Below the pieces are notes generated by a model that saw only the letters and a list, made by a program, of their open reading frames with translations, did no database searches and was not told the DNA's origin. From positions 248,001 through 312,000 of the forward strand of contig NZ_JAGQEE010000007.1 in the NCBI RefSeq assembly GCF_018304945.1: 64,000 nt of DNA, read 5' to 3'. Positions 1-64,000 of this stretch are shown here, in pieces (the stretch's first letter is position 1; every line of letters starts with the position of its first letter). Source of the DNA: Collimonas humicola. Lineage in GTDB: Bacteria > Pseudomonadota > Gammaproteobacteria > Burkholderiales > Burkholderiaceae_D. A program made the translations under genes and the position numbers.

Positions 1-1062
1 ATCGCCGGCGTGCTAGGACTCAAGCCGGAGCAGGTCAAGCTGAACACGATGTTTACCGGCGGCGGCTTCGGCCGCCGTTCCAGCCTCGGTTTCGACGTGG
101 TGGTCGACGCCGCGCATGTGGCCAAGGTGGTGGCGCAGGACCTGAAGCAGCCGGTGAAAGTGGTGTGGACCCGCGACCAGGACATCAAGGGAGGGTATTA
201 CCGTCCGGCCTCCTATTGCCGCCTGAGCGCTACCCTGGATGAGCAAGGCCAGGTGAGCTCCTGGACCGACCGCATCGCGGTGCAGTCGATCGGCGGCGGC
301 AGCATCATGGAACCGTTCATCGTCAAAGATGGCATCGATTCCTTGTCGACCGAAGGCGCCCAGGACATTCCCTACGCGATCCCGAACGTGTTGGTGGACC
401 TGCACACCACGCACTACCAGGTCCCGGTGCTGTGGATGCGCTCGGTAGGGCACTCGTTCAACGCCTATGCGGTTGAAACCTTCATCGATGAACTGGCGCA
501 TGCGGCAGGCAAGGATGTCTATCAGTTCCGGCGCGAGCTGCTGAAAAACAAGCCGCGCCACCTGGGCGTGCTGGACGCGGTGGCAAAAGCCTGTGCCTGG
601 CCGCAGCCGGCTGCAAACGGCGCGCATAGAGGCATCGTGGTGCACGATTCCTACGGCAGTTTTGTCGCCATGGCGGTCGAGGCCAGCGTCGACAAGAACC
701 GCAAGCTCATCGTGCACAAGGTCTGGTGCGCCATCGATTGCGGCGTGGTGGTCAACGCCGACCTGGTGCGGGCGCAGATGGAATCGAGCGTGGTGTTCGG
801 CTTGTCGTCTGCCTTGTTCGGCGAGATCACTCTTAAAAACGGCGTGGTCGAGCAGAGCAATTTCGACGACTACCCGGTGCTGCGCATGTACCAGACGCCG
901 AAGATAGAAGTAGTGCTGGTGCCGAGCAGCGAGCATCCCGGCGGCGTCGGCGAACCGGCCGTGGCTTGCGTCGCCCCGGCCTTGGCGAACGCCATATTTT
1001 TTGCGACCGGCGAGCGCATACGTTCGCTGCCTCTCAAGAATCACCAGTTCCAGATCGCATAG
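1..1062 (+). CDS. Molybdopterin-binding subunit of an aldehyde/xanthine dehydrogenase-type oxidoreductase (isoquinoline 1-oxidoreductase beta-like), 5'-partial
   Basis: The reading frame is open from base 1, so the true start lies upstream. What remains is the C-terminal half of a large molybdenum hydroxylase subunit. It shows the glycine-rich GGGFGRR cofactor-binding stretch near residue 20 and a late GVGEPAV motif whose Glu is the conserved catalytic base of this superfamily. The style matches the IorB/membrane-bound aldehyde dehydrogenase branch, in which a small [2Fe-2S] subunit and a c-type cytochrome complete the complex. A di-heme cytochrome gene follows about 10 bases downstream, which fits that arrangement. 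The substrate cannot be told from the sequence; aldehydes or N-heterocycles are the usual ones. Confidence 0.85.
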   Translation: MAGVLGLKPEQVKLNTMFTGGGFGRRSSLGFDVVVDAAHVAKVVAQDLKQPVKVVWTRDQDIKGGYYRPASYCRLSATLDEQGQVSSWTDRIAVQSIGGGSIMEPFIVKDGIDSLSTEGAQDIPYAIPNVLVDLHTTHYQVPVLWMRSVGHSFNAYAVETFIDELAHAAGKDVYQFRRELLKNKPRHLGVLDAVAKACAWPQPAANGAHRGIVVHDSYGSFVAMAVEASVDKNRKLIVHKVWCAIDCGVVVNADLVRAQMESSVVFGLSSALFGEITLKNGVVEQSNFDDYPVLRMYQTPKIEVVLVPSSEHPGGVGEPAVACVAPALANAIFFATGERIRSLPLKNHQFQIA

Positions 1063-1071
1063 GGTGGCGTG

Positions 1072-1656
1072 ATGAAATATCTGAAAATATTCGGCGTCCT
1101 GCCAGCCTTGCTGCTGGCCCTGATCTGTGTTCCGGCGCTTTCCCAGCAAGCGCCGGCGCCGACCGGGCAGCAATTGTTCGAGCCCATCGCCAGCGTGGTG
1201 ATGGGACCGCGCTGCCTGAATTGCCACCAGGTGCAGGCGCCGCATCAAAAGGATATCGGCATCGAGCATGCGCAACTAGTGATGCGCGGCCCGCACGATA
1301 GCGGCGTCGCCACCTTGCAGTGCGCTGCCTGCCACCAGGCAAGCAATAGCGCCGACGGCAAGGTGCCGGGCGCGCCGCACTGGAAAATGCCGCCGCTCAG
1401 CATGGCCTGGCAATCGCTGAGCAAGGTGCTGATCTGCCAGGCGATGAAAGATCCGGGCAAGAACGGCAACCGCAAGACCATGGATGAAGTGATCGACCAC
1501 ATGAAGACCGATCCGCTGGTGCTGTGGGCCTGGAACCCGGGCGCCGGCCGCACCACGCCGGTGATTTCACATGAAGAGTTCGTGCAGAAACTGCAGGCCT
1601 GGGCTGATGCCGGCGGACCTTGTCCCGGTGATCCGGTCAAGCAGGCCGCGAAATAG
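1072..1656 (+). CDS. Exported di-heme cytochrome c, probable electron acceptor of the upstream molybdoenzyme
   Basis: A protein of about 195 residues with a hydrophobic N-terminal signal peptide (PALLLALICVPALS) and two CxxCH heme-attachment sites, CLNCH near residue 48 and CAACH near residue 84. It should be periplasmic. The ATG at 1072 is preferred to the GTG one codon earlier because AGGGTGG then has a usable spacing. The gene directly follows the molybdopterin subunit, so it probably carries electrons from that dehydrogenase to the respiratory chain. The region after the second heme has no recognisable third heme site. Confidence 0.8.
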   Translation: MKYLKIFGVLPALLLALICVPALSQQAPAPTGQQLFEPIASVVMGPRCLNCHQVQAPHQKDIGIEHAQLVMRGPHDSGVATLQCAACHQASNSADGKVPGAPHWKMPPLSMAWQSLSKVLICQAMKDPGKNGNRKTMDEVIDHMKTDPLVLWAWNPGAGRTTPVISHEEFVQKLQAWADAGGPCPGDPVKQAAK

Positions 1657-1673
1657 AACAGGATTGCGGCGCG

Positions 1674-2570
1674 TTAATGGTGCCGCTGCAGCAGGATTTC
1701 GACCCAGTCGATAAACACCTGCACCCGGCGCGATAAATGCCGCCGGTGCGGGTAGAGCGCGTAGACGGGCATGGCGCTGGCGCGCGCCTGCGGCATGATT
1801 TCCTGCAGTTCGCCCGCGCGTATGTGGTTGCGCACGTCATAGGCCGGTATCTGGATCAAGCCGAGACCGGCCAGGCAGCAGGCGATGTAGGTTTCCGCAT
1901 TGTTCACCGCCACGCGGCTGCGCATTTCCACGATCTTAAGCAGGCCGTCTTCCACGTATTCCCACGGCGCGCTGCGGCCGCTGGTGGGCGACAGATAGTT
2001 GACGGCCCAGTGCTGTTCCAGTTCGGCCGGCGTGGCAGGCTTGCCATATTGCCGCAGATACGCCGGGCTGGCGCAATTCATGAGTTCAAACTGACCCAGC
2101 GGACGCGCCACCAGGCTGCTGTTTTCCAGCTGGCCGACGCGGATCACGCAATCGACGCCTTCCTGGATCAGGTTGATGGAGCGGTCGGTGCAGCGCAGTT
2201 CCAGTTCGATATCGGGATACAGTTTGAAGAATTCCGGCAGGACCGGCGCTATCACCAGCCTGGCGAGACGGCTCGGCACGTCCACCTTGAGCTTGCCGCT
2301 GGCCTGCGCCGGGGTTTGCCTGAACAACCCCGAGATCTCTTCAAAGTCGGACAGCAGCTGATAGCAGCGTTCCAGCAGGGCGCTGCCGTCCTGCGTCAGG
2401 TGCACACGGCGCGTGGTGCGCTGTAGCAGGCGCGCGCCCAGGCTGGCTTCCAGCTGCTGGATAGCGGCGGAAACAGTGGCGCGCGGCAGCCCCAGGCCAT
2501 CGGCGGCCTTGGTGAAGCTGCCGGTTTCGGCCACGCGCACGAATACCTGCATGGTTTCTACTCTGTCCAT
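1674..2570 (-). CDS. LysR-family transcriptional regulator
   Basis: A 298-residue protein of typical LysR length. Residues 1-60 form the winged helix-turn-helix (ETGSFTKAADGLGLPRATVS) and residues from about 90 on form the periplasmic-binding-like effector domain. It belongs to the large CrgA/PA2206-like branch, whose C-termini commonly read YPHRRHLSRRVQVFIDW as seen here. It converges on the cytochrome gene and so need not control it. No target or effector can be assigned from the sequence. Confidence 0.88.
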   Translation of the reverse strand: MDRVETMQVFVRVAETGSFTKAADGLGLPRATVSAAIQQLEASLGARLLQRTTRRVHLTQDGSALLERCYQLLSDFEEISGLFRQTPAQASGKLKVDVPSRLARLVIAPVLPEFFKLYPDIELELRCTDRSINLIQEGVDCVIRVGQLENSSLVARPLGQFELMNCASPAYLRQYGKPATPAELEQHWAVNYLSPTSGRSAPWEYVEDGLLKIVEMRSRVAVNNAETYIACCLAGLGLIQIPAYDVRNHIRAGELQEIMPQARASAMPVYALYPHRRHLSRRVQVFIDWVEILLQRHH

Positions 2571-2695
2571 CGTCGCTCTTTGCTATACGGATGTTGGACA
2601 GTCTAGTGAATCCTCGACGGTTTGTATGGAATTTATTGCACAATGCGCTTGATTTTGACTTTTGTTAGCAAACCGGGCAGGTCCTTCCGCGCTAG

Positions 2696-3109
2696 CTACT
2701 TATGGCCGCCGCCATGACCGCCACCGCTGGTAAAGTCGCCCCCATGACCGCCGCCGTGACCGTCGCCGTGATGGCGGCCATCGCCACCGCCGGAATATAG
2801 GGGATTGGCGGCGACATAGGCGATGACCCGGTGATCAAGCATTCCTGGCGGCGCGGTCTGATTTAAATCGAATTTTTCAAGATAATCGGCGCCGTCAAAA
2901 TTCCAGGCAAAAGATTTGTCGCCCACAACGAATTTGATGATTTCGCCGCCGGTTACATTGACGTAGCTGGTGTCCGGAGTGATAACGATGGTGCGTGTGG
3001 CGGCCGTCACTACCGCCGGATCGCCTAGCAGATCGATCCTAGGCGGTAATGAACATCCGGCGCATAACGTGGCCGCAGCAATGGCCGGGATAAGCAATTT
3101 GGGGTTCAT
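2696..3109 (-). CDS. CzcE-family metal-binding (lipo)protein with His/Gly-rich tail
   Basis: About 137 residues. The start at 3109 is chosen because a strong CAGGAGGAGC lies just upstream. The N-terminus has a hydrophobic signal ending in LCAGC, a plausible but imperfect lipobox. The core carries the CzcE-like pattern VTGGEIIKFVVGDKSFAWNF. CzcE proteins are periplasmic copper/heavy-metal-binding proteins. The last 30 residues are a Gly/His tract with six histidines, beyond the usual CzcE fold and suited to metal binding. The gene stands alone, with no czc efflux genes around it. Confidence 0.7.
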   Translation of the reverse strand: MNPKLLIPAIAAATLCAGCSLPPRIDLLGDPAVVTAATRTIVITPDTSYVNVTGGEIIKFVVGDKSFAWNFDGADYLEKFDLNQTAPPGMLDHRVIAYVAANPLYSGGGDGRHHGDGHGGGHGGDFTSGGGHGGGHK

Positions 3110-3211
3110 GGCTCCTCCTGAAATCGAGGTGGCGAGAAGGCAAGGCGTGAGTGTTGGATCACATCCCATTAGAGTGCATGGCGCGTGGTTTTGTTCATCC
3201 GCGTTTAATAG

Positions 3212-3260
3212 AGAAAAAGCCCGGCGCCCATCCCCAATTTGCAGGGAGAGGGCCGGGCTT
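3212..3260 (-). terminator. Probable rho-independent terminator after ychF
   Basis: On the minus strand a 9-bp stem AAGCCCGGC/GCCGGGCTT closes a long loop and is followed by TTTCTC. It lies about 90 bases past the ychF stop codon. Confidence 0.6.
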
Positions 3261-3348
3261 CGCCGCGTTTTGAGTTTGCGGGATGTCTGTTTGACATGCA
3301 CCAAAATTCAATGCGTGCAGTCAATACCCCGATGTGCCAAACGAAGGC

Positions 3349-4440
3349 TTAAACATTAAACAGGAAATTGAGCACGTCGCCGTCCTTGACCACATATTCC
3401 TTGCCTTCGGCGCGCATCTTGCCGGCTTCCTTGGCGCCTTGCTCGCCCTTGTGGCTGATGAAATCTTCGTAGGCGATGGTCTGGGCGCGGATGAAGCCGC
3501 GTTCGAAGTCGGTGTGGATCACGCCGGCTGCCTGCGGGCCGGTGTCGCCGACATGGATGGTCCAGGCGCGTACTTCCTTGACGCCGGCGGTGAAGTAGGT
3601 CTGCAGGCCGAGCAGCTTGAAGGCGCCGCGGATCAGGCGGTCCAGGCCGGGTTCTTCCATGCCCATGTCGGCCAGGAATTCGTGTTTGTCGGCTTCGTCC
3701 AGGTCGGCGATTTCCGATTCGATCGCTGCGCAAATGGCCACGATGGGCGCGTTTTGCGAGGCTGCGTAGGCAGTCAGCTGGTCCAGCAGCGGGTTGTTGG
3801 TGAAGCCGTGGTCAGAAACGTTGGCGACGTACATGGCGGGCTTGGCGGTGATCAGGCACAGCGGCTTGATCAGGGCCATTTCTTCGGCGTCGAGGCCGCA
3901 GGCGCGCACCGGCTTGGCCTGGTCCAGTTCCGGCATCAGGCGCTCCAGCAGGGCCACCAGCTTGGCGGCATCCTTGTCGCCGGAGCGGGCTTTCTTGTTT
4001 TCGCGATGGATGGCCTTTTCCACCGTGCCCATGTCGGCCAGCGCCAGCTCGGTCTGGATGACGTCGATATCGTCCAGCGGATTGATCTTGCCGGCGACGT
4101 GGATCACGTTGTCGTCTTCAAAGCAGCGCACGACGTTGACGATGGCGTCGGTTTCGCGGATGTGCGCCAGGAACTGGTTGCCCAGGCCTTCGCCCTTGGA
4201 TGCACCGGCCACCAGGCCGGCGATATCGACGAACTCGACGGTCGCAGGCAGGATGCGTTCCGGCTTGACGATCTCGGCCAGCGCCTTCAGGCGCGGATCC
4301 GGCACCTCAACCATGCCGACGTTCGGCTCGATGGTGCAGAAGGGGTAATTTTCCGCCGGAATGCCCGCTTTGGTCAGGGCATTGAAGAGGGTGGATTTGC
4401 CGACGTTGGGTAGGCCGACGATGCCGCATTTGAGACTCAT
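3349..4440 (-). CDS. ychF: Redox-responsive ATPase YchF (Obg family)
   Basis: A 363-residue protein of full family length. The P-loop GLPNVGKST spans residues 9-17, and the C-terminus holds a TGS-type domain ending in [10 protein letters not shown]. The G4 position reads NVSD rather than NKxD, in line with the known ATP preference of YchF. YchF binds ribosomes and affects oxidative-stress responses and translation initiation in Enterobacteria. It follows pth on the same strand, the common bacterial pth-ychF pairing, with about 106 bases between them. Confidence 0.97.
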
Positions 4441-4546
4441 GATTTGGACTTTACAGAGTGAAGTATTGAATTAACCCGCTATTTTACCGGAAGCCGCTGC
4501 CAAGGCCTTTAAACCGTAAGCAATCGCATTGGCGGCAGCGGCGATT

Positions 4547-5131
4547 TTATCTGGCGGTATGCAGCTGCATGGTTGCCGCCTCGAATTTGCCTTCGCACAG
4601 CAGCGGAATGATCCTCAGGCTGTCGGCAATCGCCTCTTCGATCGGCGCCTGCTCATCCTTGCGCGGCCGGTGCAGCACGAAATCGGCGACTACCTGCTGC
4701 AGGTTGAGCGTGCGCGGATGGCCTATGCCCAGCCGCAGGCGCCAGTAATCCTGGGTGCCGAGCGCCGCTGTGATGTCTTTCAAGCCATTATGGCCGCCCG
4801 AGGAGCCGCCTTTTTTCAGCTTGGCGCTGCCGGGGGGCAGGTCCAGCTCATCGTGCACCACCAGGATTTCTTCCGGCGCGATCTTGTAGAAGCGCGCGAT
4901 GCCGCCCACCGACTGGCCGGAGCGGTTCATGAAGGTCTGCGGTTCCAGCAGCCAGACTTCCTGGCCGGCGATGCTGGTCTTGGCGACGAATGCGTTGAAG
5001 CGCGCTTCCCGGGCCAGCCGGCAGCCGAGATCGTTTGCCAGGTTATCGACCAGCCAGAAACCGGCGTTGTGACGCGTTTGTTCGTATTCCGGACCGGGAT
5101 TGCCGAGGCCGACGATGAGACGGATGGACAT
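4547..5131 (-). CDS. pth: Peptidyl-tRNA hydrolase
   Basis: A 194-residue cytosolic enzyme that releases peptides from tRNAs dropped by stalled ribosomes. The family signature [18 protein letters not shown] is intact: Asn11 and catalytic His21 are present, as are FMNRSG and the [11 protein letters not shown] motif carrying the conserved Asp. It lies downstream of rplY, separated by an intrinsic terminator, so its expression probably depends on read-through or its own promoter in the 126-base gap. Confidence 0.97.
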
Positions 5132-5191
5132 GTTTGCGTGATTTTCGTATGAGGGCTAGCGCAGATTATAGAAGAAGCAGGGGCCAACAAT

Positions 5192-5219
5192 AAAAAACCC
5201 GCCACGAAGGCGGGTTTTT
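5192..5219 (-). terminator. Rho-independent terminator after rplY
   Basis: Stem ACCCGCC/GGCGGGT with a short ACGAA loop. On the minus strand it is followed by a run of Ts, and it has T-rich flanks on both sides, so it could work in either direction. It sits 39 bases past the rplY stop, ahead of pth. Confidence 0.85.
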
Positions 5220-5257
5220 CGACCAGAGCAAAAGCCTTCTGGTAAATGCAGCGACTG

Positions 5258-5881
5258 TTATTTCTTGTCGGCAGCGTCGGCAGCAGGAGCGGCTGGAGCA
5301 GCAGCTTCGGCTTCAGCTTCAACTTTGCCGGCTGGGATCGATGCAGTAGCGACAGTCAGGTTTTCTTGCGACACAGCCGAAACGCCCTTAGGCAGCTTCA
5401 GGTCAGCCAAGTGGATCGAGTGACCGACTTCGATGCTGGTCAGGTCGACTTCAACGAACTCTGGCAGGTCTGCTGGCAGGCAAGTGATTTCCAGTTCAGT
5501 CAGCACGTGGCTGATGATGGCGCCGGACAGTTTCACTGCAGGAGCAACTTCTGCATTGATGAAGTGCAGCGGCACTTTGACGTGGATTGCCTGTTTGGCA
5601 TCGACGCGCTGGAAGTCAGCGTGCAGGACCAGTTGCTTGTATGCGTGGACTTGGAAGTCGCGCAGCAGGACTTTCTGTACCTTGCCGTCGATTTCGAGGT
5701 CGAGGATCGAGGAGTGGAAAGTTTCTTTTTTCAGCGCGTGGTACAGCGCGTTGTGGTCCAGCGAGATATTGACCGGCGCGTCGGAACCACCATAAACGAT
5801 ACCTGGTGTCTGGCCAGCATTGCGCAGGCGGCGGCTCGCTCCGGTCCCCTGCTCTTTGCGTACAAATGCGATTACTTTCAT
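5258..5881 (-). CDS. rplY: 50S ribosomal protein L25/general stress protein Ctc
   Basis: A 207-residue protein, the long Ctc/TL5 form rather than the ~94-residue E. coli L25. The N-terminal part is the 5S rRNA-binding L25 domain ([19 protein letters not shown]) and the second half is the TL5 beta-domain. The extreme C-terminus is an Ala/Glu-rich low-complexity tail. It follows prs, as is usual in Beta- and Gammaproteobacteria. Its 5' leader holds three consecutive perfect stem-loops, listed separately. Confidence 0.95.
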
Positions 5882-5899
5882 TTTGAAGCTCCATTGTGT

Positions 5900-5990
5900 G
5901 CCGGACTATTTATGATTGTCCGGCGGTAGAAATCCCCCGCGACCAGGGGATTTAAGGTCGTCCTTGCATCTGTCGCCAGATGCAAGGACG
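5900..5990 (-). promoter_or_regulatory. Three tandem stem-loops in the prs-rplY intergenic region
   Basis: In minus-strand order: a perfect 14-bp stem with a 4-nt loop (5990-5959), an 8-bp stem with an 8-nt loop (5953-5930) and a 7-bp stem with an 11-nt loop (5924-5900). Only five bases separate neighbours. None is followed by a proper T-run, so they do not look like ordinary intrinsic terminators. The last ends about 10 bases before the rplY Shine-Dalgarno (GGAG). An mRNA-stabilising or processing element, or an rplY leader, is possible. Confidence 0.6.
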
Positions 5991-6007
5991 ATAAAATCTA
6001 TTAAAAC

Positions 6008-6958
6008 TTATTCTGCAAACAGCGACATCACCGAATCGCCCTTGGTAATACGCTTGAAGGTTTCAGCCAGCAAGCTGGCGCATGTCAGCTGGCGGATTTT
6101 GCCGCAGGCCTTGGCTTCCGCCGACAGCGGGATGGTGTCGACGACGACCAGCTCATCCAGCGGCGAATTGACGATGCGCTCAAGGGCGGGGCCGGACAGG
6201 ACCGGGTGCGTACAGTAAGCAACCACTTTCTTGGCGCCGCGCTCTTTCAATACTTCGGCTGCCTTGGTCAGGGTGCCGGCGGTATCGACCATGTCATCCA
6301 TGATCACGCAGTTGCGGCCTTCGACTTCACCGATGATGTTCATGACTTCGGAGACATTCGCCTTCGGCCGGCGCTTGTCGATGATCGCCAGGTCGCAGTT
6401 CAGGCGTTTTGCCAAAGCGCGGGCGCGCACCACGCCGCCGACGTCCGGCGATACGACCAGCAGGTCGTCGTAGTTCTTGCTTACCAGGTCGCCCAGCAGA
6501 ATCGGCGACGCGTAGATGTTATCTACCGGAATATCGAAGAAACCTTGAATCTGGTCAGCGTGCAAGTCCATGATCAGGACCCGTTCGACGCCGGCTTCCT
6601 GCAGCATGTTGGCCACCACCTTGGCGGAAATCGCAACCCGCGCCGAACGCGGGCGGCGGTCTTGCCGCGCATAGCCATAGTAAGGAATCGCAGCGGTGAT
6701 ACGGCCGGCGGATGCGCGCTTGAGGGCATCGACCATCAGCATGATTTCCATCAGGTTGTCGTTGGTCGGTGCGCAAGTCGATTGCAGCACGAAGACATCC
6801 TTGCCACGTACGTTCTCATTGATCTCGACCATGACTTCGCCGTCGGAGAATTTAGTAACGTTGGCCTTGCCTAGCGGAATACCGAGTTGCTTGACAACTC
6901 CAATAGCTAGTTCCGGGTTTGCGTTGCCGGTAAAAACCATCAGGTTTTCGTTTGCCAT
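6008..6958 (-). CDS. prs: Ribose-phosphate pyrophosphokinase (PRPP synthase)
   Basis: A 316-residue cytosolic enzyme making PRPP from ribose 5-phosphate and ATP for nucleotide, His and Trp synthesis. Recognisable are the [11 protein letters not shown] region and the PRPP-binding loop [11 protein letters not shown]. Length and motifs match the class I bacterial enzyme. It lies downstream of ispE and tRNA-Gln on the same strand, the usual Burkholderiales order. Confidence 0.98.
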
Positions 6959-7130
6959 GGAGTTCCCTGGATACTGTCGTTAAAAAGTTGAAAAGCCGAC
7001 AATGCCAGACTGTTCCAGTCTTGCGTTGGCGGCTTATGTGTTCGCTGTGTGCAGTGTTGTATTTCTGATGCGGCGTATCTTGCTGCCGCTATAAGGCTAA
7101 TTGCTGCTGGACATTATTGTCCGTATTTAA

Positions 7131-7207
7131 TGGCAGGGGAACAAGGATTCGAACCTTGGAATGCTGGAATCAAAATCCAGTGCCTTAACCAGCTTGGCGA
7201 TTCCCCT
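7131..7207 (-). tRNA. tRNA-Gln (anticodon TTG)
   Basis: On the minus strand a 77-nt cloverleaf: acceptor stem AGGGGAA/TTCCCCT, discriminator G and encoded CCA. The anticodon arm CTGGATTTTGATTCCAG shows the TTG anticodon, and the T-arm contains GGTTCGAATCC. It lies between ispE and prs. Confidence 0.97.
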
Positions 7208-7293
7208 ACGCAACTTGTTGTCTACCATAAATCCGCGCCGGCACTGTCTGCCGCGCTTGAATCTGATGTTAAACCGAATTCTGTGCAACTCAA

Positions 7294-8181
7294 CTAATTA
7301 TCCAACAATCCGGCGAGAGGATGTTCCTGCATCGCCTTGGCTTTCCATGCTTTCCACTGAAGCGGCACTGATTTCAGCACCTCGTCAGCGTCGTGTTCTT
7401 CGGTAAAAGCACAAAAAACACAAGCACCTGAGCCGGTCATCCTGGCGTCGCCGTAATTGCCTAGCCATTTGATGGCTGCTGCAACTTCCGGGAACTTGCT
7501 TACCGCCACGGCTTCCAGATCGTTTTTTCCGAAAAGTTTTTTAGTACCTATCGAAAAGTCCGTCATTTTGACGGGTTTCGTATTCCTTGTCAATTCCGAA
7601 GATGAAAAAATTATTTCTGTCGGAATTGTTACGCCGGGCTGAATTATAACGAACCATAGCCCCGGGGTGTCAAGCTTTTGCAGCGATTCTCCGATGCCTT
7701 CTGCAAATGCGTTTCGCCCGAACAGGAAAAACGGCACATCGGCTCCCAATTGCAGGCCTAAAGCCATCAATTCCTGGCGCGACAGGCCGCCTTGCCAGAG
7801 GTGATTGAGCGCCATCAGCGTGGTGGCGGCGTCGGAAGAGCCGCCGCCAAGGCCGCCGCCCATCGGCAGTTTTTTTTCGATGCCGATATTCGCGCCCAAT
7901 GGCGCCGGCGCCGCGCCGGCAAGCGCGGCCTTACGCCGGAGCGCGCTTTGCAGCAGCACGGCGGCGCGCACAATCAGATCGCTTTCCTCGGGCACGCCGG
8001 GAATATCGGTGCTGCGCCGGATCTGGTCGTCGTCGCGCAATTCGAAGTGCAGCAGGTCGTTGAAGTCGACCAGCTGAAACACGGTTTGGAGCAGATGATA
8101 GCCATCCGGCCGGCGGCCGGTGACGTGCAGGAATAAATTCAGCTTGGCTGGCGCGGGGCAGTTGTTCAGCGTGCGTGTCAT
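7294..8181 (-). CDS. ispE: 4-diphosphocytidyl-2-C-methyl-D-erythritol kinase
   Basis: A 295-residue GHMP-family kinase of the MEP isoprenoid pathway. The N-terminal [19 protein letters not shown] motif contains the catalytic Lys-Asn. The ATP-binding loop [13 protein letters not shown] is intact, and a GHMP C-terminal domain includes MTGSGACVF. The gene starts 22 bases after lolB on the same strand and probably shares its transcript. Confidence 0.96.
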
Positions 8182-8203
8182 TGCGAAGTTCAGTGTACGA
8201 GGT

Positions 8204-8878
8204 TCAATGCGATTGGCGGCTGCTGATGGCGATGCGGATAGCCACTTCGCCAGCCTGCGCGGTATTGCGCGCCAGGTCTATCCGCTTCGGATAGCTCTCG
8301 GCGCCGCTGTCTTGCCAGTTGCTGTACTGGATCAGCCACTTGTCGGCGGTGGTGACGCTGAAGCTGTCGTCGGCGTTCGGGGTCGCCGTAAAGCGCTGGC
8401 CGCCGGCATCTTCGCCGAAGCCTTGCAGCCAGTCGCGCAAGCCGGCGATCGGCAGCGGCCAGCCCAGCGCCTGCACCGTCAAGGCGTCGACGTCGCTGGC
8501 GATGCGCGGCGGCTGGCCGGCTTGTTTGAGGGTGGCCTGGCCGGCGCCGATATTGATGGTGGCGAGCGTTTGCCCCAGCGGCGAAAGCAGTGTGATGGCG
8601 GTTTCCTGCTTGCTTTGCGACCAGGTGAAGCTGCCGTACATGGCCTGCTGCTTGCCGTCCTGCTGATAACGCAGGGACAGCCGGCCGCTGACATCGATGG
8701 CCTGGCGATACTGGCGCGCGGCGGCGCTGCCGTTGCTGCCGCTGCTGGCCGCCGCAGTGTCGCCTGAAGACGGCAGGGTGCTGCAGCCGCTCAATGCAAT
8801 GGCGGCCAGCATCAGCGCGCCCAGGCCGGCACGGCGCAGCGCCGACGGCTTGGTGGTGTTGCGGACGGCGCGCATCAT
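8204..8878 (-). CDS. lolB: Outer-membrane lipoprotein receptor LolB
   Basis: About 224 residues. The start at 8878 overlaps the stop of the TPR gene in an ATGA junction, and a second ATG follows directly. The N-terminus is a lipoprotein signal peptide ending in ALSGC. The body has the LolB pattern [22 protein letters not shown]. LolB accepts lipoproteins from LolA and inserts them into the outer membrane. The TPR lipoprotein-lolB-ispE order is typical of Betaproteobacteria. Confidence 0.93.
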
Positions 8879-10692
8879 ATGTTCGCGCGCAGTCGTGCCA
8901 GGGTGTTCTTCAGGGCGTCGTTCTGTGGATCCTTCTGCCGCACTTCGCGCCACAGCTTTTGCGCATCGGTCTTTTGTCCCTTGACCCACAGCACTTCACC
9001 CAGGTGCACGGCGATTTCAGGATCGGGCAGCAAGCCGTAGGCAGTGCGCAGCCGTGTCTCGGCTTCGTCCAGGTTGCCAAGGCGGTATTGCACCCAGCCC
9101 ATGCTGTCGACGATGAAAGGATCTTGCGGCGCCAGGGCCAGCGCCTTCTGGATCAGGACCAGCGCTTCCGGCAAACGGATATTGCGTTCCGCCAGCGAAT
9201 AGCCGAGCGCGTTGTAGGCCTGCTGGTTTTCCGGCGCGATCGCGATCAGCTTGCGCAGTGCTGTTTCCATGGTGCCGAGATTGTCGAGCTTCTCCGCCAT
9301 CATCGCGTAGTCGTATAGCAGGTCGGTATTTTCCGGTTGCGCCTTGAGCGCGGTTTCCAGCACCTTGAACGCTTCCTGCGGACGGTTCGATTCGCGCAGC
9401 AATTGAGCTTCGACCTGGGTCACCTGGGTTTTTTCACGCTCGCCGTTGGTGTCGATTTCAGCCAGCACCCGGCGCGCGCCGTCGAGGTCGCCGCGCTTCG
9501 ACAGCAGCTGGGCTCGGCGCAGCTGCGCATCCAGGTAAGCATCGCCCGGTTCGACCTGCGACAGCCATTTGAGGGCGGTGTCGGTGTCGTTGCGGTCGGC
9601 TGCGATCTGCGCCAGGATCAGCAAGGCCTGGGTGCTGTCGCGCGCCTCGTCAGGATGCTTGGCGAGCTGGTCGAGATAGCTTGTCAGGTAGCGCTCGGCC
9701 GCCAGGGTGTCGCCGATCTGCGCGTTCAGCAAGCCGAGCGCCAGCAAGGTGGTGGCGTCCTGCTTGTCGCTTTTCAGCAGGATCTCGAACTGGCTGCGGG
9801 CCTTCTCGTACTGCTTCTGGTCGATCAGGGTGCGCGCATAAGCCACCCGCACTTCACGCGAGCCGGGATATTTTTTCAGGAAATCGGTCAGGATGCGTTC
9901 GACGTCCTTGCTGTCCGCCGCTACTTGCGCGCTGGTCAGGATCGCCAGTTCTGAATCCGGTTTCAGGTTCAGGGCGATTTGCGCTTCTTCCTTGGCGCGC
10001 GTGGCGTTGCCGATGCTGAAGGCTTCCTGCGCCAGCGCCAGGTGGGCTTCCGCCATCGCCGTGTAAGGCGCCACCAGCTGTTCCAGCAGAGCGAAGGCGC
10101 CGGGCTTGTCCTGCGCCCGCATCAGCAGGCGCTGGATTTGCAGCATCATGACGCCGCGCGCCTGGGGCGGTGCGTCCAGCAGGCGTTTTTCCAGGATCGG
10201 CTTGGCTTCGGCCAGGTTATTGCTGAGCATGATGAAGCCAAGATAGTACTGGGTCGCTTCTTCCGAATCGGGCGCCAGCTCGCGCCACAGGCGGATCGCC
10301 ACCAGCGCTTCGGCAGCCTGCTTGGCGCCCAGCGCCATCTCGGCCGCGCGGCGCGCCAGGCGCGGGTCGCGCGTCTGCTGTGCGGCGCCCAGCAGGGTCA
10401 CATAGGCGGATTGCCAGTTGCCGCGCTGGAAAGCGATTTCCGAACTGAGCACCTTGAACAGGATTTCCTTGGTCAGCGGCACGGCCGGCAAATGTTCCTC
10501 AGGCGGTTTGACCGGCATGGCGCGGGTCGCCAGCTTGCGCGCCTTGAGTTGCTCCGGACTGGCCGCCGCGCTTGCTGCCGGGCTTGCGGCAGGCTGGACA
10601 TCAGCGCTTGTGGCATCGTTGTTGCTTGGCGTTACAGAGGCGCAAGCCGACAGCAGGGTAGAGAGCGTTACAATGGCAAGAGCTTTTTTCAA
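8875..10692 (-). CDS. TPR-repeat outer-membrane lipoprotein
   Basis: A 605-residue protein with a lipobox LLSAC at residues 13-17, an Ala/Pro/Ser-rich linker, then many tetratricopeptide repeats across the rest of the chain (for example LGYSLAERNIRLPEALVLI and MGWVQYRLGNLDEAETRL). TPRs mediate protein-protein contacts, and homologues regularly precede lolB. A role in envelope assembly is inferred from that context, not shown. It is translationally coupled to lolB through an ATGA overlap. Confidence 0.88.
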   Translation of the reverse strand: MKKALAIVTLSTLLSACASVTPSNNDATSADVQPAASPAASAAASPEQLKARKLATRAMPVKPPEEHLPAVPLTKEILFKVLSSEIAFQRGNWQSAYVTLLGAAQQTRDPRLARRAAEMALGAKQAAEALVAIRLWRELAPDSEEATQYYLGFIMLSNNLAEAKPILEKRLLDAPPQARGVMMLQIQRLLMRAQDKPGAFALLEQLVAPYTAMAEAHLALAQEAFSIGNATRAKEEAQIALNLKPDSELAILTSAQVAADSKDVERILTDFLKKYPGSREVRVAYARTLIDQKQYEKARSQFEILLKSDKQDATTLLALGLLNAQIGDTLAAERYLTSYLDQLAKHPDEARDSTQALLILAQIAADRNDTDTALKWLSQVEPGDAYLDAQLRRAQLLSKRGDLDGARRVLAEIDTNGEREKTQVTQVEAQLLRESNRPQEAFKVLETALKAQPENTDLLYDYAMMAEKLDNLGTMETALRKLIAIAPENQQAYNALGYSLAERNIRLPEALVLIQKALALAPQDPFIVDSMGWVQYRLGNLDEAETRLRTAYGLLPDPEIAVHLGEVLWVKGQKTDAQKLWREVRQKDPQNDALKNTLARLRANI

Positions 10693-10968
10693 GGGACATA
10701 TCCTAGCTTGTCAGCGGTGAATTCTGAATTTCAGAGGTAATCTTGATTTTACGCCCAACCAGAGGGCAATGCGCAGCGGCGGGCGGGAGTTTTGTTTCAA
10801 AAAATGTATCGGGCGGCGCCATGCAATTGCTGTCTTTTGTAATTGCAGATCTTATTCATCTGCTGTTTTATCTGCTTTTTAACTATTTATACGATCAGCC
10901 CGGAGCGGGAGGGTTCGCGACAGATTTTGTCAGTTGCTGCTCAAGCCTGTCTCCGGAATTAAAGACTT

Positions 10969-11790
10969 ATGCCAGAACTTCCTGAAGTAGAAGTGACCCG
11001 CCGCGGCGTTGCGCCGCATCTGGATGGCCGTGTGGTCACCGCTGTCGTTTTTCGTCACAGCGGTTTGCGCTGGCCGTTTCCGCAAGACTTGCCGGCGCTG
11101 CTGGTGGGACGTCCCGTGCTGCGGGTCGAGCGCCGCGGCAAATACCTGCTGCTGCGTTTCGATCACGGCACGCTGCTGATCCACCTGGGGATGTCCGGCC
11201 ATCTGCGCATCCTGGAGCTCGGTACGGCGCCGCAAAAGCATGATCATTTCGACCTGGTGGTCGGCCAGCAGCTGTTGCGCCTGACCGATCCGCGCCGCTT
11301 CGGCGCCGTGCTATGGCATGCCGACGCCGACGGTCCGCTGGAGCAGCACCTGCTGCTGGCTGGGCTCGGGCTGGAGCCGCTGGAGCAGGTTTTTTCGGCG
11401 CAGATCCTGTATAAGGAGACGCGTAAGCGCAGCGCGCCGATCAAGCAAGTGCTGCTGGCGGGTGATATCGTGGTCGGGGTCGGCAATATCTATGCTTCCG
11501 AGAGCCTGTTCCGCGCCGGCATCAATCCGAAAACCCCGGCGCACCGCATCAGCCTGGCGCGCTATGAGTGGCTGGTTGATGCCATTCGGATAATTTTAGC
11601 GGCGGCGATTGAGAAGGGCGGAAGCACTTTGCGCGATTTTATTGGCGCCGATGGCCAATCCGGCTACTTCCAACAGAGTTATTTCGTCTATGATCGTGCT
11701 GGGTTGCCGTGCAGAAATTGCGGAGCGCTGATTTCGCAGATCAAGCAGGGGCAGCGGTCGACGTTTTATTGCAAGACGTGCCAGAAATGA
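10969..11790 (+). CDS. mutM: Formamidopyrimidine/8-oxoguanine DNA glycosylase
   Basis: A 273-residue bifunctional glycosylase/AP lyase removing 8-oxoG and FaPy lesions. After Met removal the catalytic Pro-Glu ([12 protein letters not shown]) is at the N-terminus. The C-terminus carries the CxxC...CxxC zinc finger (CRNCG...CKTCQK). It leads a plus-strand run with a dynamin-like gene and mutY, another enzyme of the 8-oxoG system. It diverges from the TPR gene across about 276 bases. Confidence 0.97.
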
Positions 11791-11842
11791 ATTCCAGAAA
11801 TAATCATCAAGAAAATATCAGAAACGATAGGCGAGAGCGACA

Positions 11843-13780
11843 GTGAGTAATCTAGTTCAGAAATTCCAGGAATACAGTGAGTGGCGTACCGGCGTGGCGG
11901 GCGCACTGCGGCGTTACCAGACTTGGGCGAGCGCATCGAAATTGTCGGATATCGCCAGCGAACAGCGCATAGAGCGAGCGCTGGCGCGGCTGACCGACGA
12001 TAAACTGTCGATCGCCTTCGTGGCCGAATTCTCGCGCGGGAAATCAGAGCTGATCAACGCGATCTTCTTCGCCGACTACGGCCAGCGCATCTTGCCGTCG
12101 GCCGCCGGCCGCACCACCATGTGCCCGACCGAGCTGCTGTACGACCCCTCGTTCCCGTCCTGCATCCGGCTGCTGCCGATTGAAACCCGCGCCGAATCGC
12201 AGTCGACCAGCGATTACAAGGGCGCGCACCACGTCTGGACCGTACTGCCGCTGGACATCTCGTCGACCGACGGCATGCTGGAAGCCTTCAAGCAGGTCAG
12301 CCTGACCAAATGGGTGCCGGTGGAAGAGGCCAAGCTGTATGGCTTGTACGATGAAGACGATCCCGACGCCGCGGTCGCCGTCGACGTCCTCGGCCGGGTC
12401 GAGATTTCGCAATGGCGCCACGCCATCGTCAACTTCCCGCATCCCTTGCTGAAGGAAGGCCTGGTGATTATCGACACGCCGGGCCTGAACGCCATCGGCA
12501 CCGAGCCGGAACTGACGCTCAACCTGATTCCCAACGCCCACGCGGTATTGTTCATCCTGGCCGCCGATACCGGCGTCACCAAGAGCGATATCGATGTCTG
12601 GCGCCATCATATCGGCAGCGGCGCCGGCCGCATGGTGGTGCTCAACAAGATCGACAGCATGTGGGACGAGCTGCGCTCGCCGTTCGAGGTCGAGCAGCAG
12701 ATCAGCAAGCAGGTTTCCAACGTGGCCCATACTCTGGGCCTGTCGGAGGCGCAGGTCTATCCGGTCTCTGCGCAGAAAGGGCTGGTCGGCAAGATCAACG
12801 GCGAGCCCGGCCTGTTGCGCCGGAGCCGCCTACCGACGCTGGAGAACGCCCTGTCGCGCGAGCTGATCCCGGCCAAGCGCGACATCATCCGTTCGCAGCT
12901 GATCGCCGACATCCATGACCTGACTGTCACCAAGCAAGCCCTGATGTCGGCGCATATCCGCAGCGTGGTGGAGCAGTTGCTGGAGCTGAAGAGCCTGCGC
13001 GGCAAGAATACTTCCATCATCAGTCACATGATGAAACGCATCGATATCGAGAAAAAGGAGTTCGACGAGAGCTTGCTCAAGTTGCAGGGGACGCGCACGG
13101 TGTTTGCGCGCCTTTCGGCAGGCGTCTTCACGACACTGGGCATGGGCTTGCTGAAAGAAGAAATCCGCAAGACGCGCGAAACCATGGAAGGCAGCATGTT
13201 TACCGCCGGCTTCCGCCACGCGGTGAAGGAATTCTTCGACAACGCGCAGGAAAACCTGATGCTGTCGGGGCAGAAGACCGATGAAATCTCGGAAATGATG
13301 ACCATCATGTACCGCAAGTTTTCGACCGAACACGGGCTGGCGCTGTCGACGCCGATGCCGTTTTCGCTGGACAAGTATCGCAAGGAAATCAGCGTGATCG
13401 AAACCGCCTATCATCGCCAGTTCGGCACAGTGACGCTGGTGAAGACCAGCCAGGTGGTGCTGATGCAGAAATTCTTCGATTCGATCGCTTCGCGCGTCAA
13501 GCAAAGCTACCTGCAAGCCAACCGCGATGTCGACGCCTGGCTCAAGGTGGTGATGGCGCCGCTGGAAGAACAGATCCGCGCCCACAAATCGCAGCTCAAG
13601 CAGCGCACCGATTCGATAGAACGAGTGCATGTGGCGATCGACAGCCTGGAAGAAAAAATCCAGTCGGTGGAAATGCTGCAGAATGAATTGACTGCGCAAA
13701 GGAACACCTTGATGGCGCTGGAGAACGATTTAAGAAACGCGCTGGGCAGCGAGCTGGCGCCGATGAAAGTTGCGGTATAA
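11843..13780 (+). CDS. Dynamin-like GTPase
   Basis: A 645-residue protein with a large GTPase domain. The P-loop reads AEFSRGKS at residues 61-68; the leading Gly found in most bacterial dynamin-like proteins is Ala here. DTPGLN follows near 211 and NKID near 268. The second half is helical, with a hydrophobic-tending stretch (SAGVFTTLGMGLL) that could be a membrane paddle and a long C-terminal coiled coil. Bacterial dynamin-like proteins bind and remodel membranes. The stop codon directly abuts the mutY start with no gap, implying co-translation. The function here is unknown. Confidence 0.85.
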   Translation: MSNLVQKFQEYSEWRTGVAGALRRYQTWASASKLSDIASEQRIERALARLTDDKLSIAFVAEFSRGKSELINAIFFADYGQRILPSAAGRTTMCPTELLYDPSFPSCIRLLPIETRAESQSTSDYKGAHHVWTVLPLDISSTDGMLEAFKQVSLTKWVPVEEAKLYGLYDEDDPDAAVAVDVLGRVEISQWRHAIVNFPHPLLKEGLVIIDTPGLNAIGTEPELTLNLIPNAHAVLFILAADTGVTKSDIDVWRHHIGSGAGRMVVLNKIDSMWDELRSPFEVEQQISKQVSNVAHTLGLSEAQVYPVSAQKGLVGKINGEPGLLRRSRLPTLENALSRELIPAKRDIIRSQLIADIHDLTVTKQALMSAHIRSVVEQLLELKSLRGKNTSIISHMMKRIDIEKKEFDESLLKLQGTRTVFARLSAGVFTTLGMGLLKEEIRKTRETMEGSMFTAGFRHAVKEFFDNAQENLMLSGQKTDEISEMMTIMYRKFSTEHGLALSTPMPFSLDKYRKEISVIETAYHRQFGTVTLVKTSQVVLMQKFFDSIASRVKQSYLQANRDVDAWLKVVMAPLEEQIRAHKSQLKQRTDSIERVHVAIDSLEEKIQSVEMLQNELTAQRNTLMALENDLRNALGSELAPMKVAV

Positions 13781-14902
13781 ATGAAACGTGTAGTCAGTAA
13801 CAGCAGCATCTCTTCGCAACAAACTGCCGCCCAATACGCCGATCCCTCTTTTTCGGCGGCCGTGATTGGCTGGCAGAAGCAGCATGGCCGCCACGCCTTG
13901 CCGTGGCAGCAGACGCGCGACGCCTATCGCGTCTGGCTCTCCGAAATCATGCTGCAGCAGACGCAGGTGGCCGCGGTGATTCCTTATTATCAGAAATTCC
14001 TGGCCAGCTTTCCCGATGTGCAGGCGCTGGCAGCCGCACCGAGCGAAGCAGTGATGGCGCACTGGAGCGGGCTGGGCTATTACACCCGCGCCCGCAATCT
14101 GCACCGCTGTGCGCAGCGCGTAGTGGCTGAGCATGGCGGCATCTTCCCGCGCGATCCGGCGTTGCTGCAGGACTTGCCGGGCATCGGCCGTTCCACTGCC
14201 GCCGCCATCGCCGCCTTTTCCTATGGCGTGCAGGCCGCCATCCTGGACGGCAATGTCAAGCGCGTGTTTGCGCGGGTATTCGGGATTGAAGGCTACCCCG
14301 GCGCCAAGCCGGTGGAAGATGCGATGTGGCAGCGCGCGGTAGCGCTGCTGCCGCAGCAGGGCGTGGAATCATATACGCAAGGCTTGATGGATCTGGGCGC
14401 GACCCTGTGCACGCGCAGCAAGCCGTCTTGCCAGACTTGCCCGCTGGCGCAACGCTGCGTCGCGCTGGCCAGCGGCCGCACCGCGGAACTGCCGGTGCGC
14501 AAGCCGAAGAAAGCCATCCCGGAAAAGCATACCGGCATGCTGGTCATCGTCGACCAGGGCCAGGTCTTGCTGGAACAGCGCCCCGACAGCGGCATCTGGG
14601 GCGGCTTGCTGTCGCTGCCGGAAGTTGCGCCGGAAGGCGACGTCGCGACAGCGCTGGAGCGCGCCACGGCAGCCTTCGGCAGCATTGCCTCGTATGAAGC
14701 GCTGTCAGGCTTCACCCACGTATTCACCCATTTCAAGCTGCATATCGCGCCGTTCCAGGTTACGCTGGCGCAGCGGCTGGACGGCATTGCCGAGTCCGGT
14801 CACGTCTGGTACCCGGCCGACAGGCTGGCGGACGCGCCGCTGCCGGCGCCGGTCAAGAAACTGTTGCTGGAGGTTTTCCGCGAGGCCGACCTGTTTGCCT
14901 GA
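13781..14902 (+). CDS. mutY: A/G-specific adenine DNA glycosylase
   Basis: A 373-residue enzyme removing A mispaired with 8-oxoG. The N-terminal domain has WLSEIMLQQTQV with the catalytic Glu, a helix-hairpin-helix LPGIGRSTAAAIAAF and the catalytic Asp in AILDGNVKRVFAR. The [4Fe-4S] loop C-x6-C-x2-C-x5-C is intact, and a C-terminal NUDIX-like 8-oxoG recognition domain follows. It has no untranslated gap from the dynamin-like gene, so it should be translationally coupled. Confidence 0.97.
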   Translation: MKRVVSNSSISSQQTAAQYADPSFSAAVIGWQKQHGRHALPWQQTRDAYRVWLSEIMLQQTQVAAVIPYYQKFLASFPDVQALAAAPSEAVMAHWSGLGYYTRARNLHRCAQRVVAEHGGIFPRDPALLQDLPGIGRSTAAAIAAFSYGVQAAILDGNVKRVFARVFGIEGYPGAKPVEDAMWQRAVALLPQQGVESYTQGLMDLGATLCTRSKPSCQTCPLAQRCVALASGRTAELPVRKPKKAIPEKHTGMLVIVDQGQVLLEQRPDSGIWGGLLSLPEVAPEGDVATALERATAAFGSIASYEALSGFTHVFTHFKLHIAPFQVTLAQRLDGIAESGHVWYPADRLADAPLPAPVKKLLLEVFREADLFA

Positions 14903-14910
14903 GGGCAGAG

Positions 14911-14931
14911 GCGCCGGCCGCTTGCCGGCGC
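14911..14931. terminator. GC-rich hairpin between convergent mutY and LON-domain genes
   Basis: A perfect 8-bp stem GCGCCGGC/GCCGGCGC with a CGCTT loop in the 33-base gap between converging genes. It lacks a T-run, so its activity as a terminator is uncertain. Confidence 0.4.
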
Positions 14932-14935
14932 GGAT

Positions 14936-15562
14936 CTAGATGATGTTGTGCTGCAGGAGATACTGGTGAACGATGCCGAGCCGCTCGCGGCCGTCGGCCA
15001 GCTCCAGCAGTTTCTGCCGGGCTTTCAAAGGAATCGGCAGGATTTCGCACCAGCGGTTGGCGACCCAGCCGGCATTGTCGAATTGCCCCGGCAATGAAAA
15101 CGGACTGGCGTAATCCGCGCCGTGCGTGGCGCGCCCCTTCTTGTTGATGTCGTCGATCACCAGCTTCAATGTGCCGGCGCATTGCAGGTGAACTTCATCC
15201 GGCGTGGTCGCCGGATCGTCGTCGATCAACGCTACCTGCGCTTCCAGGCGCTGATCCGGCAATACCCGCTGCTGCAGGATGCGGAAGCGCTGGCTGCCCT
15301 CAGTGCGCAGCATCATCACGCCCAGGTCTTGCATGTCCCATTCGGTGATGCGGGTCAGGCAACCGACGTTTTCGGGCTCCGCCGCCAGCCCCACCTCCTG
15401 TCCGGATTTGATCAGCACCACGCCGAACTGCTGCCCGCTTTTCATGCAGGCGCGCAGCATGTCCAGGTAGCGTGTTTCAAAGACCTTGAGCGGCAGGACG
15501 CCGCCGGGGAACAGGACGGCATTCAGGGGAAATAACGGAATCCAGGAATTGTTTTCGGACAT
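14936..15562 (-). CDS. LON peptidase N-terminal-domain (LON substrate-binding-like) protein
   Basis: A 208-residue protein consisting only of the PUA-like LON substrate-binding domain (IPLFPLNAVLFPGGVLPLKV near the start). There is no AAA+ or protease domain, so it is not a Lon protease. Such stand-alone proteins are common in Proteobacteria and are of uncertain function. It is the last gene of a minus-strand run that begins at ptsN. Confidence 0.85.
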   Translation of the reverse strand: MSENNSWIPLFPLNAVLFPGGVLPLKVFETRYLDMLRACMKSGQQFGVVLIKSGQEVGLAAEPENVGCLTRITEWDMQDLGVMMLRTEGSQRFRILQQRVLPDQRLEAQVALIDDDPATTPDEVHLQCAGTLKLVIDDINKKGRATHGADYASPFSLPGQFDNAGWVANRWCEILPIPLKARQKLLELADGRERLGIVHQYLLQHNII

Positions 15563-15605
15563 GGAAAAAGAAATGAACGGCTAAGAGGATGAACTGCGGC
15601 TTTGA

Positions 15606-16487
15606 TTAGCGGTCGCCGGCGTGCTTGGCCAGTTCGCGATGGCGTCGCACTACGCGTTCCGACACCTGGAAATACTCTGCCAGCTGTTCCACCATATATA
15701 CGGAGCGGTGCTGGCCGCCTGTGCAGCCGATCGCCACCGTCAGGTAACTGCGGTTGTCGTCCTTGAATTCAGGCAGCCATTTTTCGACAAAATTGCGGAT
15801 GTCGCCCAGCAGGTCGCTCACTTTGGGCAAGCCTTCCAGGAAAGCGATCACAGGCTGGTCGCGTCCGGTCAGCGGCCGCAGCTTGACGTCGTAATGCGGG
15901 TTCGGCAGCATGCGGACATCGAACACCAGGTCGGCGTCCAGCGGCACGCCGCGCTTGAAGGCGAACGATTCGAACAGCAGGGTCAGCGGCGCCGGTTCGG
16001 TATCGACCAGCTCCTTGATCCAGCTGCGCAAGCGGTTGGCGCTCATGTCGGAAGTGTCGATGGTATGGCCGATGCTCTCGATCTCGACCAGCATCTCGCG
16101 TTCGATCTGGATGCATTCGGTCAGCGTCAGGCGGTCGCTCGGATTCTGGCCGGGGCGCAGCCGGTGCGACAGCGGATGGCTGCGGCGGGTCTCGGAAAAA
16201 CGCGCGATCAGCGATTCGGTCTGCGCCGTCAGGAAGAATACCTTGACGTCGTGCCCTTCGGCCCGCAGTTGCTGGATATCGCTCGGCAGGCCGGCCAGCG
16301 AATCGGCGCTGCGGGCGTCGGTGGCTACCGCCAGCATCTGCGCGCCTTCATGCTGGCGCGCGGCGACCAGCTCGCGCAGCAAGACCGGCGGCAGATTGTC
16401 GACGCAAAAATAACCCGCGTCTTCGAGCACTCGAAGAGCGACTGATTTGCCGGAACCGGAGATGCCGGTGATAAGAATAATGCGCAT
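15606..16487 (-). CDS. rapZ: RNase adapter protein RapZ (nucleotide-binding)
   Basis: About 293 residues from the ATG at 16487, which gives the usual N-terminus [15 protein letters not shown] with the Walker A at residues 8-15; a longer frame upstream is discarded. The C-terminal domain shows [17 protein letters not shown], typical of the family. In E. coli RapZ delivers GlmZ/GlmY sRNAs to RNase E to control amino-sugar synthesis; in Betaproteobacteria the role is less defined. It sits in the conserved ptsN-hprK-rapZ group. Confidence 0.95.
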
Positions 16488-16654
16488 TGGCGAATGATAC
16501 CGTAAGTCGCGGGTTTTACAGGAAGTGTCCGGATTGAAAGGGGCAAGGATCGTATGCCGCCGAATCTGCAACTCCGCATTTTATATGTGACGGGCAGGAT
16601 CCAGTGCCGGCTGCGCCTGCGGTTTTGTATCGCTACGGGCTTCCTGTCTGGGGA

Positions 16655-17611
16655 TCAGAGATCGCTATCGCTGTCCATCGCAATACGTTGCCGCGCGATG
16701 AAATCCTTGAGCGTGTCGATGCCGCGCAGCTGCAGTATGGTATTGCGCACCGCGGCTTCCAGCAGCACCGCGATGTTGCGGCCGGCGGCCACCGGGATGA
16801 TGACCTTGCGGATCGCCAGTCCCAGCACTTCCTGGGTATGGGCGTCGAGCGGCAGCCGTTCGTAGTTTTCTTCCAGCGTCGCCCGGCGCACCAGATGAAC
16901 GATCAGTTTGAGCCGCATCTTGCGGCGCACCGCGGTTTCGCCAAAGATGGTCTTGATGTCAAGCAGGCCGAGGCCGCGCACTTCCAGCAGGTTCTGCAGC
17001 AGATGCGGACAGCGTCCTTCGATCATGTTGGGCGCGATGCGCGCGAATTCGACCGCATCGTCGGCCACCAGGCCGTGGCTGCGCGAAATCAGTTCCAGCC
17101 CCAGCTCGCTTTTGCCGAGGCCGGATTCGCCGGTGATCAGGACGCCGACGCCCAGCACGTCCATGAACACGCCGTGCATGGTGATGCGCTGCGCCAGTTT
17201 CTTCGACAGGTACACGCGCAGGTAATCGATCACCTGGGCCGCGGGCAGCGGCGTGGAGAACAGCGGGATATTCTTTTCGTCGCAGATTTCAAGGATGTCG
17301 GGCGGCGTCGCCAGCCCCTGCGCAATGATGAATGCCGGCGGCGCGCCCGCCACCAGTTCAGCGGTCTGGTAGACCCGCGAAGTAGCCGACAGGCGCTGGT
17401 AGTACTCGGTCTCCTGATGGCCGAAGACCTGGATCCGGCCCGGATGGATCAGGTTCAAGTGACCGACCTGGTCGGCCGCTGAAGCGGCATCGCCGGAAAT
17501 CAGGCGCTCGCCGCCGGGGAAGCCGGCAAACCAGCCTAGTTGCAGCGACTCGCGGTTTTCGTCATACAGTTGCTGGATCGAGAGGGGCGTGGAAGCGGGC
17601 ATGATTGGCAT
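16655..17611 (-). CDS. hprK: HPr kinase/phosphorylase
   Basis: A bifunctional enzyme phosphorylating HPr on serine and reversing this by phosphorolysis. The Walker [18 protein letters not shown] begins near residue 161, and the following block matches the HPrK C-terminal domain. The start is uncertain: ATG at 17611 or at 17602, neither with a clear ribosome-binding site; a longer frame to 17650 would nearly touch ptsN. With ptsN and rapZ it forms the proteobacterial regulatory PTS cluster, which lacks sugar transport. Confidence 0.94.
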
Positions 17612-17650
17612 CTGACATGGTAATTGGGCGGGCGGTTGCCCTCCTGTCAA

Positions 17651-18127
17651 TTATGTCGCATTTTCCGTGCCCATGGGCTGCCAAGAGACAATGTGGGCAT
17701 GTACCGAGGCCGGATCGGGGTCGCTGGCGAGGATCTGGCGGAAGGCGTCGCTGGAAAACATTTCGGCGATTTCCGACAGGATTTCCAGGTGCTGCTGGGT
17801 GACGTTGTCTGGAATCAGCAGGAAAACCAGCAGGCTGACCGGTTCGCCGTCCGGCGATTCAAACGGAATCGGTTCGGCCAGGCGGACAAATGCCGCCAAT
17901 GGCGCTTTCAAGCCCTTGACCCGGCCATGCGGCACGGCAACGCCGTGGCCCAGTCCGGTGGAGCCGAGGCGTTCGCGCGCAAACAGGTTATCGGAGACGG
18001 TAGAGCGGGCAATGCCGCAGTTGTTTTCGAAGAGTAAACCGGCTTGTTCGAAAGCGCGTTTTTTACTGGAGACTTCCAGATCCAGCGCCACATTTTGTGC
18101 GGGCAGGATTTTTGCAAGATTAGTCAT
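17651..18127 (-). CDS. ptsN: PTS IIA-Ntr regulatory protein
   Basis: A 158-residue EIIA-Ntr protein of the nitrogen-related phosphotransferase system. The phosphorylated His is His67 in GLGHGVAVPHGRVKG. It receives phosphate from NPr/HPr and regulates potassium, nitrogen and phosphate physiology by protein contacts. In most relatives rpoN and hpf precede ptsN; here pagP lies upstream on the same strand, with 297 bases of non-coding sequence between them. Confidence 0.95.
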   Translation of the reverse strand: MTNLAKILPAQNVALDLEVSSKKRAFEQAGLLFENNCGIARSTVSDNLFARERLGSTGLGHGVAVPHGRVKGLKAPLAAFVRLAEPIPFESPDGEPVSLLVFLLIPDNVTQQHLEILSEIAEMFSSDAFRQILASDPDPASVHAHIVSWQPMGTENAT

Positions 18128-18424
18128 AATACAAATTGGTATGCGGTCCAGTATGGATGGTTTGTCTTACTTAGCAGAGCCGCCATCGCTAAAAACCTGC
18201 CGCAGCATGTCGAAAACATGCCAGGTTCGGGGGATAGGCCGCGGCTCCCTGTTACGTGAGCGCAGATTTTACACCACGCTTCCCCCGGTCTGGCCCAAGC
18301 CGGCATGGCCCGGGCTACGGCGCCGATATCGTTTCTATTGGCGACACCTAACCCGAATTATAGACTTGATTCCGGCCAACAACATCAACTTGCAATGATG
18401 CCCATCGCTGACAAGCCTGGTGTT
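18128..18424. other. Non-coding gap between pagP and ptsN
   Basis: About 297 bases with no supportable ORF and no hpf or rpoN remnant that I can recognise. It should hold the ptsN promoter. No clear terminator or tRNA is visible. Confidence 0.5.
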
Positions 18425-19036
18425 TTACTTAACTTCGAAGCGCGCGAATACCAGCCAGACGTCGCCATTGCCCTTGTTCTGGGACAGGCGCGGCACGTAA
18501 GAGCCCATCAGCTTGGCGCCTTTGACGCCCAGCGACAGGACCGGCAAGGCAATCGGAAACGGGACGCCGCCGAAGTAATCCTGGCGGCTCATCAGCATGG
18601 CGGTATAGCCGGCGCCGACTTCGACCGGGGTCTTGGGCACGTTCCAGATCCACTCATAGGCATAGCCGGCCATGATCTGCGGCTTGTAGTGGGAATCGCG
18701 AATGGCAAACAGATACAGGGATTCGTCGTTGCCGTCGGCATTGCGGATGGTGCGGCCGCCGCCCAGGCCCCAGGCCTTTTCATTCAATTCCCGGATCTTT
18801 TCTTCGGTATAGGTATGGCGGCCGTGGTAGGCGTAGCCTGACAGATACACTTCCATATCGCCATTGTTGGCGATGTTGCTCAGCCTGTCCTGGGTCTGGG
18901 TGAGGGTTTTGCTGAACCAGCCGGTGGTGTCGGGGGTGTCCTGAGCGTGGGCCGGGGCGCACACGGCGGCGATGGCAGTCATGCCGGAGAATATTGCTGT
19001 CCTTTTGACGGCGGTGAAGCGAGAAAAAATTGTCAT
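18425..19036 (-). CDS. pagP: Lipid A palmitoyltransferase PagP
   Basis: A 203-residue protein with a signal peptide ending near AHA, then a PagP beta-barrel pattern: YAYHGRHTY, a ...NEKAWGLGGGR stretch, AIRDSHYKPQ and a C-terminal beta strand ending in Phe-rich VWLVFARFEVK. His71, Asp114 and Ser115 match the E. coli catalytic set (His33, Asp76, Ser77) with the same 43-residue spacing. PagP moves palmitate from phospholipids to lipid A in the outer membrane, raising resistance to cationic peptides. It stands alone, with its own likely promoter in the 132-base gap from queF. Confidence 0.88.
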   Translation of the reverse strand: MTIFSRFTAVKRTAIFSGMTAIAAVCAPAHAQDTPDTTGWFSKTLTQTQDRLSNIANNGDMEVYLSGYAYHGRHTYTEEKIRELNEKAWGLGGGRTIRNADGNDESLYLFAIRDSHYKPQIMAGYAYEWIWNVPKTPVEVGAGYTAMLMSRQDYFGGVPFPIALPVLSLGVKGAKLMGSYVPRLSQNKGNGDVWLVFARFEVK

Positions 19037-19168
19037 GAAATATAGAGTCCTTTACAGCGAGGTGGTACGTTAGACGTGTAGTGACAACGCGTCAATATCC
19101 CCGCCAATTTAATGCGCATTTATGTGCTTAAGTGCTGTCTTTTTGCTACAAATGTAACGAATTGTGTG

Positions 19169-20008
19169 TTACTGCCTTGCCTGACGCCAATTCGAAGGGG
19201 GCTGCCCGGTGGAGAAATTACTGCGCCAGGGGTTGATGTCCAGGCCGCCGCGGCGGGTATAGCGGGCATATACAGACAATTTTTGCGGCGCACAGTTGCG
19301 CATGATGTCCATAAAAATGCGTTCCACGCATTGTTCATGGAATTCGTTATGGTCGCGGAAGCTGATCAGGTAGCGCAGCAGGCTTTCCTGGTCGATGGCT
19401 GCGCCGACATAGTGGATCTGCACGCTGCCCCAATCCGGCTGGCCGGTCACCAGGCAATTTGATTTCAGCAGATGCGAGACCAGCGTTTCTTCAATGACAA
19501 CCTTGTTCGGATCCGTCTTCAGCAGCGAAGGATTGGGCTGGTATTCGTCGACTTCGATATCCAGCCGGTCCAGCAGCAAACCCTGCGGTTCCTGTATTTT
19601 TTGGCTGGCGAAGGCATCGGCCGTGGTCAGCGTGACGTGCACCGGCGCGCCGAAGCCGGCTGACAAATCGTTGCGCAACAACTGCAGCAAGGCATCGGCA
19701 TCGGCCAGCTTGGTTTGATTGAAGGAGTTCAGGTACAGCTTGAACGACTTCGATTCGACAATATTCGGGGAATCGGCAGGCACGGTAAACGTGGCGATGG
19801 CAACCTGGGGTTTGCCGCGTGCGTTAAGCCAGGACACTTCATACGCATTCCAGATGTCGACGCCGAAAAAGGGCAAGGTGCCGCTGACGCCGATTTCGTC
19901 GCGCTTGCCCTGCCGGGCGATCGGAAATAGCAGCGAAGGCTGGTACTGCGTCTGGTAGGCGGCGGGTTTGCCGAGCGGCGAGGCGTCGGGCGTATTTGAC
20001 ATGGTCAT
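19169..20008 (-). CDS. queF: NADPH-dependent 7-cyano-7-deazaguanine reductase
   Basis: A 279-residue, long-form (YqfD/E. coli-type) QueF catalysing preQ0 to preQ1 in queuosine tRNA modification. The catalytic Cys185 in [13 protein letters not shown] and Asp192 match E. coli Cys190/Asp197 with the same spacing, and [16 protein letters not shown] is the substrate/NADPH motif. The start is 20008 or, two codons in, 20002. It lies downstream of ilvA after a repeat-bearing leader. Confidence 0.96.
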
Positions 20009-20055
20009 GATTTTTGCTCGTGCTTAAAAGCAGTATTTTGCCAGATAAGCATGAT

Positions 20056-20104
20056 GTTCCTGATATGTGTCGCTCAAATGCGCTTATTTGCGCTTATCAG
20101 GAAC
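20056..20104 (-). repeat. Inverted repeat enclosing a direct repeat in the queF leader
   Basis: Arms GTTCCTGATA (20056-20065) and TATCAGGAAC (20095-20104) are perfect complements. Within and overlapping them are two copies of TGCGCTTAT at 20079-20087 and 20089-20097. It does not match the preQ1 riboswitch consensus that I know. It may be an operator or a leader structure for queF. Confidence 0.5.
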
Positions 20105-20149
20105 CAGTTATTTGCTTGCGGCCCGGGCGCCGCAAGCGAGTCGGGCAAC

Positions 20150-21676
20150 TTAGCCGAGGAACAGTTTGTAGACCGGATTGCTGCTCTCGTCCCAATAACG
20201 ATAGCCGAGGCTGGAAAGGAAAGTACGGAACGCTTTCATTTCCTTTTTCGGCACCTGCAAGCCGACCAGGATACGGCCGACATCGCCGCCCTGGCTGCGG
20301 TAATGGAACAGGCTGATGTTCCAGTTGGGCGCCATCGAATCCAAAAAGCGCATCAGCGCGCCCGGCCGCTCGGGGAATTCAAAGCGGTACAGCAATTCGT
20401 CCCGCGCCAGTGCGCTCTTGCCGCCCACCAGGTGGCGTACGTGGACCTTGGCCAGTTCGTCATGGGTCAGGTCGAGCGTATCGAAGCCGTGCTTCTCGAA
20501 ATTCCTGGCGATCTGGCTGGCTTCGTCGCGGCTCGAAGTCTGCACGCCGACAAACACGTGGGCGGTTTTTTCATCGCTGATGCGGTAGTTGAATTCGGTG
20601 ACGTTGCGCGGTCCGACCAGCTCGCAGAAACGGCGGAAACTGCCGCGCTGTTCCGGGATGGTGACGGCGAACACCGCTTCGCGCAGCTGGCCGATATCAG
20701 CCATTTCCGCGACAAAGCGCAAGCGGTCGAAATTCATGTTGGCGCCGGAGGCGATGGTGACCAGGGTCTGGTTCTTGATGGCCTTGCGCGTGCCCTTGAC
20801 CCGTTCGACATAGGCTTTGGCGCCGGCCACCGCCAGTGCGCCGGAAGGTTCCAGAATGCTGCGGGTGTCCTGGAACACATCCTTGATCGCGGTGCAGACG
20901 GCATCGGTATCGACCAGGATCACTTCATCGACATACAGGCGCGCCAGGCGGAAGGTTTCTTCGCCCACCAGCTTGACCGCGGTGCCGTCGGCAAACAGGC
21001 CGACATCCGGCAGCGTCACGCGGCGGCCGGCCTTCAGGCTGCGCGCCATGCCGTCGGAATCGGTGGTTTGCACGCCGATGATCTTGATCTCGGGGCGCAC
21101 CGCCTTGACATAGGCGGCGATGCCGGCGATCAGGCCGCCGCCGCCGATCGGCACGAAGATCGCATGGATGGGGCCGGAGTGCTGGCGCAGGATTTCCATG
21201 CCGATGGTGCCCTGGCCGGCGATGACGTAAGGATCGTCGAAAGGATGGACGAAGGTCAGCTTGTGCTTTTTTTCCAGCGTCAGTGCATGGTTATACGCAT
21301 CGGTATAAGAGTCGCCAAACAGCACCACTTCGCCGCCGCGCGCCTTGACGCCGTCGATCTTGATCTGCGGCGTGGTCTTCGGCATCACGATGACTGCGCG
21401 GCAGCCGAGCTTGGCTGCGGACTGCGCCAGGCCCTGGGCGTGGTTGCCGGCCGACGCGCAAATGACGCCGCGCTTGAGCTGCGCCGGCGTCAGGCTGGCG
21501 GCCTTGTTGTAGGCGCCGCGCAATTTGAAGCTGAACACGCTTTGCATATCCTCGCGCTTGAAATAAATCTGGTTTTCAATGCGCTGCGAGAGCGTTGTCG
21601 CCAGTTCAAGCGGGGTTTCGACCGCGACGTCATAGACGCGGGCGGTGAGGATTTTTTGCAAATAATCTGTGGTCAT
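20150..21676 (-). CDS. ilvA: Threonine ammonia-lyase, biosynthetic
   Basis: 508 residues from the ATG at 21676, which gives the family N-terminus MTTDYLQKILTARVYDVA; a longer frame is rejected. The PLP lysine is Lys51 in SFKLRGAYNK, the tetraglycine-like loop SAGNHAQG is present, and two ACT-like regulatory domains follow. This is the isoleucine-sensitive enzyme making 2-oxobutanoate for isoleucine synthesis. Confidence 0.96.
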   Translation of the reverse strand: MTTDYLQKILTARVYDVAVETPLELATTLSQRIENQIYFKREDMQSVFSFKLRGAYNKAASLTPAQLKRGVICASAGNHAQGLAQSAAKLGCRAVIVMPKTTPQIKIDGVKARGGEVVLFGDSYTDAYNHALTLEKKHKLTFVHPFDDPYVIAGQGTIGMEILRQHSGPIHAIFVPIGGGGLIAGIAAYVKAVRPEIKIIGVQTTDSDGMARSLKAGRRVTLPDVGLFADGTAVKLVGEETFRLARLYVDEVILVDTDAVCTAIKDVFQDTRSILEPSGALAVAGAKAYVERVKGTRKAIKNQTLVTIASGANMNFDRLRFVAEMADIGQLREAVFAVTIPEQRGSFRRFCELVGPRNVTEFNYRISDEKTAHVFVGVQTSSRDEASQIARNFEKHGFDTLDLTHDELAKVHVRHLVGGKSALARDELLYRFEFPERPGALMRFLDSMAPNWNISLFHYRSQGGDVGRILVGLQVPKKEMKAFRTFLSSLGYRYWDESSNPVYKLFLG

Positions 21677-21853
21677 GTCGTTAGTCAGTAGTGGATGGAA
21701 CGTGGCCGGCAACAGGCCCTGAGCAGGGGGAAACAGCCGGTCATTATAATGGAGGGCTTTTTCTGCGCCACCAGGTTTTCTCGGCCGCATCGCAATCCGT
21801 CTCATTTCGAGCCGTCATGCGCGGCCGGTCTGCCGTCTTTATGAATTGCTTTT

Positions 21854-22345
21854 ATGATCGAATCCGCCGTTTTATGGCTGCTCAAGACGCTGGCTGTGCC
21901 CAGCGTCGGCCTGACTTCCGTCTTTATCATCAGCTTCGTCGCCGCCACCTTGCTGCCGCTGGGCTCCGAGCCGGCGGTGTTCGCCGTGGTCAAGGCCAAT
22001 GGCGCGCTGTTCTGGCCGGTGATCTTCGTCGCCACGCTGGGCAACACATTGGGCGGGGCGGTCGATTACTGGATGGGCTACGGCGCCAAGCAGGCGTTCG
22101 CGCGCGAACGCGGCAGCAGCTGGTTCGGCTGGCTGGAACGCTATGGCGCGAAAACCATGCTCCTGGCCTGGGTGCCGGGCGTCGGGGACCCGATCTGCAC
22201 TCTGGGCGGCTGGCTCAAGCTGCCGTTCTGGCCCTCGCTCATGTATATGGCGATCGGCAAATTCCTGCGCTACATCCTGGTGGTCTGGCTGCTGCTGAAT
22301 GTGCCGGACGGCTTCTGGCGCGAAGTCGCGAGCTGGCTGGCGTGA
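21854..22345 (+). CDS. YqaA-family (DedA/SNARE-associated) inner-membrane protein
   Basis: A 163-residue protein with several hydrophobic segments and the VTT/DedA-like pattern LPLGSEPAVFAVVKANG...GNTLGGAVDYWMGYGA. A later re-entrant region carries WVPGVGDPICTLGGWLKL. DedA-superfamily proteins have been linked to lipid flipping and membrane homeostasis; the YqaA branch is uncharacterised. It diverges from ilvA. Confidence 0.85.
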   Translation: MIESAVLWLLKTLAVPSVGLTSVFIISFVAATLLPLGSEPAVFAVVKANGALFWPVIFVATLGNTLGGAVDYWMGYGAKQAFARERGSSWFGWLERYGAKTMLLAWVPGVGDPICTLGGWLKLPFWPSLMYMAIGKFLRYILVVWLLLNVPDGFWREVASWLA

Positions 22346-22455
22346 GCTGAAAATAAACCGTGGATTTTGCAGCGCACTACGATGTGCTTTCCTTTTTCCT
22401 GCATCAGCACTGGTTTGCATGCTTCTTTGAAATCGAAAACCTCCGGGGAGAGAAC

Positions 22456-22480
22456 GCCATGCCTGATTAGCCGGCATGGC
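22456..22480 (-). terminator. Perfect 8-bp inverted repeat downstream of the small-ORF pair
   Basis: Arms GCCATGCC/GGCATGGC with a 9-base spacer, about 58 bases past the stop of the 49-residue ORF. There is no T-run, so its role as a terminator is only inferred from position. Confidence 0.4.
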
Positions 22481-22537
22481 CGGTCGCCATCGCCGTCCAT
22501 ACCGCGATGACCGAGCCGCAAATCTGAGTCGTCCGGA

Positions 22538-22687
22538 TCAGATGGCGGACAGGCCCGCCCAGAACATCGCCGGCGCAATCAGCAGCAGGATCGCGTAAGG
22601 CAGCATGCGCAAGGGCCACGCGCGGTTGCGCAGCAGATAGGACAGGCCGAAGTAAGGATTTCTTTTGGATAAAGAGACGGGTGTCAT
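22538..22687 (-). CDS. Small membrane protein of 49 residues, unknown function
   Basis: Not a recognised family. The ATG at 22687 is preceded by AGGAG with a 7-base spacer, better than a longer start at 22726. The N-terminal half is basic (SLSKRNPYFG, LLRNRAWPLR) and the C-terminal half is one hydrophobic helix (LPYAILLLIAPAMFWAGL). It should be a single-span inner-membrane protein. It begins 26 bases after a 25-residue ORF that has its own Shine-Dalgarno, suggesting a two-gene unit. Reality rests on the ribosome-binding site and hydrophobicity only. Confidence 0.55.
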   Translation of the reverse strand: MTPVSLSKRNPYFGLSYLLRNRAWPLRMLPYAILLLIAPAMFWAGLSAI

Positions 22688-22713
22688 GGCAAGGCTCCTG
22701 GCGAGGTAATTGA

Positions 22714-22791
22714 TCAGCCTTTGCATTGGCCATAGTCGGCCAGTGTGAGGGAAATGCTTTCCAATATTTCGCTGATGATCTGGCTGAACAT
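22714..22791 (-). CDS. Very small ORF of 25 residues with strong Shine-Dalgarno
   Basis: Reads MFSQIISEILESISLTLADY then five more residues, ending CKG. CAGGAG lies 6 bases before the ATG. The peptide could form an acidic amphipathic helix. The upstream sequence is strikingly AT-rich (about 22830-22890), suiting a promoter for this minus-strand pair. It could be a leader peptide, a small regulatory protein or a toxin-like peptide; no family is recognised. Confidence 0.45.
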   Translation of the reverse strand: MFSQIISEILESISLTLADYGQCKG

Positions 22792-23009
22792 GGGGGACTC
22801 CTGAAAGTGACGGGGATGCATTGATTGTAGTTATAAACTATTAAATTATAGAAATTGATTAAATTAATTAATTTCATATGAATAGGCTATAAGTCAACCG
22901 AATGTTGTAGTCTGTATCTTGCACTGCACAAATCCACTGCTTGCCGTCGCGAATGGGCGCAATCGGCTAAAATGCTGATTCAGCAGCAGTAGCCAACTTC
23001 TCAAGACCA

Positions 23010-26000
23010 ATGAACGCCCCAGTCAAAATCCAGGCATTATTGTCAGATGCGCCACAAGGCGCCACCCCTACGCGATTGCGCGAGATTCCCTATAACTACA
23101 CCTCGTTTTCCGATCGCGAGATCGTGATCCGCCTGCTAGGCGAAGCGTCCTGGCGCCTGCTCGACGAATTGCGCGGCAAACGCCAGACCGGCCGCTCCGC
23201 CCGCATGCTGTATGAAGTGCTGGGCGATATCTGGGTGGTGCGCCGCAATCCGTATCTGCAGGACGACATGCTGGACAATCCTAAGCGTCGCCAGGCCCTG
23301 ATTGACGCGCTGCATCATCGTCTCAGCGAAGTGGACAAGCGGCGCATCGTCACCGACCAGGCCGACAGCGGCGACGCCGTCAACGATGAAGAAGCCAGGA
23401 AGCGCAGCGAAAATGTCGAAGCGCTGCTGGCTGCCGCGCGCAAGGCGATTGCCGCTTTTGCCGACGAATTCCGCCAGACCTACGACTTGCGCAAGCGCGC
23501 CAACAAGATCCTGGGCCGCTATACCGCCAAGGACAACATCAAGTTCGACGGCCTGTCGCGCGTTTCGCACGTGACCGACGCCACCGACTGGCGCGTCGAG
23601 TATCCGTTCGTGGTGCTGACCCCGGATGGCGAAGACGAGATGGCCGGCCTGGTCAAGGGCTGTATCGAGCTCGGCCTGACCATCATCCCGCGCGGCGGCG
23701 GCACCGGTTATACCGGCGGCGCGATTCCGCTGACGCCTTTATCGGCAGTCATCAACACTGAAAAACTGGAGCAGCTGGGCGCGGTCGAAATGGCGGTCCT
23801 GCCAGGGCTGGATAAAGAGTACGCCACGATTTATTCGGGCGCAGGCGTGGTCACCAAGCGCGTTTCCGACGCCGCCGAAAAGGCCGGCTTCGTGTTCGCG
23901 GTCGACCCGACTTCGGCCGAAGCGTCCTGCGTCGGCGGCAATATCGCCATGAACGCCGGCGGCAAGAAAGCCGTTCTGTGGGGCACCGCGCTTGACAACC
24001 TGGCAAGCTGGCGCATGGTCGACCCGAACGGCGACTGGCTGGACGTTACCCGTCTCGACCACAACCTCGGCAAGATCCACGACACGCCGCTGGCGCGCTT
24101 CCAGCTGGAATGGCGCCACCCGGCTGAAAAAGGCCGGCCAAGCGAAAAGCCGTTCAAGACAGAAATCCTGGAAATCGCCGGGCGCGTGTTCCGCAAGGAA
24201 GGCCTGGGCAAGGACGTCACCGATAAATTCCTGGCGGGTTTGCCTGGCATTCAAAAAGAAGGCTGCGACGGATTGATTACCTCCGGGCGCTGGATTTTGC
24301 ACAAGATGCCGAAGCACACGCGCACCGTCTGCCTGGAATTCTTCGGCCAGGCGCGCGATGCGATTCCATCGATCGTCGAGATCAAGGATTTCCTCGATGC
24401 CGAAACCCTGAAGGGCGGGGCGATCCTGGCCGGCCTGGAGCATCTGGACGAGCGCTATCTGCGCGCAGTCGGCTACACCACCAAGTCGAAGCGCGGCGTG
24501 CTGCCCAAGATGGCCCTCTTCGGCGATATCGTCGGCGACGATGAAAACGCGGTGGCGCAGGCGGCCTCGGAAGTGGTGCGCATGGCCAACAACCGGGTTG
24601 GCGAAGGTTTTGTCGCGGTGAGCCCGGAAGCGCGCAAGAAATTCTGGCTGGACCGTGCCCGCACGGCCGCCATCGCCAAGCACACCAACGCCTTCAAGAT
24701 CAATGAAGACGTGGTGATTCCGCTTAACCGCATGGGCGAATACACTGACGGCATCGAGCGCATCAATATCGAACTGTCGGCCAAGAACAAGCTGCAGCTG
24801 CTGGACGAGCTGCGCGAATTCCTGCTCAAGGGCAATCTGCCGCTGGGCAAGGGCGACGATGCCGACGGCGACGATATTCCCGCCGCCGAAATCCTGGAAG
24901 ACCGCGTGCACCAGGCCGAGCAGCTGCTCGACAACGTGCAGGCGCGCTGGACCTATTTGCTGGAGCACCTGGATACGCCGCTGCAGGAGGCCAGGCCGCA
25001 GTTGTTCGCGCTTGGCCTGGAAAAGCTCGACCTCGTGTTCGAGCAGCGCCTGCTGCAGCAGCCGGATGCCACGGTGTTCGACGTGGTGCAGGACCGCACT
25101 ATCCGCGTTTCCTGGAAACAGGAAGTGCGCGCTTTGCTGCGGCAGATCTTCAACGGCGCTTCCTTCAAGCTGATCCTCGACGAGTGCAGCGCGGTGCACA
25201 AGCGCGTCTTGCGCGGCCGCGTGTTCGTCGCCTTGCACATGCATGCGGGCGACGGCAACGTCCATACCAACCTGCCGGTCAATTCCGACCATTACGAAAT
25301 GCTGCAGGATGCGCACGCCGCGGTGGCCCGCATCATGACCCTGGCGCGTTCGCTGGACGGCGTGATTTCGGGCGAGCACGGGATCGGCATCACCAAGCTG
25401 GAATTCCTGACCGAAGACGAGATCAAGGATTTCCGCAGCTACAAGCTGCGCGTCGATCCGGAAGGCCGCTTCAACAAGGGCAAGCTGCTGAACCTGCCCG
25501 GCTTCGAGGCCGACCTCAGCAATGCCTATACGCCATCGTTCGGCCTGATGGGGCACGAATCGCTGATCATGCAGCAAAGCGATATCGGCGACATCGCCAA
25601 CAGCGTCAAGGACTGCCTGCGCTGCGGCAAATGCAAGCCGGTGTGCGCCACCCATGTGCCGCGCGCCAACCTGCTGTACTCGCCGCGCAACAAGATCCTG
25701 GCCACTTCGCTGCTGGTGGAAGCCTTCCTGTACGAAGAGCAGACCCGGCGCGGCATCTCGATCAAGCACTGGGAAGAATTCGAAGACGTGGCCGACCATT
25801 GCACCGTCTGCCACAAGTGCGTGACGCCATGCCCGGTCGATATCGATTTCGGCAACGTCTCGATGAACATGCGCAATCTGCTGCGCAAGATGAACAAGAA
25901 ATCGTTCAATCCCGGCACCACGGCTGCGATGTTCTTCCTCAACGCGACCGATCCGGCCACCATCAACATGACGCGCAAGGTCATGACGGACTGGGGTTTC

Positions 26001-27026
26001 AAGGCGCAGCGCTTCGGCAACGACATGCTGAAGAAATTCGCCAAGAAGCAGACCAGGAAGCCGCCTGCGACTGTCGGCAAAGCGCCGATCAAGGAGCAGG
26101 TGATCCACTTCATCAACAAGAAGATGCCGGGCAACCTGCCGAAGAAGACCGCGCGCGCCTTGCTGGATATCGAAGACGACAAGATCGTGCCGATCATCCG
26201 CGACCCGAAGAGCACCACCGCCGACACCGAAGCCGTGTTTTATTTCCCGGGCTGCGGCTCCGAGCGGCTGTTCTCGCAGGTCGGCCTGGCGACGCAAGCC
26301 ATGCTGTGGCAGGTCGGCGTGCAAACCGTGCTGCCGCCGGGCTACCTGTGCTGCGGTTATCCGCAGCGCGGCTCGGGCGACTTTGACAAGGCCGAGAAGA
26401 TCATCACGGACAACCGCGTGCTGTTCCATCGCATGGCCAATACCCTGAACTACCTCGACATCAAGACCGTGATCGTTTCCTGCGGCACTTGCTACGATCA
26501 GCTGCAGGGCTACCAGTTCGACAAGATTTTCCCGGGCTGCCGCATCATCGATATCCACGAATACCTGCTGGAGAAAAACCTCAAGCTGGAAGGTGTCAGC
26601 GGCACGCGCTATATGTACCACGACCCTTGCCACAGCCCGATGAAGCTGCAGGATCCGATGAAGACGGTGAATGCCCTGATCACCACCGACAACGGCGCCA
26701 AGATCGAAAAGAACGAGCGCTGCTGCGGCGAGTCTGGCACCTTCGGCGTCAGCCGTCCGGATGTCTCGACCCAGGTGCGCTTCCGCAAGGAAGAGGAAAT
26801 GAACAAGGGCGCGGACAAGTTGCGCGCCGACGGTTTTGGCGGCGACGTCAAGATCCTCACTTCCTGCCCGTCCTGCCTGCAGGGTTTGTCGCGCTACAAC
26901 GACGATGCCGGCACCACTGCGGATTACATCGTGGTGGAGATGGCGCGCCATCTGCTGGGCGAGAACTGGTTGCCTGACTACGTTGCGCGCGCCAACAACG
27001 GCGGCATCGAACGGATCCTGGTGTGA
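23010..27026 (+). CDS. Giant FAD-linked oxidase/Fe-S oxidoreductase fusion with DUF3683 N-terminus
   Basis: 1338 residues. In order: a DUF3683-type N-terminal region (about 1-190), a VAO-type FAD-binding domain with [11 protein letters not shown], an FAD-oxidase C-terminal domain with [12 protein letters not shown] and ISGEHGIG, a ferredoxin-like segment with [11 protein letters not shown] and [11 protein letters not shown] for two [4Fe-4S] clusters, and a CCG-type (GlcF/HdrB) domain with [11 protein letters not shown] and CCGESGTFG. This is a GlcD-GlcF-like enzyme in one chain, expected to oxidise a D-2-hydroxy acid and pass electrons to quinone. The substrate is unknown. A HIT gene follows immediately. 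Confidence 0.92.
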
Positions 27027-27028
27027 CC

Positions 27029-27457
27029 ATGAATATGCATTCAGCTGATTGCGAACTGTGCAACGGCGACGGGGGCGAAGTACTCCATTACGCCAGGCAA
27101 TTCCGCGTGGTGCTGGTCGATGACGCCTCTTATCCAGGTTTCTGCCGTGTCATCTGGAATGATCACGTCAAGGAAATGACCGACCTGCCGGCGGCCGATC
27201 GCAGCATCTTGATGGCCGCGGTCTGCAAGGTGGAATCGATAGTGCGCGCCGTCATGCAGCCGGAGAAGATCAACCTGGCCAGCCTCGGCAACATGACGCC
27301 GCACCTGCATTGGCACGTGATTCCGCGCTATGCGGACGATGCGCATTTTCCCAGCCCGGTATGGGCCGAGGCGCAACGGCAGCCGTTGCCATACACCCTG
27401 GCGCAGCGGCAGGCATTGCTCGGCGCATTGCGTTCCGCCATCTCCGAGCAGTTTTAA
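27029..27457 (+). CDS. HIT-family nucleotide-binding protein
   Basis: About 142 residues with the histidine triad LHWHVIPRY. The ATG at 27029 is 3 bases after the oxidase stop; a GTG at 27023 would overlap that stop. HIT proteins hydrolyse or transfer nucleotides on small substrates; this branch is uncharacterised. It shares a transcript with the oxidase and DUF971 genes. Confidence 0.88.
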   Translation: MNMHSADCELCNGDGGEVLHYARQFRVVLVDDASYPGFCRVIWNDHVKEMTDLPAADRSILMAAVCKVESIVRAVMQPEKINLASLGNMTPHLHWHVIPRYADDAHFPSPVWAEAQRQPLPYTLAQRQALLGALRSAISEQF

Positions 27458-27478
27458 TCCTCTCTACAGGCAATCCAC

Positions 27479-27910
27479 ATGACCGGTTCCAAGCAATCAG
27501 CCCCGGCGCCCGCGCCGGTGTCATTCGTCGTACACAAGCAGTCGTGCAGGCTGGAAGTCGCCTTCGATGACGGCGCGGTGTTTCTGCTGCCGTTTGAACT
27601 GATGCGCGTATATTCGCCTTCGGCCGAAGTCAGCGGCCATGGCCCCGGGCAGGAAGTGCTGCAGACCGGCAAGCGCAATGTCGAAATGGCGGCGCTCGAT
27701 CCGGTCGGCAATTACGCCGTCAAGCCGACCTTTTCCGATGGCCACGTCAGCGGTATCTTTACCTGGGCCTATCTGTACAAGCTGGGTCGCGATCAGGAAG
27801 CGATGTGGGAGGATTACCTGCAGCGTCTGGATGCCGCCGGTCATGGCCGCGAAGCCGGGCGCGACCTGCCGATGACCAGCAAGACCGCGGGCGGCCACGG
27901 CTGCGCCTGA
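27479..27910 (+). CDS. DUF971 protein (gamma-butyrobetaine hydroxylase-like N-terminal domain)
   Basis: A 143-residue protein with the DUF971 pattern LEVAFDDGAVFLLPFELMRVYSPS and later VGNYAVKPTFSDGHVSGIFTW. The domain is found alone in many bacteria and fused to gamma-butyrobetaine hydroxylase in eukaryotes; some members are tied to Fe-S metabolism. In many Burkholderiales it lies directly before ubiE. Here 7.9 kb separates them. Confidence 0.85.
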   Translation: MTGSKQSAPAPAPVSFVVHKQSCRLEVAFDDGAVFLLPFELMRVYSPSAEVSGHGPGQEVLQTGKRNVEMAALDPVGNYAVKPTFSDGHVSGIFTWAYLYKLGRDQEAMWEDYLQRLDAAGHGREAGRDLPMTSKTAGGHGCA

Positions 27911-27949
27911 AAGAGTTAGCAATCCAGGCATCGCCACCTCGTCGGTCAT

Positions 27950-27975
27950 GTCATTCCCGCGTTCGCGGGAATGAC
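27950..27975. repeat. Palindromic REP-like element
   Basis: A 12-bp perfect palindrome, GTCATTCCCGCG and its complement, with a TT centre. It is of the widely dispersed CATTCCCGCG type known as repeated elements in Neisseria and other Betaproteobacteria. It lies between converging DUF971 and phnW, at the left edge of the phosphonate cluster, and may also work as a terminator. Confidence 0.65.
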
Positions 27976-28007
27976 GGAGCGAAGCGCAAGGCGCCACGCC
28001 GAATCCA

Positions 28008-29138
28008 TCAGGAACTGACCGCATTCCTGGTCTTGATTCCCATCTCCCGCAGCGCATCGCCGATCGCATGCACGGCCTGCCGCATTTCTTCCGGGCCGAT
28101 CGCGCCTATGCAACCGACGCGGAAAGTCTCGGCCTGGGTCAGCTTGCCCGGGTAAAGAATGAATCCCTTGTCGCGCACCCGCTTGTAGAAATCCTTGAAT
28201 TCATAGTTGGCGCTGTTCGGCGCGTGCATTGTCACGATGATCGGCGCCTGGATTTTTGCCGGCAGAAACTGCACCAGTCCCAGCTCGCGCATGCCCGCCA
28301 TCAGGGTCTCGTAGTTTTTTGTGTAGCGCGCCAGCCGCGCCGGCTGTCCGCCTTCCTCAAAGAATTGATTGAGCGCCTGATGGAAACCCACCACGATATG
28401 CGTCGGCGGGGTGAAGCGCCATTGCGTGGTCTTTTCCATGTAGGCCCATTGATCGTGCAGGTCCAGCGACAGCGAGCGCGAGTTGCCTACGGTTTTTTCC
28501 AGTACGCACTTGCGCACGATGACAAAACCCATGCCCGGAGGACCTTCGATGCACTTGCCGCTGGCGGCGATCAATGCGTCGAACGGGATGTTGGCTGCAT
28601 CGATGGCCAGCGCGCCGAAGGAACTCATGGCGTCGATGATCAGGCTCTTCTTGTGCGTCGCCACCACCTCAGCGATATCCGCCAGCGGATTGAGGATGCC
28701 GGTGCTGGTTTCGCAATGGATCACGCCGACATGGGTGATGCTGCGGTCGTTGCTCAGCACGCGTTCGACGTCGGCGCCTGTGGTCGGCACATCATCGGCG
28801 GTTTCAAACACCGATACCTGGCGCCCCATCATTTCCACGATCTTGGCCATGCGCTTGCCGTAGGCGCCGTTGATCAGCACCAGCATGTGGCCATTGCGCG
28901 GCAGCAGGGTGTTGATCGCCGCTTCTATCGAAAACGTGCCGCTGCCCTGCATCGGCACGCACGCATGGGATTCGTGTGCATTGACGATATCCAGCAGTTG
29001 CCGGCGCACCTTGGTGGTGATTGCATTGAAGGAGGCATCCCATGAACCCCAATCCTGCAGCATGGCGCTCTTGGTGGCGAGCGAGGTGGTCAATGGTCCG
29101 GGGGTCAGCAGAATCGGGTCGCGGCTTTGCAGGCTCAT
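28008..29138 (-). CDS. phnW: 2-aminoethylphosphonate-pyruvate transaminase
   Basis: 376 residues from the ATG at 29138, preceded by AAAGGA; a longer frame is rejected. A PLP fold-type I enzyme converting 2-aminoethylphosphonate and pyruvate to phosphonoacetaldehyde and alanine. The N-terminus [10 protein letters not shown] and the PLP Lys195 in [15 protein letters not shown] agree with Salmonella PhnW (Lys194). It diverges from the regulator and the other phosphonate genes across 245 bases. Confidence 0.95.
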
Positions 29139-29320
29139 GATATTTCCTTTGGTCTGGTGCGGATGTCGGTTGTCGTTTGTCGTTTGAATATGTTCCGGTC
29201 TGGCGCCAGCTGCGTCCTCGTCAGCAACACCGCGTGACAGGCGTGCAACATGCAGACGGCAGCAGGATCGGCGTTTCATTGCCTTCGCCATGCTTTTCAT
29301 TGCATCATGTCTTATGTATT

Positions 29321-29330
29321 TTGTTGACAA
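29321..29330 (+). promoter_or_regulatory. Candidate GntR/FadR-type operator overlapping a -35 box
   Basis: TTGTTGACAA fits TNGTNNACNA, the core recognised by many FadR-subfamily GntR proteins. It contains TTGACA, a consensus -35. It lies 54 bases before the start of the GntR gene, in the phnW/phnR divergent region. Confidence 0.45.
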
Positions 29331-29383
29331 TCTACACGCTGTTGAATTAAAGTGCAATCATCAAACCGAAAAAAAGAAACGCC

Positions 29384-30100
29384 ATGACAATCAACCGCAC
29401 AATGAGCACCATCGCCCTGGTCCAGAAAAATTCGCTGCCTTCATTGGTGCAGAAGGAGCTTGAGCGCATGATCCTGGCCGGCGACCTGGTCGCCGGCGAC
29501 AAGCTCAATGAAGTGTCGCTGGCGGAAATGCTGGGCGTCTCGCGCGGCCCGGTGCGCGAAGCGTTCCGCGCGCTGGAAGAAGCTGGCCTGGTGCAGCAGG
29601 AAAAGAATTGCGGCGTCTTCGTGCGCCAGATCTCGGTCGAGGAAGCCGACGAGATCTATGAAGTGCGGGCAGCGCTGGATGAGCTGATCGGCCGCAAGCT
29701 GGCAGCCGCCATCAAGCCGGCGCAGGTGCAGGAACTGCGCACGCTGCTGGAGCGCATGGATGGCATGGTCGCCCTGGGCGATGTCGACGGCTACCTGAAG
29801 CTGAACCTGGCCTTCCACGATGCCTTGGTGCAGTTCACCGCCAACAGGAAGCTGCTGCATACCTACCGCCGCCTGGTCAACGAACTCAATCTGTTCCGCC
29901 GTTCGGCGCTGGCGCAAAAGGGCAGCTTGCCGACTTCCACTACCGAACATCACCAGATCGTCGACGCCATCGCCGCCGGCGATGCGCAGGCCGCCGGCGC
30001 CATCATGCGCGAACACGCCGAAGCCGGCCGCCAGCGCATGCATAAGGCGCAGGAAAAGATGGCCGCTGCAGCGGCAGCCGAACAGATCACCTTGAAGTAG
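29384..30100 (+). CDS. phnR: GntR-family (FCD domain) regulator of phosphonate use
   Basis: A 238-residue protein. Residues 15-85 are a GntR winged helix (EMLGVSRGPVREAFRALEEAG), then an all-helical FCD effector domain with the metal-site pattern FHDALV...EHHQIVDAI. It resembles the phosphonate-utilisation-associated GntR group of Burkholderia clusters. It probably controls phnW and the phnA-phnY genes from the shared divergent region. The ligand may be 2-aminoethylphosphonate or a product; this is an inference. Confidence 0.85.
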   Translation: MTINRTMSTIALVQKNSLPSLVQKELERMILAGDLVAGDKLNEVSLAEMLGVSRGPVREAFRALEEAGLVQQEKNCGVFVRQISVEEADEIYEVRAALDELIGRKLAAAIKPAQVQELRTLLERMDGMVALGDVDGYLKLNLAFHDALVQFTANRKLLHTYRRLVNELNLFRRSALAQKGSLPTSTTEHHQIVDAIAAGDAQAAGAIMREHAEAGRQRMHKAQEKMAAAAAAEQITLK

Positions 30101-31375
<1,275 letters not shown>

Positions 31376-31438
31376 GCACGCGCAATAAGCATGCGCAGTA
31401 AGCAAGAAACTACAACCATCGATTGATTCGAGGACATG

Positions 31439-32896
31439 ATGCTGACCGAACTGAGCAAGCTCAAGCAGGACGAACCTTTACATCAAGACATGCGGATTGC
31501 CGGCAAGCTGGTCGGCAACCCGCGCCGCATAGAAATCCGCAATCCCTTCAACGGCGCGCTGGTCGGTTCGGTGCCGAAAGCCACGGCGGACGACATCCGC
31601 CATGCGTTCAAGGCGGCGCGGGCGTTCCGCTCGCCGCTGACGCGCTTCGAGCGTTCGCGCATCATGCTGCGCGCCGCCGAACTGCTGCGCGCCAATACCG
31701 ACGCCATCTCGGACCTGATCACGGCGGAAGCCGGCCTGTGCAAGAAGGACAGCCTGTACGAAGTCGGCCGTGCCTGCGACGTCTTCGTGTTTGCCGCCAA
31801 CCAGGCGCTGGTGGACGACGGCCAGGTGTTTTCCTGCGACCTGACGCCGCATGGCAAGCAGCGCAAGGTCTATACGCTGAAGGAGCCGCTGCTGGGCGCG
31901 ATCTCGGCCATCACGCCATTCAATCATCCGCTCAACCAGGTCGCCCACAAGGTCGCGCCATCGATTGCCACCAACAACCGCATGGTACTGAAGCCGACGG
32001 AGAAGACGCCGCTGTCGGCCTTGCTGCTGGCCGATATCCTGTACGAAGCCGGCTTGCCGCCGGAAATGTTCTCGGTGGTGACCGGCGATCCGGCCGAAAT
32101 CGCCGACGAGATGCTGATCAATCCGGATGTCGACCTGGTGACGTTTACCGGCGGCGTGCCGATCGGTAAATACATCGCCGGCAAAGCCGTGTACAAGCGC
32201 CAGGTGCTGGAGCTGGGCGGCAACGATCCGATCATCGTGATGGAAGACGCCGACCTGGAAGAGGCGGCAACGCTGGCGGTATCCGGCTCCTACAAGAATT
32301 CCGGCCAGCGCTGCACCGCCATCAAGCGCATGATCGTGCACCAGGCCGTGGCTGACGAATTCGTCGATCTGCTGGTGCGCAAGACCAAGGCTGTCAAGTA
32401 CGGCAATCCTATGGATCTGCAGAACGACATGGGCACCGTGATCGACGCCCGTTCCGCCAGCGCCTTCGAAGCCAAGGTGAACGACGCCTGCCAGCGCGGC
32501 GCCAAGCTGTTGTTCGGCAATCAGCGCGACGGTGCCGTGTATTCGCCCACTGTGCTGGACCACGTTCCGGCCGATTGCCAGCTGGTGGCGGAAGAGACTT
32601 TCGGACCGGTATCGCCGGTGATCCGCTGCACCGATATCGCCGATGCGATCCGCATCTCGAACTCGACGCCTTACGGCTTGTCGTCCTCGGTCTGCACCAA
32701 CCGGCTCGATTACATCACGCGCTTCGTGCGCGAGCTGGAAGTCGGCAGCATCAATGTCCGTGAAGTCCCGGGCTATCGCCTGGAGCTGACGCCGTTCGGC
32801 GGCATCAAGGATTCCGGCCTCGGCTACAAGGAAGGCGTGCAAGAAGCGATGAAGAGCTTCTGCAATACCAAAACCTATTCCTTGCCCTGGAACTGA
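31439..32896 (+). CDS. phnY: Phosphonoacetaldehyde dehydrogenase
   Basis: A 485-residue NAD(P)-dependent aldehyde dehydrogenase. The catalytic Cys is near residue 292 in NSGQRCTAIKRM and the general-base Glu is in LELGGNDP. The second of two consecutive ATGs is chosen because GAGGA is then 4 bases away. Sitting between phnA and an HD gene, it most likely makes phosphonoacetate from the PhnW product. This use of the symbol phnY differs from PhnY*, the 2-oxoglutarate oxygenase. Confidence 0.9.
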   Translation: MLTELSKLKQDEPLHQDMRIAGKLVGNPRRIEIRNPFNGALVGSVPKATADDIRHAFKAARAFRSPLTRFERSRIMLRAAELLRANTDAISDLITAEAGLCKKDSLYEVGRACDVFVFAANQALVDDGQVFSCDLTPHGKQRKVYTLKEPLLGAISAITPFNHPLNQVAHKVAPSIATNNRMVLKPTEKTPLSALLLADILYEAGLPPEMFSVVTGDPAEIADEMLINPDVDLVTFTGGVPIGKYIAGKAVYKRQVLELGGNDPIIVMEDADLEEAATLAVSGSYKNSGQRCTAIKRMIVHQAVADEFVDLLVRKTKAVKYGNPMDLQNDMGTVIDARSASAFEAKVNDACQRGAKLLFGNQRDGAVYSPTVLDHVPADCQLVAEETFGPVSPVIRCTDIADAIRISNSTPYGLSSSVCTNRLDYITRFVRELEVGSINVREVPGYRLELTPFGGIKDSGLGYKEGVQEAMKSFCNTKTYSLPWN

Positions 32897-32909
32897 GCGG
32901 GAAGAAAAC

Positions 32910-33458
32910 ATGCTCACTATTGCGCAAATCTGCGATCTGTTTGAACAAGGCGGCCATGAAATGTACAGCGGCGAACCGGTCAACCAGCTGCAGCATGCTC
33001 TGCAATCGGCGACCCTGGCCGCGCAGGCCGGCGCCACGGACGAACTGGTGTGCGCCGCCTTGCTGCACGACCTCGGCCATCTGCTCAATCCGCAAGGCGA
33101 GACGCCGTCGGCGCGCGGCGTCGACGACACCCATCAATATTTTGCCATCCCTTATCTGCGCGGCTTGTTCAGCGCGGCGGTGCTGGAGCCGATCCGTCTG
33201 CACGTGGACGCCAAGCGCTATCTATGCGCGACCGACACCGCCTATTGGGGACGTCTTTCCGAAGATTCCAAGCGCAGCCTGGAATTGCAGGGCGGCGTAT
33301 TTTCCGCGGCCGACGCTGCGCAGTTCGTTGCCCGGCCCTACGCTGCCGATGCCGTCAGCCTGCGCCTTTGGGACGATCAGGCCAAGGTGGCAGGAATGCA
33401 GACGCCAGATCTGCAGCATTTCGCCAGGCTGATGTCGGCCTGTGCTTTGACCTCTTAG
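32910..33458 (+). CDS. phnZ: HD-domain phosphonate oxygenase, PhnZ-like
   Basis: A 182-residue HD protein of the phosphonate-operon HDIG group. Tyr19, Glu22, His29, His53-Asp54, His57 and His75 line up with PhnZ Tyr24, Glu27, His34, His58-Asp59, His62 and His80 at a constant offset of 5, and His98 and a later Asp can serve as remaining ligands. PhnZ is a mixed-valent di-iron oxygenase turning 2-amino-1-hydroxyethylphosphonate into glycine and phosphate. Its usual partner PhnY* is not in the window. It starts 13 bases after phnY. Confidence 0.8.
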   Translation: MLTIAQICDLFEQGGHEMYSGEPVNQLQHALQSATLAAQAGATDELVCAALLHDLGHLLNPQGETPSARGVDDTHQYFAIPYLRGLFSAAVLEPIRLHVDAKRYLCATDTAYWGRLSEDSKRSLELQGGVFSAADAAQFVARPYAADAVSLRLWDDQAKVAGMQTPDLQHFARLMSACALTS

Positions 33459-33496
33459 TTACTCTTTAATCGTTGCTCATCTAGGATCGATCCCTC

Positions 33497-34885
33497 ATGC
33501 GCCCATTCTGGCTGGAAGATGCTCTATTCGCCGACGGCGAGCTGGCTCCCGCGCTGCAAGGCCGGCAAAAAGCCGACGTGGCGATTGTCGGCGGCGGCTT
33601 TACCGGCCTGTGGACTGCGATCCAGCTGAAGCAGCAGGATCCGGCGCTGGACATCGCCATCATCGAGAGCGACCTGTGCGGCGCCGGCGCCAGCGGCCGC
33701 AATGGCGGCTGCCTGCTGACCTGGTCGACCAAGTTTCTCACTTTGCGGCGTCTGTTCGGCGAGGCCGAAGCGGTCAGGCTGGTGAAGGCTTCGGAAGCGG
33801 CGGTCGAGCATATCGGCGATTTCTGCCGCGAACACAGGATCAACGCCGAATTCCGCCAGGACGGCACGCTTTACACCGCCACCACCAAAGCCCAGCTGGG
33901 CGTGCTGGATCCGGTGCTGGCCGAATTGCAGCGCCAGGGCATCAGTTCCTATCATTCCTTGCCGGATGCTGAAGTGCAGCGCCGTTCCGGTTCGACGCGC
34001 AATCTCTCCGGCATATTTTCACCGATGGCGGCGACCGTCCATCCGGGCAAGCTGGTGCGCGGATTGCGCCGCGTCGCCTTGCAGATGGGGGGGCGGATTT
34101 ATGAACGAACGCCGATGCTGTCCTTCACGCCCGGCGCCAGCGTTGTCTTGCAAACGCCCGCCGGCAGCCTGCAGGCCGGCAAGATGGTGCTGGCGATCAA
34201 TGCCTGGATGGCCAGCCGTTTCCCGCAGTTCGAACGCACGCTGGCGGTAGTGTCCAGCGACATGGTGATCACGGAAAAATGTCCCGAGCTGCTGCAGCGG
34301 ATAGGCCTGACAGACGGCGTATCGGTGCTCGACTCGCGCACCTTCGTGTTCTATTACCGCAGCACAGAAGACGGCCGCCTGATGCTGGGCAAGGGCGGCA
34401 ACACCTTCGCCTGGCGCGGCCGCATCCTGCCGGTATTCGACCAGCGTTCCCCCTATGAGCAGCAACTCCAGCGCAGCCTGCACGAATTCTTCCCGGCGCT
34501 GGCCGGCGTGCCGATTACCGCCAGCTGGAACGGACCGTCAGACCGTTCGGTCACCGGTTTCCCGTTCTTCGGACGGCTGAACGATATGCCGAATGTGTTC
34601 TACGGTTTCGGCTATTCCGGCAACGGTGTCGGCCCCAGCTACATGGGCGGGCAACTGCTGTCATCGCTGGTGCTCGGACTGGACAACGACTGGAGCCGCA
34701 GCCCGCTGGCGACCGGCCCGCGCGGACAGTTTCCGCCGGAGCCGGTGCGTTATCTCGGCTCGCTGCTGGTGCGCAACGCCATCCGCCGCAAGGAACTGGC
34801 GGAAGACCACGATCGCAAACCGTGGCTGCTGGACCAGATGCTGAGCAAGCTGGCCAACGCGGCCGGCAAGGCTGACAAAGCTTAA
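33497..34885 (+). CDS. FAD-dependent aminophosphonate oxidoreductase
   Basis: A 462-residue DAO-type flavoenzyme. The dinucleotide-binding motif VAIVGGGFTGLWTAIQL is at residues 28-44, SGRNGGCLLTWSTKF follows, and a C-terminal FAD/substrate motif reads GFGYSGNGVGPSYMGGQ. It resembles the putative aminophosphonate oxidoreductases found in phosphonate clusters. Oxidation of 2-aminoethylphosphonate or an N-methyl derivative to phosphonoacetaldehyde is the likely reaction. It ends the phosphonate gene series. Confidence 0.8.
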   Translation: MRPFWLEDALFADGELAPALQGRQKADVAIVGGGFTGLWTAIQLKQQDPALDIAIIESDLCGAGASGRNGGCLLTWSTKFLTLRRLFGEAEAVRLVKASEAAVEHIGDFCREHRINAEFRQDGTLYTATTKAQLGVLDPVLAELQRQGISSYHSLPDAEVQRRSGSTRNLSGIFSPMAATVHPGKLVRGLRRVALQMGGRIYERTPMLSFTPGASVVLQTPAGSLQAGKMVLAINAWMASRFPQFERTLAVVSSDMVITEKCPELLQRIGLTDGVSVLDSRTFVFYYRSTEDGRLMLGKGGNTFAWRGRILPVFDQRSPYEQQLQRSLHEFFPALAGVPITASWNGPSDRSVTGFPFFGRLNDMPNVFYGFGYSGNGVGPSYMGGQLLSSLVLGLDNDWSRSPLATGPRGQFPPEPVRYLGSLLVRNAIRRKELAEDHDRKPWLLDQMLSKLANAAGKADKA

Positions 34886-34988
34886 CGTAAGACATTGCTT
34901 AGTTTTTAATTAAGTTTCATCTCATCCCATGCGTTATCGCTATGATCTGAGCTAACTGATTTCCAACATGATGTTTGCGAGGATAGAG

Positions 34989-35513
34989 ATGAGATCTGCC
35001 ATTTCGCGCGTTGCTGCTTTGTTTTTTGCCATTCCGGGGTTCATGAGCAGCGCCAGCGTTGTTGCCGCGGAAGGCGGCGCGGCTGCTGCGCTGAGTGTGC
35101 AGTTTGGGAAACCGACATACATGCAGCGGCTTTATTACAGAAAACTGTATGAAAAAAAGCCGTTTCATGACGCCATCTTGTTTTATTACGATAACGGTCT
35201 GTATAAGATCATTTCGCCAGGCGAGGAGCACTATGGCAGTTATGTTGTCGATGGCAGTTTCGGCGCAGAAAAATACACGGTGCACTTCATCGCCTTTCCT
35301 TCCGCGGACTGGAATAACACCAGCGCCTACCATGTGCTGGAATTCGATAACGCAAGGCATAGGTTCACGCAACGCGCAATCGTGCCGGTCGACGGCAAAA
35401 TCCCGCAACAGCACGGCGATTTTTCAACGAGTGAAAACAACGTAGCCAATCCGCTTGGCACCAACTGGGAAAATGGCAAAAATCTGATGCCCCTGACTGA
35501 CGGGAGAGAATGA
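34989..35513 (+). CDS. Exported protein of unknown function
   Basis: 174 residues from the ATG at 34989, chosen for GAGG six bases ahead; two earlier ATGs lack one. The N-terminus is a signal peptide (VAALFFAIPGFMSSASVVAA). The mature part is rich in Tyr and Phe (YYRKLYEKKPFHDAILFYYD) with no Cys, and I do not recognise a family. Its reading frame seems to end early: another frame stays open past its stop with coding-like composition. Confidence 0.6.
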   Translation: MRSAISRVAALFFAIPGFMSSASVVAAEGGAAAALSVQFGKPTYMQRLYYRKLYEKKPFHDAILFYYDNGLYKIISPGEEHYGSYVVDGSFGAEKYTVHFIAFPSADWNNTSAYHVLEFDNARHRFTQRAIVPVDGKIPQQHGDFSTSENNVANPLGTNWENGKNLMPLTDGRE

Positions 35514-35691
35514 ATCGATCCATGCCGCCGCCGCGCAGCCATTGTCGTATCCGGCGAAGGAGGCGGAGCAGTTCCCCGGTATCGAGAAGCGCAGCTGCGA
35601 TCTGGTTTCGCAGGCCTGGCCGGCCAACTATCCCACCGCGCCGCCGCCAAGCGGCTATCCCGCCGGCAAAAGCCTGGCGGCTATCCCATAG
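35497..35691 (+). pseudogene. Possible frameshifted tail of the preceding exported protein
   Basis: A frame with no start codon overlaps the last 17 bases of the previous gene and runs 60-odd codons to a TAG, with reasonable protein composition (for example PLSYPAKEAEQFPGIEKRSC and PANYPTAPPPSGYPAG). A one-base change near 35490-35505 would join it to the upstream frame. It may instead be chance; no homologue is known to me. Confidence 0.35.
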
Positions 35692-35790
35692 CCGGCAACA
35701 GAAAAGCAGATTTCCATAGATTATTTGGCAAGCCAAGCATCTGCTGGCCGGACTTGTATAATGTAAGACTGCCAAAACAAGCTTGCCACC

Positions 35791-36525
35791 ATGACCAACA
35801 CCACGCATTTCGGTTATAAAACCGTCTCCGAGGACGATAAAGTCCACAAAGTCGCCGAAGTTTTCCACTCGGTTGCGCCTAAATACGACGTCATGAACGA
35901 TCTGATGTCGGCCGGCCTGCATCGCGTCTGGAAGATTTTCACCATCGCCCAGGCAGCCATCCGTCCCGGTTTCAAGGTGCTGGATATCGCCGGCGGCACC
36001 GGCGACCTGGCCAAGGCGTTCGCCAAGCGCGCCGGGCCTACCGGCGAGGTCTGGCTGACCGACATCAACGAGTCGATGCTGCGCGTCGGCCGTGATCGTC
36101 TCTTGAATAATGGCTTGTCCACCCCCACCTTGCTATGCGACGCCGAGAAATTGCCGTTCCCGGACAATTATTTCGACCGCGTCTCGGTGGCCTTCGGTTT
36201 GCGCAACATGACGCACAAGGATGCCGCACTGGCGGAAATGCGCCGTGTGCTGAAGCCGGGCGGCAAGTTGTTGGTGCTGGAGTTTTCGAAAGTGTGGGAG
36301 CCTTTGAAAAAGCCCTACGACGTCTACTCGTTTTCCGTATTGCCGTGGCTGGGCAAGCAGATTGCCAATGATTCTGAAAGCTATCGCTACCTGGCGGAGT
36401 CGATCCGCATGCATCCCGATCAGGACACCCTGAAACAGATGATGACGGATGCGGGCCTGGCGCGGGTTGAGTATTTCAATTTAACTGCCGGTGTGGCGGC
36501 CTTGCATACCGGCATAAAACTGTAG
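35791..36525 (+). CDS. ubiE: Ubiquinone/menaquinone C-methyltransferase UbiE
   Basis: A 244-residue SAM-dependent methyltransferase acting on the benzoquinol ring in ubiquinone synthesis. The family N-terminus [21 protein letters not shown], the SAM motif [11 protein letters not shown] and the signature [15 protein letters not shown] are all present. It starts a Q-biosynthesis run with Tim44, ubiJ and ubiB. Confidence 0.97.
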
Positions 36526-36533
36526 GAGCTCGC

Positions 36534-37481
36534 ATGAAGAAGTTTTTGCTGATGTTGCTGATGGTCGCAACCACCCTGTCGATGACAATATCGAATGCCG
36601 ACGCCCGTCGTCTCGGCGGCGGCGGTTCGTTCGGCAAGCAGTCGTCCGGCATTTCGCGCCAGGCGCCAAGCGCGCCGTCGCAGAATTTCGGCAGCGCCAA
36701 CCAGGCCAGGCCGGCGGCGCCTGCCGCCACGCCGTCTGCGGTTCCGCCTAAACCGGCCAGCCCATGGAAGGGCATCCTCGGCGGCGCCTTGCTGGGTCTC
36801 GGCCTGGGCGCCCTGATGTCGCATTTCGGCCTGGGCGGCGCTTTCGGCTCGTTCCTGATGATGGCCTTGCTGGCGGTCGCGGTGATTTTTGTTGTGCGAT
36901 TGGTAATGCGCAAGAACAGCCCAGCGCCGGCGGCATATTCCGGTCCAGGCTCGGCGCCTAACCTGGGCGGCAATCTTCCCGCCGCCAATTTCGATAGCAA
37001 TTCGTCCAGTTTCACGCCTGAAATCGGTTCTCGCGTCAATTCCGCTTCATCGTTCCAAGCCTCAGCCGCTCCGGCCGCCGCGGCTAACAGCGCTCCTTGG
37101 GGGATTCCGGCGGATTTCGACGTGCCCGGCTTCGTCCGCAGCGCCAAGACTTACTTCATTCGCCTGCAGGCCGCCTGGGACAAGGCCGACATCAACGATA
37201 TCCGCGAATTCACCACGCCGGAAATGTTTGGCGAACTGCGCCTGCAATTGCAGGAACGCGGCGCTTCGCCGAATAACACCGACGTCGTGCAGCTGGATGG
37301 CGAACTGATGGGCATCGAAACCGTCGGCAACGATTACCTGGCCAGCGTCAAGTTCACCGGCCTGATCAAGGAAGTGCCGGAAGCCTCGGCCGAGCCGTTC
37401 ACTGAAGTCTGGAACCTGTCCAAGCCCTTGTCGGGGCAGGGCGGCTGGGTTCTGGCGGGAATTCAGCAAGTGGCGGCATAA
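36534..37481 (+). CDS. Tim44-like domain membrane protein
   Basis: A 315-residue protein with an N-terminal signal or anchor (FLLMLLMVATTLSMTIS), a low-complexity Gly/Ser/Pro/Ala region, a central Gly-rich transmembrane segment (about 78-125, FLMMALLAVAVIFVVRLV) and a C-terminal Tim44-like domain (FDVPGFVRSAKTYFIRLQAA). Tim44-like proteins are common next to ubiE/ubiB in Betaproteobacteria; their role is unknown. It begins 8 bases after ubiE with GGAG in between. Confidence 0.88.
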   Translation: MKKFLLMLLMVATTLSMTISNADARRLGGGGSFGKQSSGISRQAPSAPSQNFGSANQARPAAPAATPSAVPPKPASPWKGILGGALLGLGLGALMSHFGLGGAFGSFLMMALLAVAVIFVVRLVMRKNSPAPAAYSGPGSAPNLGGNLPAANFDSNSSSFTPEIGSRVNSASSFQASAAPAAAANSAPWGIPADFDVPGFVRSAKTYFIRLQAAWDKADINDIREFTTPEMFGELRLQLQERGASPNNTDVVQLDGELMGIETVGNDYLASVKFTGLIKEVPEASAEPFTEVWNLSKPLSGQGGWVLAGIQQVAA

Positions 37482-37546
37482 GGCCCTGTCTTGCCGCGCG
37501 CCAGAGCATAAACAGGCTCTGGGCCTGACAAACTGATAAACTTGGA

Positions 37547-37576
37547 CCGCCCATGAATAATCATGGGCGGTTTTAT
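37547..37576 (+). terminator. Strong rho-independent terminator abutting the ubiJ start
   Basis: A perfect 10-bp stem CCGCCCATGA/TCATGGGCGG with an ATAA loop, followed by TTTTATTTTA. The T-tract runs straight into the ATG of ubiJ at 37580. A second hairpin (CCAGAGC/GCTCTGG, 37501-37522) lies just upstream. Confidence 0.85.
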
Positions 37577-37579
37577 TTT

Positions 37580-38188
37580 ATGACGATGACTTCACCACTA
37601 AACTTCAAGCCGATTACCGCGTCTGTCAATCACCTGTTGGCGCAAGAACCGTGGGCGCAGCGTATCCTGGCGTCGCACGCCGGCAAGGTCGCCTGTTTCG
37701 ACGGCGGCGCCGTCAAGCTGAGCTGGCAGGTCGGCGTCGACGGCTTGCTGCAGGCGCCGCCCACGGATACGGATGAAAAGGTGGTGAACCTCCCCAACGT
37801 CACCATCCGCGTCAATCTGGCGGATTTGCCGCTGATCGCACAGAACCGCGAGCGTGCTTTCTCCTACGTGAAGATCGAGGGCGACGCCGATTTTGCCAAT
37901 GCGATTTCCCAAGTCAGCCAGGGTTTGCGCTGGGATGCCGAACACGATCTGAGCAAGCTGGTCGGCGATATCGCCGCCGTGCGCATCGTTTCCGGCGGCA
38001 ACGCGCTGATCGCAGGCGTTCTCTCGACGCATAAAAAGCTGGCGGAAAACCTGGCCGAATATTTTCTGGAAGAACAGCCGATGCTGGTGCGGCCGCGGGC
38101 TGTGTCCGACTTTACGAATGATGTCACCAGGCTGCGCGACGATCTGGAGCGCCTGGCGAAACGCATCAACAAATTGAAAACCCCATGA
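37580..38188 (+). CDS. ubiJ: Ubiquinone biosynthesis accessory factor UbiJ (SCP2 domain)
   Basis: About 202 residues from 37580 (or 37586). A longer frame from 37553 would start inside a terminator stem and is rejected. The N-terminal SCP2 sterol-carrier-like domain contains [14 protein letters not shown] and the C-terminus is a helical segment ([19 protein letters not shown]). UbiJ belongs to the soluble Ubi metabolon that binds polyprenylated intermediates. It overlaps ubiB by an ATGA junction. Confidence 0.9.
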
Positions 38189-39762
38189 TTCTGAAATTTT
38201 TGCGAGTTCTTAAGATCGTCCGCGTTGCGGTGCGTTACGGCCTGGACGATATTGCCATGTCGGGTTTTGATACGCCGCGCATCTCCAAGCTGATCGATAC
38301 CCTGATTTTCTGGCGCGATATTTCGGCGCCGCGCGGCGAGCGTTTGCGCATGGCGCTGGAAGAGCTGGGGCCGATTTTCGTCAAGTTCGGACAAGTGCTG
38401 TCGACCCGTCGCGATTTGGTGCCGGGCGACATGGTCGACGAGTTGGCGCGCCTGCAGGATCGGGTGCCGCCCTTCAGCTCGGACCTGGCGATTGCACAGA
38501 TCGAAAAATCATTGAAGGCCCATCCGGATGAGTTGTTCGCCAGCTTCGAGCGCGAGCCGGTGGCCTCGGCCTCGATTGCGCAGGTACACTTTGCGACACT
38601 GAGAAACGGCAAGGAAGTAGCGGTCAAGGTGCTGCGTCCCGGCATGAAGAAATCCATCGATGAAGACGTGGCGCTGATGCATATCGCCGCCGGCCTGGTC
38701 GAGAGATTGTGGGCCGACGGCCGCCGCCTGAAGGCGCGTGAAGTGGTGGGCGAATTCGACAAGTATCTGCACGATGAGCTGGACCTGATGCGCGAAGCCG
38801 CCAACGGCAGCCAGCTGCGCCGCAATTTCGCCGATTCGGATTTGCTGGTGGTGCCCGAGATGTACTGGGAATACTGCTCGCCTTCGGTGATCGTGATGGA
38901 ACGCATGCACGGCATCCCGATTTCGCAGCTGGACCGCCTGCGAGACGCCGGCGTCGATCTCGGCAAGCTGTCGCGCGACGGCGTCGAGATTTTCTTCACC
39001 CAGGTGTTCCGTGACGGCTTTTTCCATGCCGACATGCATCCCGGGAATATCCTGGTGTCGGTAGCGCCGGCCACTTTCGGCCGCTACATCGCACTTGACT
39101 TCGGCATCGTCGGCACCCTCAACGATTTCGACAAGGATTATCTGTCGCAGAATTTCCTGGCGTTTTTCCAGCGCGATTACAAGCGCGTGGCGGAAGCGCA
39201 TATCGAATCCGGCTGGGCGCCCAAGGAAACCCGGGTCGACGAACTGGAGTCGGCAGTGCGTGCCTGCTGCGAGCCGATCTTCGACCGGCCGCTGAAAGAT
39301 ATTTCCTTCGGCCAGGTGCTGCTGCGCCTGTTCCAGACCTCGCGCCGCTTCAATGTCGAAGTGCAGCCGCAGCTGGTGCTCCTGCAAAAGACCTTGCTCA
39401 ATGTCGAAGGCCTGGGCCGCCAGCTCGATCCGGACCTGGACCTGTGGAAGACCGCCAAGCCGCACCTGGAGCGCTGGATGAGCGAGCAGATGGGCTGGCG
39501 CGGCCTGCTGCAGCATCTGAAAATCGAAGTGCCGCGTTACAGCAAGCTGCTGCCGCAACTGCCGCGGCTGGCGCATCAGGTAATGACCAAGGCCATCGAG
39601 CCGCGCGGCGAACACAGTAATGAACTGATGTGGCAGCTGATTGCCGAGCAACGCAAGACCAACCACTTCCTGGGCATCGTGGTCTATCTCGGCGGCGGCG
39701 TCATCGCGGGTGTGTTGCTGACGCTGCTTTATCTTCGCTTCGCGCACAGAATCTGGTGGTAG
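38185..39762 (+). CDS. ubiB: Ubiquinone biosynthesis regulatory kinase-like ATPase UbiB
   Basis: A 525-residue ABC1/ADCK-family protein. The KxGQ-type motif is in [17 protein letters not shown], followed by [27 protein letters not shown] and DFGIVG. The C-terminus holds a hydrophobic segment ([20 protein letters not shown]) that anchors it to the inner membrane. It is needed for ubiquinone production. It starts inside the ubiJ stop codon. Confidence 0.97.
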
Positions 39763-39764
39763 CC

Positions 39765-40379
39765 ATGGCGACTCCCGATGTTCCTCCCAAGTTTGCCAGC
39801 CGCGATCCCTCGCACCCCGATTTCTGGAGCGAGCGCTTCGAGCAGGATTTCAAGCCATGGGATACCGGCGGCGTGCCGCTGGCGCTGCAACAGTACGTGA
39901 ACCGCAGCAGACCGGCATCGACCCTGATTCCCGGTTGCGGCACCGGCTACGAGGTAGCCTATCTGGCCGAGGCCGGCTGGGATGTGACCGCCATCGATTT
40001 TTCCGGCGCCGCGGTGAGCGCCGCGCAGGCTGTACTGGGAAAGTGGTACGGGCGCGTGCTGCAGGCCGATTTCTTTACCTATGAGGCGCAGCAACCGCTC
40101 GGCTTTATCTATGAGCGCGCCTTCCTGTGCGCTTTGCCGCCCGCACGGCGTGCCGATATCGTCCGCCGTTGGGCAGAGCTGTTGCCGGCCGGCGCCACGC
40201 TGGCCGGCTTCTTTTTTTTCGACGACTCGCCCAAAGGGCCGCCGTTCGGCATTAGCCGGGCTGAACTGGAACGCTTATTGCATGTCGATTTCGAACTGGC
40301 CGATGAGCAGGATGTGACCGATTCCATCGCCGTATTTGCAGGCAAAGAGCGCTGGATGGAATGGCGCCGCCGAGGCTGA
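39765..40379 (+). CDS. TPMT-family SAM-dependent methyltransferase
   Basis: 204 residues from the ATG at 39765, two bases after the ubiB stop; a longer frame inside ubiB is rejected. Motifs include DFWSERFEQDFKPWDTGGVP, the SAM-binding LIPGCGTGYEVAYLAEAGW and AIDFSGAAVSAA, as in thiopurine S-methyltransferase relatives. The natural substrate is unknown; some members act on thiols, halides or metalloids. A terminator follows. Confidence 0.87.
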   Translation: MATPDVPPKFASRDPSHPDFWSERFEQDFKPWDTGGVPLALQQYVNRSRPASTLIPGCGTGYEVAYLAEAGWDVTAIDFSGAAVSAAQAVLGKWYGRVLQADFFTYEAQQPLGFIYERAFLCALPPARRADIVRRWAELLPAGATLAGFFFFDDSPKGPPFGISRAELERLLHVDFELADEQDVTDSIAVFAGKERWMEWRRRG

Positions 40380-40413
40380 CAGGTAGTCTCGGCGCCAGAG
40401 TCGTCAAAATACG

Positions 40414-40452
40414 AGCCAGTGTGTGTCCGACGGTACATGCACTGGCTTTTTT
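40414..40452 (+). terminator. Rho-independent terminator after the ubi/TPMT run
   Basis: Stem AGCCAGTG/CACTGGCT with an 18-nt loop and a following run of T. It separates the ubiquinone run from the ABC transporter. Confidence 0.75.
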
Positions 40453-40515
40453 CACATAATTTGCAGTCAACTTGCTACAATTGGCGGTTTTTCGCCCTTC
40501 TGGAAATGACTAAAT

Positions 40516-41601
40516 ATGGCGCTGCTAGAAATCCGTAACGTCAGTCGTCGTTTTGGCGACTTTGCCGCAGTTGACAATATCAGCCTGTCAATTGAAGCCG
40601 GCGAATTCTTTACCCTGCTGGGCCCTTCCGGCTGCGGCAAAACCACCTTGCTGCGCATGATCGCCGGTTTCGATCTGCCCGATTCCGGCCAGATCCTGCT
40701 GGATGGCGTCGACCTGGTGGGCAGTCCGCCCGAGCACCGGCCGGTATGCACCGTGTTCCAGAACTACGCGCTGTTTCCGCACATGACGGTGGCGGCCAAC
40801 ATCGCTTTCCCCCTGAAGATGGCCAAGGTGCCGGCGGAGCAGATCCGCAGCCGGGTCGAGGAAGCGCTGGAAGACGTGCGCCTGACCGGCTTCGCCGCAC
40901 GCTTTCCGCATGAGTTGTCAGGCGGTCAACGGCAACGTGTCGCGGTGGCGCGGGCGCTGGTGTCGCGTCCCAAGCTGCTGCTGCTGGACGAGCCCTTGTC
41001 GGCGCTGGACGCCAAGCTGCGCGAGCAGATGCAGATCGAGCTGATCAATCTGCAAAAAGAAGTCGACATCACCTTCGTCTACGTCACCCACGACCAGGGC
41101 GAGGCGCTGGCGCTGTCGCACCGGATCGCGGTCATGAACCGCGGCAACGTCGAACAGCTGGACGAACCGTCGCGCATCTACAGCTATCCGCGCACCCGTT
41201 TTGTCGCCGATTTCATCGGCACCTGCAACTTGCTGGACGGCGCTATCGCCAGCATCGACGGCGCCTCCATGCAGCTGGACGTGCCCGGCCTCGGCCTGGT
41301 GAAAAGCGCCGTGCCGCCGAATGCGGCCGCCGGCCTGAAAGGCACGCTGGCGCTGCGGCCGGAAAAGATCCATATCAGCGCCGAGATCAGCACCGACACC
41401 GCGGAAAACCATTTCAAGGGCTTCGTCAAGGAGCTGCTGTATCTGGGCGATGTCACCGTGTACATCGTGCAGACCGAAGGCGGCACCACGATCGAAGCCT
41501 TGCTGGCCAATTCGGCCGCCGGCCGCGCCAAATTCTTCGAGGTCGGCGACATGGTCGACATCGCCTGGCAATTCGACGCAGGACATTTCTTGTATGAGTA
41601 A
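40516..41601 (+). CDS. potA: Spermidine/putrescine-type ABC transporter ATP-binding protein
   Basis: A 361-residue ABC ATPase. Walker A GPSGCGKTTLLRMIAG, the Q-loop VFQNYALFPHMTV, the signature LSGGQRQRVAVARAL, Walker B LLLLDEPLSALD and the H-loop YVTHDQ are all present. A C-terminal TOBE domain follows, as in PotA/PotG. It overlaps the permease gene by 8 bases. Confidence 0.93.
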   Translation: MALLEIRNVSRRFGDFAAVDNISLSIEAGEFFTLLGPSGCGKTTLLRMIAGFDLPDSGQILLDGVDLVGSPPEHRPVCTVFQNYALFPHMTVAANIAFPLKMAKVPAEQIRSRVEEALEDVRLTGFAARFPHELSGGQRQRVAVARALVSRPKLLLLDEPLSALDAKLREQMQIELINLQKEVDITFVYVTHDQGEALALSHRIAVMNRGNVEQLDEPSRIYSYPRTRFVADFIGTCNLLDGAIASIDGASMQLDVPGLGLVKSAVPPNAAAGLKGTLALRPEKIHISAEISTDTAENHFKGFVKELLYLGDVTVYIVQTEGGTTIEALLANSAAGRAKFFEVGDMVDIAWQFDAGHFLYE

Positions 41602-42505
41602 GATGGCAAAAAACGACGCAGCCAAACGCGGCCGGCTGGCGCGCTGGCTGATCAGCGGGCCGCCGCTGTTCTACCTGCTGCTGTTCTTCGCCATCCCCAG
41701 CCTGATCATGGTGTTCGCCTCAGTGCGCTATGCTGGCGACTACGGCGGCCTGGCGCCGGTGTTCGACGAGGCCGGCAAGCTGGACCTGACGCTGGAAAAT
41801 TTCCAGCGCTTCGCCTCCGATTTCATCTATACCGCGATCTTCCTGAAATCGCTGATGTATGCGGTGATCACCACTTGCTGCTGCCTGCTGATGGCCTATC
41901 CGCTGGCGCTGCTGATTGCGCGCAGCCCGAAGAAATACCGCGACCTGCTGATCCTGCTGGTGATCCTGCCGTTCTGGAGCAATTTCCTGATACGCGTGTA
42001 TGCCTGGATGATCATCCTCGGCCCGCAATCCGGCCTGACGCAGGCGGTCAATTACGTGCTGGGACTGGCCGGCATCGAGCCGGTGCGCCTGTTGTTTACC
42101 GCGTTCTCGGTGATTGTCGGCCTGGTCTACGTGCACTTGCCGTTCATGGTGCTGCCGCTCTACGCCAATCTGGAAAAGCATGACCCGGCGCTGGTCGACG
42201 CCGCCCAGGACCTGGGCGCATCGGCCTGGCAGCGCTTCTGGCGCATCACTTTTCCGCTGTCCTTGCCCGGCGTGTATGCCGGCGCGGCGCTGGTATTCAT
42301 TCCGGCGCTGGGGATTTTCGCGGTCTCCGACATCCTGGGCGGCACCGGCAGCGATATGATCGGCAACGTCATCAAGCAGCAATTCCTGGAAACCCGCGAC
42401 TGGCCGTTCGGCAGCGTACTGTCTATCGTCCTCACGGTAGCGGCGCTGATCGCCGCCGGCATTGCCGTGCTGGTGGCAAGGCCAAGGAGAGAAGCCCATG
42501 GTTAA
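41594..42505 (+). CDS. potB: Polyamine ABC transporter permease (PotB/PotH type)
   Basis: About 303 residues with six predicted membrane segments and the EAA-type loop VDAAQDLGASAWQRFWRITFP. The ATG at 41594 overlaps the potA stop; a second ATG three codons on is possible. It pairs with the following permease. Confidence 0.9.
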   Translation: MSKMAKNDAAKRGRLARWLISGPPLFYLLLFFAIPSLIMVFASVRYAGDYGGLAPVFDEAGKLDLTLENFQRFASDFIYTAIFLKSLMYAVITTCCCLLMAYPLALLIARSPKKYRDLLILLVILPFWSNFLIRVYAWMIILGPQSGLTQAVNYVLGLAGIEPVRLLFTAFSVIVGLVYVHLPFMVLPLYANLEKHDPALVDAAQDLGASAWQRFWRITFPLSLPGVYAGAALVFIPALGIFAVSDILGGTGSDMIGNVIKQQFLETRDWPFGSVLSIVLTVAALIAAGIAVLVARPRREAHG

Positions 42506-43286
42506 CCTGAACCGGATGCGGCGTCCGCTCGGCCTGTGGCTGGTGGCGCTGTTCGTGTATGCGTTTTTGTACGTGCCGCTGATTATCGTGGTGGTGTATT
42601 CCTTCAACGACTCGCAGCTCAATGCCGAGTGGGTCGGCTTTACGCTGGACTGGTATCGCAAGCTGTTCAATAACGATGAGATGCTGCGCGCCGCCGGCAA
42701 TTCGCTGATGATCGCGCTGGTGGCCAGCGCCGCGTCCACCTTGCTGGGCACCATGGCCGGTTTCGCCATGCATCGCTACAAGCTCAAGCTGCTGCCCTTG
42801 CTGGTGCTGACGCCGATTGCGATTCCGGAAATCCTGGTCGGCGTATCCCTGCTGATTTTCTTCGTCATGCTGAACATCACGCTGGGACTGCTGTCGATCA
42901 CCTTGGCGCACATCGCGTTCTGCATCGGCTTTGTCGCCATCGTGGTGCGCTCGCGCCTGTCCGGCATGGATGAAAGCCTGACCGAAGCGGCGCGCGACTG
43001 CGGCGCCACGCCCATGCAGGCATTCCGGCTGGTGACCCTGCCGCTGATCATGCCAGGTGTGGTGGCGGGAGCCTTGATGGCGTTCACCCTCTCGATCGAC
43101 GATTTCGTGATCACCTTCTTCACCGCCGGCGCCAACGCTTCCACCTTGCCGCTGCAGATCTATTCAATGATTAAGATTGCCGTCACGCCGGAAGTAAATG
43201 CGGTCTCGACCTTGTTGATGGGCCTGACCTTGCTGCTTATAATCATCGCGTCCAAGCTTGCGCCCAACGCCTTACGTTCTTCCTAA
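42498..43286 (+). CDS. potC: Polyamine ABC transporter permease (PotC/PotI type)
   Basis: 262 residues. The start at 42498 follows AAGGAG and overlaps potB by 8 bases. Six membrane segments are visible, with the EAA loop TEAARDCGATPMQAFRLVTLP and the PotC-like SIDDFVITFFTAG. Confidence 0.92.
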   Translation: MVNLNRMRRPLGLWLVALFVYAFLYVPLIIVVVYSFNDSQLNAEWVGFTLDWYRKLFNNDEMLRAAGNSLMIALVASAASTLLGTMAGFAMHRYKLKLLPLLVLTPIAIPEILVGVSLLIFFVMLNITLGLLSITLAHIAFCIGFVAIVVRSRLSGMDESLTEAARDCGATPMQAFRLVTLPLIMPGVVAGALMAFTLSIDDFVITFFTAGANASTLPLQIYSMIKIAVTPEVNAVSTLLMGLTLLLIIIASKLAPNALRSS

Positions 43287-43304
43287 TCGCCTATCAGGAC
43301 AGCC

Positions 43305-44366
43305 ATGAAAAAACTGCTCGCCATTGCTTCACTTCTGTTTGCCAGCGTCTCTGCCCAAGCCGCCGACGAACTGCACCTGTACAACTGGAACAATTACATT
43401 GCGCCGGAGACGGTGGAGCGCTTCGAGGCTTTCTGCAAATGCAAGGTGGTGCAGACTTACTACGGCGACAACGAGGAAATGCTGGCCAAGCTGGCGGCCG
43501 GCGCCAAGGGTTATGACATCATCGTACCGACCGGTAATGCGCTGGATGCCCTGATCAAGCAGCAGGCCTTGCTGCCGCTCGACAAGGCGCAGTTGCCGAA
43601 CCTGAAGAACATCAACCCGGCCTACCTGAATACGGATTTCGACAAGGGCAACAAGTATTCCGTGCCTTACGCCTATACGGTCACCTTGATGGGCTATAAC
43701 GACCAGAAGATGAAGGAACTGGGAATTCCGGTGGATAGCTGGGCGGCGATTTTCGATCCGAAGATCCTGGCCAAGATCAAGGGCAAGGTTACTGTGCTGG
43801 ATTCGGCCAACGAGTTAATGGGCGCCGCCTTGAAATACCTGGGCTATTCCGCCAACGACACTGATGAGAAGCATTGGCAGGAAGCCAAGGACGTCATTCT
43901 CAAAGCCAAACCGTACTGGGCGGCGTTCAATGGCAGCAGCTACATCAAGGAATTGACTGTAGGTAATATCTGGCTGGTGCAAGGTTATTCGAATGACATT
44001 TTCCAGGCGGATGTCGATGCCCAGAAAGCCGGCCGCAAATTCCGCATCCGCCACGGCATGCCGAAAGAGGGCGCGGTTCTGGCGCTGGACAGCATGGTGA
44101 TCCACAAGGCGGCGCCGCGGCCTGACCTGGCGCAGAAGTTCATCAATTTCATGCTGGATGGCAAGAATGCCGCTGAGCTGAGCAACTTGATCGGTTCCGG
44201 CAATCCTAACGCCGACGCCGCCAAGTACATCAAGCCGGAGATCGCCAACAACCAGGCGATTTTTCCGGACAAGGCCGGCTTCGCCAAGCTGGAAATGCTG
44301 AAAGACCTGAACAGCAAGCAGCGGCGCGCCGTCAACCGCATCTGGACCGAGATCCGCGCGCGCTGA
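43305..44366 (+). CDS. potD: Periplasmic polyamine-binding protein
   Basis: A 353-residue protein with a signal peptide (LLAIASLLFASVSAQAA). The mature N-terminus, LHLYNWNNYIAPETVERFE, is the classic PotD/PotF start, and YTVTLMGYN and the C-terminal pattern fit the family. With potABC it forms a complete uptake system. Spermidine or putrescine is the likely ligand; which one is not decided here. Confidence 0.92.
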   Translation: MKKLLAIASLLFASVSAQAADELHLYNWNNYIAPETVERFEAFCKCKVVQTYYGDNEEMLAKLAAGAKGYDIIVPTGNALDALIKQQALLPLDKAQLPNLKNINPAYLNTDFDKGNKYSVPYAYTVTLMGYNDQKMKELGIPVDSWAAIFDPKILAKIKGKVTVLDSANELMGAALKYLGYSANDTDEKHWQEAKDVILKAKPYWAAFNGSSYIKELTVGNIWLVQGYSNDIFQADVDAQKAGRKFRIRHGMPKEGAVLALDSMVIHKAAPRPDLAQKFINFMLDGKNAAELSNLIGSGNPNADAAKYIKPEIANNQAIFPDKAGFAKLEMLKDLNSKQRRAVNRIWTEIRAR

Positions 44367-44499
44367 GTTTCTTGATGTGAAATTGGCAATAATTGCGCCA
44401 AATCATGGCGCCGCCGCCACAAGCCGCCGGCCAGGTCCGTATATGCTGGAAAAAACCTTTATAATTCAGGGTTTTGTAAGATATTTGCGGAGTTTCACC

Positions 44500-44829
44500 A
44501 TGCCGATTTATGCGTATCGCTGCGAAGCCTGTGGTTTTGCCAAAGATGTGCTGCAAAAGATGTCCGATGAGCCGCTGACGGTTTGCCCGTCCTGCAGCAC
44601 AGCCTCGTTCAAGAAGCAGGTTACCGCAGCCGGTTTCCAGCTGAAAGGAAGCGGCTGGTATGTCACCGATTTCCGTGGCGGCGCAGGAGCGACCGTGCCG
44701 CCGGCAGGCGCAGCGGAAGCGGCGGCGCCCGCTGGTACCGTAGTCACTGCTCCGGCGACGCCTGCAGCGCCCGCCAGCAGCCCGGCGCCGGCAGCCGCCA
44801 GCGCGGGCGGCACGGCAGCGGCAAGCTAA
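44500..44829 (+). CDS. FmdB-family zinc-ribbon protein
   Basis: 109 residues from the ATG at 44500 (GGAG 7 bases ahead). The N-terminal zinc ribbon reads YRCEACG...CPSC. The C-terminal 40 residues are an Ala/Pro-rich low-complexity tail. FmdB-type proteins are small putative regulators of unknown action. In Burkholderiales it typically precedes a DUF502 gene and aspS, as here. Confidence 0.88.
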   Translation: MPIYAYRCEACGFAKDVLQKMSDEPLTVCPSCSTASFKKQVTAAGFQLKGSGWYVTDFRGGAGATVPPAGAAEAAAPAGTVVTAPATPAAPASSPAPAAASAGGTAAAS

Positions 44830-44898
44830 GGTCGTCGCTTAGTCAACGAGTTGAACCCGGCGCAGCTGCACGGCAGCTGACGTCCGACAAAGAAAGCC

Positions 44899-45549
44899 AT
44901 GCGTAAATATTTCATCACCGGTCTACTGGTTTTAGTGCCCCTGGCAATCACGCTATGGGTGCTGAATCTGATCATTGGCACGATGGATCAGTCGCTGCTG
45001 CTGCTGCCTGAGCAATGGCGGCCCAAGGCTTTGCTGGGGCACGACATTCCCGGCCTCGGCACCATCCTGACCTTGCTGGTGATCTTCCTGACCGGCCTGG
45101 CGACGCGCAACTTCATCGGCCGCCAGATCGTCTCGATGTGGGAAGCGGTGCTGACGCGGATTCCAGTGGTCAGTTCGATCTATTCCAGCGTCAAGCAGGT
45201 CTCGGACACCCTGTTCTCATCCTCCGGCAATGCCTTCCGCAAAGCCTTGCTGGTGCAGTATCCGCGCCAGGGATCGTGGACCATCGCGTTCCTGACCGGG
45301 ATTCCGGGCGGCGACGTCAAGAATCACCTGCCCGGCGACTACGTCAGCGTCTATGTGCCGACGACGCCGAATCCGACTTCGGGCTTTTTCCTGATGCTGC
45401 CGCGCGAAGACACCATCGAACTCGACATGAGCGTCGACGAGGCGCTGAAGTATATTGTTTCAATGGGCGTGGTGGCGCCGGAGCAGCTGGCCGGCAAGAA
45501 GCTGGCCATCGATACGCCGCCGGGCAGCGCCAATGAATCCGGCGCATGA
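44899..45549 (+). CDS. DUF502 inner-membrane protein
   Basis: A 216-residue protein with two N-terminal membrane helices (ITGLLVLVPLAITLWVLNLI and LGTILTLLVIFLTGLA) and then the DUF502 pattern IPVVSSIYSSVKQVSDTLF...PTTPNPTSGFFLMLP. Function unknown. It sits between FmdB and aspS, a conserved order. Confidence 0.88.
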   Translation: MRKYFITGLLVLVPLAITLWVLNLIIGTMDQSLLLLPEQWRPKALLGHDIPGLGTILTLLVIFLTGLATRNFIGRQIVSMWEAVLTRIPVVSSIYSSVKQVSDTLFSSSGNAFRKALLVQYPRQGSWTIAFLTGIPGGDVKNHLPGDYVSVYVPTTPNPTSGFFLMLPREDTIELDMSVDEALKYIVSMGVVAPEQLAGKKLAIDTPPGSANESGA

Positions 45550-45602
45550 AGCAACATTAATTTAAAACATCCGTACAACATCTGAACTGCGAAAAACTGA
45601 AT

Positions 45603-47405
45603 ATGTCCATGCGAACCCAATACTGCGGCCTCACTACTGAGGTCCTTCTCGGCCAAACCGTCAGCCTGTGCGGCTGGGTGCATCGTCGTCGTGATCATGG
45701 CGGCGTCATCTTCATCGACCTGCGCGACCGCGAAGGCCTGGTGCAGGTGGTGTGCGATCCGGACCGCGCCGAAGTATTCAAGAATGCAGAGGCGGTGCGC
45801 AATGAATTCTGCCTGCGCATCACCGGCGTGGTGCGCCTGCGCCCTGACGGCACCGGCAACAGCAACCTGAAGTCCGGCAAGATCGAAGTGCTGGCGCACG
45901 ACCTGGAAGTGCTGAACCCGTCGATCACGCCGCCGTTCCAGCTGGACGACGACAACCTGTCGGAAACCACCCGCCTGACGCATCGCGTGCTGGACCTGCG
46001 CCGTCCGCAGATGCAAAACAACCTGCGCCTGCGCTACAAGGTGACGATGGAAGTGCGCAAGTTCCTGGACGCCAACGGCTTCATCGATATCGAAACGCCG
46101 ATGCTGACCAAGTCGACTCCGGAAGGCGCGCGCGACTACCTGGTGCCGTCGCGCGTCAACGCCGGCCATTTCTTCGCGCTGCCGCAATCGCCGCAATTGT
46201 TCAAGCAGCTGCTGATGGTGGCCAACTTCGACCGTTACTACCAGATCACCAAATGCTTCCGCGACGAAGACCTGCGCGCCGACCGCCAGCCGGAATTCAC
46301 CCAGATCGACTGCGAAACTTCCTTCATGTCGGAACAGGAAATCCGCGACATGTTCGAAGGCATGATCCGCCTGGTGTTCAAGAACGCGCTGGACATCGAC
46401 CTGCCTAACCCGTTCCCGGTCATGGACTTTGCCACCGCGATGGCCCTGTACGGTTCGGACAAGCCGGACATGCGCGTCAAGCTGGCGTTCACCGACCTGA
46501 CCGCGGTCATGAAAGACGTCGACTTCAAGGTCTTCGCCGGCGCCGCCAACATGGACAACGGCCGCGTGGTCGGCCTGCGCGTGCCGGGCGGCGCCGCCAT
46601 GCCGCGCTCGGAAATCGATGCCTACACGCAGTTTGTCGCCATCTACGGCGCCAAGGGCCTGGCTTACATCAAGGTCAACGAAAAGGCCAGCGGCCGCGAC
46701 GGTTTGCAATCGCCTATCGTCAAGAACCTGCACGATGCAGCGCTGGCGCAGATCCTGGAACTGACCGGCGCGCAAGACGGCGACCTGATTTTCTTCGGCG
46801 CCGACAAGGCCAAGGTGGTCAACGATGCCATCGGCGCCCTGCGCGTCAAGATCGGCCACAGCGAATTCGGCAAGAAGGCCGGCTTGTTCGACGACACATG
46901 GCGTCCATTGTGGGTGGTCGACTTCCCGATGTTCGAATACGACGAAGACAGCGACCGCTGGAACGCCTTGCACCATCCGTTCACATCGCCGAAAGACGGC
47001 CACGAAGACTTTATCGAAACCGATCCAGGCAAGGCAATTGCCAAGGCCTACGACATGGTCTTGAACGGCTGGGAACTGGGCGGCGGTTCGATCCGTATCC
47101 ACCGCGCAGACGTGCAGAGCAAGGTGTTCCGTGCTCTGAAGATCGATGCCGAAGAAGCGCAGCTGAAATTCGGCTTCCTGCTCGACGCCCTGCAATACGG
47201 CGCGCCTCCGCACGGCGGCCTGGCTTTCGGCCTGGATCGCATCGTCACCATGATGTGCGGCGCCGAGTCGATCCGCGACGTCATCGCCTTCCCGAAGACC
47301 CAGCGCGCGCAATGTCTGCTGACGCAGGCGCCGTCGGAAGTCGACGAAAAGCAATTGAAAGAATTGCATATCCGCCTGCGCATGCCGGAAGCGAAAGTCG
47401 TCTGA
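45603..47405 (+). CDS. aspS: Aspartyl-tRNA synthetase
   Basis: A 600-residue class II synthetase of the bacterial type. The OB-fold anticodon domain ([24 protein letters not shown]) is followed by motif 2 ([18 protein letters not shown]), a GAD insertion domain and motif 3 ([10 protein letters not shown]). Betaproteobacterial AspRS is often non-discriminating (tRNA-Asp and tRNA-Asn); this cannot be decided here. A terminator follows. Confidence 0.97.
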
Positions 47406-47428
47406 TTTCAGATAAAAAGCAGCAATCG

Positions 47429-47455
47429 AAAAGCGCGGTTTTCCGCGCTTTTTTT
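47429..47455 (+). terminator. Rho-independent terminator after aspS
   Basis: Stem AAAGCGCGG/CCGCGCTTT with a TTTT loop and a T-run after it. Confidence 0.9.
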
Positions 47456-47634
47456 ACGCCCGTCGAAACCGGTTTATAGTAGTGCTTTGCGTAGTCGGGC
47501 ACGGTACGGCGCAATCTCGCCCGGCGGGCTGTGCGGCTGCCCGCTCGGTTCCGGCCGCTGATGGTGTAGCATGGTTTACCTGATCTTGCGCTCGCCGGAT
47601 TACGCTGACGCAACCTCATTTTTTGCTTATTTGC

Positions 47635-48102
47635 ATGTATAAAATTCCCGAATCGGTATTGGTGGTTATTTACACGGAAGACTTGCAGGTGTTGTTGATG
47701 GAGCGCGCCGATAAACGCGACTACTGGCAATCGGTGACAGGTTCCAAGGACTTCCCTGATGAAGCGCTGGAAATAACGGCGATACGTGAGGTGCAAGAGG
47801 AAACCGGCATTGTGGTCGCCGCTGAGGATGGCAGCGTGCCGCCCTCCAATCTGAACGACTGGCGGGTGGCTAACGTCTACGAGATTTATCCGGTATGGCG
47901 CCATCGCTATGCGCCGGGGATTACAAAGAACACCGAGCACGTGTTCGGCCTGCTGGTGCCGGCCGGCGTGCCGGTCACGCTGGCGCCGCGCGAGCATTTG
48001 CAATACAAGTGGCTGCCTTACCGCGAGGCTGCCGATGCCTGTTTTTCGCCGTCGAATGCCGAGGCGATCCTGCAGTTGCCGCACCACTTTAAACGACAGT
48101 AA
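47635..48102 (+). CDS. nudB: Dihydroneopterin triphosphate diphosphatase
   Basis: 155 residues from the ATG at 47635; an earlier TTG is less likely. The Nudix box (G...EALEITAIREVQEETGI) is intact with one extra residue between Gly and Glu. The N-terminus YKIPESVLVVIYT and the conserved WRHRYAPGITKNTEH match NudB. It catalyses the pyrophosphate-release step in folate synthesis. It leads the run with the EEP and clsB genes. Confidence 0.9.
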   Translation: MYKIPESVLVVIYTEDLQVLLMERADKRDYWQSVTGSKDFPDEALEITAIREVQEETGIVVAAEDGSVPPSNLNDWRVANVYEIYPVWRHRYAPGITKNTEHVFGLLVPAGVPVTLAPREHLQYKWLPYREAADACFSPSNAEAILQLPHHFKRQ

Positions 48103-48114
48103 GCCGTACCCTCC

Positions 48115-48921
48115 ATGAAACTGCGCATTGCCACCTACAACATACACAAGGGCGTTTCCTCGCTCGGCAGCCGGCCGCGCGTGCATGCCCTGAAGCAGGC
48201 GCTGGCGCGGATGCAGGCAGACGTCTTCTTCCTGCAGGAAGTGCAGGGGCGGCACGACTTGCTGGCGGCGCGCCACGCGGCGCATTGGCCGGACCAGCCG
48301 CAGCACGATTTCCTGGCCGGCGATTCGCATCACGCAGCCTACGGCATGAACGCCGTCTATGACCATGGCCATCATGGCAACGCCTTGCTGAGCCGCTTCG
48401 AAATCGCCTCGCAAAGCAACCAGGATGTATCCGACCATGCTTACGAGGCGCGCGGCATCCTGCACTGCGTCCTGAAGACCCCGACCGCCGATGTCCACTG
48501 CTATGTGGTGCACCTGGGCTTGTTCGGCGGCGGCCGCCGCCGCCAGACCGCGGCCCTGATCGAAGCGGTGCGCAGTTCCTCGCCGCCGGATGCGCCGCTG
48601 ATCATCGCCGGCGATTTCAACGACTGGGGCAATCGCCTGAGCGATTTTCTCAGGGTGCGGCTGGATGTGGCCGAGATCTTCGACGAACGCATCGCCACGA
48701 CCGGCATGATGCAGGGCGTCGGTTCCTACCTGCAGCAACTGATAGGGCGCACGCCCAAGCTGAAGCCGGCGCGGACTTTTCCCGCCGCCTTTCCCTGGCT
48801 GCGCCTGGACCGGATTTATCTGCGCGGCTTTACGGTAGAATCGGCGGAAGTCCTGCATGGCGCGGAATGGGCAAAATTGTCGGATCATGCGCCTATCGTG
48901 GCCACGCTCAGATTGCGATAA
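48115..48921 (+). CDS. Endonuclease/exonuclease/phosphatase-family protein (YbhP-like)
   Basis: A 268-residue EEP-fold protein: LRIATYNIHKGVSS, FFLQEVQGRHD with the metal Glu, VVHLGLFGGGRRRQ, IAGDFNDWG and the final SDHAPIVATL. In E. coli the relative ybhP lies next to clsB, as here, so a link to cardiolipin or other phospholipid metabolism is plausible. It has no visible signal peptide. Confidence 0.87.
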   Translation: MKLRIATYNIHKGVSSLGSRPRVHALKQALARMQADVFFLQEVQGRHDLLAARHAAHWPDQPQHDFLAGDSHHAAYGMNAVYDHGHHGNALLSRFEIASQSNQDVSDHAYEARGILHCVLKTPTADVHCYVVHLGLFGGGRRRQTAALIEAVRSSSPPDAPLIIAGDFNDWGNRLSDFLRVRLDVAEIFDERIATTGMMQGVGSYLQQLIGRTPKLKPARTFPAAFPWLRLDRIYLRGFTVESAEVLHGAEWAKLSDHAPIVATLRLR

Positions 48922-48997
48922 AAGCGGCTGGCGGCGCCAGCCTCAACCATGATTTCAGAAAGACCGTCCGGATGCCGTTTCTCCTCCTGTTCGTCGC

Positions 48998-50161
48998 ATG
49001 CGCGCGGTAAGCTTCAGCGCAGACAACCACATCACGCTGTTGCACAACGGCGCTGCCTTTTTTCCGGCATTGATTGCCGCCATCGACGCCGCCCGCGCCG
49101 AAATCTACCTGGAAACCTATATCTTCGCCGCCGACGCTACCGCGTCCTCGGTGCAGCAGGCGCTGACGCGCGCGGCGCGGCGCGGCGTCACCGTACGTGT
49201 GATTGCTGACTGGCTCGGCAGCGGCCACCAGCGCTCGCTTTCGCTGCAGCAGGAGTTCGAGGCTGGCGGCGTCATGTATCGCGCCTTCAATCCCTGGTTC
49301 CAGCGCGGCGTGGCAAGAATGCATCGAAAGATATGCGTGGTCGATCGCGACATCAGCTTTATCGGCGGCTTGAACATCATCGACGACATGGTGTCCGACG
49401 ACGACCTGCGCCTGCCCTTGCCAGCGCCGCGCTGGGATTTCGCGGTGAGCATCAGGGGCCCGCTGGTGGCTACCATCCATCTTGAACTGGAAGCGCAATG
49501 GATGCGGCTGGGCGAAATGAAACTGCTGGCGCGCTTGCAGCAGTTCAAGCGCAGCCGCGTGCGCCGCCCGGGCAGCGCGCACGGACCGGCGCTGGCCGGC
49601 CTGGTGCTGCGCGATAACCTGCGCAACCGCCGCACCATCCAGCGCGCCTACCTGCAGGCATTGGGGCATGCGCGCCAGAGCGCCTTGCTGACCAGCCCTT
49701 ATTTCGCGCCAGGCAGGAAATTGCGGCGCGGCCTGGAGGAGGCAGCGCGGCGCGGCGTCCAGGTCACCTTGCTGCTGGGGGTCGGCCATTATCGTCTGCA
49801 GGACGCGGTCAGCCAGTCCTATTATCCGAAATTGATGAAGGCAGGGGTCAGGATTGTCGAGTATCGCAAAACGACCTTGCACGCCAAAGTCGCGGTCATC
49901 GACGACGATTGGGCCACGGTCGGCTCCAGTAATTTCGACGGCTTGAGCCTGCTGGTGAACCAGGAGGCCAACGTAGTGATCAAGGATGCCGATTTTTCGC
50001 GCACACTGCGGCGGCAGATAGAAGCCGGCATTGCCGACGGCGATGCCGTTGCGGCCGACGCCTTTGACAATCTGTCGTGGCGGGCGCGCGCCTGGCACGG
50101 CGCGGCTTTTTTTCTGTATCGCTTGCTGATGCGGGTAATTGCTGCCGGCAACCGCGAATGA
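48998..50161 (+). CDS. clsB: Cardiolipin synthase B
   Basis: A 387-residue phospholipase D-type enzyme with two HKD motifs, HRKICVVDRDISFIGGLN and LHAKVAVIDDDWATVGSSN. The N-terminus HITLLHNGAAFFPALIAAID is typical of ClsB, and there are no N-terminal membrane helices. No alternative start exists between the upstream in-frame stop and 48998, though no Shine-Dalgarno is seen. It makes cardiolipin by joining phosphatidylglycerols. Confidence 0.92.
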   Translation: MRAVSFSADNHITLLHNGAAFFPALIAAIDAARAEIYLETYIFAADATASSVQQALTRAARRGVTVRVIADWLGSGHQRSLSLQQEFEAGGVMYRAFNPWFQRGVARMHRKICVVDRDISFIGGLNIIDDMVSDDDLRLPLPAPRWDFAVSIRGPLVATIHLELEAQWMRLGEMKLLARLQQFKRSRVRRPGSAHGPALAGLVLRDNLRNRRTIQRAYLQALGHARQSALLTSPYFAPGRKLRRGLEEAARRGVQVTLLLGVGHYRLQDAVSQSYYPKLMKAGVRIVEYRKTTLHAKVAVIDDDWATVGSSNFDGLSLLVNQEANVVIKDADFSRTLRRQIEAGIADGDAVAADAFDNLSWRARAWHGAAFFLYRLLMRVIAAGNRE

Positions 50162-50253
50162 AGGCTGCTTGAGCGGGTCTGATAGAGCAGGGGAAAATGA
50201 CTCGGGCCGCGGCATCATCTGCAGCGGCCCGTATCGGAAGCAACCGTCAGCGG

Positions 50254-50976
50254 CTAGATCTGCACCCAGGCGCCCTTGAAGACGATGGGCCCGGTCGGAC
50301 CGTTGGGATTCGGCGATCCGCCCTTCGGTTCCAGTGTCACCGCCAGCAGCGGGACCGACTGCGGCGTAGCGTTGGCAGGCAAGGCCAGGCTGACGCTGCC
50401 GTCGGCGGCCAGCAGGCCGAGCGAACGCGGCGGACCTTCTTTCGGCACAGCCCACAGTTCCAGGCTCTTGTCGGCGGCGATCGCCTGCGGCGCCACCACC
50501 TTGACTGTCAGGCGGCCGCCTGGCGCATCTCCGGTCACAACGGCAATCGGTTGCGCCTGATCGTTGCTCAGCATCGCGATATACGAGCTTGCCGCAGGCG
50601 CCGGCACCGGCTGCAATTGCTTGGTCAATAGCAGCGAGGTCAGGATCAGGGCCGCGGCGGTCGAGAACATGCCCAGTCCGCGCCAGAAGCTGAGGTCTTC
50701 GCGCAGCTCGAACCAGAAGGGACGCTTGTGCTGCGGCTTGGCGGACAGGCCCAGCTTGGCTTCGATGGCCGGCCAGAGCGCTGCCGGCGGCGGCACTGCC
50801 GGCGCCAACTCGGCCATTGGATGCAGCCGGTCCTGCCATTCGGCTACCGCCAGGCGCAATACGTCGTGACGCCGCAGCAAGCTCTCGAAACGGCGCCGTG
50901 CGCCGCCCTTGAGCGTGCCCAATACATATTCGGCTGCCAGCTTGTCTATCAGGGCAGGCTTGGTCTGGATGTCCAT
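50254..50976 (-). CDS. RskA-type anti-sigma factor
   Basis: About 240 residues. The start at 50976 overlaps the sigma stop (ATGA). The N-terminal anti-sigma segment contains AAEYVLGTLKGGARRRFE, one transmembrane helix (LGMFSTAAALILTSLLL) follows near residue 105, and the C-terminal RskA domain shows SLELWAVPKEGPPRSLG and VTLEPKGGSP. No zinc-binding HxxxCxxC is visible. It should hold the adjacent ECF sigma factor at the membrane. Confidence 0.9.
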   Translation of the reverse strand: MDIQTKPALIDKLAAEYVLGTLKGGARRRFESLLRRHDVLRLAVAEWQDRLHPMAELAPAVPPPAALWPAIEAKLGLSAKPQHKRPFWFELREDLSFWRGLGMFSTAAALILTSLLLTKQLQPVPAPAASSYIAMLSNDQAQPIAVVTGDAPGGRLTVKVVAPQAIAADKSLELWAVPKEGPPRSLGLLAADGSVSLALPANATPQSVPLLAVTLEPKGGSPNPNGPTGPIVFKGAWVQI

Positions 50977-51560
50977 CAGACGCTCCCCAGCTTGCCGAGG
51001 CAGGCTTTGAGGCGCTCCAGGCCGCGCCGTATCCATGTTTTGACGGTGCCGATCGGCAGCTTCATTTGCTCTGCCACTTCGCTATGCGACAGGTCATGAT
51101 AGAAGGACAGGGCAATGGCTTGCCGATGCAATCCCTCCAGACGCCCAAGGCATGTCGCCAGCGCCTTTGCATCGTCGGTGAGCTGCAGCGCTTCCAACGG
51201 TGTCGGATCGGCGCTTTCCATTGCGTTCATGACTTCCTTGTCAAATGTGTCGGCATCGATCTCGACGGCGCGGTCGGCACGGCGCAGGAAGTCGAAGGCC
51301 TTGTTGCGCACGATGGTGGTCATCCAGGTCAACGGCGCCGCCAGGCTGGCCTGGTAGCTGTCGGCGTTGTTCCAGATGCTGATGAAGCTTTCCTGCAGGA
51401 CCTCTTCCGCCCATTCGCGCTTAACTAGTATACGCAGCGCGAAGCCAAACAGTTTCGGAGAAGTCGCCTCATACAGAGCGCGGAAAGCGGCGGCGTCCTT
51501 GCGCACGACGGCTGCAAGCCAGATTTTCAATTGTTCCGGATGCAGGTCTGTAGAAGGCAA
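50976..51560 (-). CDS. ECF RNA polymerase sigma factor (SigK/RpoE-like)
   Basis: A 194-residue protein with sigma region 2 (FGFALRILVKREWAEEVLQE, then WNNADSYQASLAAPLTWM) and region 4 (HSEVAEQMKLPIGTVKTWIR). It has the organisation of sigma factors paired with RskA anti-sigmas. Its stop codon overlaps the anti-sigma start, so the two are translationally coupled. Many such pairs answer to envelope or oxidative stress. Confidence 0.93.
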   Translation of the reverse strand: MPSTDLHPEQLKIWLAAVVRKDAAAFRALYEATSPKLFGFALRILVKREWAEEVLQESFISIWNNADSYQASLAAPLTWMTTIVRNKAFDFLRRADRAVEIDADTFDKEVMNAMESADPTPLEALQLTDDAKALATCLGRLEGLHRQAIALSFYHDLSHSEVAEQMKLPIGTVKTWIRRGLERLKACLGKLGSV

Positions 51561-51727
51561 TTCGACTTCCTTTTGATGTGGACTGCGTTCGCATTACCGG
51601 CGGGGCCTGGTTTTGTTGTTGCGCAACCAAGCATCTCAATCTGCAGATTAGCGCATGGCAACTTGTGGCGCAACCGGCAAGCGGCGATCGCCTTGTCTCT
51701 TGCTCAATTGGTTTAGGCGGCGGCCGT

Positions 51728-51755
51728 AAAAAAGCCCGCTGTCTGAAGGCGGGCT
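51728..51755 (-). terminator. Rho-independent terminator after mscL
   Basis: On the minus strand stem AGCCCGC/GCGGGCT followed by TTTTTT, 37 bases past the mscL stop. Confidence 0.85.
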
Positions 51756-51791
51756 GTCGGCTGCGGCTGTGCCGCTAGCTGCAGGGCGGCG

Positions 51792-52202
51792 TTATTTTTT
51801 CAGGGAATCGCGGATCTCGCGCAGCAGCACGGTATTTTCCGGATCGGCCGCCGGTGCGGGCGGCACTTCGCCGCGCAACTTGTTGATGATGCGCACCATC
51901 TGGAAGATCACGAATGCCAGGATGATGAAATTCAGGGCGATAGTGAGGAAGTTGCCATAGGCTAGCACCGCGCCGGCCTTCTTCGCTTCGGCCAGGGTCA
52001 GGTCGGCGCTTTGGCCGTTCAGCGGGAAGTAGTGGTTGGCGAAGTCGAGGCCGCCGAAAATCTTGCCGACCACCGGCATGATGATGTCCTGCACCAATGA
52101 ATCGACGATCTTGCCGAAGGCGCCGCCGATGATGACGCCGACCGCCAGATCCATCACATTGCCTTTGAGTGCAAAGGTCTTGAATTCTTGCATCATGCTC
52201 AT
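51792..52202 (-). CDS. mscL: Large-conductance mechanosensitive channel
   Basis: A 136-residue channel protein opening under membrane tension to release osmolytes. The N-terminus [20 protein letters not shown] and the first pore helix ([19 protein letters not shown]) match E. coli MscL. A second membrane helix ([19 protein letters not shown]) and a charged C-terminal helix follow. It diverges from petA. Confidence 0.96.
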
Positions 52203-52505
52203 ATCGCTATTTCTCCATACTAATGTTGACAGTCGGGAAGATACTGCGATCGCGACCGGATTAAAAGGACAAAATTGTCAATTCTTGTTATTTTCCAGCA
52301 TCTTTTCCCCATCGCTTAGACTTGCTGCGGTGCAAGAGTGAGGCGCTGACGGGAATTGTGCCAGATTTAACGGCAGATTCCACACAATTAGCTGATTTTG
52401 TACTTGACTGTACGTATTTCCTTTAAAACAGTCTCCGGCTTCGATATAATCTAGGGTTGCTAGAAGTTCCGTGCAATTTTCGTATTTTGACTGATTGGGG
52501 TTGGT
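52203..52505 (+). promoter_or_regulatory. mscL-petA divergent intergenic region
   Basis: 303 bases with no supportable gene. A consensus -10 TATAAT lies at 52445-52450, 55 bases before petA, in an AT-rich stretch; no good -35 sits at 16-18 bases. No riboswitch or repeat is evident. Confidence 0.5.
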
Positions 52506-53126
52506 ATGAGTATCGAAAAGCAGGTCGATTCCGGTCGGCGTGGTTTGCTCGTCGCTACATGCGCGGCGGGTGGCGTGGCCGGTCTGGCCACGGCGGGGGC
52601 TTTTGTGTCCACGTTCCAGCCGTCCGAGCGCGCGAAAGCAGCAGGAGCGCCAGTGGAAGTGGATATTTCCGGCATTAAACCAGGCGAGATGCAAGTGTTC
52701 GAGTGGCGCGGTAAGCCCGTCTGGATCATGAAACGCACCCCCGAGCAAATGAAAGGGCTGGAACATACGGCCTCTGAAGTTGCCGATCCCGAGTCGCTCA
52801 AGCCCTACACCATGGACTTGCCCGACTACTGCAAGAACAAGTCGAACAACCGCGGCCACGTCGGCCACGAGGAAACCCTGGTGCTGGTCGGTATCTGCCC
52901 GCACCTGGGCTGCTCCCCATCCTCGAAATTCGCGCCGGGCGCACAGGCTTCGCTGCCGGACGACTGGCAAGGCGGCTTCCTCTGCCCTTGCCATGGTTCC
53001 ACCTTCGACCTGGCCGGCCGTGTCTTCAAGAACAAGCCAGCGCCAAACAATCTCGATGTGCCACGCTACATGTACCTGTCCGATACCAAGATCGTCATTG
53101 GTAAAGACGAGAAAGGTGAGGCTTAA
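52506..53126 (+). CDS. petA: Ubiquinol-cytochrome c reductase iron-sulfur (Rieske) subunit
   Basis: A 206-residue Rieske protein of complex III. The N-terminal transmembrane/Tat-like segment begins SGRRGLLVATCAAGGVAG (in register RRGLL). The [2Fe-2S] ligands are in CPHLGCSP and CPCHGSTFDLAGRV, with the disulfide cysteines present. It moves electrons from quinol to cytochrome c1. It starts the petABC operon. Confidence 0.96.
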   Translation: MSIEKQVDSGRRGLLVATCAAGGVAGLATAGAFVSTFQPSERAKAAGAPVEVDISGIKPGEMQVFEWRGKPVWIMKRTPEQMKGLEHTASEVADPESLKPYTMDLPDYCKNKSNNRGHVGHEETLVLVGICPHLGCSPSSKFAPGAQASLPDDWQGGFLCPCHGSTFDLAGRVFKNKPAPNNLDVPRYMYLSDTKIVIGKDEKGEA

Positions 53127-53129
53127 ACC

Positions 53130-54533
53130 ATGGCATTCCACGAAAAGCAGCTGCCGGCCGATGCTCCCATCGCCGAAAAAGCCTTGAACTGGGTCGATGC
53201 GCGTTTCCCCGTGACTTCCACCTGGAAGGCGCATCTGTCGGAATACTACGCGCCAAAGAACTTCAATTTCTGGTACGCCTTCGGTTCGCTGGCGCTGCTG
53301 GTGCTGGTGATCCAGATCGTCACCGGAATCTTCCTGGTGATGCATTACAAGCCGGACGCCACCCTGGCTTTCGCCTCGGTCGAATACATCATGCGCGACG
53401 TCCCTTGGGGCTGGCTGGTGCGCTACATGCACTCGACCGGCGCTTCGGCCTTCTTCATCGTGGTCTACCTGCACATGGTGCGCGGCCTGCTGTACGGCTC
53501 GTACCGCAAACCGCGCGAACTGGTATGGCTGTTCGGCGTCGGCATTTTCCTGTGCCTGATGGGCGAAGCCTTCATGGGCTATCTGCTGCCATGGGGCCAG
53601 ATGTCGTATTGGGGCGCGCAGGTGATCGTCAACCTGTTCGGTGCGATTCCTTTCATCGGCCCTGACCTGTCGCTGTGGATACGCGGCGACTACGTGGTGT
53701 CGGATGCTACCCTGAACCGCTTCTTCTCGTTCCACGTGATCGCGATTCCGCTGGTGCTGATCGGCCTGGTGGTGGCCCACATCATCGCCCTGCACGAAGT
53801 CGGCTCGAACAATCCCGACGGCGTCGAGATCAAGGAAAAGCTGGATGCCAAGGGCGTGCCGCTGGATGGCGTGCCTTTCCACCCTTACTACTCGGTGCAT
53901 GACGTGATGGCGGTTGCGGTGTTCCTGATCGTCTTCAGCGCCGTGGTGTTCTTCGGCCCGGAAATGGGCGGCTACTTCCTCGAGTACAACAACTTTGTCC
54001 CGGCTGATTCGCTGAAGACGCCGCCGCATATCGCACCGGTCTGGTATTTCACGCCTTACTATTCGATCCTGCGGGCAGTGACTTCGGACTTCATCATTTA
54101 TCTGCAAGCCGGCGTTGCCGCCTTCATCGCGCTGCTGTGGTTCAAGTCAACGCTGAGCAGCATGATCAAGATTGCCGCCACCGCCGTCGGCGTGGCGATC
54201 ATCGGCGCCATGTTCATCTTCGACGCCAAGTTCTTCGGCGTCGTCCTGATGGGCGTTTCGGTCGTGATCCTAGCCGGCCTGCCTTGGCTGGATCATTCCA
54301 AGGTCAAGTCGATCCGCTATCGTCCGAGCTGGCACAAATATGTCTACATCCTGTTTGCGATCACCTTCGTGGTGCTCGGTTACCTTGGCGTGCAGCCGCC
54401 ATCGGCAATCGGCGGCTATGTATCGAAGGTCTGCACTTTCATCTACTTCGGCTTCTTCCTGCTGATGCCATGGTGGAGCGCCGCCGGTACCTTCAAGCCG
54501 GTGCCGGACCGTGTTGTTTATCACCCGCACTAA
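53130..54533 (+). CDS. petB: Cytochrome b subunit of the bc1 complex
   Basis: A 467-residue membrane protein with eight or more helices and two heme b sites. Features include MGYLLPWGQMSYWGAQVI (Qo region) and FSFHVIAIPLVLIGLV with a heme His. The gene starts three bases after petA. The length agrees with the proteobacterial full-length protein carrying an extra C-terminal helix. Confidence 0.96.
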   Translation: MAFHEKQLPADAPIAEKALNWVDARFPVTSTWKAHLSEYYAPKNFNFWYAFGSLALLVLVIQIVTGIFLVMHYKPDATLAFASVEYIMRDVPWGWLVRYMHSTGASAFFIVVYLHMVRGLLYGSYRKPRELVWLFGVGIFLCLMGEAFMGYLLPWGQMSYWGAQVIVNLFGAIPFIGPDLSLWIRGDYVVSDATLNRFFSFHVIAIPLVLIGLVVAHIIALHEVGSNNPDGVEIKEKLDAKGVPLDGVPFHPYYSVHDVMAVAVFLIVFSAVVFFGPEMGGYFLEYNNFVPADSLKTPPHIAPVWYFTPYYSILRAVTSDFIIYLQAGVAAFIALLWFKSTLSSMIKIAATAVGVAIIGAMFIFDAKFFGVVLMGVSVVILAGLPWLDHSKVKSIRYRPSWHKYVYILFAITFVVLGYLGVQPPSAIGGYVSKVCTFIYFGFFLLMPWWSAAGTFKPVPDRVVYHPH

Positions 54534-54549
54534 GCCAGAGGATAAGAAC

Positions 54550-55332
54550 ATGACATTGCTTAAAAGCGCATTGATAAAAAAATTAATGGCGACTCTAGTG
54601 CTGCTGCCGGCGCTTGCCTTTGCCAGTGAAGAGGGCGGTTATCCGCTGGATACCGCTCCACCGCAGGGCAACAACCTGTCGGCGCTGCAGAACGGCGCCA
54701 AGCTGTTTGTGAATTACTGCCTCAACTGTCACTCCGCTTCGTCCATGCGCTACAACCGCCTGCGCGATATCGGCCTGACAGAAGAGCAGATCAAGGACAA
54801 CCTCCTGTTCACCAGCGACAAGGTCGGCGGCCTGATGACCATCGCCATGGCGCCGAAAGACGGCAAGGAATGGTTCGGCGCCGCGCCGCCCGATTTGTCG
54901 GTGATCGCCCGCGCCAAGGCATCCGGCGCCGGCAGCGGCCCGGACTGGCTGTACACTTATCTGCGTACGTTCTACAAGGATGACAGCCGTCCCAGCGGCT
55001 GGAACAACATGGTTTTCCCTAACGTCGGCATGCCGCACGTGCTGTGGGAACTGGAAGGCATTCGTACTGCCAAATACGAAGACGTAAAAGATCCTCATGA
55101 AGAAGGCAAGATGGAGCACAAGTTTGTCGGTTTCGAGCAGCTCAAGCCAGGCAAGATGAACAAGGTCGAATACGACGTTGCAGTCGCCGACCTGGTTTCC
55201 TATCTTGAATGGATGGGCGAGCCTGCTCAGAATACCCGCAAGCGCCTGGGCGTCTGGGTACTGCTGTTCCTCGGCATGTTCTTTGTTCTGGCATGGCGCC
55301 TCAACGCGTCATACTGGAAAGACGTTAAGTAG
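54550..55332 (+). CDS. petC: Cytochrome c1 of the bc1 complex
   Basis: 260 residues from the ATG at 54550, preceded by AGAGGA; a start inside petB is rejected. A signal peptide (LVLLPALAFA), heme site CLNCHSASSMRYNRL, an APPDLSVIARAK segment and a C-terminal anchor helix (VLLFLGMFFVLAWRL) are present. A terminator lies just past the stop. Confidence 0.96.
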   Translation: MTLLKSALIKKLMATLVLLPALAFASEEGGYPLDTAPPQGNNLSALQNGAKLFVNYCLNCHSASSMRYNRLRDIGLTEEQIKDNLLFTSDKVGGLMTIAMAPKDGKEWFGAAPPDLSVIARAKASGAGSGPDWLYTYLRTFYKDDSRPSGWNNMVFPNVGMPHVLWELEGIRTAKYEDVKDPHEEGKMEHKFVGFEQLKPGKMNKVEYDVAVADLVSYLEWMGEPAQNTRKRLGVWVLLFLGMFFVLAWRLNASYWKDVK

Positions 55333-55334
55333 TT

Positions 55335-55364
55335 CATATCCGCGATTTTGCGGATATGCGTTTT
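55335..55364 (+). terminator. Rho-independent terminator after petC
   Basis: Perfect 9-bp stem CATATCCGC/GCGGATATG, a 6-nt loop, then CGTTTT. It begins two bases after the petC stop. Confidence 0.8.
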
Positions 55365-55413
55365 GGGGTGAGCCGTATGGGTCTCACCCTTTTGTTTCTA
55401 AGGAACTATAAAA

Positions 55414-56025
55414 ATGATGGTTCTCTATTCGGGTACAACCTGCCCATTTTCACAACGCTGCCGTCTCGTTCTGTTCGAGAAAGGCATGGACTTTGAAATT
55501 CGCGATGTCGACTTGTTCAACAAGCCGGAAGACATCTCGACCATGAACCCTTATGGTCAAGTGCCGATCCTGGTCGAGCGCGACCTGATTCTGTACGAGT
55601 CCAATATCATCAATGAGTACATCGACGAACGTTTCCCGCATCCGCAGCTGATGCCGGCCGATCCGCTGATGCGCGCCCGTGCGCGTTTGATGCTGTTCAA
55701 CTTTGAGAAAGAATTGTTTATCCACGTGCACACGCTGGAAAACGAGAAAACCAAAGCAGCAGAGAAGAGCCACGACAAGGCACGCTCGGAAATCCGCGAC
55801 CGTCTGACCACGCTGGCGCCTTTGTTCCTGAAGAACAAATACATGCTGGGCGACGAGTTCTCGATGCTGGACGTGGCGATTGCGCCATTGCTGTGGCGTC
55901 TGGATCACTACGGCATCGAACTGTCGAAGACGGCTGCGCCGCTGATGAAGTATGCTGAGCGTATCTTCTCGCGCCCGGCCTACATTGAAGCGCTGACGCC
56001 GTCGGAAAAAGTCATGCGTCGTTAA
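55414..56025 (+). CDS. sspA: Stringent starvation protein A (GST-fold RNA polymerase-associated)
   Basis: A 203-residue GST-like protein: thioredoxin-fold N-terminus (YSGTTCPFSQRCRLVL), the family NPYGQVPILVERDLILYES, and a helical C-terminal domain. SspA binds RNA polymerase and aids stress and virulence gene expression. The petABC-sspA-sspB order is conserved in Betaproteobacteria. Confidence 0.95.
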   Translation: MMVLYSGTTCPFSQRCRLVLFEKGMDFEIRDVDLFNKPEDISTMNPYGQVPILVERDLILYESNIINEYIDERFPHPQLMPADPLMRARARLMLFNFEKELFIHVHTLENEKTKAAEKSHDKARSEIRDRLTTLAPLFLKNKYMLGDEFSMLDVAIAPLLWRLDHYGIELSKTAAPLMKYAERIFSRPAYIEALTPSEKVMRR

Positions 56026-56121
56026 GATGTTGCTGTTCGCTGTCCGGTATCGCCGCTGGCGATGCGGGACAGCCCTTGCTCAGTTGTTTCTCAATCATTT
56101 GTACCGAACCAAGTAGCTGCC

Positions 56122-56631
56122 ATGTCCGAAACCTCTACCAAACCGTATCTGTTGCGCGCCATTTATGAATGGTGCACCGACAATGGCTACACCCCCTATC
56201 TGGCGGCCAGGGTAGATGCGCACACGCGCGTGCCGATGCAATTCGTCAAGAATGGCGAGATTGTATTGAACATCAGTTTCGAAGCCACCAGCGGCTTGAA
56301 GATGGATAACGAGTTCGTCAATTTCAGCGCCCGTTTCGGCGGCGTATCGCGCGACATCTCCGTGCCGGTCGACAATGTGATCGCCATCTATGCCCGCGAA
56401 AACGGCCAAGGCATGGCCTTCGAACCATCGGCCCCGGCCGAGTCCGATCTCAGCGGCGCCGCGCCCGAACCTGAGCTCAGCACCGAGCCGTCAGCCACGG
56501 TGACGCCGATTTTGACTTCCGTACCGTCGCCAAGCAGCGATGCCAAACAGAATTCGCCTGAAACAGACCCCGAAAAAGATCCGGAACCACCAAAAAAAGG
56601 TGGAAGACCTACCCTAACGCGAATTAAATAG
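56122..56631 (+). CDS. sspB: ClpXP protease specificity-enhancing factor SspB
   Basis: 169 residues from the ATG at 56122; an earlier in-frame start is rejected. The N-terminal domain begins KPYLLRAIYEWCTDNGYTPY and includes the ssrA-binding fold (FVNFSARFGG). The linker is long, acidic and Pro-rich. The extreme C-terminus GRPTLTRIK is the ClpX-tethering motif. SspB hands ssrA-tagged proteins to ClpXP. Confidence 0.94.
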   Translation: MSETSTKPYLLRAIYEWCTDNGYTPYLAARVDAHTRVPMQFVKNGEIVLNISFEATSGLKMDNEFVNFSARFGGVSRDISVPVDNVIAIYARENGQGMAFEPSAPAESDLSGAAPEPELSTEPSATVTPILTSVPSPSSDAKQNSPETDPEKDPEPPKKGGRPTLTRIK

Positions 56632-56656
56632 GTATAATTGCGGTCTTCGCAGTTTA

Positions 56657-56732
56657 GCTGGCTTAGCTCATCTGGTAGAGCACCTGACTTGTAATCAGGG
56701 GGTGGCGGGTTCAAGTCCTGCAGCCAGCACCA
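56657..56732 (+). tRNA. tRNA-Thr (anticodon TGT)
   Basis: A 76-nt cloverleaf: acceptor GCTGGCT/AGCCAGC, discriminator A, encoded CCA. The anticodon stem-loop CCTGACTTGTAATCAGG shows TGT. Its 3' 47 nt are repeated at 60465-60512, marking it as the integration site of the adjoining element. Confidence 0.97.
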
Positions 56733-56738
56733 ATATCT

Positions 56739-56770
56739 AAAAGGCCCACCGTCTGGTGGGCCTTTTTCTT
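56739..56770 (+). terminator. Terminator of tRNA-Thr (island-proximal copy)
   Basis: A 10-bp stem AAGGCCCACC/GGTGGGCCTT with a GTCT loop and a T-run, starting 9 bases after CCA. Confidence 0.85.
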
Positions 56771-56784
56771 TTGTTCCGCAAAAA

Positions 56785-57174
56785 TCATTTTGTAGGCTTG
56801 ACTAGCTTACCCTGCGGTGTCGAACATAGTGTGCAGTCATTGTCGCGGTTGCGTGCCCTAGCTGGTCCTGTGCGGCAGAAATACCGTCAATTTCTTCTTT
56901 ATCGGTTCCCGCTTTCGCCCGTAAATCACGGAATTGGAATTCCTTTATTCCGGTTGCTAGTTCGGGGTGGGTATTGATGGCGACTTCCCTGGCGCGTGTA
57001 AATAAGCTGCGCAACGTGGTCGCGTTCATTGGGTACGCGCCCCAGCTGATGCGCCTCCTTGGCGTACTGCTGCATACGCTTGTTCGCGTCACCCAGCACA
57101 ACGGTCGGATCTGGACCGGTGAAACTGTATAGCTTGGCATGCACCTGATAGCGGGTTGATATCCACGTTGCCAA
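56785..57174 (-). pseudogene. Tyrosine-recombinase (integrase) C-terminal fragment, frameshifted
   Basis: The frame ending at 56802 reads FQFRDLRAKAGTDKEEIDG, then QLGHATATMTAHYVRHRRVS and stops. This holds the C-box His and the nucleophile Tyr of phage integrases. Adding one G in the final GGGTAAG would extend it to RRGKLVKPTK and a stop at 56785, the usual family ending. Upstream, coding resemblance shifts frames near 57040-57060. The N-terminal and core domains are missing, so it is inactive. Confidence 0.75.
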
Positions 57175-57224
57175 CTGCCAAGGAATGTTTTGTTGCGAGG
57201 TGGCGTACTACAGTGTCGGTCTGG

Positions 57225-57274
57225 AAAAAAGAACGCGGCGACGCGAGGAGTGTTTGTACACTATCCGCGTCGCC
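57225..57274 (-). terminator. Long imperfect hairpin with T-run, probable terminator of the cargo gene pair
   Basis: Arms of 17 bases (57237-57253 and 57258-57274) pair with three mismatches around a TTGT loop. On the minus strand the stem is followed by GCGTTCTTTTTT. It lies about 140 bases past the stop of the cargo gene. Confidence 0.55.
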
Positions 57275-57410
57275 GTACCAGCTGATGAGGCTGTAGACAA
57301 GACCAAACCTACGAGTCTAGTGCAGATCAGGCGAAGGCAATCATACTTGCGCTGTGTAAAACTCAATGCAGAAAATCCGTAAATCGCTCGATCGATTCAC
57401 ATTCGCAAAT

Positions 57411-58394
57411 CTAATTTGGCTTTAGAAAAGCATCCACGCTTTTGCTTTGGATCGCCGTCATAATTCGATCTCTATATTTCAACAAATCCTGAAAAGAAGA
57501 AGCGTTGTTGGCATACGTAGTGTTTTTATAAAAATCGGACAAATTATCAAAACACTGACCTTTTGTGACGCATTGAAGTTCAATGATTGAATTTGTTTGA
57601 TCGCATACCATTCCAAACGAGCATGAGGCCAATTCCCAAGCATCAGTCAGCGGTGAATTTGCGGAGTTTTGTGGATAAAAATGACCATCCAACCAATAAC
57701 CAACGCCACCTTCCGGAGTTTGATACGTTACGATTTCTCGACCGAAAACACTTATTACGCCGGGATCTTGCAAATTACTGATCTCTTTAAAAAATTGCTT
57801 TCTGGATTCCGACGAAATGTTGCGATCCGGGCCAGCGTTTCCAAGGATAAGAGCAAAAGAAATATCTACTGTACGTAAGATATCTTTATCGTCCCTCTCT
57901 CTCCTGACCAGTTCACTAATAGTATCTGTAGAAAAATCATTATCAGAAAATCCTTGGCATCGGATTTTTATACGGTTATAACTTGCAAGTCTTTTTCCGT
58001 AATTAATCGAATCTTCTTTTCCATCATTCCCTGGTTCTGGCAAATTACGCAATTCTCTGCATAAATTGAGCGCACTTATTGCATAGCCGATGCCTCCTGC
58101 TTCTGGATGATTTTTTGCCGACTCCGCGAAGGCGTGTAGATCAGTGCTGGCATAAAAAGCTTTTGCCATTGCGACGGTGGGCTTTTCGTTTGATTTACCT
58201 GTTTGGCCAGCTAAAACCGTATTTTCTAATCTTGCCCCATCTTCCACTGAGCGTCCTACAGCCACGCTTTGATTCTGTATTGACTGTTGCCCATCTGCCG
58301 CATCTTGACCCTTTGTGAAATGCCATGCATAACCGGCGATAGAAATGCCAATGACCAGAAAAATCAGCGCTTTGATCTTAATCGAATTTTTCAT
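57411..58394 (-). CDS. Membrane-anchored/exported protein of unknown function (prophage cargo)
   Basis: 327 residues from the ATG at 58394, which has GAGG just ahead and begins 11 bases after the previous gene. One N-terminal hydrophobic segment (ALIFLVIGISIAGYAWHF) is followed by a polar body with several cysteines (NLCREL, IRCQGF, ASCSFGMVCDQT, LQCVTKGQCF) suited to disulfides outside the cytoplasm. Base composition is clearly more AT-rich than the chromosome. No family recognised. It is probably co-transcribed with the upstream exported-protein gene. Confidence 0.75.
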   Translation of the reverse strand: MKNSIKIKALIFLVIGISIAGYAWHFTKGQDAADGQQSIQNQSVAVGRSVEDGARLENTVLAGQTGKSNEKPTVAMAKAFYASTDLHAFAESAKNHPEAGGIGYAISALNLCRELRNLPEPGNDGKEDSINYGKRLASYNRIKIRCQGFSDNDFSTDTISELVRRERDDKDILRTVDISFALILGNAGPDRNISSESRKQFFKEISNLQDPGVISVFGREIVTYQTPEGGVGYWLDGHFYPQNSANSPLTDAWELASCSFGMVCDQTNSIIELQCVTKGQCFDNLSDFYKNTTYANNASSFQDLLKYRDRIMTAIQSKSVDAFLKPN

Positions 58395-58405
58395 ATAACC
58401 TCTAA

Positions 58406-58984
58406 TTAACCGTAATTGGGACAATCCGGACTCGGTTTAGCGACTCCATCGCCGCCATAGAATCCCGTATTGGAACCCGGTATAACGGAAATGCTGCCTA
58501 TTGCTGGATTTGCCGTCCACCATTCCCAGCCACCATCTGCATAGGCGACCTTAAACACGTATTGCCTTTTTGGATTGAAATACCCAAATAGGGCGCTGCC
58601 AATTCTCGCTGCAGGACCTTCTTTTACATTCCACATTGCTTTGAGTTGATTGGCGACAGCCCATCGCTCATCTTGGCTTGATCTTGACGTTACATTTCTC
58701 ATTTCTTGGGGCAAATCTGGATTGCATCGTATGTCACTATTCTTGCTTTGCTTTTTTTGCTCGGCAATTAGGTCGGACGGACTGCCTGGAGTTCCACCTC
58801 CTCCATCTCCACCCCCTGCAGAAGGGCCATCAGGGTCGCCATAATATGGGCCTGATGGGCGGTCGGGTCTAGGCGCAGTAATGATGACGGTATCAATTGC
58901 ACTGGCTGAGCTTCCATAAAATAAGCTAATTATTAAAGAGAATATTATCCTGCGTCCAAAAGGACATTTAGCTAAATGGTTCAC
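58406..58984 (-). CDS. Exported protein of unknown function with Gly/Pro-rich segment (prophage cargo)
   Basis: 192 residues. A signal peptide (IIFSLIISLFYGSSASA) is followed by VIITAPRPDRPSGP and a Gly/Pro/Asp-rich linker, then a folded-looking C-terminal domain (SSQDERWAVANQLKAMWNVK, FKVAYADGGWEWW). Composition is AT-rich. I recognise no family. It forms a two-gene unit with the membrane-anchored gene 11 bases downstream; both products should sit in the envelope. Confidence 0.72.
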   Translation of the reverse strand: MNHLAKCPFGRRIIFSLIISLFYGSSASAIDTVIITAPRPDRPSGPYYGDPDGPSAGGGDGGGGTPGSPSDLIAEQKKQSKNSDIRCNPDLPQEMRNVTSRSSQDERWAVANQLKAMWNVKEGPAARIGSALFGYFNPKRQYVFKVAYADGGWEWWTANPAIGSISVIPGSNTGFYGGDGVAKPSPDCPNYG

Positions 58985-59271
58985 ACAATCCTTTTCTGTT
59001 AGTTAAAGACTTATCGCAACAGTACCGAGGTCGATATTTGCGGCTTCGCCTGTTCTGCAATTTATGGATCAAAGATCGAGCATGACTGCTCATATGTGTT
59101 GCCAATTAGAAATGAGAAAAGTGCCACTCTTTTTGTGAGATTTGTATTTATTTATTAAGATTTCATGAATATTTACGCCAGATATCGCGAAACTGGATGA
59201 AACGTCGATTGTCGTCACGCTTATCGGCAATGACCTACGAACTAAGAATTTGACCTGGCGATGAAATTTTC
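58985..59271. other. AT-rich non-coding stretch within the prophage remnant
   Basis: 287 bases with no supportable ORF. It probably holds the promoter of the exported-protein pair. No repeat or RNA gene was identified. Confidence 0.5.
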
Positions 59272-59605
59272 TTAAAAAGGACTATTCAGATGTTTGAGTA
59301 AAGAATGCCGAATCACTGCGTGGTCAGTCACATTAAATTCAAGTAGTGCTCGAGTCGGGTAGTGATATGTCGCCTTTTTTTTGCAACCTTGTCGGTCAAT
59401 CCCTCCTGATGCACGCGGGCAATCCGCGCAACGCGCCCAAGGAAGCCGACTGAAAGCTGATTTTCGTCCTGCTCGATTTTGAGATTTTTTAGCGTGCGGT
59501 CTTCTCAAACATGGCGGCTTTCTGCCGTTTGATTCTCCCTTTCTTACCCCGTGGATTCTTGCGCTGCTTGCGCGCCGCATAGGGCGCGCCGTCCAGCGCC
59601 TGCAT
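59272..59605 (-). pseudogene. P2 gpS-like tail completion protein, decayed over three frames
   Basis: From an ATG at 59605 one frame reads MQALDGAPYAARKQRKNPRG...KAAMFEKTAR and stops. A second frame continues LSVGFLGRVARIARVHQEGL. A third ends YHYPTRALLEFNVTDHAVIR near 59280. In order these match the middle and end of P2-type gpS. The first ~50 residues are lost at the junction with R. Confidence 0.7.
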
Positions 59606-60041
59606 AGGCTTGCCAGAAATCAGCGGTATTTGCTGGTGTGGGTTGCGGCTCGGCCAGGTGCAACACTTCCAGCCGACCGGCGCCGGCTGGTTTCACTATC
59701 ACCCGCTCGGTCAGCGCCAGTGTGATCGGCAGGTCTACCGACGCGTGGTTGTTGTAATCCACATCAAAGCCGATGCCGGTCTTGCGCAGCTCGACATTGT
59801 CCAGCAGGTCGCGCTGGCGCACCTGCACCCAGGCCAGCAACGGGACCATGATGGCATCCTCGCTGCTAGCGTAGTCGGTGATGATGATGTTCAGCTTATA
59901 GCGATATTCAAACGACAGGGAAGCGGTGCCGGTCGCCACCGTGTTGCCACCCTCCGCAAAGACCAGCAGCTTGTCGGGGTTCTGCTGCAATTCAGCGCTG
60001 GCGGCTGTCAGATGTGCACTAAGGCTTTTTGGCTTGTACAC
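59544..60041 (-). CDS. P2 gpR-like tail completion protein, C-terminally altered
   Basis: 165 residues from a GTG at 60041 with CAGGAGGA upstream. The pattern KPKSLSAHLTAA, TASLSFEYRYKLNIIITDYA, MVPLLAWVQVRQRDLLDN and LPITLALTERVIV is that of P2 gpR, which caps the phage tail. After LAEPQPTPANTADFWQ the frame enters S-derived DNA in the wrong phase, so the natural C-terminus is gone. It is a relic in a defective prophage. Confidence 0.75.
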   Translation of the reverse strand: MYKPKSLSAHLTAASAELQQNPDKLLVFAEGGNTVATGTASLSFEYRYKLNIIITDYASSEDAIMVPLLAWVQVRQRDLLDNVELRKTGIGFDVDYNNHASVDLPITLALTERVIVKPAGAGRLEVLHLAEPQPTPANTADFWQAYAGAGRRALCGAQAAQESTG

Positions 60042-60230
60042 GTTCGGCGTCCTCCTGACAATCAGCAACGGCGCCCATCTGGGCCGCACAAATGCCCCGC
60101 GCAGCTTCTGCGCGCTCCAGGGCAAGCAACAACGCGCCGTTAGTTCTGGACGCCGTCGCCGGCAGTTTGCAGCGCATGATCGCTGGACAGGGGGTGACTG
60201 TCAGCGTCGGCGCCGGTGGCGGCTTGCAGC
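60019..60230 (-). pseudogene. LysC-like o-spanin fragment lacking its signal peptide
   Basis: In the frame one base ahead of lysB the sequence reads SCKPPPAPTLTVTPCPAIMR, then TNGALLLALERAEAARGICA and ends QAKKP at 60019. This is the mature part of P2-type LysC/Rz1 lipoproteins, nested in lysB as usual. The segment before SCK is basic and Pro-rich, not a signal peptide, so the start and lipobox appear lost. Confidence 0.65.
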
Positions 60231-60454
60231 TTGGCGGCGGCCTTCTTGTCCTTGGCCGCCGCGTCGGTCAAGGTCTTGATGGTGCCGTCGCGATCGCCTG
60301 TGATCTGTTTGGCGGTCTCGGCACGTTCCTTGGCAGCGGTCAGGCTATCCCGCTGGACATAAATCACCAGGCACAGCGCGTCAATTCCCAAGAGGGATAT
60401 CGAAATTATCGAATTGCGGAACTGAAAACTCGGTAAGTAATTGAAAGGAATCAA
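60140..60454 (-). pseudogene. LysB-like i-spanin, shortened
   Basis: 104 residues, with one hydrophobic helix (LLGIDALCLVIYV) and the coiled region QRDSLTAAKERAETAKQITG typical of LysB/Rz, ending TAGDGVQN. P2 LysB is about 140 residues; the missing stretch after KKAAAKLQA coincides with the loss of the nested lysC start. The N-terminus lies only 10 bases from the att repeat, so the original N-terminal end may also have been replaced. Confidence 0.65.
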
Positions 60455-60464
60455 TTTCCCGTTG

Positions 60465-60512
60465 GACTTGTAATCAGGGGGGTGGCGGGTTCAAGTCCTG
60501 CAGCCAGCACCA
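60465..60512 (-). repeat. attR: duplicated 3' half of tRNA-Thr
   Basis: 48 nt matching 56686-56732 (part of the anticodon stem, the T-arm, acceptor 3' strand and CCA) with one extra G in the G-run. Direct repeat, same orientation as the tRNA on the plus strand. Confidence 0.9.
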
Positions 60513-60518
60513 GAATTT

Positions 60519-60550
60519 AAAAGGCCCTCAGAAATGAGGGCCTTTTTCTT
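60519..60550 (+). terminator. Terminator beyond the att repeat (original tRNA-Thr terminator)
   Basis: A 10-bp stem AAGGCCCTCA/TGAGGGCCTT with a GAAA loop and a T-run, starting 9 bases after CCA, the same spacing as the copy at 56739. Confidence 0.85.
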
Positions 60551-60622
60551 TTGCGCCGCGACTTGTCATTACGGCGCCTAATGCAGCTCAGCGATTGCGT
60601 TGTGCTGTCGCTTTAGGGCGTC

Positions 60623-60931
60623 CTAAAATGCCCATTTTCTGCCAAGCTCTTCAAGCCCGGCCCTCTTCAAGTCCTCTGGCGTCATGACCACTCTTAGCTC
60701 CACATTGGCATTGAAAGTCAGGAACCATGGCTCGGCAAGCATGGGGATTTTCGAAGGGTCATCGAGGCTGACGATCAGGAGGGCTGTTCGCTGCCCGTGC
60801 TGTTCGGTGAAATAGGCTGCCTCCGGTTTTAACTCATCCAGAATCTGGCCCATTTTCTTGCTGGCCGAGCCGTCCCTGATAGCTGCGTTGAATTCGGTAT
60901 TAGGAAATTTGACGTTCAATAGCATCCGCAC
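60623..60931 (-). CDS. Small conserved protein of unknown function
   Basis: 102 residues from a GTG at 60931 with AAGGAG six bases ahead; the ATG two codons in is poorly spaced. The pattern MLLNVKFPNTEFNAAIRDG, KPEAAYFTEQHGQRTALLIV, AEPWFLTFNANVELRVVMTP belongs to a family often seen in Proteobacteria, sometimes misnamed pantothenate synthetase. A small alpha/beta (ferredoxin-like) fold is likely. No function can be assigned. Confidence 0.75.
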   Translation of the reverse strand: MRMLLNVKFPNTEFNAAIRDGSASKKMGQILDELKPEAAYFTEQHGQRTALLIVSLDDPSKIPMLAEPWFLTFNANVELRVVMTPEDLKRAGLEELGRKWAF

Positions 60932-61051
60932 GATTGTCTCCTTAGAGATTTGAATGACTTCCCAGCCAAAGATCTTGATTCACTCCTGTAAAACCTTTTC
61001 ATTGTAGGTTTACTGGTCAATTTAGCCACCCGTCATTTCGATCCGATCAAT

Positions 61052-62008
61052 CTAGTTGCATTCAGGCACCGTCCGGTTTGGGCCGAGGCTGACGGCTGCT
61101 CCTTCCGATTTGTTGACATGATTTCTTAGCTCATCGATGAACACCCGCGTCTTCTTCGGCCGATGCCGCGCCGCCGGAAACACCGCATGAATCCCGCCAT
61201 CCGGTAATTCCCACTCCGGCAGCACGCGCAGCAGGCGACCAGCGGCAACATGCTCGGCCACTGCAAAATCCGTCAAGACCGCCAGCCCGGCCCCCGCCAG
61301 CGCGGTGATGCCGGCGGCATAAGCGGTGTTCGCGGAAAACGTCGAATTGAAGCGTACGGTTTGTTCGGTCTTGCCTTGGGTCTTGAAGGTCCAGGTCAGC
61401 GGCTGCGGCAATACCGATAGCGCTACAAACGGCAAATCTTTCAGATCATCCAGCGTCCGCGGCATGCCAACCCGTTCAAGAAACTGCGGGCTCGCCACCA
61501 GCCAGTGCTCGAAGCTGCCGATGCGGACGGCCTGGTGGCCGGAGTCGGCCAGCCGTCCTATGCGTATCGCTACGTCGATGCCGTCCGCGACCAGGTCGAA
61601 GAAACGGTCGCCGGCCAGCAATTCTATTTTGAGGCGCGGGTAGTGCAGCTGCAGGGCGACAGCCACCGGCGCGACTACCGTCGCGCCATAGTCGATCGGC
61701 GCGGTGATGCGCAGGGTGCCGCGCGGCTCCTCCGTGTCGTGTCCGGCGGCGGAGATCGCAGTCTCAGCATCGCTGACGATGCGTCGGCTGGCTTCGTAAA
61801 AGGCTTCGCCGGCGTCGGTCAGGTTAAGGCGGCGCGTGGTGCGCACCAGCAGGCTGGCGCCGATTTCGCTCTCCAGGCGCTGCATGTGGGTGCTGACCAT
61901 GGTCTTGGTCAGGCCCAGCCGATTGGCCGCGGCAGTGAGAGAACCGGCTTCCACCACCGTGACAAAGACCAGCAGGCGATTGAGATTGACTGAGGAAAGA
62001 TTTGCCAT
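61052..62008 (-). CDS. LysR-family transcriptional regulator
   Basis: About 318 residues. The start at 62008 has AGG nine bases ahead; 62032 is an alternative. The helix-turn-helix is EAGSLTAAANRLGLTKTMVS, and the effector domain follows. It diverges from the alpha/beta hydrolase gene across about 155 bases and likely controls it. The effector is unknown. Confidence 0.88.
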   Translation of the reverse strand: MANLSSVNLNRLLVFVTVVEAGSLTAAANRLGLTKTMVSTHMQRLESEIGASLLVRTTRRLNLTDAGEAFYEASRRIVSDAETAISAAGHDTEEPRGTLRITAPIDYGATVVAPVAVALQLHYPRLKIELLAGDRFFDLVADGIDVAIRIGRLADSGHQAVRIGSFEHWLVASPQFLERVGMPRTLDDLKDLPFVALSVLPQPLTWTFKTQGKTEQTVRFNSTFSANTAYAAGITALAGAGLAVLTDFAVAEHVAAGRLLRVLPEWELPDGGIHAVFPAARHRPKKTRVFIDELRNHVNKSEGAAVSLGPNRTVPECN

Positions 62009-62163
62009 ATTGGGCGCCTGTTTATTGTCCATTAATGATGGACATTGTTTTAGTAATTATCCATCTTATCAATGCTAGTGGATACAGGTATATTTCTCCC
62101 ATGGAATATTTAAAAGAAGTCAAAAACTACCGGCTCGCACCTATTCCCCCTCAGGAGAGATTC

Positions 62164-63099
62164 ATGAAATCGACATTCATCGGACTATGCATCGCGTTGT
62201 TTTCCTCGCTGGAGGCGCAGGCCGCGACGCAAGTGGCTTACCGCACTCAGGACGTGGACGGCATCAAGATTTTCTACCGCGAGGCAGGCAATCCGGCCAA
62301 TCCGACCATTCTGCTGCTGCATGGCTTTCCATCGTCATCGCATATGTACCGGGATCTGATTCCTGCGCTGATGGGGAAATTCCACGTGATTGCGCCCGAC
62401 TATCCGGGCAGCGGCTACAGCGAGGTGCCGGAAGGCGTGCCGTTCACGCCGACGTTTGACGGCCTGGCCGATGTCATGACGCGTTTCTTGGAAAAGAAGG
62501 GGCTCACGAAATTTGCGCTGTATGTCCAGGATTTCGGCGGGCCGGTCGGCTTCCGCATCGCGGCTAAGCACCCTGAGTGGATTTCCGCCCTGGTCATCCA
62601 GAACGCCAATGCCTACAAGGAAGGCTTGTCCGCCCAGCTGGCAAGCGACATCAAGCAGCTCAGCGTCGGCATCAATGCCGAGACCGAGCAAGCCATGTCG
62701 CAGGTGCTCAGTCCGCAAGGCGTGCAATTCATGTACAAGACCGGCGCCCGCAATCCCGAGCAGTTGAGTCCCGATGCATGGATGCATGACCAGGACGGCT
62801 TGCAGAGCGTGCTGAATCGCAAGATCCAGATGGGGCTGCTGGTCGACTACCATACCAACGTAGAACAATATCCCGCCTGGCATGCTTATTTCCGCAAGAG
62901 CCAGCCGCCGACGCTGATCGTCTGGGGCAAGAACGACCCCTTGTTCATCGAAGCCGGCGCCAAGGCTTATCTGCAGGATATCAAGAACGCCGAGCTGCAC
63001 CTTCTCGATAGCGGCCACTTCGCACTGGAAGAAGACTCGGCGGAGATCGCCAGCCGCGTCACCAGCTTCATCGAGACTCGCGCAACGCTGACAAGGTAA
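62164..63099 (+). CDS. Exported alpha/beta hydrolase (epoxide hydrolase/haloalkane dehalogenase-like)
   Basis: 311 residues from the ATG at 62164, preceded by CAGGAGAG. A signal peptide (LCIALFSSLEAQAA) is followed by LLHGFPSSSHMYRDLIP (oxyanion HGFP), the nucleophile elbow VQDFGGPVGF with an Asp nucleophile, and the late GHFALEED His. An Asp nucleophile in the QDFGG setting is typical of epoxide hydrolases and dehalogenases rather than esterases. The export is unusual for that family. It diverges from the LysR gene. Confidence 0.85.
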   Translation: MKSTFIGLCIALFSSLEAQAATQVAYRTQDVDGIKIFYREAGNPANPTILLLHGFPSSSHMYRDLIPALMGKFHVIAPDYPGSGYSEVPEGVPFTPTFDGLADVMTRFLEKKGLTKFALYVQDFGGPVGFRIAAKHPEWISALVIQNANAYKEGLSAQLASDIKQLSVGINAETEQAMSQVLSPQGVQFMYKTGARNPEQLSPDAWMHDQDGLQSVLNRKIQMGLLVDYHTNVEQYPAWHAYFRKSQPPTLIVWGKNDPLFIEAGAKAYLQDIKNAELHLLDSGHFALEEDSAEIASRVTSFIETRATLTR

Positions 63100-63186
63100 T
63101 TGCCTTCATGCTGCCTGCCACGAACGGCAGGTTGCGCGTGATGAACCAATATCGCTTCGACAAATTCTGATAAAAGAGAGAAGAAA

Positions 63187-64000
63187 ATGAAAGCCAGATC
63201 CAGCCAGTTCGGTATTAAAAAAATCGCTGCATTTGCATTGACCGCCGCAATGTTTGCCGGGCTTCCCGCCAGCGCGCAGACGCAGGCCAGTCCCGAGGCG
63301 CCTGCCAAGACAGGCATAGAGATGCATGGCAAAGGGCAGTTTGCTCCTTCGCGGTACGGCAAAATCTATTATGAAACCGAGGGCTCCGGGTCGCCGGTCT
63401 TCCTGATCGCCGGCGGCCCGGGCTCAAGCCACGCGTCGTTCCATCCGTGGTTCTCCCGGCTCGCCGCGGAACATACCGTCGTCTATCTGGATAATATCGG
63501 CAGAGGCCGTTCGGACAGGCTGGATTCGAAGCGCGCCTCGGAATATACAGTTCAACGCGACGCCGAGGACATCGAAGCCTTGCGCATCGCGCTGGGCTAT
63601 GAGCGCATCTCGGTGCTCGGCCATTCGTACGGCGGCATGCCTGCGCTCGCATATGCGCTGAAGTACCCGCAGCATGTCTCCAAGCTTGTGCTGTCCAGCA
63701 CGATGCTCAATGCGCACAGCTGGCAGCAGAATATCGACAGCGTCAATTTCACCGCGCGCAACCAGTTTCCCGAGATATGGCAGCAACTGATGCAGCTGCG
63801 CGCGCACGGCGTCAAATCGAGCGCGCCGGAATATGGGAAGCTGTATGGAGAGACCGAGCTGGACATCTACTGGCGCGATCCGGATATGGAAAGCAAGCTG
63901 TATAGCTCCGGCGACCCGGCCGACGCCGCCAATTCCGATGTCTACCTCAGCTTCATCGGCCAGGATCCCGAGTGGCAGGTGGGCGGCACCATGAAGCACT
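63187..64000 (+). CDS. Exported S33-family aminopeptidase-like alpha/beta hydrolase, 3'-partial
   Basis: At least 271 residues, running off the window end. An AGAGAGAAGAA precedes the ATG at 63187. A signal peptide (IAAFALTAAMFAGLPASA) is followed by the proline iminopeptidase pattern: LIAGGPGSSHASFHPW, VVYLDNIGRGRSDR and the nucleophile elbow GHSYGGMPAL with a Ser nucleophile. It lies 87 bases after the other exported hydrolase and may share its transcript. The substrate is unknown. Confidence 0.85.
   Translation, partial: MKARSSQFGIKKIAAFALTAAMFAGLPASAQTQASPEAPAKTGIEMHGKGQFAPSRYGKIYYETEGSGSPVFLIAGGPGSSHASFHPWFSRLAAEHTVVYLDNIGRGRSDRLDSKRASEYTVQRDAEDIEALRIALGYERISVLGHSYGGMPALAYALKYPQHVSKLVLSSTMLNAHSWQQNIDSVNFTARNQFPEIWQQLMQLRAHGVKSSAPEYGKLYGETELDIYWRDPDMESKLYSSGDPADAANSDVYLSFIGQDPEWQVGGTMKH

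Follow-up and report, generated by a model that had tools for sequence, protein, structure and literature searches.

Integrase-driven insertion into the 3' half of a tRNA gene is established for temperate phages such as Burkholderia phage KL3 (Peduoviridae, Kayeltresvirus), and the decay of prophages is well known. In the part of its description used here (PMC3091744), KL3 is stated to integrate in tRNA-Thr, from tRNA position 32. The KL3 record itself starts with the 3' end of tRNA-Thr. The locus described here shares with KL3 the gene order, the strand, the position of int beside att, an accessory gene between genes S and V, and integration into tRNA-Thr near position 30-32. However, KL3 is a complete phage of 40.5 kb and the locus a relic of 3.8 kb, the sequences near att differ (by eye), and the S-V slot holds a methyltransferase gene in KL3 but an unrelated cargo pair in the relic.

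Tandem segments bounded by repeats of an RNA-gene 3' end, as at this locus, are also found in cis-mobilizable elements (CIMEs) and in the ssrA islands of Dehalococcoides; the sections consulted of the report on these islands (PMC3146451) count 15 of them without an integration module and only hypothesise their mobilisation by other elements. The Dehalococcoides islands involve ssrA and a serine recombinase, whereas the present locus is phage-derived, lies in Collimonas and involves tRNA-Thr and the tyrosine family. Similarly, the additive flexible genomic islands of Methylophilaceae, with their tRNA-Lys end repeats, and the tycheposons, in the extracts used (PMC10872708), are variable segments beside tRNA genes with recurring tRNA-end repeats; the Collimonas repeat differs in its length (about 48 nt, plus a terminator), in the arm motifs at fixed distance and in the recognisable P2 relics. 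With repeats made of tRNA 3' ends and an integrase relic that matches the integrase of phage KL3, the locus is not expected to be an integron gene cassette.

Results and Discussion

Two copies of the tRNA-Thr 3' half

The window, i.e. the whole stretch of DNA that was analysed, comprises 64,000 nt of Collimonas humicola (assembly GCF_018304945.1, contig NZ_JAGQEE010000007.1, positions 248,001-312,000 of the forward strand). An earlier note on this DNA had reported that the 3' half of tRNA-Thr recurs 3.8 kb downstream with one base difference. The recurrence, from tRNA position 30 onwards, was recovered; the difference is an extra G, that is, an indel, which is why the repeat match was split into two families. 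The similarity extends through the rho-independent terminator (82 nt at 85% identity and a 17-nt exact match). In our judgement, chance falls far short of accounting for a near-identical 48-nt repeat of the tRNA 3' half with a terminator of its own behind it. The order sspB, then tRNA-Thr, was present in all 80 named loci kept from the search, and the 3' half of the complete tRNA is taken as the part contributed by the integrated element. The features of the locus are collected in Table 1.

Table 1. Features of the tRNA-Thr locus; positions are those of the window.
Feature	Position	Strand	Evidence or remark
tRNA-Thr(TGT), complete copy	56657..56732	+	Rfam tRNA, 67.3 bits
att core copy 1, at the tRNA	56686..56733	+	repeat search; starts at tRNA position 30
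Intrinsic terminator	56739..56766	+	stem type common to many Collimonas islands
Left-arm motif TCCGCAA	56775..56781	+	putative integrase arm site (function inferred)
Integrase C-terminal relic (KL3 Int residues 247-336)	56802..57107	-	Pfam, PHROG and KL3 match
gpJ baseplate fragment (KL3 J residues 211-249)	57037..57156	-	deletion junctions on both sides
Gene V start and its upstream region	57141..57380	-	V-side edge of cargo slot; 73% to G006 prophage L209:9203-9442
Cargo gene 2	57411..58394	-	about 327 aa from ATG (337 from upstream TTG); frame intact
Cargo gene 1	58406..58984	-	192 aa, GTG start; frame intact
S (tail completion) relic	59284..59603	-	N-terminus missing, frameshifted; 86% to G006 prophage
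R (tail completion) relic	59598..60041	-	nearly full length, C-terminus lost
lysC (Rz1-like spanin) relic	60019..60224	-
lysB (Rz-like spanin) relic	60140..60400	-	internal deletion
Right arm	60404..60464	+	also precedes, in conserved form, the distal att copies of unrelated Collimonas segments
Right-arm motif TTGCGGA	60414-60420	+	-51 from core
att core copy 2	60465..60512	+	repeat search; one extra G
Host-side terminator	60519..60546	+
First gene past the element	60623..60931	-	weak DUF3303 match below cut-off; adjoins tRNA-Thr in the G011 empty site

Relics of P2-like genes

Relics of seven P2-like genes (lysB, lysC, R, S, V, J and int) lie between the att copies on the minus strand, in the order lysB-lysC-R-S-[cargo]-V/J-int, which is that of P2 and KL3. 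The earlier note had named five of them in P2 order, which was borne out by Pfam, PHROG and tblastn; its list was incomplete, and the J fragment and the start of V have been added. When 40 KL3 and 33 P2 proteins were compared with 5.5 kb around the element (E <= 0.05), credible matches were obtained for int, J, S, R and lysC, each to KL3 and/or P2, as the note's proposed comparison with P2-like phages would have it; the V start and lysB were identified from PHROGs and from the prophage of the closest relative (G006). Pfam matches were above cut-off for R (GpR, E=9e-43) and lysC (LysC, 2.7e-6), and below it for the integrase (Phage_integrase, 3e-4) and S (Phage_tail_S, 0.057). The integrase was also matched in PHROG (2e-7), S by KL3 gpS in tblastn (4e-9), and lysB by the PHROG Rz-like spanin (8e-4). 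Matches to KL3 gpI, the KL3 slot methyltransferase, P2 orf30 and P2 cox (E 9e-4 to 0.016 in the 5.5 kb) were judged to be due to chance. Neither the KL3/P2 proteins nor the G006 prophage gave a credible match in the element for replication, regulation or packaging genes. The 3.8-kb element, which has no intact genes for replication, regulation, capsid or packaging, is a remnant, not a live prophage.

G006 carries a largely complete P2-like prophage (C1, about 3546.9-3576 kb), to which pieces of six genes (lysB, lysC, R, S, V and int) match at 67-86% DNA identity. It shows the same order int-J-V-[cargo]-S-R-lysC-lysB on one strand and the same position of the S-V slot, but it has a D12 methyltransferase in the slot and adjoins a different tRNA-like 3' end (a judgement by eye; no tRNA is predicted there by ARAGORN). 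Since the G006 prophage sits beside this other end, it is from KL3 that tRNA-Thr specificity is inferred for the element's phage lineage. The integrase relic shares only 51% protein and 67% DNA identity with the integrase of this prophage, against 78-86% DNA identity for the lysB, R and S regions, so that int and the late genes may have different histories. Over 73 residues, the relic is also 71% identical to an integrase of 346 aa in G006.

The cargo genes

The two genes that had been called foreign-looking have GC contents of 0.41 and 0.48, against 0.58 in the flanks, and they occupy the slot between the S and V relics. This slot holds orf30 in P2, and, among the matches listed, nine other Collimonas loci in which S is complete have S and V 1.5-5.9 kb apart with other genes between them. 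By eye, the product of cargo gene 1 has a signal-peptide-like start, a Gly-rich linker and a conserved C-terminal part, and that of cargo gene 2 an N-terminal membrane anchor and conserved cysteines.

No meaningful family was found for the cargo in Pfam, PHROGs, NCBIfam or PADLOC, and no toxin or immunity domain was recognised. The proteins had no match in phage records (E <= 0.1) or in viral contigs, the larger one gave none in a search of genome contigs, and no close homologue of the genes was found. A single-sequence fold of the larger protein had a mean pLDDT of 39. In the 14 other Collimonas genomes (E <= 0.001), the 192-aa gene is absent, and a short stretch related to the 337-aa gene occurs in one.

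The family of the larger protein is present in 12 of 392 genomes of the taxonomic family, its own included (eight of the 11 others belong to one genus), and in 7 of 399 genomes of the order, again with its own. Its wider spread and its chromosomal neighbours at the loci inspected rule out a phage-specific family. Tandem copies occur at several loci inspected; in another genus, tandem paralogues of the larger gene stand beside the small one, which is only suggestive with regard to a toxin and immunity function. Our best guess, a weak one, is that the cargo forms a two-gene unit of a secreted-looking protein and a membrane-anchored-looking partner, perhaps a toxin/immunity-like or envelope-protection pair.

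The site in related genomes

The earlier note had predicted that relatives lacking the insertion would show one tRNA-Thr followed directly by the terminator and the gene at 60623, and G011 has precisely this arrangement. The window flanks, joined at the att repeat, gave a single match to G011 that spans the join (1148 columns at 81%, with 47 gap positions). In the other five of the six genomes compared, four sites are interrupted and G010 matches only through the terminator. Weaker att-like matches farther downstream suggest that the G011 site is empty of this insertion only and that the gene at 60623 may belong to an older unit. A third att copy in G006 also lies past the corresponding gene.

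In addition, a second reduced P2-like remnant stands at this tRNA in G013; its S and V relics enclose a Peptidase_C70 gene. The phage fragments have decayed differently in each relative. The proposal of deletion around retained cargo is thus supported by the place of the cargo between the S and V relics and by this second case; it is not a claim of selection.

Origin of the element

We consider it likely that a P2-like prophage of the KL3 type, inserted at tRNA-Thr, was reduced by deletion to its ends and its S-V cargo, leaving a unit of the cis-mobilizable type. A temperate phage would have entered the 3' half of tRNA-Thr(TGT) in Collimonas by means of its tyrosine integrase. Its attP would have brought a tRNA 3' half and a terminator, the tRNA staying whole and the displaced host half marking the far end. 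Large deletions, few in number, are shown by comparison with the G006 prophage: one from the right end to lysB, one from V to J and one from J to int. They left the two ends with one arm motif each, the S-V cargo and fragments of its neighbours. The reduced unit now sits in a Collimonas hotspot at tRNA-Thr. The view that the ends are preserved although nearly all phage genes are gone holds: att cores, terminators and arm motifs are kept, and only relics of phage genes lie between them.

As in CIMEs, attL and attR are present and the recombinase gene is broken or absent. Because both ends keep the core and an arm motif, the 3.8-kb unit may be of the cis-mobilizable type and might be excised in trans by an integrase from the same family. 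Mobility of the window unit itself is unsupported, since the unit was seen nowhere else; such support as there is for excision or transfer in trans is indirect and comes from another segment of the hotspot. Motifs near -51 and -111 (one mismatch in seven allowed) keep their spacing in 12 and 10, respectively, of 14 distal att copies, while the surrounding sequence diverges; their enrichment is 24-fold, a figure that is not a significance test as the copies share ancestry. The window element is without the -111 motif. The constant spacing points to binding sites under constraint or to an only recent loss of activity, and the decay of the element looks recent.

An alternative that departs from this reading only in the mobility step, and that we rate a little short of even, is decay in place, with segments shared among Collimonas species by homologous recombination at the att and arm repeats after DNA uptake rather than by an integrase. 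The locus indeed has no intact integrase, and the att, terminator and arm repeats, at about 80-250 nt, could be long enough for such exchange. Relevant here is an integrase-less LysR-MFS unit found, among the copies listed, in four genomes at 94-97% identity, the history of which differs from the relationships of its hosts. Only two of these four copies run in full from one att to the other (that of G003 is without the right att, that of G006 without the left), as exchange by homology would allow; but in G002 and G013 the shared segment starts and stops at the att repeats, and this, like the retained motif spacing, argues against it.

It is distinctly improbable that the integrase relic and right arm belong to an older, non-P2 segment without integrase, into which a P2 late-gene piece with its cargo later recombined. 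A related integrase relic and right arm do frame unrelated contents elsewhere, for instance in the LysR-MFS segment, and the inner part of the latter (query 195-2687) is found with these ends missing in G005 and in another genus, so that capture between arms seems to occur; furthermore, the closest relatives of the integrase relic are not those of the late genes. However, such a capture would have to reproduce by chance the one-strand gene order of KL3 and G006, and the integrase relic in the window exceeds those of the LysR-MFS segments in length and adjoins gpJ directly. Finally, a P2-parasitising satellite or evolved minimal element, as the small size, conserved ends, cargo and several phage morphogenesis genes might suggest, is close to refuted, for S carries a frameshift, only parts of lysB, J, V and int are left, replication, regulation and packaging genes had no credible match, and the decay varies from relative to relative.

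On the preferred reading, decay of a KL3-type prophage, the locus is useful in that ends, decay path, empty site and the prophages of relatives can be read side by side. In two Collimonas species, P2-like prophages at the same tRNA have collapsed onto the S-V slot with different cargo, and this parallel collapse makes it testable whether the cargo is kept by selection and whether integrase-less segments with arm motifs still move.

The tRNA-Thr locus as a hotspot

Insertion at tRNA-Thr, as first proposed, was upheld, with the qualification that the tRNA-Thr(TGT) locus is an integration hotspot that collects reduced segments rather than the site of one single insertion. Of 15 Collimonas genomes, 13 were readable (G004 and G012 end at the tRNA), and six of these carry further att copies within the stretches read (5.5 kb in G007, 20 kb in most others), farther copies being missed. 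The second copy in G007 is a BLAST match from outside the stricter att scan. Left out of the tally are weaker matches that G002, G011 and G014 have at a greater distance downstream (some 70 nt of tRNA end and terminator, at 77-80%) and a mostly-terminator match in G005; with G011 and G014 it becomes 8 of 13.

A wider proposition, possible though rather doubtful, is that the locus works as an array of cassettes supplied by dying prophages and by islands, in which genes between the core with its terminator and the right arm (sites near -51 and -111) would be non-autonomous cassettes movable between strains and species by related integrases present elsewhere in the population; the window remnant and the LysR-MFS unit would be examples. 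If integrase-less segments do still move, dead prophages would give rise to small mobile gene cassettes.

A search of 13 Collimonas loci (5.5 to 60 kb read) revealed no KL3-like prophage at tRNA-Thr. Such an identity was rejected for the small tRNA-Thr segments without P2 matches and for a 36-kb element in G008, inside which there is no KL3/P2 match. Outside the G008 element, 2 kb past its last att copy, there is a fragment of V.

The att repeat and the empty site

The earlier note had described a decayed P2-like prophage at tRNA-Thr. Both this observation and its reading were borne out with small corrections, the relics lying in the order of KL3, a P2-like Burkholderia phage, and an empty site being present in the Collimonas genome G011. 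Within its genome (G000) the window spans C22:248001-312000. The tRNA-Thr(TGT) gene follows sspB at all of the 80 loci kept from a search with the window's SspB. As the note had claimed, the tRNA 3' half recurs downstream; its "one base difference" is in fact one extra G. The similarity of the repeat extends through the terminator in both copies. The two terminators are unlike: by eye, the stem on the tRNA side is of a type common in many Collimonas islands, and the distal terminator resembles those adjoining the host-side gene.

The predicted empty site was looked for in six relatives. When the joined flanks of the unit were compared with G011, a single match ran across the join (1148 columns, 81% identity, 47 gap positions). 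The flanks were interrupted at the join in four of the remaining relatives (G002, G009, G014 and G006); in the fifth, G010, the match stopped at the terminator. The window's unit is missing from G006, where other segments occupy its place. A weak att-like match lies 6.6 kb farther on in G011, so that older insertions may exist beyond the gene at 60623. Weaker matches of this kind were observed downstream in three genomes (Table) and are perhaps marks of older insertions.

Phage relics and cargo

On the minus strand, the order from the distal end is lysB, lysC, R, S, cargo, the start of V with a gpJ fragment, and the int C-terminus. The gene order is the same in KL3, where int adjoins the att; however, KL3 carries a methyltransferase between S and V, where the remnant has its cargo pair, and in P2 this position is occupied by orf30. 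The KL3 sequence record starts with a tRNA-Thr 3' end, and its authors report in PMC3091744 that the phage integrates into a tRNA-Thr gene at position 32.

Among the matches listed, G006 is the closest relative at the sspB end (97%). It contains a P2-like prophage that is largely complete (int, A, ogr, repressor, D-to-Q run) as judged by matches rather than gene by gene, those of A and T being in pieces. DNA identity between the window and this prophage is 83% for lysC-R, 78% for lysB, 86% for S, 73% for the V start with its upstream region and 67% for int. These matches assign the cargo to the S-V slot and locate the losses: the stretch between the right end and lysB, some 130 nt within lysB, some 175 nt spanning the R/S border, and the stretches from V to J and from J to int.

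Over the 444 nt of the R relic, R of a further prophage locus in G006 (L263) differs at 8, 4 and 28 sites in codon positions 1, 2 and 3, and the third-position bias is equally strong against R of G012; R of the first G006 prophage differs at 15, 12 and 47. Judged from these sequences, the decay looks recent, a dating that is only qualitative because some of the R divergence arose on intact lineages.

By eye, the 192-aa cargo protein begins with a signal-peptide-like stretch and contains a Gly-rich linker, and the larger one shows conserved cysteines and a membrane anchor at its N-terminus. Counting the own genome, the family of the larger protein has matches in 12 of the 392 genomes of the taxonomic family and in 7 of the 399 of the order, and it corresponds to no named family in any library searched. 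Another genus has three genomes (G242, G250, G270) in which homologues of both genes are adjacent; in two of the three the larger gene is present in tandem, and in G250 the small gene appears as two frames. Homologues of the larger gene were observed as two or three tandem copies amid chromosomal genes of another genus (loci L085, L087, L088, L090).

Across the genus, nine complete, stop-free S genes (at least 152 of 158 residues) were found, each with a V gene near, which contains one stop in three cases. Among the matches listed, the S-V distance is 1.5-5.9 kb, and five of the nine slots hold a D12-type methyltransferase or a split form (profile-tested in G006, by eye in the other four); one holds an N4/N6-type and one a C5-type methyltransferase, and an Imm51 gene is present in one slot. 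Imm51-type immunity genes were observed in three settings (Table).

In G013, a gene of Peptidase_C70, the AvrRpt2-like papain protease family, occupies the S-V slot of another prophage remnant at tRNA-Thr; it lies in the second tRNA-Thr segment of this genome, flanked by S and V-start relics. A small gene (Imm51 in G014, similar by eye in G002) has a short S tail beside it in both of these genomes, and in G002 a methyltransferase relic as well. S tails lacking the remainder of the phage occur elsewhere in the own and other genomes, among the matches listed. The last 30-40 P2 S codons were observed as isolated fragments in S-V slots and elsewhere, often beside small genes. Such tails are possibly scars of repeated cargo exchange.

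The tRNA-Thr hotspot

As a prophage remnant the window's unit is ordinary, and the surrounding hotspot is more interesting. Of 15 Collimonas genomes, 13 were readable past tRNA-Thr, and at least one further att copy was present in six (the window's own, G002, G006, G007, G008 and G013), with 14 distal copies as counted. Repeats at ≤10 kb were found at 5 of 80 named loci, one being the G002 locus again. Five copies lie within 7.4 kb in G002; between them, the only integrase trace found is a C-terminal relic, and the segments carry ordinary genes. Several hotspot segments hold such genes: a glycosyltransferase, or LysR with an MFS transporter (profile-tested); another holds an SDR with an AraC-type regulator (by eye). 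Tandem RNA-gene islands without integrases are already described in PMC3146451 and PMC10872708; among the open-access matches listed, no description of the Collimonas tRNA-Thr locus was found.

Among the matches listed, the LysR-MFS segment, including a truncated int, is 94-97% identical among G002, G003, G013 and G006, and has its full att-to-att extent only in G002 and G013. At tRNA-Thr it takes the first slot in both G013 and G003 and the third slot in G002; in G006 it lies elsewhere. Between G002 and G006 the host flank (about 2.1 kb) is 87.5% identical whereas the segment reaches 96.6%; between G013 and G003 the values are 97.4% and 93.8%. This discordance indicates that segment and host histories differ. 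The inner part without ends was found at 94% identity in G005 and at 93% in G321, a genome from another genus, which on sequence grounds suggests capture between arms. This evidence concerns the hotspot, not the window's own unit.

Upstream of the 14 distal cores, allowing one mismatch, the putative arm motif TTGCGGA stands at -51 in 12 cases (once at -49), and TCCGCAA at -111 in 10 (once at -109, once at -112). Exact motifs are 24-fold denser near the att copies, which share ancestry, than in the rest of these regions. The window retains the -51 motif together with the first motif of the left arm; the -111 motif is absent. By eye, similar motifs adjoin int in elements with related integrases (own genome, contig C11; G006).

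In Rugamonas aquatica, homologues of KL3 gp51-gp48 (PAAR, VRR-NUC, two DUF3396) lie 2.7 kb beyond tRNA-Thr, with no further KL3 matches in the stretch examined. Two copies of the tRNA-Thr 3' end were observed in stretches that lack a tRNA-Thr gene (Table). On C11, 87 kb separate tRNA-Leu(TAA) from a tRNA-like 3' end that adjoins a 356-aa integrase; the integrase site has arm motifs similar to those of the hotspot, and this 3' end and tRNA-Leu(TAA) may be the ends of one large island.

Coordinates of features (plain numbers, window positions; G, genomes; C, contigs; L, extracted loci)
Feature	Location	Remark
tRNA-Thr(TGT)	56657-56732	
Second copy of tRNA-Thr 3' part	60465-60512	one extra G
Weaker att-like matches	G002 region 15923; G014 9501; L051 (G011) 7204	tRNA end + terminator, 77-80%; sspB orientation
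att copies, G002:C17 (L048)	region 684, 2253, 3314, 6244, 8036	sspB orientation
LysR-MFS segment	L041:714-3596; also L048, L047, L202	
Peptidase_C70 gene	L041:9266-10063	
Isolated S-tail fragments	L099:9294-9377, L099:11145-11233, L100:7562-7655; also L263, L264, L265, L270, L274	
Imm51-type gene	L263:2566-3036	prophage S-V slot
Imm51-type gene	L049:2421-2837	tRNA-Thr island
Imm51-type gene	L274:2194-2610	third locus
KL3 gp51-gp48 homologues	L141, from 13272	
tRNA-Thr 3'-end copy	L202:9916 (G006:C1:245915)	49/49 nt; no tRNA-Thr gene nearby; beside LysR-MFS segment
tRNA-Thr 3'-end copy	L205:6433 (G005:C1:3584432)	~80% over 95 nt; no tRNA-Thr gene in stretch
tRNA-Leu(TAA) to tRNA-like 3' end	G000:C11 ~960.2-1047.6 kb (L207, L203)
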